Origin: a virus | Virus record (IMG/VR): IMGVR_UViG_3300028392_000315 | Location: 1-22,333 of that record | Strand: one strand, 5' to 3' | DNA length: 22,333 nucleotides | Shown here: piece after piece, positions 1-22,333 of the stretch | Layout of the letters: every line of letters starts with the position of its first letter | How positions within the stretch are numbered: the stretch's first letter is position 1 | Position numbers and translations under genes: made by a program | Notes under the pieces: model-generated | What the model was told of the DNA's origin: nothing | Databases searched by the model: none | The model's input: the letters and a program-made list of their open reading frames with translations, nothing else

Positions 1-46
1 ACAGCGATGGTCGGCCTCCCGCGTGCTTTGTCTTACCAGTTGCCAT
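1..46 (-). CDS. 5' end of a phage gene, possibly terminase small subunit (partial)
   Basis: Only the first 15 codons are in the window: an ATG at 46-44 followed by MATGKTKHAGGRPSL. The start is supported by a good ribosome site, AAGGGG, six bases upstream. A short basic leader followed by GGRPSL(Y) is a common N-terminus of phage terminase small subunits, which bind DNA and start packaging. The next base (T) would allow Tyr, but the codon is cut. The gene continues the minus-strand arm leftwards, where packaging genes would be expected. The terminase assignment rests on this short motif and position only; other DNA-binding proteins also begin this way. Confidence 0.45.
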   Translation of the reverse strand, partial: MATGKTKHAGGRPSL

Positions 47-88
47 TTGTGCCCCTTAGCGCATCTCTCAGCGCGTGTGGGGCGAAGT

Positions 89-271
89 TTAGCCGATTGT
101 GTAGGCCGTGTCAGCAGGCAGCTCCAAAGCGGCCAGCAGCTCGGCTACGGCCTCTTCCTCGGTGGCGCCATGGCCCAGCGCGTCGCCGGGCTCGTAGCCG
201 GGCTCGTAGGCCTGCCAATCGAAGTCGCGCACGGGGATGGGCGGGTACTGTGGGGACGTGCGGATGATCAT
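89..271 (-). CDS. small HicB-like-fold phage protein
   Basis: A 60-residue acidic protein with a near-perfect ribosome site (GGAGGTGA) seven bases before the ATG. It starts PPIPVRDFDWQAY and contains GHGATEEEAVAELLAAL at about residues 33-49. This G-x-G-x-T-x-x-E-A-x-x-x-L pattern resembles the core strand-helix unit of HicB-type antitoxin proteins and is frequent in small stand-alone phage proteins. There is no HicA-like partner next to it, so a toxin-antitoxin role is not supported. Its ATG overlaps the stop of the upstream gene by four bases (ATGA), so translation is probably coupled. Confidence 0.7.
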   Translation of the reverse strand: MIIRTSPQYPPIPVRDFDWQAYEPGYEPGDALGHGATEEEAVAELLAALELPADTAYTIG

Positions 272-468
272 GCTGTCACCTCCATGGCCTTCAAAATCGC
301 GTCCAGCGCGTCGCGCAGTTGCGTGGCTTGGGCCACGGGCAGGATCGTGTACATCCGCGACTGTAGGCCCGCGATAGAGAGCCAGACGCCGTCGTCGTAC
401 TGCTCCACGAAGATGCTGTCGCCGTCGATCTCGGGGGCCTTGATGTGAAATTCTAGGGGGTTGTCCAT
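268..468 (-). CDS. hypothetical protein, 66 aa
   Basis: The family is not recognised. The protein is short and acidic, with alternating beta-like segments (FHIKAPEI, SIFVEQYDDGVWLSIAGL) followed by a C-terminal helix (ATQLRDALDAILKAMEV). The start ATG has a GGAG ribosome site seven bases upstream, preceded by a CA-rich leader (CACACCC). It is the first of a two-gene unit with the HicB-like gene, joined by a four-base ATGA overlap. A GC hairpin separates it from the OB-fold-like gene upstream. Confidence 0.65.
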   Translation of the reverse strand: MDNPLEFHIKAPEIDGDSIFVEQYDDGVWLSIAGLQSRMYTILPVAQATQLRDALDAILKAMEVTA

Positions 469-497
469 GGTGTTCTCCGGGTGTGGGTGTGTAGGAG

Positions 498-511
498 GGG
501 GCCGAGGCCCC
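498..511. repeat. intergenic GC-rich hairpin
   Basis: The sequence GGGGCC-GA-GGCCCC is a six-base-pair GC stem in the 52-base gap between the OB-fold-like gene and the 66-aa gene. It has no T-run on the minus strand, so it is a poor intrinsic terminator. It could be an mRNA-stabilising or processing hairpin, as proposed for the similar elements at 1201-1218 and 2704-2719. Confidence 0.5.
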
Positions 512-520
512 GGGGGTTTG

Positions 521-1111
521 TTAAGCGATGACCTTCGGGCGCTGGATGACGGTCTGCTTGACGCCGTCGCGCACGCCGTGCTCTTTCACGGTAGCGGTGA
601 TGGTCAGGCTGTCGCCCTTGACGCGCACAGCGCCGTCGGCGGTAAAGCTAAACGTGGCCGAGGTGCCCTTGTAGATGACCACGTTCTGGTCCGCGTCTTC
701 GCAGATGTACAGGAACGAAGTACCGTAAATGCCCTCCAGCACCACCATGTGGGCGATGGTGATGGTGACGGTTAGCTTGGCGCCCACGGTGCCCAAGTGG
801 ACGCGGCTGGCGTTCAAAGCGGCCTTCTGGTCGGCCCACTCTGTCTTGCGGGTAGCGCGGGCGTCGATGCCCTTCAAGACCGCCGCGCACTGCGCAGGGG
901 TCAGCTTGCCGTAGGTGTCCAGTGAGTAGGCCATGGAGCCCATGAAGCCCTCGGCGTACTTGCCGTTGTCAGAGTAACCGGCGCCAACGGCGAAGATGAT
1001 CTCTTCGGCGCGGGGAACGGTGGCCAAGAACGTCTTACGGGCGTTGGCAAGGATGTTGCGCTTGACAGCCGCGTCGTATGCGTCTTCGTTGATGATGTGG
1101 CTAGTTTGCAT
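521..1111 (-). CDS. OB-fold-like phage protein (possible nucleic-acid binding)
   Basis: A 196-residue protein. The N-terminal ~100 residues are helical (residues 1-30; YGKLTPAQCAAVLKGIDAR near 66-85). The C-terminal ~90 residues are beta-rich with the pattern HLGTVGAKLTVTITI, FLYICEDADQNVVIYKG, VKGDSLTITATVKEH and a final RDGVKQTVIQRPKV. This G-D-x-hydrophobic-x-x-T-A-T-V...QRP ending resembles small OB-fold domains common in phage and plasmid accessory proteins, so single-stranded nucleic-acid binding is plausible but inferred. The start is supported by GGAG eight bases upstream after a (CA)n leader, and a promoter-like element lies at 1144-1170. The function is not known. Confidence 0.7.
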   Translation of the reverse strand: MQTSHIINEDAYDAAVKRNILANARKTFLATVPRAEEIIFAVGAGYSDNGKYAEGFMGSMAYSLDTYGKLTPAQCAAVLKGIDARATRKTEWADQKAALNASRVHLGTVGAKLTVTITIAHMVVLEGIYGTSFLYICEDADQNVVIYKGTSATFSFTADGAVRVKGDSLTITATVKEHGVRDGVKQTVIQRPKVIA

Positions 1112-1143
1112 GATGTACTCCGTGTGTGTGTGTTGGTGTGAGT

Positions 1144-1170
1144 AGAGTATACAACCTTTTTGTTGTATGT
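1144..1170 (-). promoter_or_regulatory. candidate minus-strand promoter with ATACAAC dyad
   Basis: On the minus strand the element reads ACAACAAAAAGG followed by TTGTATACTCT. TATACT is a good -10 hexamer; the -35 is weak. A dyad ATACAAC / GTTGTAT (1149-1155, 1162-1168, six-base spacer) covers the same bases. A very similar arrangement, ACAACAAAAAG then TGTATACT, precedes the gene at 3636-3920. The -10 lies about 34 bases upstream of the OB-fold-like gene's ATG. Confidence 0.4.
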
Positions 1171-1200
1171 GTTAGGTCCAATTGTAAAGTTATGTAAAGA

Positions 1201-1218
1201 CGGGGGCCATGGCCCCCG
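1201..1218. repeat. perfect 18-bp GC palindrome, intergenic
   Basis: CGGGGGCC-AT-GGCCCCCG is perfectly self-complementary and sits between the stop of the 94-aa gene (1224) and the OB-fold-like gene's promoter. On the minus strand it is followed by only a weak TCTTTAC tail, so termination would be inefficient at best. Confidence 0.5.
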
Positions 1219-1223
1219 ATGTC

Positions 1224-1508
1224 TTACTCGTATTTCTTGATAAATGCGTTGAGCTTGCGGACCTCACCACGTGCCCACTTTTGTTGTTCTGATCCGTTCT
1301 CACCACGCAAATCGTAGTTGTTCCAGTGCCCACCAATTTCGTCGTGGAACTTCTCCAGAACGTAGCGGGCCTCGTGAACGATCTCGGCTTGCGTGTAGCC
1401 TTCGACAGGTTTTCCGTCATCGTTTGAGATGTTGTCCAAGTCATAGGCCAGCTCGTCAATGTTCAACGCCGCTTTGAGCATTGCTTGCTTTTGCTTCTCT
1501 GTTTGCAT
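1224..1508 (-). CDS. hypothetical protein, 94 aa
   Basis: The family is not recognised. I chose the ATG at 1508 rather than an in-frame one 42 bases upstream because AAAGGAAAA lies seven bases before it. The product is charged and mostly helical (QTEKQKQAMLKAALNIDELAYDLDNI, QKWARGEVRKLNAFIKKYE), with a central YTQAEIVHEARYVLEKFHDE segment, and has no obvious enzymatic motif. It is transcribed alone: an operator-like dyad lies upstream at 1559-1577 and a GC palindrome follows its stop. Confidence 0.65.
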   Translation of the reverse strand: MQTEKQKQAMLKAALNIDELAYDLDNISNDDGKPVEGYTQAEIVHEARYVLEKFHDEIGGHWNNYDLRGENGSEQQKWARGEVRKLNAFIKKYE

Positions 1509-1558
1509 AACATTTTCCTTTGTGTGTATATGTTGGTCGGAACTAACCAACGCCTCTA

Positions 1559-1577
1559 CTGTAACACAAAGTTACAG
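1559..1577. promoter_or_regulatory. operator-like dyad CTGTAAC-N5-GTTACAG
   Basis: A perfect seven-base inverted repeat (1559-1565 and 1571-1577) with spacer ACAAA in the gap between two minus-strand genes. On the minus strand one arm reads CTGTAACTTTG. The same TGTAACTTT core occurs at the divergent region (about 10283-10291) and upstream of the Cro-like gene (17555-17563). This suggests a shared regulator-binding site. Confidence 0.45.
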
Positions 1578-1608
1578 TTTGTATCACGCCCACAGAAAAA
1601 CATTTCTA

Positions 1609-1863
1609 TCAATGCACCCGCTTCGATAGCCTTTGCCTAATGCTGTCGGCCAACGTCTCGATGTCCACGCACTCCTCGGCCAGCCGTGCGCACTCCTCGC
1701 GCTCAATGGCGATGGCCTGCCTTGTGGTCTGGATGGCGATGGCCATGATCTCGGCCTTGGCCTGCGCCAGCTCCCGGTCGAACTCCTTCTGGGTGAACAT
1801 CGGCATGACGTTGGCGTGGCCAAGCAGTTGCCGGGCGAGGGGGGATAGTTCTTTTTTTTCCAT
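1609..1863 (-). CDS. small coiled-coil phage protein with EREEC motif
   Basis: An 84-residue helical protein of unknown function. From about residue 25 it is a continuous amphipathic helix (FDRELAQAKAEIMAIAIQ, then AIEREECARLAEECVDIE). The ERE-x-C segment is a recurrent signature of small phage proteins and is also present in the genes at 8676-8957 and 17580-17822 here. The start overlaps the stop of the upstream reading frame by one base (TAATG). Its only ribosome site is a weak GGA about nine bases upstream, so coupled translation is likely. Confidence 0.6.
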   Translation of the reverse strand: MEKKELSPLARQLLGHANVMPMFTQKEFDRELAQAKAEIMAIAIQTTRQAIAIEREECARLAEECVDIETLADSIRQRLSKRVH

Positions 1864-2045
1864 TACTTTTTTTCCATTACTTTTTTGATTATTTCTTGAG
1901 CTTGCTGCTCAGTTAACATAATTTGCATCTGAGTTCCGATGGCCATAATTACCCGTATCAAAGCCGCAAGCCGTTCTACTTCATCGTCTTTGATAAACGC
2001 CAGTCCCAGAGCAATAGTGGAAACGCCCGCATTCAAAAAAAACAT
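1863..2045 (-). CDS. hypothetical ORF, probably the 3' half of a frameshifted gene
   Basis: A 60-codon frame (LNAGVSTIALGLAFIKDDEVERLAAL at its start, ending QEIIKKVMEKK). Its own ATG has no ribosome site and is formed by the T8 run at 2035-2042. Removing one T from that run would fuse it in frame to the preceding ORF (ATG at 2169, strong ribosome site), giving one protein of about 100 residues reading ...VALNVFLNAGVSTIALGLAF.... I therefore think it is the C-terminal part of one gene. The split may be a real mutation, a programmed frameshift or a homopolymer sequencing error. Confidence 0.5.
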   Translation of the reverse strand: MFFLNAGVSTIALGLAFIKDDEVERLAALIRVIMAIGTQMQIMLTEQQAQEIIKKVMEKK

Positions 2046-2169
2046 TTAGGGCTACTTTTACACCAAATTCGTCTCTGATTTTGTCGGCATGTTTTTTGAA
2101 CATGTCTTCGATTATTACGGCCTGCTCGTGGATGTCGCGCAAGTTTTGTTGGGTTGGTTCAAAGTCCAT
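1981..2169 (-). CDS. hypothetical protein, 62 aa; probable 5' half of a frameshifted gene
   Basis: It starts at an ATG with an excellent AGGAG site six bases upstream (CAGGAGTAGATCATG). The first ~45 residues (MDFEPTQQNLRDIHEQAVII..., FKKHADKIRDEFGVKVALNV) look like a genuine helical protein. After the T8 run the frame continues for only 17 less convincing residues rich in Cys/Tyr/Arg (ECGRFHYCSGTGVYQRR). It overlaps the next ORF by 65 bases in another frame. The family is not recognised. Confidence 0.55.
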   Translation of the reverse strand: MDFEPTQQNLRDIHEQAVIIEDMFKKHADKIRDEFGVKVALNVFFECGRFHYCSGTGVYQRR

Positions 2170-2172
2170 GAT

Positions 2173-2385
2173 CTACTCCTGTGATTGGCCCATGACGCGG
2201 GCCTCCATGACTTTGTTGGCCTTGCGCAGGCTTGCGTTATCTTCCTTGAGCCGGGCCACCGTGGTGGTCAGGTAGGCAAGGCGGCTCTCCGCTTGCTTGA
2301 TCCAGTCGGCCACCTCGGTGGGCATACGGTACTCCGTGACGGCTTCGGGCTCGTTTTGGGCTGTTTTAGGGGTTTTGGTGGCCAT
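2173..2385 (-). CDS. small coiled-coil protein, 70 aa
   Basis: I chose the ATG at 2385 (MATKTPKTAQ) because it follows the stop of the preceding small membrane protein by two bases (TGATCATG), which suits re-initiation. An upstream in-frame start would run through that gene. Residues 30-70 form a long amphipathic helix (WIKQAESRLAYLTTTVARLK, then EDNASLRKANKVMEARV) that should make a coiled coil. The N-terminus is charged and probably disordered. The function is unknown; such proteins are common in phage early regions. Confidence 0.6.
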   Translation of the reverse strand: MATKTPKTAQNEPEAVTEYRMPTEVADWIKQAESRLAYLTTTVARLKEDNASLRKANKVMEARVMGQSQE

Positions 2386-2387
2386 GA

Positions 2388-2510
2388 TCACATCCAGTAG
2401 GCAAGGGTTACGCCGAGTGCGGCAAAGGCAAGTGTAAGAGCCAGCCAAGTGATGGCGTAGGGCAGCGGCTTCATGGGCTTGTGGATGGTGTAGTGCTCGC
2501 GGTATCTCAT
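2388..2510 (-). CDS. 40-residue single-span membrane protein
   Basis: A short gene bridging two others. Its ATG overlaps the upstream gene's stop (ATGA at 2507-2510) and its TGA lies two bases before the next ATG. The peptide begins MRYREHYTIHKPMKPLP and then has a hydrophobic segment YAITWLALTLAFAALGVTLA (residues 18-37) before YWM. The basic N-terminus followed by one span suggests an inner-membrane protein with the N-terminus in the cytoplasm. An AAGG lies ten bases upstream. The function is unknown; small phage membrane proteins include holins, superinfection-exclusion factors and lysis regulators. Confidence 0.55.
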   Translation of the reverse strand: MRYREHYTIHKPMKPLPYAITWLALTLAFAALGVTLAYWM

Positions 2511-2683
2511 GACTTGTACGCCTTCTCGTCCAGCTCGTTGTTCAACTTAATTTGCTCGTCCAGCGCCTCGTCCAGCTCGTGCTCCAGCTCGATCTGGTCG
2601 GCCAGCATCCGGGCCAGCTTGGTGTCGCCACCAATGTAGGCCAGCCGCTCGCGCTCCTCCAGCGTCAGTGTCGAAAATTCCAT
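2507..2683 (-). CDS. acidic coiled-coil protein, 58 aa
   Basis: The start at 2683 is set by AAGGAG seven bases upstream, just after a GC hairpin. The product is nearly all helix and strongly acidic (LTLEERERLAYI, ADQIELEHELDEALDEQIKL), with a heptad-like Leu/Ile/Glu pattern in which ELDE occurs twice. It is followed by the 40-residue membrane protein through an ATGA overlap. Function not recognised. Confidence 0.6.
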   Translation of the reverse strand: MEFSTLTLEERERLAYIGGDTKLARMLADQIELEHELDEALDEQIKLNNELDEKAYKS

Positions 2684-2703
2684 GGTGCTCTCCTTCGGGT
2701 TGT

Positions 2704-2719
2704 GGCCCCCGAGGGGGCC
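2704..2719. repeat. intergenic GC-rich hairpin
   Basis: GGCCCCC-GA-GGGGGCC forms a seven-base-pair stem in the 43-base gap after the DUF932 gene. There is no T-run on the minus strand (it is followed by ACAACCCGAAGGAG), so it may mark an mRNA end or stability element rather than a strong terminator. Confidence 0.5.
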
Positions 2720-2726
2720 GTTGGGG

Positions 2727-3590
2727 TTACAAGTAGGCGTGCTCGTGGGCCGCGATGAACTGGTCGGTGGCCTTGTCCAGCTTGAGCGCCGCCATGGTAT
2801 CTGCAAGGGTCCACAGCGCCTTGTTGAGCTTGACGTTCTCGGAGACGCCGCCCACAGCGCGGGTGGTGGTGCGACGGCCAGTAGCGCTGCGCCCGGGGAC
2901 GCCGCCCTTCATCATGTTCTCTTGGACCCGGTTGTAGACGGTCCACAGGTCGTCCTGACGGTCCTGCCAGCGGCTGGGCTGCAAGAGGCGGCTGGCCTGC
3001 ACGGGCTTCTCATCGCCCCAGCGAATTTGCAGGGCCGAGCGGGCAAAGGCCTGCTGCTCGTCGTAGTCAAGGGTGATGGACTTGTACTCGTCGATGCGGC
3101 TACCGATCTGCTTGGCGTCATCTAGCACTCGGGTGGCGCCCTCGATCACGTCGCCCACCACGTTGCCGCTGTGACGCACCTTGATGTTGTTGAACATGTC
3201 GCCAGCGATCAGGCCGTTGGAGCACACGAAGCGGAACACGCCCGACATGATCTGGTAGCTCGAAGTGCCGTCGTGGCTGTTCAAGAGGATGATCTCGGGG
3301 ACCTCGTCTGCCGCGATGGAGCTGGCGTGGCGCATGCGCACCATGTGCTTGGTGTGCTCACGCTTGGCTTGGTCGCGCACCTTGGTCTGGCGAATCTCGT
3401 AGGGCTGAAAGCCCTCGGCACGCAGGCCGTCGATCACTTGGATCGTGGGGATGAAGCTGTAGCGATCGCCACGGCTCTCGTGGGCCTCGCTGGCCATCAC
3501 GCTGGGGGCGTGGTAGGCGATCTGCTCGTTGGACAAGGCAGACTGGCTACGAAAGCTGGACTGCTGGGAAGATGTTGCGTAACGGATCAT
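2727..3590 (-). CDS. DUF932 family protein
   Basis: A 287-residue protein with the features of DUF932 (phage/plasmid YfjQ/YafZ-like proteins). Residues ~45-90 hold the FIPTIQVIDGLRAEGFQPYE unit and the basic KREHTKHMVRMRH segment. These are followed by EIILLNSHDGTSSYQIMSGV and FRFVCSNGLIAGD (about residues 98-130), which is the family's most diagnostic part. The C-terminal half is helical with a basic Gly/Ser/Arg linker (GRSATGRRTTTRAVGG). A GGAG site lies eight bases before the ATG. The molecular function of DUF932 is not established; the proteins are often near replication and recombination genes. An inefficient or regulated terminator sits directly upstream, so the gene may be read by read-through or from a weak local promoter. 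Confidence 0.9.
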   Translation of the reverse strand: MIRYATSSQQSSFRSQSALSNEQIAYHAPSVMASEAHESRGDRYSFIPTIQVIDGLRAEGFQPYEIRQTKVRDQAKREHTKHMVRMRHASSIAADEVPEIILLNSHDGTSSYQIMSGVFRFVCSNGLIAGDMFNNIKVRHSGNVVGDVIEGATRVLDDAKQIGSRIDEYKSITLDYDEQQAFARSALQIRWGDEKPVQASRLLQPSRWQDRQDDLWTVYNRVQENMMKGGVPGRSATGRRTTTRAVGGVSENVKLNKALWTLADTMAALKLDKATDQFIAAHEHAYL

Positions 3591-3607
3591 GATGTACTCC
3601 TAGGTTC

Positions 3608-3628
3608 AAAAAGCCCCCGCGAGGGGGC
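3608..3628 (-). terminator. intrinsic terminator between the 94-aa gene (3636-3920) and the DUF932 gene
   Basis: On the minus strand GCCCCC-TCGC-GGGGGC is followed at once by TTTTT. This is a classic short GC stem plus T-run placed after the stop at 3636. It lies only about 20 bases before the ATG of the DUF932 gene, so it may attenuate expression downstream. Confidence 0.65.
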
Positions 3629-3635
3629 GGGGGGT

Positions 3636-3920
3636 TTAACGGGATGTGACGCGCACCGAGATGCACGACGTGTTCTTTGTGTAGGCATCGTAGACCTCGG
3701 CGCCGTTTTGGGCAACGAAGAACTCTTTGTCAAACACCTTGCGGTCCATGTCCACCAAGGTGGCCTTAAAGAGGTTGCCCTCAATGGACTGGCCCGACAG
3801 CTTGATCGCGTCCTTGATCGCGTCTGCTTCTTTGGTAAGGTCAGCGATTTGTGCGAGCAAGACGCCCAGACGGTCCACAGAGCCTTCGTTCAATTCCACC
3901 ACCAGTTTTGCTTTAGCCAT
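3636..3920 (-). CDS. small phage protein with N-terminal coiled coil, 94 aa
   Basis: A family type common in phages, of unknown function. Residues 15-42 form a helix (VDRLGVLLAQIADLTKEADA) ending at a conserved-looking SGQSIEGNLFKATLV segment, followed by a short domain ending TKNTSCISVRVTSR. The layout of a helix, then G-x-L/F-x-A-T-x-x, then a C-terminal VRV is widespread in phage early proteins. The ATG has GGAG eight bases upstream after a CACACACATAT leader, and a promoter-like TATACT lies at about 3980. It is the first gene read leftward after the candidate origin. Confidence 0.7.
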   Translation of the reverse strand: MAKAKLVVELNEGSVDRLGVLLAQIADLTKEADAIKDAIKLSGQSIEGNLFKATLVDMDRKVFDKEFFVAQNGAEVYDAYTKNTSCISVRVTSR

Positions 3921-3978
3921 TTTGATACTCCGATATGTGTGTGTTTAGGATGTACCGCAGTTTTTGCTGCGATGGCTG

Positions 3979-4008
3979 AAGTATACACAGCTTTTTGTTG
4001 TTACAACA
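3979..4008 (-). promoter_or_regulatory. candidate minus-strand promoter with TGTTGTTACAACA dyad
   Basis: The minus strand reads TGTTGTAACAACAAAAAGC and then TGTGTATACT. TATACT serves as the -10, and TGTTGT lies 17 bases upstream as a weak -35. The dyad TGTTGT-T-ACAACA occupies 3996-4008. The spacer block ACAACAAAAAG and the TGTATACT block are shared with 1144-1170, which argues that both are real phage control elements. Confidence 0.45.
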
Positions 4009-4009
4009 T

Positions 4010-4190
4010 CTTTTTTGTAAAATAATTCTATTGTTTTCCTTCCACCGATAGTTTTTGCAAATAATTGCAAATCGGATCTGTTTGGCGTGGATCAATGGAT
4101 CAACCCCTAAAGGGGATTGATCCGATCCGATCCAGTTTTCCCTTGGATCAATTTGGATCTGATCCATTTTTATCCAATCTGATCCAGTAA
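4010..4190. other. candidate replication origin: AT-rich segment plus GATC repeat cluster
   Basis: This 300-base gap (3921-4220) contains no convincing gene. Positions 4010-4072 are AT-rich and hold a direct repeat of TTGCAAAT (4055 and 4065). Positions 4074-4185 contain ten GATC sites, each within GGATC or GATCC, at 4075, 4090, 4098, 4119, 4124, 4129, 4146, 4156, 4161 and 4181. One group forms a hairpin, GGATCAACCCC-TAAA-GGGG(A)TTGATCC (4097-4123). An AT-rich unwinding-type segment beside iteron-like repeats, next to the primase-helicase gene, is a typical phage origin layout. It could instead be an operator array. Confidence 0.45.
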
Positions 4191-4220
4191 AAAATTACAA
4201 ATACGCATTTGCTTGCAAAC

Positions 4221-6224
4221 TCATGCGGAGGGCAAACTGAGACGACCGACCGCGTCCATTTGCAAAAAGCCACCTGAAATAACGGCCCGAATATCGCGTT
4301 TTGCGTTATCCACCCGCTTATCGCGCTTACCCGGCGTGGGGTCAAACTTCCGACCAGCGGCCACCACGACCGCCAGCTCGTGCTCCGTCACGGCACCATT
4401 TGTGTCCAAGTCTGCCAAGGTCTTAAACTGATCCATGATCGCCTTTTGGGTCTTGCCAGTAGGTCCCTGCGACACCGCTACCGATGACCGACTGCTATCG
4501 GTGAAGCCCACAACGCAGGTCGTCTCGTCGTCGCCGTCCTCGTCCTCACCCACCACGATGGTCTCTAATCTGAAGCCAAACTCGCCACCATCGGCGCCAC
4601 CTTTCAGCTTGGTAATAATGGCCACGCGCTCCTCATCGGCACGGATGACCTCAAATTCAAAGTCGCAGGCTGCCCTGAGCCCTGACCAGCCCCGCGCCCC
4701 TCTGGACTCGTCCTTGCCGCTGTGATGTATTAGCTCAACCATGGCCCCGGTAAGCCGGGTGATCTCCTTGCAGTGCCCCAGCACCTTGCCCATGTCCTCG
4801 CCAGAATTTTCGTTGCCGCCGGGCATGACCTGAGCCAGCGTGTCCATGACCACCAGATCAAACTCGCCTTGTATACGTATCTGCTTTACCAATGCGCGGG
4901 CATCGGTGAGCTCCATCATGTTTGGCGCATTAGCCACAAAGTACAAGTTGGTCAGCTCCTTGGGATCAACGCCGTGGTGCGCGCAGTACCCGGCCACTCG
5001 CTTGCGCATGTCCTCTTGGCCCTCAGCGGCCACCCAGCAGACCTTAGACTTGGTGGTCTTGTGGCCACGCCACTCAATGCCTCGGGCGATGGCAGCCGCC
5101 ATCTCAAAAGCAAAGAACGACTTGCCCGAGCCGGAAGCCCCGTAAATTACGCCTAAGTTGGCGTTGGGGATTACGTTCTTGATGATCCATGAGGCCTTGC
5201 GGCGCACGATGAACTCTTCGGTGGTCTCCAGCTTGAACCGGTCCTCGGACTTTTTTAGTTGTTCAGCCACCTCCGGGTCGCTGGTGAGGTCGTCAAAGTC
5301 TGAGAGGATCGAGTCCTTGGTGATCGCCTTGGGCTTGGCCTTCTGGCAGTGCTCGACCCACAAGTACGTCATGGCCCGGTCGCCGTCCTGTTGCCGATGG
5401 GCTAAGGCGATCTCAAAGGCGTAATCGTTGTTGGCCAGAATGGAAAACACCATAGAGTCGCTGTACCCGGCGCTGTAGAGTTGCACGCCCGTGGCATGCA
5501 GCAAGGCCGAGCGGTCGTCAGTGATGTCTGGGCCACTGGTCAGGAACTCTTTGGCCGTGGGCGATATGTCCATGTCCTGCACGTCCGGCAGGGCCAGCTC
5601 GTGTATCAGCTCGGGCATCACCAGCGAGATCACCTTGGCGCTCGTGCGGGCCTTGCGGTACTGCGTGTACAACCCGGTCAGAATGTCGGGATGCGGCGTG
5701 CTCACCGGCAAGTCGCGCAGCACGTCGCCCGTGACCGTCAGGAAGCGGCCCTTGTGGCCGTTGTAGACCTCGATGCCCACCGTGTTGTCCTGCACGTCCT
5801 CGGGGATGGACCCACGGGCCAGTATGCGCAGCCCTGTGCCACTGGGGCTCAGTTCGGTGTAGCTGTCCACCGAGTCGATGATCTCCTGCGCCCATGGCGC
5901 GATCTGGCCGTCCGTGATGCACCTATCGAGGTCTATGCCCACCACGTCGGTCATGCCAGTGAGCACCAGCCCCACGCCGCTGTACTTGCCACCCCCGGTG
6001 TCAAAGGCGCGCACCGCCTCCTCAAAGCTGACCCAGCGGTCGGGCTGCATGCTCGACAGGCCGTAGCCCTCGGGGCGGTAGGGCACCTTGTCCCACTTGC
6101 CGCGCTCTTCGTTCCAGATGGCCTTCCAAGGCGCCCAACGGCGCAGGGCCTTGAGCTCGGTGGGGATGTTGCCGGGGTTGAATACCCGGCCAATTGGGGG
6201 ACGCCCCTGACCTGAATTTTGCAT
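4221..6224 (-). CDS. replicative primase-helicase (PrimPol-like N-terminus, RecA-like ATPase)
   Basis: A 667-residue protein starting MQNSGQGRPP. Residues ~95-200 resemble the N-terminal archaeo-eukaryotic primase-type domain of phage and plasmid proteins: VGIDLDRC (acidic motif, ~95), TELSPSGTGLRIL (~123) and GRFLTVTGD (~159). The usual motif-II His (SGxGLH) is Arg here. Residues ~355-525 are a RecA/AAA_25 (RepA-like) helicase domain with Walker A GASGSGKS (~362), Walker B DLVVMDT (~456) and LIHHSGKDESRGARGWSG (~498). The C-terminal part has a small helical domain. I prefer the ATG at 6224 because AGGG is about eight bases upstream; the ATG at 6230 is too close to it. It should unwind DNA at the fork and may prime synthesis. 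It lies between the zinc-binding gene and the candidate origin. Confidence 0.9.
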   Translation of the reverse strand: MQNSGQGRPPIGRVFNPGNIPTELKALRRWAPWKAIWNEERGKWDKVPYRPEGYGLSSMQPDRWVSFEEAVRAFDTGGGKYSGVGLVLTGMTDVVGIDLDRCITDGQIAPWAQEIIDSVDSYTELSPSGTGLRILARGSIPEDVQDNTVGIEVYNGHKGRFLTVTGDVLRDLPVSTPHPDILTGLYTQYRKARTSAKVISLVMPELIHELALPDVQDMDISPTAKEFLTSGPDITDDRSALLHATGVQLYSAGYSDSMVFSILANNDYAFEIALAHRQQDGDRAMTYLWVEHCQKAKPKAITKDSILSDFDDLTSDPEVAEQLKKSEDRFKLETTEEFIVRRKASWIIKNVIPNANLGVIYGASGSGKSFFAFEMAAAIARGIEWRGHKTTKSKVCWVAAEGQEDMRKRVAGYCAHHGVDPKELTNLYFVANAPNMMELTDARALVKQIRIQGEFDLVVMDTLAQVMPGGNENSGEDMGKVLGHCKEITRLTGAMVELIHHSGKDESRGARGWSGLRAACDFEFEVIRADEERVAIITKLKGGADGGEFGFRLETIVVGEDEDGDDETTCVVGFTDSSRSSVAVSQGPTGKTQKAIMDQFKTLADLDTNGAVTEHELAVVVAAGRKFDPTPGKRDKRVDNAKRDIRAVISGGFLQMDAVGRLSLPSA

Positions 6225-6234
6225 GGCCATTCCC

Positions 6235-6582
6235 TTACTTCTGCCAGCCGATGAGTGTCTGCCCCTTGTGTTGGAACACGGCAAGGCGCCCCACAGGGCC
6301 GCACTGTTCGCAGTCCATTTCGACTGACAAACCATTGCGTCTGCGGCTGGGGTTGTCGGTCATTAAACCATCTTGTATCGCAATAGTTTTAGTGCCATCG
6401 CAAAACGTGTAACGGCCAGTTAAAGCGTCTTCGGCGTTGCGGTTGTAAATATGCACCGAACTTTGGTGCGTGTACGTCTCGCCGCACTTGGGGCACAGCG
6501 GGATAAAGTAATCTGATGTTGTTTCGACGAGCGGGTAGGTGCTGGCCAATGTAATTGGCGCACTCTTGAGGGTCTTGGTCAT
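6235..6582 (-). CDS. zinc-binding phage protein, 115 aa
   Basis: Two CxxC pairs (C30-C33 in PLCPKCGETYTH and C91-C94 in MDCEQCGP) should bind one zinc ion. Between them lie a strand-rich segment and NPSRRRNGLSVEMDCEQC, then a C-terminal FQHKGQTLIGW. This arrangement, CPxCG ... SRRxGLxxxxxCExC ... QHKGxTxxxW, is shared by many uncharacterised phage and mobile-element proteins that resemble nucleic-acid-binding zinc ribbons. Its ATG has AAAGG about seven bases upstream. The primase-helicase gene begins 10 bases after its stop, so the two are probably co-transcribed. Confidence 0.75.
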   Translation of the reverse strand: MTKTLKSAPITLASTYPLVETTSDYFIPLCPKCGETYTHQSSVHIYNRNAEDALTGRYTFCDGTKTIAIQDGLMTDNPSRRRNGLSVEMDCEQCGPVGRLAVFQHKGQTLIGWQK

Positions 6583-6614
6583 GTACTTGCCTTTGCAAAG
6601 CCTTTAAGTAGAGA

Positions 6615-6670
6615 GGTGAGGCAGGACGGTAAAGGAGCCGTCTTTTCGGGCGCGCTGCCCTATCCTCACC
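6615..6670. other. nested inverted repeats in the gap between two minus-strand genes
   Basis: GGTGAGG (6615-6621) pairs with CCTCACC (6664-6670). Inside it GACGG (6625-6629) pairs with CCGTC (6638-6642), and GGCAG (6620-6624) can pair with CTGCC (6655-6659). A transcript from either strand could fold into a branched structure of about 55 bases. There is no T-run after it on the minus strand. It lies in the 97-base gap between the YdaS-like gene and the zinc-binding gene, so it may be a leader, processing site or Rho-independent attenuator remnant. Confidence 0.35.
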
Positions 6671-6679
6671 AACAGTCTA

Positions 6680-6892
6680 TCAGATATCGGTGGGCGCCAG
6701 CAGCTCTGCCAGTGCCGGGTTGATCAAGCGCTCGCGGGGGATGCCACTGGCCTGCTCCACGGCCCTGACCCACTTGGTGGGCACGTAGCCCTTCCTGAGC
6801 ATCATGGAGATGTTCTGCTGGGTGCAGCCGAGGATGTCGGCCAGTTGGGCCTGCGAGCCCACGGCGTGGATGGCTTCTTCGATTCCGGTCAT
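6680..6892 (-). CDS. Cro/YdaS-like helix-turn-helix regulator
   Basis: A 70-residue protein: MTGIEEAIHAVGSQAQLADI, then LGCTQQNISMMLRKGYVPTK and WVRAVEQASGIPRERLIN. The helix-turn-helix spans residues ~14-36. The pattern of an N-terminal GIEEAI...VGSQ, QNIS-type recognition helix, and a C-terminal (I/V)PxE(R/Q)LxP is that of the YdaS/Cro-like family of phage regulators. It binds DNA as a regulator of early genes or as a YdaST-type toxin component; no YdaT partner is visible. It is the last gene of the 14-gene overlapping operon and its ATG overlaps the stop of the previous gene (ATGA). The ribosome site is GAGAG. Confidence 0.8.
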   Translation of the reverse strand: MTGIEEAIHAVGSQAQLADILGCTQQNISMMLRKGYVPTKWVRAVEQASGIPRERLINPALAELLAPTDI

Positions 6893-7149
6893 TGTGTGCT
6901 CTCGATCATCTTGAGTGTGGAGTTGTGGTAGTCGTGTACTGAGTGGCTGTGGGGGATCGTGAGCCGGGGCCGGTCCATGAACACGCGCTTGTATAGCGTG
7001 TCCTTGTTGTGGAACAGCTCGGCGTACTGCCTTTGCAGCTCCTGCGTGTAGGCCTCTAGGCGCACGTTGGCCTTGGTGTAGTCCGGTTTGGGCTCGCCCG
7101 GGCGCCACGCTAGGTCACGCAGGCGCTGCTTTTGGTTGTTATCGAACAT
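6889..7149 (-). CDS. hypothetical phage protein, 86 aa
   Basis: A charged protein without a recognised domain (MFDNNQKQRLRDLAWRPGEP, then helices around ANVRLEAYTQELQRQYAELF, then HNKDTLYKRVFMDRPRL). The ATG is preceded by GGGAG seven bases upstream. It overlaps the winged-helix gene by 11 bases and the YdaS-like gene by four. Its place between two DNA-binding proteins hints at a replication or regulatory accessory role, which is inference only. Confidence 0.65.
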   Translation of the reverse strand: MFDNNQKQRLRDLAWRPGEPKPDYTKANVRLEAYTQELQRQYAELFHNKDTLYKRVFMDRPRLTIPHSHSVHDYHNSTLKMIESTQ

Positions 7150-7420
7150 GTTCGTCTCCCTTGGTTGGGTGTGGTTGGTTGGGCGGTATGGGCACGGCGA
7201 TGTACACAGCGCGCCACTGCGGTACGCTGGTGCTGCTGGGGCGCAGGCGCCCCTTAGCGGCCAGCTCCCAGCGGTCTAGGTACACGTCGGGCATGCAGGG
7301 CAGGGCTTGGCGCACGGTGTCACGTTGCAGGCCCGTTATGGCGCTGATAACGGCGAGGGTGGCCCCGTCAGGCATTTGCCTAAGCGCTGCGCGGATGACG
7401 GTATGGGTTGACTTACGCAC
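7139..7420 (-). CDS. winged-helix-type DNA-binding protein, 93 aa
   Basis: I place the start at a GTG (7420-7418) because GAGG lies nine bases upstream, inside the end of the previous gene, and the frame begins there with the domain itself: RKSTHTVIRAALRQMPDGAT, then LAVISAITGLQRDTVRQALP and CMPDVYLDRWEL. The unit of two helices, a T-V-R-Q-A-L recognition helix and a wing ending in a Tyr/Asp-rich MPDVYLDRW is typical of small winged-helix proteins in phage replication regions. The C-terminus is Pro-rich. It may regulate early genes or help load the replication machinery. Confidence 0.65.
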   Translation of the reverse strand: MRKSTHTVIRAALRQMPDGATLAVISAITGLQRDTVRQALPCMPDVYLDRWELAAKGRLRPSSTSVPQWRAVYIAVPIPPNQPHPTKGDEHVR

Positions 7421-7646
7421 CGTTCTTTTCCTCGAAAGTGCCGTCCAGCCACGCATCCAGCTTTGCATGGAGCCAAGCCCTGTTGCGCTCACCGACTGTT
7501 TGCCCGTTGTCTGTCATCCGTGGGTCTGTTAGCAAACGCCCAAACCCAGTATCGGAAGAAAACTCAATTCGTTCCTTTGTTATCTTGATACCGATAGCAC
7601 CAATCGCTCTTGACTCAAACCCGTCTATCAACGCTTCTTCAATCAT
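7413..7646 (-). CDS. hypothetical protein, 77 aa
   Basis: The family is not recognised. It starts at an ATG with AAGGAG seven bases upstream, located inside the end of the previous gene (8-base overlap). Residues 1-45 look like a small alpha/beta segment (AIGAIGIKITKERIEFSSDT, FGRLLTDPRMTDNGQ), followed by a helical tail (ERNRAWLHAKLDAWLDGTFE). The end of the gene supplies the ribosome site for the winged-helix gene. Confidence 0.6.
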   Translation of the reverse strand: MIEEALIDGFESRAIGAIGIKITKERIEFSSDTGFGRLLTDPRMTDNGQTVGERNRAWLHAKLDAWLDGTFEEKNGA

Positions 7647-7914
7647 TGTTTTTCTCCTTTAGTTTGGCTTCGATGGCGCGTTCATAACCCCAGTTAGGTG
7701 ATTCACATTCGTCGTACTGGTTGTGGTGTTGCAAATAGATAGCATCAATCTCCTTATCCGTCAGGTCTACCCATTTAAGTTTTACACCCGACAAACTGAG
7801 GTCTGCTCTTATAAGGTCTTTTAATACTTGTTCGTCTTCGTCATGCCAGTTTTCAGGATGTGCTTGTTTAAATGTGTCAAGCGCATCCCATGCTCTGCGC
7901 AAAAGGTCAATCAT
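7639..7914 (-). CDS. hypothetical phage protein, 91 aa, with LKEKN tail
   Basis: The start at 7914 (MIDLLRRAWDALDTFKQAHP) is chosen for AAGGAG seven bases upstream and an ATGA overlap with the preceding stop. The body is helical and acidic, with a WVDLTDKEIDAIYLQHHNQY segment. The last residues, AIEAKLKEKNND, match the tail of the preceding gene (AAEAKLKEKNT). Their codons CTAAAGGAGAAAAACAATG form the ribosome site and start of the next gene. WVxLTxxEIDxI segments are common in freshwater-phage small proteins; the function is unknown. Confidence 0.65.
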   Translation of the reverse strand: MIDLLRRAWDALDTFKQAHPENWHDEDEQVLKDLIRADLSLSGVKLKWVDLTDKEIDAIYLQHHNQYDECESPNWGYERAIEAKLKEKNND

Positions 7915-8258
7915 GTGTTCTTCTCCTTGAGTTTGGCTTCTGCCGCAATAAGTAACTCTTCCCAACTAAGTTGCGCCTTCGCAAATTCATACCAATCTTC
8001 AGTCGTCAGCCCTACCCATGTGCGCTGTGGTGGGTGGGTGTAAAGGGGGTCAACCCAACCCTTGTGCTTTGGATTTCTTTTATCCCAGTTATCCGCATAA
8101 TTTTCGTTGTCTTCATACGAGCGATAGTCGTAGCCACCTTCACCATCAAACGTGCGCCACGCCACAGGCTCCTGCTCTGGCTGTGGTGGGTAGTTGCTGC
8201 TGGCTCCATAGTTCACCCTGTCCTGCGCCATAGCGCGTTTTGATTCGTAGCCTGTCAT
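7911..8258 (-). CDS. hypothetical phage protein, 115 aa, with LKEKN tail
   Basis: It starts at 8258 (MTGYESKRAMAQDRVNYGAS) with GGAG eight bases upstream. Upstream in-frame codons belong to the previous gene. It contains EPVAWRTFDGEGGYDYRSYE, then KGWVDPLYTHPPQRTWVGLT followed by TEDWYEFA. The pairing of xPVAWxxFDGExxY with V(D)PLYTxPP is a widespread phage motif found as a free-standing domain in many early regions. The C-terminus AAEAKLKEKNT encodes the ribosome site of the next gene. The function is unknown. Confidence 0.75.
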   Translation of the reverse strand: MTGYESKRAMAQDRVNYGASSNYPPQPEQEPVAWRTFDGEGGYDYRSYEDNENYADNWDKRNPKHKGWVDPLYTHPPQRTWVGLTTEDWYEFAKAQLSWEELLIAAEAKLKEKNT

Positions 8259-8482
8259 GTCTGTTTCTCCGTAAAACCGCGCCAATATTTGTTTTGTATG
8301 GCAGCAAAATTTGAGTGGAACCGTTTCATTTCTTCGTAAGTGGCAACCCGTGACCACCTTTTGCCATTCCATATTGCATACATATAACTTTCATGTAAAC
8401 CTTTTGGGGTGAACTTAACTTCGTACACGCCAGTCCGACAAGGCTTGATGTGCGGGGGAAACCACTTTGTCATCTTTTTCAT
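8255..8482 (-). CDS. small phage protein of the PVRxGVYEV type, 75 aa
   Basis: A basic, aromatic-rich protein: KWFPPHIKPCRTGVYEVKFT, then YMYAIWNGKRWSRV, and a C-terminal IQNKYWRGFTEKQ. The order P-x-R-x-G-V-Y-E-V, then Y/W-N-G-K-R-W, then (N)K-x-W-R-G matches a small beta-rich family found in many phages, of unknown function. The ATG has AAGGGGA about six bases upstream and overlaps the previous stop (ATGA). Lower GC than the replication operon. Confidence 0.7.
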   Translation of the reverse strand: MKKMTKWFPPHIKPCRTGVYEVKFTPKGLHESYMYAIWNGKRWSRVATYEEMKRFHSNFAAIQNKYWRGFTEKQT

Positions 8483-8679
8483 GTTGTTCCCCTTGCGTGT
8501 ATTTCATCTTCCAACAACTTAATATGCGCTTGCGCTTTGTTTAACTCTCGTACAAACGTAGCGCACATTTCTAGCAAATGTTGAATATGCTTTTCCTGCC
8601 ATTGCTCTGGTCTTGTATTAAGCCCGCGAACACGGAGGCGCATGATCGCGCAGCGGTGCATTAGAAGCTGTTCTTTCAT
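8479..8679 (-). CDS. small helical protein, 66 aa, with ARGTT tail
   Basis: No family recognised. The product is a basic helical protein (MHRCAIMRLRVRGLNTRPEQ, then WQEKHIQHLLEMCATFVREL, then AQAHIKLLEDEI). It ends HARGTT, almost the same as the preceding gene's IKARGTT. The codons for ARGTT create the AAGGGG ribosome site of the following gene. Both its ATG and its stop are in ATGA overlaps. Confidence 0.6.
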   Translation of the reverse strand: MKEQLLMHRCAIMRLRVRGLNTRPEQWQEKHIQHLLEMCATFVRELNKAQAHIKLLEDEIHARGTT

Positions 8680-8957
8680 GTTGTTCCCCTTGCTTTGATG
8701 TCATCATGTACATCCTTCAGTGCGCCGTAAGTCATCTCACACGCTATTTCCCCAGCACTTGAACTGCCAACGGGTATTTGATACTCCCTGATAATTTTGA
8801 GGCAAGCCTCACGCTCTTGCGCCACTGCTGCCCTAGCAAAGTCAGCCATATAAAAAGGTAGATCGTTAACCAAGGGAGTGCCGTCAATAAAACGCTTCCA
8901 CGAAAACTTATCTCGCAAAACTACATCAGCTAGTTTTACTAATTCAATGTAGTTCAT
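8676..8957 (-). CDS. small phage protein with EREAC motif, 93 aa
   Basis: I start it at 8957 (MNYIELVKLADVVLRDKFSW), where GGTGG lies about five bases upstream and the ATG overlaps the stop of a 52-residue membrane protein. It contains FYMADFARAAVAQEREACLK, an ERE-x-C motif also present at 1609-1863 and in related form at 17580-17822. It ends DVHDDIKARGTT. The family type is common in phage early regions and its function is unknown. A longer upstream reading frame exists but lacks support because it overlaps two other genes. Confidence 0.65.
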   Translation of the reverse strand: MNYIELVKLADVVLRDKFSWKRFIDGTPLVNDLPFYMADFARAAVAQEREACLKIIREYQIPVGSSSAGEIACEMTYGALKDVHDDIKARGTT

Positions 8958-9112
8958 TTGTGCCACCATGCTGCAAAGATCATTCCGATTGCACCGACTA
9001 CAGCCAGCACCGCTATCAGCGCTTTGAAAGACGCAAATACTTCTTCCGTAGGGTCGGGGTCGTGTATCTCGGCGGGTTCTTTGTTCATGTAGGCTTTGTC
9101 TGCTTCGTTCAT
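8954..9112 (-). CDS. 52-residue single-span membrane protein
   Basis: A short gene in an overlapping chain: its ATG shares one base with the previous stop (TAATG) and its TGA overlaps the next ATG (ATGA). A GGGGGTGA ribosome site precedes the ATG. The product has an acidic N-terminus (MNEADKAYMNKEPAEIHDPD) and a strong hydrophobic span, ALIAVLAVVGAIGMIFAAWW, at residues 31-50, then HK. It is probably an inner-membrane protein; the orientation is uncertain. The function is unknown. It fills a stretch that would otherwise be the only gap in the operon. Confidence 0.7.
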   Translation of the reverse strand: MNEADKAYMNKEPAEIHDPDPTEEVFASFKALIAVLAVVGAIGMIFAAWWHK

Positions 9113-9375
9113 TATTCACCCCCAACGTGGTTAGTTGCATGGCCGTTTGGATTGCGGGAGACGGAAGCCGCCCATTCTGCGCCGTCGTACACCGCAGGAA
9201 AGTAAACGTGATTTTTTGTCCATACAGTAAACGGCGCGCCTTCTGACAAACCGTAACCGTTGTCAAACTCTGTGTCTAGCTCCGCTTCTGTCAAAGTGCT
9301 GCTTTCAATGTCGGCAAAAGATTCGTTTGTTTCTTCCATCGCATCTACAAGTATTTTTCGCCATGTAGTTTTCAT
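9112..9375 (-). CDS. hypothetical phage protein, 87 aa
   Basis: It starts at 9375 (MKTTWRKILVDAMEETNESF), with AAGGAG eight bases upstream inside the previous gene and an ATGA overlap. The acidic N-terminal helix is followed by a beta-type domain: EFDNGYGLSEGAPFTVWTKN, then HVYFPAVYDGAEWAASVSRN. The G-x-P-F-x-x-W-T...VYFPxxYDGxEW arrangement recurs in small phage proteins of unknown function. Confidence 0.7.
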   Translation of the reverse strand: MKTTWRKILVDAMEETNESFADIESSTLTEAELDTEFDNGYGLSEGAPFTVWTKNHVYFPAVYDGAEWAASVSRNPNGHATNHVGGE

Positions 9376-9602
9376 TTGGCACGCTCCTTGAGCATGGCGT
9401 CTGCCCATTCATAACAACTTCCGCAAACATTTTTTATCGTTATAGTTTTTTGGCTTATAGCTAAATTAATTTCCGGCATTGATAATTGTGCCTGCATAAC
9501 AAGCCCCGCAAAGTGGTCACGCAGGGTCATGTCCCTTGCGTAGCCGCCTGTCTTCACTAGCCAGTCCGTGTAGTCTTTTGCCATCTCTTGGTTATCTTTC
9601 AT
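9372..9602 (-). CDS. small phage protein with CGSCYEWADAMLKER tail, 76 aa
   Basis: A near-consensus GGAGG site lies seven bases before the ATG. The protein has TLRDHFAGLVMQAQL at about residues 25-40 and ends CGSCYEWADAMLKERAK. The combination of (M)TLRDxFA...A...Q with a C-terminal (A/W)DAMLKxR is a very common small-protein architecture in phage early operons, with unknown function. Here a CxxC is inserted before the terminal helix. The end codons ATGCTCAAGGAGCG make the next gene's ribosome site. Confidence 0.7.
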   Translation of the reverse strand: MKDNQEMAKDYTDWLVKTGGYARDMTLRDHFAGLVMQAQLSMPEINLAISQKTITIKNVCGSCYEWADAMLKERAK

Positions 9603-9802
9603 TTGTATTCCTCCAGTCGTGCGTTAAGGCGTGTGATTCGGTTGACGTTGTAGTCAACTATGCTCTGCGCGTACTCGACCCCCGTTTCAGCTTGGAGCTT
9701 GGCCAGATGGGCCTCAGCCAGCTCGGTTGCGATCACTTCAAGCGGGGTGGGCTTCTTGAACGGCTCCCTGAGCAGGTCGCGTAATCCTGTGCGGCGCATC
9801 AT
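9599..9802 (-). CDS. helical protein, 67 aa
   Basis: It starts at tandem ATG codons (9802 and 9799), with GGGGG about seven bases upstream and an ATGA overlap with the previous gene's stop. The first residues are MMRRTGLRDLLREPFKKP. They are followed by a long amphipathic helix (LEVIATELAEAHLAKLQAET) and by NVNRITRLNARLEEYK, so a helical hairpin or coiled coil is likely. The function is not recognised. Confidence 0.6.
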   Translation of the reverse strand: MMRRTGLRDLLREPFKKPTPLEVIATELAEAHLAKLQAETGVEYAQSIVDYNVNRITRLNARLEEYK

Positions 9803-10206
9803 GCTGTGCCCCCAACGGCCAGTGCCGCAGCCGCTTCGGCCTTCTTGCGCTCCCGGTAAAAGCGCTGGTATTCGGCCTTCTTGGTCTTGGCCTTTTGCTT
9901 GACGTACCAAGCACGTTTGTACTCGCGCCGCTTCAGGCGCCTTTGCTCGGCCTCGCTGGCCACCTCAGCCTCGGCGAACACCGGCTCGCCCTCGCTGCGC
10001 ACAGGGGCAGCGGCGTAGGGGTTGAGCTGTTTGTTCATCTCTATGTGGCGGTCTGCTAAAGACCCCACCCAGTTGTGAAGGGCCTTGTGCCTATTATTCA
10101 AGTCGTTTATCTTATAAGCCAACGTGTCGAGCACGGCTAGGTTTTTGGTGTGCATCGCCTCTAGTTCGGCGATGCGTTTGTAAGGGTTCCAATTCATGTA
10201 GTCCAT
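9799..10206 (-). CDS. basic coiled-coil protein, first gene of the leftward operon, 135 aa
   Basis: It starts at the ATG at 10206 (MDYMNWNPYKR), with GGAG nine bases upstream. Residues ~8-60 form a helix (RIAELEAMHTKNLAVLDTLA) continuing into NNRHKALHNWVGSLADRH. After a linker the C-terminal 45 residues are highly charged (EAEQRRLKRREYKRAWYVKQ, then KTKKAEYQRFYRERKKAEAA), which would bind nucleic acid or act as a structural helix. It is the promoter-proximal gene of the 14-gene chain, so it should be the most strongly expressed. The function is not recognised. Confidence 0.65.
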   Translation of the reverse strand: MDYMNWNPYKRIAELEAMHTKNLAVLDTLAYKINDLNNRHKALHNWVGSLADRHIEMNKQLNPYAAAPVRSEGEPVFAEAEVASEAEQRRLKRREYKRAWYVKQKAKTKKAEYQRFYRERKKAEAAAALAVGGTA

Positions 10207-10363
10207 GTGGGTGTACTCCAAAAAGTTGTAGGGAGCCCGATCCTACAACAGAACTTTGTGGTTTACAACAAATATTTTTTAAAAAGTTACAGCAACTAGC
10301 CAAAAAGTGATGTAAGATCACCCCGCCACAATAATTGTGTTGTGGGTTAACGGAGATACACAC
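10207..10363. promoter_or_regulatory. divergent control region between leftward and rightward arms
   Basis: This is the only divergent gene start in the left 17 kb. It contains three dyads: GTTGTAGG-N9-CCTACAAC (10225-10249), GTGAT-N5-ATCAC (10307-10321) and CACAAT-A-ATTGTG (10327-10339). It also has an AT-rich stretch and the TGTAACTTT motif on the minus strand (10283-10291). No hexamer pair stands out as a strong promoter on either strand; AATAAT at 10330 could be a rightward -10. The dyads look like operators for the phage's own HTH regulators. Confidence 0.5.
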
Positions 10364-10708
10364 ATGAGCCTAGAAGACACAATCCGGGGCCTCACCGACG
10401 CAGTGAACGCCCTCAACGCTACCCTACAGAGCGCCCAAGTAAGCGTACCTGCCCCGCAGGAGGTGCCCCCCATCCCAAAGCTGCGCCCCAAGGCCGAAGC
10501 GCCGACAGCCAACGTTACGTCGGAGTCAGGTCCTACGACCGTTACGCCAACGACTGAGGTGACCTACGACATGGTGGCCAAGGCCATCACCGATACCTTC
10601 CCCAAGGACCGGGTCAAGGTTATGGCGGCGCTGGCCAAGTTCGGCGCGGCCAAGGGTCCCCAGCTCAAGCCCGCCGACTACGCGGCCTTCTTGGCGGAGC
10701 TGACATGA
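10364..10708 (+). CDS. phage protein with C-terminal helical domain, 114 aa, first gene of the replication arm
   Basis: The start at 10364 (MSLEDTIRGLTDAVNALNAT) follows GGAG by eight bases. An N-terminal helix is followed by a Pro/Thr-rich linker at about residues 25-65. The C-terminal domain, YDMVAKAITDTFPKDRVKVM and then AALAKFGAAKGPQLKPADYA, matches a unit often found at the start of phage DUF2800/DUF2815/polymerase operons. The function is unknown; the conserved partnership suggests a replication or recombination accessory role. It overlaps the next gene by ATGA. Confidence 0.75.
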   Translation: MSLEDTIRGLTDAVNALNATLQSAQVSVPAPQEVPPIPKLRPKAEAPTANVTSESGPTTVTPTTEVTYDMVAKAITDTFPKDRVKVMAALAKFGAAKGPQLKPADYAAFLAELT

Positions 10709-10920
10709 CAGCAATGACTAAAGAAGAATTCAAAGCCCGCTGGGAGTCCAATGACAGCGGTGGCGGCATCAAATACGACGACATCGCGGACTGTGCTGTG
10801 GCGTGGGGCATATCGCGTACCCCAAAGACACGCCGCATAGATGTTATCCGCTACCAAGTGCTGGTGGCGGCAGGCACTGCGGACGCAGAGGAATTCAAAC
10901 CCGAAGAGGTGGCGACATGA
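10705..10920 (+). CDS. small helix-rich protein, 71 aa
   Basis: It starts at 10705 (MTAMTKEEFKARWESNDSGG), with GGAG five bases upstream in the end of the previous gene. The segment IKYDDIADCAVAWGISRTPK and RIDVIRYQVLVAAGT look like two helices, which may form a helix-turn-helix-like unit. The C-terminus is acidic. It is coupled by ATGA overlaps at both ends to its neighbours, so it is a genuine operon member. The function is not known. Confidence 0.7.
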   Translation: MTAMTKEEFKARWESNDSGGGIKYDDIADCAVAWGISRTPKTRRIDVIRYQVLVAAGTADAEEFKPEEVAT

Positions 10921-12071
10921 GCACACACGCCCAGTTATCACCCAGCAGCGCCGTGCGCTGGATGACCTGCCCCGGCTCGGTGGCGCTGTCCAAGGACATC
11001 CCGGACACCAGCTCGGACGCGGCGTCCGAGGGCGCGATGATGCACACCGTGGCGGCGCACTGCCTCGCGGCGAACACTGACGCCTCTGGCTACATCGGCG
11101 TGACCGACACCGAGACCGGGCTGATCTTGCAGCCAGAGCAGGCGCAGGCCGTGCAGAAGTACGTGGACCACGTGCGCGACGTTGTTAGGGCCACCAAGGG
11201 GCGCCTGCTGGTGGAGCAGCGCGTGGGCATCGACCACCTGACTATGGAGAGCGGCGCCCAAGGCACAGCCGACGCCGTTATCCTGACCCCGGACGAGCTG
11301 ATCGTGCTGGACGCCAAGTTCGGGCGCGGCGTGGAGGTGCAGGCCGAGAACAACCCGCAGCTCTTGATGTACGCCTGCGGCGTGCTCAAGGAGTGGGACA
11401 TCGCCTACGACTTCCAGCGCGTGCGCGTCGGCATCATCCAGCCCCGCCTTGGCGCGGCGCCTGAGTGGAGCCTGAGCGTTGACGACCTGAACAACTTCGC
11501 CGCTGAGGTGCAGTTCTCAGCCGAGCTTACCCACCAGCCTGACGCGCCGCTTGTGCCATCGCCCAAGGGTTGCCAGTGGTGCAGGGCCAAAGCCGTGTGC
11601 CCGGCCATCCGCACCTCGGTGATGAACGACTTTGACACCGTGGTCGCTGAGACGGCGGACGACGACGATTTGGCCCGTGTGATGGCCAACGCCGCCTGGA
11701 TCGAAAAGTGGGTCAAGGCCGTGCGCGCTGAGGTCGAGCGGCGCCTGCTGGCCGGCGAGCCCGTGCCCGGCTACAAGCTGGTGCAGGGCAAGAAGGGCAA
11801 CCGGCAGTGGACCAGCGCAGACGACGCCGAGGCCCTGCTCAAGTCCATGCGCATCAAGCACGACCAGATGTATGACTACAAACTGGCCAGCCCCACCAGC
11901 TTAGAGAAGCTGGCCAAGGCAGGCGAGATAGGACCGCGCCAGTGGCCCAAGATCGCCGAGCTCATTACCCAGTCCGAGGGCTTCCCCTCGGTGGCCCCTG
12001 TTTCCGATAAGCGTCCCGCACTGGTTACGTCAGCGACCGCTTCTGATTTTGATGACGTGACAAACCCTTAA
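10917..12071 (+). CDS. DUF2800 family, Cas4/RecB-like PD-(D/E)xK nuclease
   Basis: A 384-residue protein starting MSTHAQLSPSSAVRWMTCPG, which is the DUF2800 N-terminus. Nuclease motifs are GTADAV (D119), LDAKFG (D132-x-K134) and NPQLLMYA (Q148). Four cysteines could hold an iron-sulfur cluster as in Cas4/AddB-type proteins: C18 near the start, then C219, C222 and C228 in KGCQWCRAKAVC. Residues ~300-370 are a charged C-terminal domain (CRPxW-like WTSADDAEALL). It is predicted to resect DNA ends for phage recombination. It sits directly before the DUF2815 protein, its usual partner. The ATG overlaps the previous stop (ATGA). Confidence 0.9.
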   Translation: MSTHAQLSPSSAVRWMTCPGSVALSKDIPDTSSDAASEGAMMHTVAAHCLAANTDASGYIGVTDTETGLILQPEQAQAVQKYVDHVRDVVRATKGRLLVEQRVGIDHLTMESGAQGTADAVILTPDELIVLDAKFGRGVEVQAENNPQLLMYACGVLKEWDIAYDFQRVRVGIIQPRLGAAPEWSLSVDDLNNFAAEVQFSAELTHQPDAPLVPSPKGCQWCRAKAVCPAIRTSVMNDFDTVVAETADDDDLARVMANAAWIEKWVKAVRAEVERRLLAGEPVPGYKLVQGKKGNRQWTSADDAEALLKSMRIKHDQMYDYKLASPTSLEKLAKAGEIGPRQWPKIAELITQSEGFPSVAPVSDKRPALVTSATASDFDDVTNP

Positions 12072-12086
12072 CCTTTGGAGATTCCC

Positions 12087-12623
12087 ATGAAAGTAAAACT
12101 TAACAACGTGCGCCTGTCGTTCCCCCAGCTCTTTGAGGCCAAGACCGTCAACGGCGAGGGCAAGCCTGCCTTCTCTGCTGCGTTCCTGATCAGCCCCAAG
12201 GACCCACAGATCAAGGTCATTACCGAGGCGATCGACGCCGTGGCCAAAGAGAAGTGGGGCGCCAAGGCCGACGCCATGCTCAAGACCATCCGCGCAGCCG
12301 ACAAGACCTGCCTGCACAGCGGTGACCTCAAGGCCAACTACGACGGCTTTGAGGGCATGATGTACATCAGCGCCCGCAACGCGATCAAGCCCTTGGTGAT
12401 TGACGTGAACAAGGCCCCGCTGACGGCGCAGGACGGCAAGCCCTACGCGGGTTGCTACGTCAACGCCAGCATCGAGCTGTGGGTGCAGGACAACAACTAC
12501 GGCAAGCGCATCAACGCCACGCTGATGGGCGTGCAGTTCTACAAAGACGGTGAGAGCTTCGCAGGCGGCGGCGTGGCCGATACCGACGACTTTGACGACC
12601 TGAGCGCAGACGACTTGGTTTGA
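12087..12623 (+). CDS. DUF2815 family single-stranded DNA-binding protein
   Basis: A 178-residue protein starting MKVKLNNVRLSFPQLFEAKT, the characteristic opening of DUF2815. This is followed by FSAAFLISPKDPQIKVITEA, a helical KEKWGAKADAML segment and KPLVIDVNKAPLTAQDGKPY. It ends with a strongly acidic tail (DTDDFDDLSADD), as in gp2.5-type and other phage ssDNA-binding proteins that use the tail to contact partners. It probably coats single-stranded DNA during replication and recombination; this role comes from family knowledge. The start is set by GGAG six bases upstream; the in-frame TTG before it is part of that site. Confidence 0.85.
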   Translation: MKVKLNNVRLSFPQLFEAKTVNGEGKPAFSAAFLISPKDPQIKVITEAIDAVAKEKWGAKADAMLKTIRAADKTCLHSGDLKANYDGFEGMMYISARNAIKPLVIDVNKAPLTAQDGKPYAGCYVNASIELWVQDNNYGKRINATLMGVQFYKDGESFAGGGVADTDDFDDLSADDLV

Positions 12624-12740
12624 TTTTCGGGGGGAAAGCAGATGCTGGTTAGGGCACAAGCCTAACGCACTTCGGCACAAGCGTGGCGCAAACAGTGCAG
12701 CGAGTACCCCCACCTTACATACACATACACGGAAATTATC
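12624..12740. other. 117-base intergenic region with a small inverted repeat
   Basis: No substantial gene is seen. GTTAGG (12648-12653) and CCTAAC (12661-12666) form a six-base stem around GCACAAG, and GCACAAGC is repeated nearby at about 12674. A seven-codon ATG-TAA frame (12642-12665) with GGGG about nine bases upstream covers the same hairpin; it could be a leader peptide but is too short to judge. A CA-rich leader (CATACACATACACGG) precedes the next gene. Confidence 0.35.
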
Positions 12741-12941
12741 ATGAGCAAAATTAAGAACAAACTATGGGACGCCATCGAAGCGATAGACGAAATCCTTGGT
12801 GACGGCTACGCCAAAAAAAACCCCGAGCTGGTGGGCCGTTTGCTCCAATCAGAGGCCTTGCTCGAAGGTATCGCGGATGTCATACACGCCCTGAGCAATA
12901 CACCGCAACCACAATTGCAGCCAAAAAACCCGTACCGGTAG
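12741..12941 (+). CDS. hypothetical protein, 66 aa
   Basis: A mainly helical acidic protein (LWDAIEAIDEILGDGYAKKN, then VGRLLQSEALLEGIADVIHA) with a short Pro/Gln-rich tail. The ribosome site is GGAAA after a CA-rich leader. It sits between the ssDNA-binding protein and the DNA polymerase. The family type is common in phages but has no known function. The polymerase GTG start lies seven bases after its TAG, so read-on translation may help the poor polymerase start. Confidence 0.65.
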   Translation: MSKIKNKLWDAIEAIDEILGDGYAKKNPELVGRLLQSEALLEGIADVIHALSNTPQPQLQPKNPYR

Positions 12942-12947
12942 CACGTA

Positions 12948-15005
12948 GTGAAAACGCTTTACTTGGACTTGGAGACGTACTCCGAGACCCCCATCACCCA
13001 TGGCACGCACGTGTACGCCGCAGACGCGGAGATACTGCTGATGGCGTGGGCGTGGGATGATGGCCCCGTGCAGGTGCTAGACCTTACCCTGCCCAATACC
13101 CGCCCCGACGGGATACTGGCGGTGTTTAAAGATACCGCCGTCAAGGTGGTGATACACAACAGCCACTTTGACCGCACCGTGATCCGCCACGTGTGGGGCG
13201 TAGACACACCCACGGCGCGCATTCACGACACCATGATCCAAGCCCTGAGCCACGGCCTACCGGCGTCCTTGGGCATGCTCTGTGAGGTGCTGGGCCTGCC
13301 CACGGACAAGGCCAAGGACAAGGACGGCAAGCGCCTGATCCAGCTCTTTTGCAAGCCGCTGGGCAAGAACCGCATCCTGCGCCGAGCCACCCGCGAGACG
13401 CACCCGCTGGAGTGGGAGCGCTTCAAGGCCTACGCGGCCTCGGACATTGAGGCCATGCGCGAAGTGATGCGGCTCATGCCCATGGTGAACATGACCCCGG
13501 CGGAGACGGCGCTGTGGCAGCTCGACCAGACCATCAACGACCGGGGCGTGGCCATCGACATGGAGCTGGTGGACGCGGCCATCAACGCCGTGGGCAAGGC
13601 CCAGCGCGAGCTGTCTGATCGCTCCGTGGAGCTGACCGACGGCCAAGTTACCAATACCACGCAAGGTGCAGCACTGCGCTTACACATACTTGAGAGTTAC
13701 GGTATCGACATGCCGGACCTCCAGATGGCCACGGTGGAGAAGACGCTGGCCATGGACATCGACCCATCGCTAAAAGAGCTGCTGCGCGTGCGCTTGCAGG
13801 CCAGCTCCACCAGCACGGCCAAGTACAAGGTGCTGCGCAAAGGCACCAGCGCGGATGGGCGCCTGCGCGGGCTCTTGCAGTTCAATGGCGCGGCGCGCAC
13901 TGGCCGCTGGGCTGGGCGGCTGTTCCAGCCCCAGAACCTGCCCCGGCCCACACTCAAGCAAGACCAGATCGACCTAGGCATCGAGGCGCTCAAGGCCGAG
14001 TGCGCACACCTGATCACAGACAACACCATGGAGCTGATCAGCTCGTCCATCCGTAGCTGCATCGTGGCGCCAGATGGGCAGAAACTGGTTATTGCCGACT
14101 TGGCCAACATCGAGGGCCGCGCGGCTGCTTGGTTGGCCAACGAGGAATGGAAGCTCCAAGCCTTCCGCGAGTTCGACGAGGGCATCGGCCCCGACCTGTA
14201 CAAGCTGGCCTACAGCAAGTCCTTCGGCATTGCTTCGGATAAAGTCACCAAGGAACAAAGACAAATAGGGAAAATCCAAGAATTAGCCCTTCAATTTGAG
14301 GGCGGCGTAGGGGCCTTTGCGACCTTTGCCGGGGCCTACAACATAAACCTTGACGATTTTGCGGAAAAGGTATTAGCGCACGCTGACGAGGAGCTGGTGG
14401 CCAAGGCCGACAAGTTTTTGGAGTGGGTAATTAAAGACAAGCGCCCGCGCTACGGGTTGTCTGACGATGCCTTTGTGGCCTGTGATGTAACTAAGCGCGC
14501 ATGGCGCATCGCCCACCCCAACATATCAGGGTACTGGGGCAGGCTCAAGAACGTGGTGCTGCAAGCCCTGCACACCCGGGGCCAGACCTACACCACGCTG
14601 GGCCGGAAGATCAAGGCCGCAAAGAGCTGGCTGCTGATCACGCTGCCCTCGGGCCGCTCGCTGTGCTACCCGGCGCCTAAGGTCGTGGAGGACGGCATCA
14701 CCTACATGGGCATCGACCAGTTCACGCGCAAGTGGGTGCGGGTCCACACCCACGGCGGCAAGCTCTTTGAGAACCTGTGCCAAGCCATCGCCCGTGACGT
14801 GATGGCCGCGAACATGCCGCTCATCGAAGCTGCGGGCTACAAGATCGTGCTCACGGTGCATGACGAGATCATCGCCGAGGCACCGGACAGCCCCGAGTAC
14901 AACGTGGACCACATGGCCGCGCTGCTGGCCACACCGCCCTCGTGGGCGCAAGACATGCCGCTGGCAGCAGCGGGCTTTGAAACATACCGATACAGGAAAG
15001 ACTAA
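12948..15005 (+). CDS. family A DNA polymerase with 3'-5' exonuclease domain
   Basis: A 685-residue phage DNA polymerase I-type enzyme without a 5'-nuclease domain. Proofreading motifs: Exo I DLET (D7, E9), Exo II NSHFD (N71-D75) and Exo III YAASD (Y162-D166). Polymerase motifs: A at VIADLANIEGR (D384), B at RQIGKIQELALQF (R438, K442, L446, F450) and C at TVHDE (H638-E640). F450 occupies the position of the usual O-helix Tyr. The start must be the GTG at 12948 because Exo I begins at residue 7; its ribosome site is poor (GGTAGCACGTA). It copies phage DNA and is followed by the VRR-NUC gene with a one-base TAATG overlap. Confidence 0.95.
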   Translation: MKTLYLDLETYSETPITHGTHVYAADAEILLMAWAWDDGPVQVLDLTLPNTRPDGILAVFKDTAVKVVIHNSHFDRTVIRHVWGVDTPTARIHDTMIQALSHGLPASLGMLCEVLGLPTDKAKDKDGKRLIQLFCKPLGKNRILRRATRETHPLEWERFKAYAASDIEAMREVMRLMPMVNMTPAETALWQLDQTINDRGVAIDMELVDAAINAVGKAQRELSDRSVELTDGQVTNTTQGAALRLHILESYGIDMPDLQMATVEKTLAMDIDPSLKELLRVRLQASSTSTAKYKVLRKGTSADGRLRGLLQFNGAARTGRWAGRLFQPQNLPRPTLKQDQIDLGIEALKAECAHLITDNTMELISSSIRSCIVAPDGQKLVIADLANIEGRAAAWLANEEWKLQAFREFDEGIGPDLYKLAYSKSFGIASDKVTKEQRQIGKIQELALQFEGGVGAFATFAGAYNINLDDFAEKVLAHADEELVAKADKFLEWVIKDKRPRYGLSDDAFVACDVTKRAWRIAHPNISGYWGRLKNVVLQALHTRGQTYTTLGRKIKAAKSWLLITLPSGRSLCYPAPKVVEDGITYMGIDQFTRKWVRVHTHGGKLFENLCQAIARDVMAANMPLIEAAGYKIVLTVHDEIIAEAPDSPEYNVDHMAALLATPPSWAQDMPLAAAGFETYRYRKD

Positions 15006-15271
15006 TGCGCGAATCAGACATCGAGAAGTACCTCGTCAAACGGGTCAAAGAGCTGGGCGGCGAAATCCGCAAGGCCAAGTGGATCGGCCACGTCGGCGCA
15101 CCGGACCGCCGGGTCATGCTGCCGGGGCGCCAGCCCATCTGGATTGAGCTCAAGGCACCCGGCGTCAAGCCTCGCTCTACGCAGATACGCGAGCACAACC
15201 GCATGCGCAGGTTGGGCGAGTTTGTCGAGGTAATCGACAGCATGGAGGGCGTAGACGCGCTAGTGGCATGA
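15005..15271 (+). CDS. VRR-NUC domain nuclease
   Basis: An 88-residue minimal VRR-NUC domain, a PD-(D/E)xK-type nuclease. It begins MRESDIEKYLVKRVKELGGE and has the catalytic series G-A-P-D-R (D34), W-I-E-L-K (E48-x-K50) and a helix with QIREHNRMRRLG (Q60), ending in VEVIDSMEGVDAL. Stand-alone viral proteins of this size are thought to cut branched DNA such as Holliday junctions as dimers. Here it would resolve replication or recombination intermediates. It is joined to the polymerase (TAATG) and helicase (ATGA) genes by overlaps. Confidence 0.9.
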   Translation: MRESDIEKYLVKRVKELGGEIRKAKWIGHVGAPDRRVMLPGRQPIWIELKAPGVKPRSTQIREHNRMRRLGEFVEVIDSMEGVDALVA

Positions 15272-16650
15272 GACAAGTATTCACCCCCCGCCCGTATCAG
15301 GGCATGATCATCGAGCACATACTGGACAGCAAGCGCTGCGCGGTATGGGCCGGTATGGGCACGGGCAAGACCGTGGCCACGCTCACGGCCATCGAGGCGA
15401 TCCTGATGGTGGAGGACGACCCGGTGCTGGTCGTGGCGCCCTTGCGTGTGGCCACCGGCACGTGGCCAGACGAGGTGCTCAAGTGGAAGCATTTGTGCGG
15501 CATGAACGTCGTGACCATCACGGGCACGGAGAAGGAGCGCATAGAGGCCGTGCGCAGCCCGGCGCAGGTCTACACCACCAACTACGAGCAACTGGTCTGG
15601 CTGGTGGCCTACTGGGGCGACAAGTGGCCCTACCGCACCGTGGTGCTGGACGAGTCCACGCGGGTCAAGTCGTTCAGGCTACGCCAAGGCGGCAAGCGCG
15701 CGCAGGCGCTGGGCTCCATCGCGCACACCCGCATCGACCGGATCATTGAGCTGACCGGCACACCGGCCAGCAACGGCCTCAAAGACCTGTGGGGGCAGGC
15801 GTGGTTCCTTGACGCAGGCAACCGCCTCGGGCGCACCTTCACGGCCTTTAGCCAGCGCTGGTTTCAGACGGCCCGCGACGGCTTTGGCTTGGAGCCCATG
15901 CGCCACGCCCAGAAAGAGATACAGGACAAGCTGCGCGACGTGTGCCTGACCATCGAGGCCAAGGACTGGTTTGACCTGAAGAAGCCCATCATCAACGACA
16001 TCATGGTGACGCTGCCGCCCAAGGCGCGCAAGCACTATAAAGAGATGGAAAAGGAGATGTTCACGTCGCTGGACTCCGGGCACGAGGTTGAGGCGTTCAA
16101 CGCCGCAGCAAAGACCCAGAAGTGCCTCCAGATCGCCAACGGGGCCATGTACGTGGGTGAGGGCGCCGCTGAGTGGCGCGAGCTGCACAAGGCCAAGATA
16201 GAGGCCCTAGACTCGATTGTTGAGGAAGCCGCGGGCATGCCGGTGCTGGTGGCCTACAACTTCAGGAGCGACCTTGCACGGCTGCTAAAGGCCTTCCCGC
16301 AGGGGCGGCACTTGGACAAGAACCCGCAGACCATACGCGACTGGAACGAGGGCAAAATACCGTTAATGTTTGCCCACCCGGCAAGCGCCGGGCACGGCCT
16401 TAACTTGCAGGACGGCGGCAACATACTGGTGTTCTTCGCGGTTGATTTCAATTTGGAAAACCACCTTCAAATTATTGAGCGGATTGGGCCTGTTAGGCAG
16501 TTGCAAGCAGGGTACGACAGGCCGGTATTTATTCACCGAATACTGGCTAAAGGAACAGTGGACGAACTGGTGCTAGAACGTTTAGAAACCAAACGTGAAG
16601 TACAAGACATCTTGCTAGACGCCATGAAACGCTATAAAAAGCTAAAATAA
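15268..16650 (+). CDS. SNF2-like (superfamily 2) DNA helicase/ATPase
   Basis: A 460-residue protein with all core SF2 motifs: FTPRPYQGMII (Q-motif region), Walker A GMGTGKT (29-35), motif Ia VVAPLRV, motif II DEST (127-130) and motif III LTGTPASN (161-168). The second RecA-like domain has a C-terminal HPASAGHGLNLQ and motif VI IIERIGPVRQ. This is the short SNF2-type ATPase usual in phage polymerase/VRR-NUC operons. It probably remodels forks or displaces proteins from DNA, using ATP. It is the last gene of the replication arm: a hairpin terminator follows the TAA directly. Confidence 0.92.
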   Translation: MRQVFTPRPYQGMIIEHILDSKRCAVWAGMGTGKTVATLTAIEAILMVEDDPVLVVAPLRVATGTWPDEVLKWKHLCGMNVVTITGTEKERIEAVRSPAQVYTTNYEQLVWLVAYWGDKWPYRTVVLDESTRVKSFRLRQGGKRAQALGSIAHTRIDRIIELTGTPASNGLKDLWGQAWFLDAGNRLGRTFTAFSQRWFQTARDGFGLEPMRHAQKEIQDKLRDVCLTIEAKDWFDLKKPIINDIMVTLPPKARKHYKEMEKEMFTSLDSGHEVEAFNAAAKTQKCLQIANGAMYVGEGAAEWRELHKAKIEALDSIVEEAAGMPVLVAYNFRSDLARLLKAFPQGRHLDKNPQTIRDWNEGKIPLMFAHPASAGHGLNLQDGGNILVFFAVDFNLENHLQIIERIGPVRQLQAGYDRPVFIHRILAKGTVDELVLERLETKREVQDILLDAMKRYKKLK

Positions 16651-16651
16651 C

Positions 16652-16686
16652 GAAACCCCAAGGGCCTGCAAGCCGCGTGGGGTTTC
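16652..16686 (+). terminator. terminator after the replication operon
   Basis: GAAACCCC (16652-16659) pairs perfectly with GGGGTTTC (16679-16686), and an inner GGC/GCC (16663-16665, 16672-16674) can extend the loop structure. The 3' arm supplies only a TTTCTC tail, so it is a moderate intrinsic terminator. It begins two bases after the helicase stop codon and separates the replication operon from the HNH gene. Confidence 0.6.
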
Positions 16687-16710
16687 TCATCAACACGAAA
16701 GACACTTCGC

Positions 16711-17205
16711 ATGACTACAAACATTTTAACTCAAGCTCGCCTGCGCGAGTTGCTGCACTACGACCCAGAAACTGGCATTTTTAGGTGGCGTGTTTACCGG
16801 GGGCATTTGGCTCGTGCAAACGACATGGCGGGAACTTTTGATTCGCACGGACATCGACAAATATGTGTAGAACGGAAACTTTACGGGGCGCACAGACTAG
16901 CATGGTTTTACGTTTACGGTTGTTGGCCAAGCAAAGATATAGACCACATGAATCGGGTCAAAGATGACAATCGCATATCCAACTTACGAGATGTTCCAAC
17001 CGCACTTAATTGCCAAAATGCGGTAGCCGCTCGCTCAAACAGTAAAAGTAAATTGTTGGGCGTCCACCGCACCAAATACAGTTTTATTGCGCAGATAGCT
17101 GTGGGCGGTAAAAAGACTCACATAGGATCATTCAAGACAGCGCAAGAAGCTCACAAAGCGTATCTTGCGGCTAAGATAGAACTTCACCCCGGAAACTTGG
17201 AATAA
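16711..17205 (+). CDS. free-standing HNH homing endonuclease with AP2 domain
   Basis: A 164-residue protein with an HNH module: GAHRLAWFYVYGCWPSKDID (H61, D78), HMNRVKDDNRISNLRDV (H79, N87, N91). This is followed by NCQNAVAA and an AP2-type DNA-binding domain at ~113-157 (KLLGVHRTKYSFIAQIAVGG, then KKTHIGSFKTAQEAHKAYLA). Such genes cut a specific site in competing phages and copy themselves in. It lies outside the replication operon, after a terminator, with a weak AAAG ribosome site. It is visibly more AT-rich than its flanks, fitting recent acquisition. No intron is seen in neighbouring genes. Confidence 0.9.
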   Translation: MTTNILTQARLRELLHYDPETGIFRWRVYRGHLARANDMAGTFDSHGHRQICVERKLYGAHRLAWFYVYGCWPSKDIDHMNRVKDDNRISNLRDVPTALNCQNAVAARSNSKSKLLGVHRTKYSFIAQIAVGGKKTHIGSFKTAQEAHKAYLAAKIELHPGNLE

Positions 17206-17210
17206 AACAA

Positions 17211-17396
17211 ATGGCTGATTTCGCCGCATGGAAAAGAGAAAACCTAGCGCGCCTAGCCCACGACCTGACCGATGAGAACCAACGGCTCAGGGAGGACAAC
17301 AAGATGCTGTTGGACCAGTGGCGCAAAGCGGTCACCGAAAGATGTCAGGACGAAGCTCCTGCCGGGTCACCAGACCCCCAGTGGCCTTCTCAATAG
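17211..17396 (+). CDS. small coiled-coil protein, 61 aa
   Basis: A helical protein (MADFAAWKRENLARLAHDLT, DENQRLREDNKMLLDQWRKA) with a heptad-like pattern, then a Pro-rich tail. The arrangement of DF...W+...L...L..E(N)..LR..N..L..QWR is widespread in phage small proteins of unknown function. The start is six bases after the HNH stop; GGAA lies about nine bases upstream. Its last 65 bases overlap, antiparallel, the 3' end of the Cro-like gene on the other strand. Confidence 0.6.
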   Translation: MADFAAWKRENLARLAHDLTDENQRLREDNKMLLDQWRKAVTERCQDEAPAGSPDPQWPSQ

Positions 17397-17532
17397 CGAG
17401 CGCCAGCACCGGGGATGCCTGCCGCCTGCCCGCGACAAGCAGCGCCATCCACGTGGGCGTGATCTTGAGGTATTCGGCCATCTCGCTCTTGGCGCCGCGC
17501 ACGTCGGTCTTAAAGTATTCGGCTAGGGTCAT
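17332..17532 (-). CDS. Cro/YdaS-like helix-turn-helix repressor
   Basis: A 66-residue protein starting MTLAEYFKTDVRGAKSEMAE, then YLKITPTWMALLVAGRRQAS and PVLALAIEKATGGLVTRQEL, ending RPDIF. The helix-turn-helix spans about residues 14-36, and the C-terminal V-x-x-x-x-L-R-P-D-I-(F/W) is diagnostic of YdaS/Cro-like proteins. It is the only minus-strand gene in the plus-strand stretch 10364-17940. It has no ribosome site; a TATAAT -10 ends seven bases before the ATG, so the mRNA probably starts at the AUG. TGTAACTTT lies in its promoter, suggesting autoregulation. It is likely a key switch protein with the divergent gene at 17580. Confidence 0.8.
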   Translation of the reverse strand: MTLAEYFKTDVRGAKSEMAEYLKITPTWMALLVAGRRQASPVLALAIEKATGGLVTRQELRPDIFR

Positions 17533-17539
17533 GGCTTGT

Positions 17540-17569
17540 ATTATACTCAAACCTAAAGTTACACTAACC
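17540..17569 (-). promoter_or_regulatory. promoter and operator-like site of the Cro-like gene
   Basis: The minus strand has TATAAT at 17545-17540, seven bases before the ATG at 17532. TTAGTG (about 17569-17564) serves as a weak -35 with an 18-base spacer. The motif TGTAACTTT (17563-17555) lies between them. Transcription would start at or next to the A of the ATG, giving a leaderless mRNA as for lambda cI from PRM. On the plus strand TATACT (17542-17547) could be a -10 for the gene at 17580. Confidence 0.55.
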
Positions 17570-17579
17570 GGAGAACCCT

Positions 17580-17822
17580 ATGATGACCGAAGACGACCTG
17601 AAACGTATCCTCATGGACTGCAAGAGCCAAGACCCCAGCCAGCCCATCGACCCCAAGGGCCTGTACACCGACAACCTCGACATCGTGGAGTTCGGGCAGA
17701 AGGTTGAGGAGAAGCTGGCCCTGAAGTACGCCCGCATTGAGCGCGCCGAGTGCATCAAGTTCGTGAAGTCGCTCAACGCCGAGGTGGCGCGGGCACTGAG
17801 CGAGAAGCGCGGGGCTATGTAA
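17580..17822 (+). CDS. small phage protein with ERAEC motif, 80 aa
   Basis: Tandem ATG codons follow GGAG by six bases. The protein has an acidic N-terminal half (MTEDDLKRILMDCKSQDPSQ) and a helical C-terminus: ALKYARIERAECIKFVKSLN, then AEVARALSEKRG. The ERAEC-x-K/R-F-V segment is related to the ERE-x-C motif of two other small proteins here and is frequent in phages; the function is unknown. It is transcribed divergently from the Cro-like gene, so it is a likely target of that regulator. Confidence 0.7.
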   Translation: MMTEDDLKRILMDCKSQDPSQPIDPKGLYTDNLDIVEFGQKVEEKLALKYARIERAECIKFVKSLNAEVARALSEKRGAM

Positions 17823-17848
17823 AAAAGAAGCCCCCAGTTACGGGGGCT
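17821..17848 (-). terminator. intrinsic terminator for the virion gene arm
   Basis: On the minus strand AGCCCCC-GTAACT-GGGGGCT is followed by TCTTTTTT, a strong stem plus T-run (17829-17848 with tail 17828-17821). It lies about 95 bases beyond the stop of the leftward virion gene at 17942. On the plus strand the stem follows the stop of the 80-aa gene but has no T-run, so it works mainly leftward. Confidence 0.7.
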
Positions 17849-17877
17849 AAGGGTCAGAATTGACCTAGGAGACAATC

Positions 17878-17940
17878 ATGCTTGGATGGATTTTGTTAGT
17901 ATTGTTTTTATCCGCTGCCATGGCTTGTGGCCGAAAATAA
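17878..17940 (+). CDS. 20-residue hydrophobic peptide
   Basis: A very short frame with an ideal ribosome site (AGGAG, six bases before ATG). The peptide is MLGWILLVLFLSAAMACGRK: a single hydrophobic run of about 16 residues ending in a Cys and a basic tail. It could be a tiny membrane peptide. The AMAC end recalls a lipobox but lacks the usual Leu. It converges with the virion gene stop at 17942, one base away. The ribosome site makes translation likely; whether the peptide has a function is open. Confidence 0.5.
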   Translation: MLGWILLVLFLSAAMACGRK

Positions 17941-17941
17941 T

Positions 17942-19234
17942 TTATTGGTTAATCAAGCCGCGTCCCGCGCCAATTTGTCTTGCGTATCGCCCTTTTTGGC
18001 TGGCGGGTGACTGTAACCCCATTTTTATTACATCGGGATCGTTGTACATGCCCAACGCCGCCCACTGCCTTACTTGTTCTGGATTTTCCCTAGCGTAATC
18101 CAGTGAAAGAGGCGGGGCCATAGTGGCAAACCCAACAAGAGGGTTAGCTACGCCCATAGCGGTTTTTGCTACCGCGCTTGGCATACGAAGCTGCCCGGTC
18201 ATAACACGTTTTGCGTAATCAGATTGTGTTTCGGCGGGTTGTGCCGGTTCTGTTGCTTCGCCGTAGCCTTTGGCCACATCTGCTGCGCCTGCGCCAAACA
18301 TAGCAAGAGGGCTCACGTACTTACGCACACCTTGCCGCAACATTTCAGGCATAAAATTGCTTGCTAAATCCGCTGCACTGCCTAACCCGCTTGTAACATG
18401 GCCCAACGCTTCTGCCGTATTGGTGCCCCATGTGTCCATGGCTTCTTGAGCTTGGTTGGCTAAATTCATGCCGTGCAAAGCTCCGTAAGCCGATGAGCCA
18501 AACAAATTGCCTACATTTTTTGCGCCGCTACTAACAGCTTTTCCAAAAGAGGGTTCTTCAGCAAGCGCAGCACTTCTTGCTGCTTCATTAGCAGCTTCAG
18601 CATTTTGCATGCGAAACAATAATCGGTCAATTAAGCTATCGGGCTCGCCCGGCAACTTTGGCCCATAGAGCTTATCCAGTTTTCCCGATACAGGGCCTTT
18701 ATTTTTTAAGCGTTGGTATTTAGAACTAACCTCTTGTACCGAACCTTTTCCTACACCATATCCTGTTGGCTTACTCCATTTTTCACCAGAGGTAAGGTCT
18801 TCCCCCGAAGTGCTTAAACCTTTAAGACGATCCGTTAACCCCGGTATGCGGCTAAAAGCGTTTGCGAGGATGTCGGCACCTTTATTTTCTACAAAAGACC
18901 CGATACCCCTTGCTATAGGCCCCGCCGCGCCCACAACGGTTCCAATTTCTCCACCGGACCAAATATTGGCTTCGCGCTTTGCTTTTTGTATGAGCTTGGT
19001 GAAATCCTCTGGGGGTTTACCTTGTTGCAAATACTTTAATCCTTCATCCCCATCTGTTTGATCTGAAGACGCGGGTTGCGCTGTTTGCGCATCAGCAACA
19101 GGGGCCGCAACAGGGGCCGCAATAGGGGCCGCAATAGGGGCCGCAATAGGGGCAGCTTGCTTTGTTTGCAAAGCGGGCGCAGACTTTTCTTTCTTCTTAA
19201 CAGAAGGGCTTAGATAGTTAAAGTCATCATCCAT
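17942..19234 (-). CDS. putative virion-associated protein, Ala/Pro repeat linker, 430 aa
   Basis: No family is recognised. The N-terminus (MDDDFNYLSPSVKKKEKSAP) leads into a low-complexity linker of repeated PIAA/PVAA units at about residues 29-47. A Gly/Ala-rich helical part follows (GEIGTVVGAAGPIARGIGSF, then NKGADILANAFSRIPGL). The middle has FLFGSSAYG-like and Asn-rich helices. The C-terminus is basic. Composition and place at the end of the virion arm, directly after two Ala/Gln-rich proteins, suggest an internal or ejected virion protein; this is inference. Its ATG overlaps the previous stop (TAATG). Confidence 0.6.
   Translation of the reverse strand: MDDDFNYLSPSVKKKEKSAPALQTKQAAPIAAPIAAPIAAPVAAPVADAQTAQPASSDQTDGDEGLKYLQQGKPPEDFTKLIQKAKREANIWSGGEIGTVVGAAGPIARGIGSFVENKGADILANAFSRIPGLTDRLKGLSTSGEDLTSGEKWSKPTGYGVGKGSVQEVSSKYQRLKNKGPVSGKLDKLYGPKLPGEPDSLIDRLLFRMQNAEAANEAARSAALAEEPSFGKAVSSGAKNVGNLFGSSAYGALHGMNLANQAQEAMDTWGTNTAEALGHVTSGLGSAADLASNFMPEMLRQGVRKYVSPLAMFGAGAADVAKGYGEATEPAQPAETQSDYAKRVMTGQLRMPSAVAKTAMGVANPLVGFATMAPPLSLDYARENPEQVRQWAALGMYNDPDVIKMGLQSPASQKGRYARQIGAGRGLINQ
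19095..19154. repeat. 12-bp tandem repeat (about five copies) inside the virion gene
   Basis: The unit GGGGCCGCAATA (variants with C for T) starts at 19101, 19113, 19125 and 19137, with degenerate copies on either side. On the coding strand it gives the PIAA/PVAA repeats. Copy number should vary between relatives. Confidence 0.85.
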
Positions 19235-20904
19235 TACTGTGCCCCCTTGGTTTTCAAAGACTCGTAGTTAAAACCGGGTTTATACGCATCAGGCACAGTC
19301 AATGCCGTGGGAAGTTCTAACCTTTCTGCAAATTGCGGAAGAGCCCTGTGTAACGCAGACCAGTGCCTGTTGTATTCCGCAACCCTATCGGAATTAAGCA
19401 TACTTGATATGGGGTGGCCCGCCGCCGCATAGGGTTCAAGGATATAGGGCAATGAACTTAGCCGCTGTATTTTATGTAACTCTTCAGCAGCTTTAAGAAT
19501 TGCTGCCTTCGGTTGCATTTCAGGACTTATCGCAGAAAATTGTTCTAAAGCTAACTGCTTATTTGTCTGCGCCTTTTGCATTTGATTGGCGTACTGTTGC
19601 TCCGATGCCAGATTTTGAATGTATTTTTGTACATCAGAAACCAAGGTTTTGGAATCTGTTGGTAATAAATTGTTTGTGCCAGCAACCATTTTTGATATAA
19701 AAGCAGGCATTGACTCGCTAGTTAAAGCGCTCCGCACAATGCTTGCAACAGAAGATGGGTCGCTCCTAGCAAGCCAAGTTTGCACAGTAGGTTTGTGCAA
19801 TTGATCCACTATGTTTATTAAATTTTCCCGACGATTAACCGTGCTTGTATCGTTTGCTAAAGCCGCAATGTTGTTTACGTATTCCGTAGAGCCCTTTGTG
19901 TTTTCTTTTAAGTAAGAATTTTTGGCTTCAATGTCTAAATCAGCGGGGACCGCTGGTTTAGGCACCGGGTACTCTTTATGCGACCAAGCCGGTGGGTACT
20001 GCCTATAGTAGTCTTGCAATGCTGCTTTGGTGGCCGGGTCTTTTTTAGCAGCTTCTTCAAAATCTTTAAGACCTGCATCTGTTAATTTTTCACCATAAAA
20101 AGTAATAGGTTTAGTAGCGTCCACAGGTGGGTTTACCGCAGTGCCCGCTCCAGCAGTGCCCGCTCCAACAGTGCCCGCTCCAGCAGTGCCCGCTCCAGCA
20201 GCAGCAGTATCCCCGCCAACAGCGCTTGTAGTGCCTTGGCCTTTAGTAACAGGGTTTTCTGACGGTAAACGCACTTCAGAAGGCGCTTTTGGGCCATACA
20301 TTTCTTTTGCGGCTTGTAAAGCGGCGTTTAATTCATCTATGGTTTTGTAACCATGATTCATGTTTTTTAGTTCAATTTCTTTTAGGGCTTGGCCGTATTG
20401 GCTTGACCGTGAACTTATTTCGGAAGACTCTAATTGGCGGTTTTGAGTCATTGTGGCAAGTTCTGCCGCCGCAGCTTTTGCTTGAGGAGAATCTGGCGCA
20501 GTATTTGTTAATTTAGCCACATACCCCGGCGTTACTGGCTCGCCCTTGGCAAGCCTATTAGATTCCATCGCTACAGCTTTTTGATTTTGCTCAAATTGGT
20601 TTCGCATGATGGCGTTTTGCGCCCGCATTTGAGCTACCGGCAATTCATTAGCGCGCTGCTTCTCTAGGTTCTCGCCAAGGGCTTGAGATGCACTGCCCAA
20701 AGACGCAAAAAAGCCGCCCAGTTGGGGTTTGGCAAAGCCTGCGGCTACGTTAAACCAGTTGGGGTTGGCATAACGCTGTTGGAGCGCGGCTAACCCCGCT
20801 TCGTTAGCATCAAGTAATTCTTGTTGCGCAGACTTGGGCGTGTCATACAGGTTTGCCTTGGTAATGTCAACAATAGGTAATCCGCCAGTTTGTTCGTTAG
20901 CCAT
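19234..20904 (-). CDS. putative virion-associated protein, Gln/Ala-rich with GAGTA repeat, 556 aa
   Basis: The family is not recognised. The N-terminal third is helical and rich in Ala, Gln and Asn (QQELLDANEAGLAALQQRYA, then NWFNVAAGFAKPQLGGFFAS). A flexible linker at about residues 233-256 has GAGTA/GAGTV units. The C-terminal half is helical with TVQTWLARSDPSSVASIVRS and ends in LPTALTVPDAYKPGFNYESL. Ejection or internal virion proteins of podoviruses have this general style, but there is no direct match to name. AAGGAA lies six bases upstream of the ATG. It is the middle of three linked virion-type genes. Confidence 0.6.
   Translation of the reverse strand: MANEQTGGLPIVDITKANLYDTPKSAQQELLDANEAGLAALQQRYANPNWFNVAAGFAKPQLGGFFASLGSASQALGENLEKQRANELPVAQMRAQNAIMRNQFEQNQKAVAMESNRLAKGEPVTPGYVAKLTNTAPDSPQAKAAAAELATMTQNRQLESSEISSRSSQYGQALKEIELKNMNHGYKTIDELNAALQAAKEMYGPKAPSEVRLPSENPVTKGQGTTSAVGGDTAAAGAGTAGAGTVGAGTAGAGTAVNPPVDATKPITFYGEKLTDAGLKDFEEAAKKDPATKAALQDYYRQYPPAWSHKEYPVPKPAVPADLDIEAKNSYLKENTKGSTEYVNNIAALANDTSTVNRRENLINIVDQLHKPTVQTWLARSDPSSVASIVRSALTSESMPAFISKMVAGTNNLLPTDSKTLVSDVQKYIQNLASEQQYANQMQKAQTNKQLALEQFSAISPEMQPKAAILKAAEELHKIQRLSSLPYILEPYAAAGHPISSMLNSDRVAEYNRHWSALHRALPQFAERLELPTALTVPDAYKPGFNYESLKTKGAQ
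20138..20197. repeat. 15-bp tandem repeat (four copies) in the GAGTA linker
   Basis: The unit GCAGTGCCCGCTCCA begins at 20138, 20153, 20168 (first base A) and 20183. In the coding frame it gives GAGTA/GAGTV. The third copy differs by one base, so the array is young. Confidence 0.85.
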
Positions 20905-20917
20905 AATCTATTCCTTA

Positions 20918-22066
20918 TTAATCTGGAACCCAAACCGGATTATTTTCTTCGTCTTGTTCCCAATGACCGGTTCCCGCCCCAGTGCCGTCTTCTTTTACTG
21001 GAAGGTTGGTTTTGGTGTCTACGTAGCCGCCATGGCCATCCGAAATAACGCTTGGGGGCGTGTAACCTACTGAACCGCCCGGTTGCCCGCCGGTTTGAGG
21101 AGCATTTCCGGTATCCCCATAAGTAGGCGCAGGCCCTTTTTCACCTTTGCTGATCCAGTCCATAAACCGTTCAGCGTAAGATGGCCCGCCGCTTTTATCT
21201 TTTGCAAACGCCGCTGCACCAAGGGAGCCCAAGGTCGCAATTTTGGACAGTGTAGAACTGTCCATTGTGCTGGTGGTGGACGTGGGTATCGACGCGCCGC
21301 TCAAGAGGCTTGCTTTCTTGGCCAACACGTCCAGCGGGAATAGCTCTTTGTTCTGCTCTATCTGCTGCTTTTGCGCGCCAGTGGTAAGTAACTGGTTCAC
21401 ATCGGTGAGGCCCGAGGTCTGTCTTTGGGTGCCCAAGTTCACGCTGCTGGTGGCTGCATCCCGAATTTTCTGGGCTTCTGCCGTGGCCATGTTGCCTGCG
21501 ATCTGGCCTACGTTAACCTGATTCGCGCGCTGGGCCTGCGCGGCCTTGAGCGCATCAGAGTAACCTGATTGCAGCGCTGCGGCCTGCTGGGACAGCGCGC
21601 CAATGTCGGCGTTGGAGATGCCCAGCGCCAGTGCATTGGCGCCGCGCTGCGAGCCAAACTGGCCAGCGCCCACCGCACCAGCGGTAATGCCCGGCGACAA
21701 GTTTTGGGCGATGTTCTGTTGGTTGGCCATCCTGATCTGGTCCACCACGTTCTTGGTGTAGGGGTTCATGTACCCGCCCACCAGATCGGCGGAGCTGGAC
21801 GTGCCAGCAGTCAGGTACGGGTTTGCGGCCCCGGTGATGTCTACCGCCGCGCTCTTATTTATCAGGTTACCCGCGGTGTCTAAATCAGGCTTGTAATTGC
21901 CCATGTTGGTGTTCGCTAATTCAAACCCCTTGGTTTGCAAGGGGTCGGCGCCGACGTAATTAGGCGCAGCCGCGCCACCTTGCGTAGCAAGGTCCGTCAT
22001 GTACTTGGTGTAATACTCCGGCGTTGTCGTAGTCGTCGTTGCCGATGATTGACCCATATCAGCCAT
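20918..22066 (-). CDS. putative virion structural protein, 382 aa
   Basis: A low-Cys protein with Thr/Ser/Gly-rich ends and a helical core. The central part has GAVGAGQFGSQRGANALALG, ISNADIGALSQQAAALQSGY, SDALKAAQAQRANQVNVG and ATAEAQKIRDAAT. This pattern (GxxGGxRxxxAxxxxxADxxALSxQAAxLQxxGYxxA) is widespread in uncharacterised virion proteins of environmental podoviruses and siphoviruses. The C-terminus is Gly/Pro/Asp-rich and ends WEQDEENNPVWVPD. The start has AAGGGGA about seven bases upstream and overlaps the previous gene by eight bases. The exact position in the particle is not known. Confidence 0.7.
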   Translation of the reverse strand: MADMGQSSATTTTTTPEYYTKYMTDLATQGGAAAPNYVGADPLQTKGFELANTNMGNYKPDLDTAGNLINKSAAVDITGAANPYLTAGTSSSADLVGGYMNPYTKNVVDQIRMANQQNIAQNLSPGITAGAVGAGQFGSQRGANALALGISNADIGALSQQAAALQSGYSDALKAAQAQRANQVNVGQIAGNMATAEAQKIRDAATSSVNLGTQRQTSGLTDVNQLLTTGAQKQQIEQNKELFPLDVLAKKASLLSGASIPTSTTSTMDSSTLSKIATLGSLGAAAFAKDKSGGPSYAERFMDWISKGEKGPAPTYGDTGNAPQTGGQPGGSVGYTPPSVISDGHGGYVDTKTNLPVKEDGTGAGTGHWEQDEENNPVWVPD

Positions 22067-22333
22067 GTTTTTTCCCCTTTGAGGATTTCAGGTATTCTAG
22101 TGGAGACTTTGCATCCGGGGGGAGCTTGTCGGGGGGTGCGGAACGTGCCCGAGCTCGGATAGCCTGCACCATCTGGTCCAGTTCCTTGGCCCCGGCCTTG
22201 TTGGAGCCGTTGCCCAGCGCCGAGACTACGTCGGCGGAGAAGACATACTCACCGTTGGCCAGCATCGCGGCGATGTCGTCGCTAGTGCCGTCGCCCTTAC
22301 CCTCAACGTACTTGCCGCCGAGGCTATCAAGGC
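22059..22333 (-). CDS. virion-associated protein with GDGTSDDIAAMLANGEYVFSADVV motif (3' end only)
   Basis: The reading frame is open to the right edge, so the 5' end lies outside the window; the ATG at 22265 is internal. The visible 90 codons include YVEGKGDGTSDDIAAMLANG, then EYVFSADVVSALGNGSNKAG and AKELDQMVQAIRARARSA, and end KSSKGKKHG. The G(K/P)GDGTSDxIxAxLxxGExVxxADVVxALGxGS motif is a known conserved end of large virion proteins and prophage proteins, where it closes a long protein. The tail overlaps the next gene by eight bases. Confidence 0.8.
   Translation of the reverse strand, partial: LDSLGGKYVEGKGDGTSDDIAAMLANGEYVFSADVVSALGNGSNKAGAKELDQMVQAIRARARSAPPDKLPPDAKSPLEYLKSSKGKKHG

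Follow-up and report, generated by a model that had tools for sequence, protein, structure and literature searches.

In lambdoid phages, type specificity is found between the O proteins, which act as initiators, and the origin iterons; in lambda itself, the O gene contains the iterons and the host provides the helicase. The helicase of the satellite phage P4 alpha protein belongs to SF3. As described in the part of PMC4234260 drawn on here, P4 alpha unites in one protein a primase of the bacterial (Toprim) type, a helicase and a C-terminal winged helix that binds the origin iterons, and RSF1010 oriV contains iterons and hairpin start sites. The same part of this 2014 study describes pRN1 ORF904 as having an AEP primase and a C-terminal winged helix, with an origin just 3′ of the gene whose stem-loop is poorly conserved in sequence, and proposes that SF3-type proteins, among them that of Bordetella phage BIP-1, have a 3′ stem-loop origin recognised by their winged helix, with reference to ‘not yet identified sequence motifs’; the helicase of the pRN1 and BIP-1 proteins is SF3, and the pRN1 origin is presented there without iterons (PMC4234260). 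Iteron origins with matching initiators are already known, as is diversification of the iteron word within a kept layout. The latter comes from geminiviruses, in which, according to the passages of PMC12548392 used here, the positions and pattern of the iterons are kept while their letters diversify and match Rep.

The window analysed in this study is the whole of a virus record, IMGVR_UViG_3300028392_000315, 22,333 bases in length. A 300-bp gap (3921-4220) between the stop of a primase-helicase gene and the next minus-strand gene holds an array of short repeats, which is probably the replication origin of the phage, or the initiator-binding core of it, with iterons that would be read by the C-terminal winged helix of the adjacent primase-helicase. 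The features of the locus are as follows.

3636 to 3920, minus strand: next gene downstream of the array, 94 aa (MAKAKLVVE...)
3985 to 4073, unstranded: AT-rich flank (71% AT over 3985-4074), holding TTGCAAAT at 4055 and 4065
4074 to 4186, minus strand: iteron array of about nine to ten TGGATCA-like units in two orientations, with ten GGATC/GATCC
4088-4094, 4096-4102 and 4144-4150, plus strand, and 4160-4166 and 4180-4186, minus strand: exact TGGATCA units
4097 to 4123, unstranded: central hairpin, two inner iterons around CCCCTAAAGGGG (minus strand, CCCCTTTAGGGG)
4187 to 4214, unstranded: second AT-rich flank (76% AT over 4186-4214), between the primase-helicase stop and the array
4221 to 6335, minus strand: primase-helicase, 704 aa, with an N-terminal AEP primase-polymerase, a RepA/RecA-type helicase (AAA_25) and a C-terminal winged helix
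4224 to 4499, minus strand: C-terminal winged-helix domain, aa 613-704, the proposed iteron reader
4275 to 4316, minus strand: third helix of this domain, aa 674-687, in the model the likely recognition helix
4317 to 4319, minus strand: residue 673, just before the third helix, the column that best tracks the word of the array

The primase-helicase is proposed to be the initiator. Its family profile matched 7ola (8.3e-35), 6a9w (4.6e-26) and 1g8y, ‘regulatory protein RepA’ (1.1e-5), in the PDB, entries that we take to come from phage BFK20, NrS-1 and RSF1010, respectively, and Pfam identified AAA_25 in the protein (1.2e-33); a second profile (A2) found no relative in the PDB under E 0.01, and NCBIfam gave nothing above cut-off. 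The protein resembles P4 alpha in being a one-protein primase-helicase with a predicted C-terminal winged helix, and in the presence of iterons in both orientations at its putative origin, but it has an AEP primase and a RepA-type helicase instead of a Toprim primase and an SF3 helicase. The AEP primase, indicated by the 7ola and 6a9w matches, is shared with pRN1 ORF904, whereas the helicase is of the AAA_25/RSF1010 RepA type and not SF3; the array has a hairpin, pair 4 of which co-varies in relatives, and this hairpin may or may not correspond in function to the stem-loop 3′ of the pRN1 gene. RSF1010 is similar in its RepA-type helicase (the 1g8y match), its iterons and its hairpin, but it employs three separate proteins (RepA, RepB′ and RepC), while the system described here has one protein and iterons of about 7 bases. 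RepC is a separate iteron binder; the best candidate reader here, among the part of the window genes that was compared, is the primase-helicase's own domain. Lambdoid O proteins are comparable in their specificity for iterons, and differ in the location of the iterons inside the O gene and in their use of the host helicase. The geminivirus Rep is unrelated to the window primase-helicase. Geminiviruses share with this locus a conserved layout with changing letters but, as the same passages describe them, are rolling-circle ssDNA plant viruses (PMC12548392). Elsewhere in the window, a small HTH protein encoded at 6680-7012 on the minus strand (Pfam YdaS, 1.4e-10; PHROG transcriptional repressors) is a possible Cro-like regulator.

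The preliminary description of this DNA had reported ten GATC sites in the gap. All ten are present, starting at 4075, 4090, 4098, 4119, 4124, 4129, 4146, 4156, 4161 and 4181, and their number is far above chance: in 2000 dinucleotide shuffles of 3978-4220 GATC occurred 1.06 times on average and at most 5 times, and across 200 shuffles of the whole window no 112-bp stretch contained more than 5. Its further observations were also reproduced, namely the GGATC or GATCC form of every site, the spacing of 5-21 bases from one site to the next, the triple GATCC (at 4119/4124/4129), the hairpin GGATCAACCCC, in which 4097-4107 pairs with 4113-4123, and the direct repeats TTGCAAAT in the AT-rich segment. 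The conserved unit of the window array is not GATC, but a word of about 7 bases, TGGATCA, that occurs on both strands, with five exact and four one-mismatch copies in 3980-4230 against a background of 2.85 per kb (at most one mismatch) in the rest of the window.

Among relatives, the array is present and conserved, and its word changes. Loci of relatives (numbered with the prefix L) were found by homology scans with the primase-helicase: a scan of viral contigs gave 57 loci, a genome scan gave 3 more, and many others, often overlapping, came from another four scans that started from diverged relatives. The same type of array was found 3′ of the primase-helicase gene in 64 of 72 distinct loci, among the matches listed, by a strict count that required a 5-mer to occur at least seven times in 150 bp, more often than in any of 20 shuffles, and was not supplied with any words. 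It begins at most 100 bp past the stop in 54 of the 64 loci and 299-445 bp past it in 10. An extra gene or a longer spacer was seen before the array at L022, L030, L032, L033, L034, L036, L040, L050, L111 and L122; at loci of this kind the word and the C-terminus still agree where compared. The strict count missed eight of the 72 loci. At L065 and L070 an array is visible by eye, at L198 it lies elsewhere in the contig, and at L024, where the gene is frame-broken as extracted, it occurs further on; no significant array was found by the automatic k-mer search at L044, L060, L343 and L344. In all six relatives' contigs that were scanned (together 853 windows of 700 bp), no 6-mer cluster was denser than the array. 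Other dense 6-mer clusters were noted in L380 near 37450 (GGCACA), in L377 at about 3900-4200 (CTACGC) and in L374 near 31150 (GATAAC), which are possible operators or second origins, and L057 has sixteen GGCTAC within 150 bp (3178-3327) in a contig with only a primase-domain relative.

Read on the gene strand, the usual layout begins with an AT-rich stretch followed by direct copies of the word at intervals of about 9-10 bases and some inverted copies, and continues with two direct copies, the apical hairpin, two inverted copies and the second AT-rich stretch. The 7-base word is TGGATCA in the window and TGCAACA, TGCACCA, TGCTTCA or TGCTTCC in relatives, with TGCCACA, CCCACA, CTCCA, TGGAACA and others in further relatives. 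Clusters of GATC just 3′ of the gene were seen in the first set only at L002 (a longer contig with a primase-helicase gene identical to that of the window), L003, L005 and L007, all four with the array positioned as in the window, and later at L085. Loss of the repeats in close relatives had been named in the preliminary description as a point that would tell against an origin: the letters are indeed lost, but the array itself is retained.

The word follows the C-terminal domain of the primase-helicase alone. Pairwise identity in sliding 20-residue windows was compared with possession of the same word, with the overall primase/helicase identity removed, for 54 labelled loci (word labels being assigned by the analyst, not blindly, in this and the other co-variation tests) that were reduced to 43 by a 95% identity filter and represent nine words. 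Loci of uncertain word were left out of the labelled counts (L044, L051, L067, L068, L070, L092, L098, L102, L108, L111, L267, L343, L344 and others), and L059, L197 and L263, which lie outside the main clade, were kept in the 43-sequence, tree and residue-673 analyses. The partial correlation with the word peaks at 0.776 for residues 661-680, and windows that start before residue 600 average −0.01 (sd 0.138, maximum 0.193). In a second test on 27 loci with the same next gene (28 were labelled, of which 27 had both flank and next gene), the C-terminal 75 residues gave a partial r of 0.815, a value reached by none of 1000 label permutations, and the values were −0.136 for the 150 bp directly beyond the array, as seen from the primase-helicase, and 0.035 for the next-gene protein. 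Quick trees of 56 sequences with ten states, some branches of which are poorly supported, require 17 word changes for the primase/helicase part and 9, the minimum for ten states, for the C-terminal part. Natural swaps are seen in pairs with differing words, such as L107/L122 (primase/helicase part 98% identical, C-terminal part 37%), L104/L101 (95% and 29%) and the window phage and L004 (84% and 30%). In the last pair the AT-rich flank is 78% identical over 150 bp, and the stretch that matches this flank (3985-4073) is similar in relatives with other words. Partial correlations, trees and natural swaps therefore agree that the C-terminal domain and the array move together, and that the DNA on both sides does not. 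This co-variation makes it likely that the C-terminal domain binds the iterons; iteron identity is non-essential for replication in geminiviruses, as stated in the passages of PMC12548392 used here, which calls for caution in interpreting the domain as an iteron reader.

AlphaFold2 predicts that the C-terminal 104 residues form three helices and a wing (pLDDT 79.9), in agreement with the model of the full-length primase-helicase (pLDDT 85.6). VIA-align placed the domain with winged-helix proteins at Z 7-9 (up to 8.9), many winged helices fitting, and Foldseek gave no match in the PDB under E 0.001; we therefore claim the fold of the domain and not its family. The absence of the P4 alpha domain from the Foldseek matches listed carries no weight. 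Residue 673 is identical in 84% of same-word pairs versus 14% of different-word pairs (26 representatives). For example, TGGATCA is accompanied by K at this position, TGCAACA and TGCACCA by T, M or L, TGCTTCA, TGCTTCC and TGGAACA by Q, TGCCACA and CCCACA by R, and CTCCA by N. Judging from the sequences, this is not a one-residue code: TGCAACA and TGCACCA share T/L at 673, and nearby residues read Q-x-A-R-R versus Q-H-T or Q-H-V. Helix features are shared by diverged proteins that have the same word, as in L197 with the TGCAACA group, L059 and L263 with the TGCTTCA group, and L198 and L009, which have TGCACCA in common and Q-H in the helix of both. For L198 the word was guessed beforehand from KRDTR as GCAAC, one base off the actual TGCACCA.

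An apical hairpin of the CCCTTTAGGG type is frequent in the arrays of relatives, in which other loops also occur. The hairpin search was limited to C-TTTA-G loops and required the first three pairs, so pairs 1-3 provide no evidence. Among the 26 distinct TTTA-loop hairpins of relatives, pair 4 is C-G in 13, A-T in 5, T-A in 4 and unpaired in 4, and hence Watson-Crick in 22/26; for pairs 3-7 together, 83/130 are paired versus a shuffle mean of 61.8 and maximum of 80, an excess that comes partly from search selection. The TTTA-loop hairpin is also found in Roseobacter phage isolates with quite different words. By eye, an AT-rich motif of the type TGCAAATTTTTAC / GTAATTTTTTAC recurs beside arrays with different words, examples being window 4186-4200, L047, L067 and L108.

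An operator function, in which the primase-helicase or another protein would bind the repeats and control downstream transcription and the array would have no part in initiating replication, is unlikely. The array does lie between two same-strand genes, upstream of the next one, the minus strand contains a TTGTAA...TATACT pair, whose spacer is short at about 15 bases, and repressor-operator specificities also diversify. However, a consensus scan of the minus strand (3880-4300) found no sigma-70-like promoter, the word tracks the C-terminus of the primase-helicase and neither the next-gene protein nor the promoter-side DNA (0.035 and −0.136, as above), and the array is retained where an extra gene separates it from the primase-helicase (the 10 of 64 loci with a start 299-445 bp past the stop). 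Could the array and the C-terminus co-vary merely as recombining neighbours, with no binding between them? They adjoin, block exchanges are clear, and co-inheritance may contribute in part, but the DNA directly across the array does not co-vary, and L059, L263, L197 and L198 are too diverged for a recent block exchange and nevertheless share helix features according to their word. Moreover, L049 and L050 are nearly alike in the primase/helicase part (branch lengths 0.03 and 0.04), with the C-terminus mostly kept, and differ in helix residues and word. Linkage as the whole explanation is for these reasons highly improbable.

The array may also be thought to serve in partition or in packaging, or to act as an RNA element within the transcript of the primase-helicase. 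Heptad arrays are known in plasmid centromeres, and the array can fold as ssDNA (z = −3.77), a signal that is mostly explained by the iterons alone because they are inverted. The Rfam search returned four matches, every one sub-threshold, and the search for intrinsic terminators found none on the minus strand, the direction of transcription, and one weak match on the plus strand, which together count against an RNA element; no other gene was found to follow the word, the next gene having been compared, and we consider all these functions very unlikely. There is next to no chance that the GATC sites constitute a methylation switch of the Dam/SeqA type, as their density in the window and the GATC heptamers of the P1 origin might suggest, given that relatives sharing this layout contain 0-3 GATC in the 350 bp downstream and zero inside the repeats. 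Since these include close relatives, GATC is an accident of the word of the window phage, and the sensitivity to Dam-type methylation put forward in the preliminary description is unsupported. As a conserved feature, Dam/GATC regulation is refuted by the change of the word among relatives.

If the array is the origin or its initiator-binding core, the C-terminal winged helix would bind the 7-base iterons of the neighbouring array, several protomers would gather there, and the RepA-type ring would open the AT-rich flank, for which 3985-4073 is a possible unwinding region. The central hairpin, once exposed as single-stranded DNA, may then be the start site for the primase-polymerase; these unwinding and priming steps are ones that we infer. 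In the part of PMC8718748 drawn on here, the NrS-1 primase-polymerase recognises TTTGGTTA and GTG-type template sites, and by analogy site-specific priming at the exposed hairpin is plausible. Iterons and recognition helix would change together, either because a short cassette of C-terminal domain plus array is exchanged or because residues of the helix are substituted. Origin activity is suggested by the position of the array, the type of protein and the precedents of P4, pRN1 and RSF1010. The origin beside the primase-helicase gene that the preliminary description had proposed is thus favoured by the type of repeat array, the AT-rich flanks and the comparative tie to the predicted DNA-binding domain, but finds no echo in GC skew, which had been suggested as a check: a cumulative extremum coincides with the array in none of six relatives' contigs, and in the window's own phage a cumulative-skew maximum is about 0.4 kb from the array, whose position in that contig was derived.

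Arrays also follow the RepA-type primase-helicase gene in isolated phages. The word is ACTACA in the Roseobacter phages CRP-823 and CRP-811 and GTATAA in CRP-821 and CRP-831, the Roseobacter isolate proteins having 88-93% identity to that of CRP-823, and arrays with other words occur in CRP-406, Salicola CGphi29 and Vibrio phage 1.076.O. The loci L346-L349 and L393 are those of isolated Roseobacter phages that have arrays with different words and are convenient experimental material. Just downstream of the gene, no array was found in the RepA-type phages BcepGomr, Gustav, phi673, GB2A and BFK20, nor was a repeat array found 3′ of the gene of phage BIP-1; ctyzp037 has a GGGACA cluster some 1.5 kb downstream. 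Bacterial loci with arrays are L351-L353, from one bacterial family, and the Limnohabitans locus L059. At L355, L356, L360, L361, L362 and L060, bacterial chromosomal RepA-type genes have TTTA-loop hairpins and short repeats downstream, and these may be integrated elements with the same type of origin. A literature search, from which subscription journals were mostly outside, found no report of such phage arrays, of the C-terminal co-variation or of cassette exchange, and the consulted portions of PMC12629253, on CRP-822-type phages, contain no mention of a replication origin, iteron or repeat.

On balance, we lean towards the view that phages encoding an AEP primase, a RepA-type helicase and a winged helix in a single protein form a widespread replicon class, with a re-codable origin cassette just 3′ of its reader, a partly legible word code set by a few helix residues, chiefly 673, and replication-specificity groups among otherwise near-identical phages. 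It is an unsolved question of evolution how an essential initiator and its origin can switch to another recognition sequence and stay functional. For this system dozens of natural versions are available, among them near-isogenic pairs in which only domain and array differ, as well as Roseobacter isolates with two words, and domain-swap and code-breaking experiments are therefore direct. The array words are candidates for the motifs that were missing in the 2014 study of pRN1, in a system that is related and not identical, and the layout of array and gene offers an easy means of finding origins in many phages and prophages that lack annotation.
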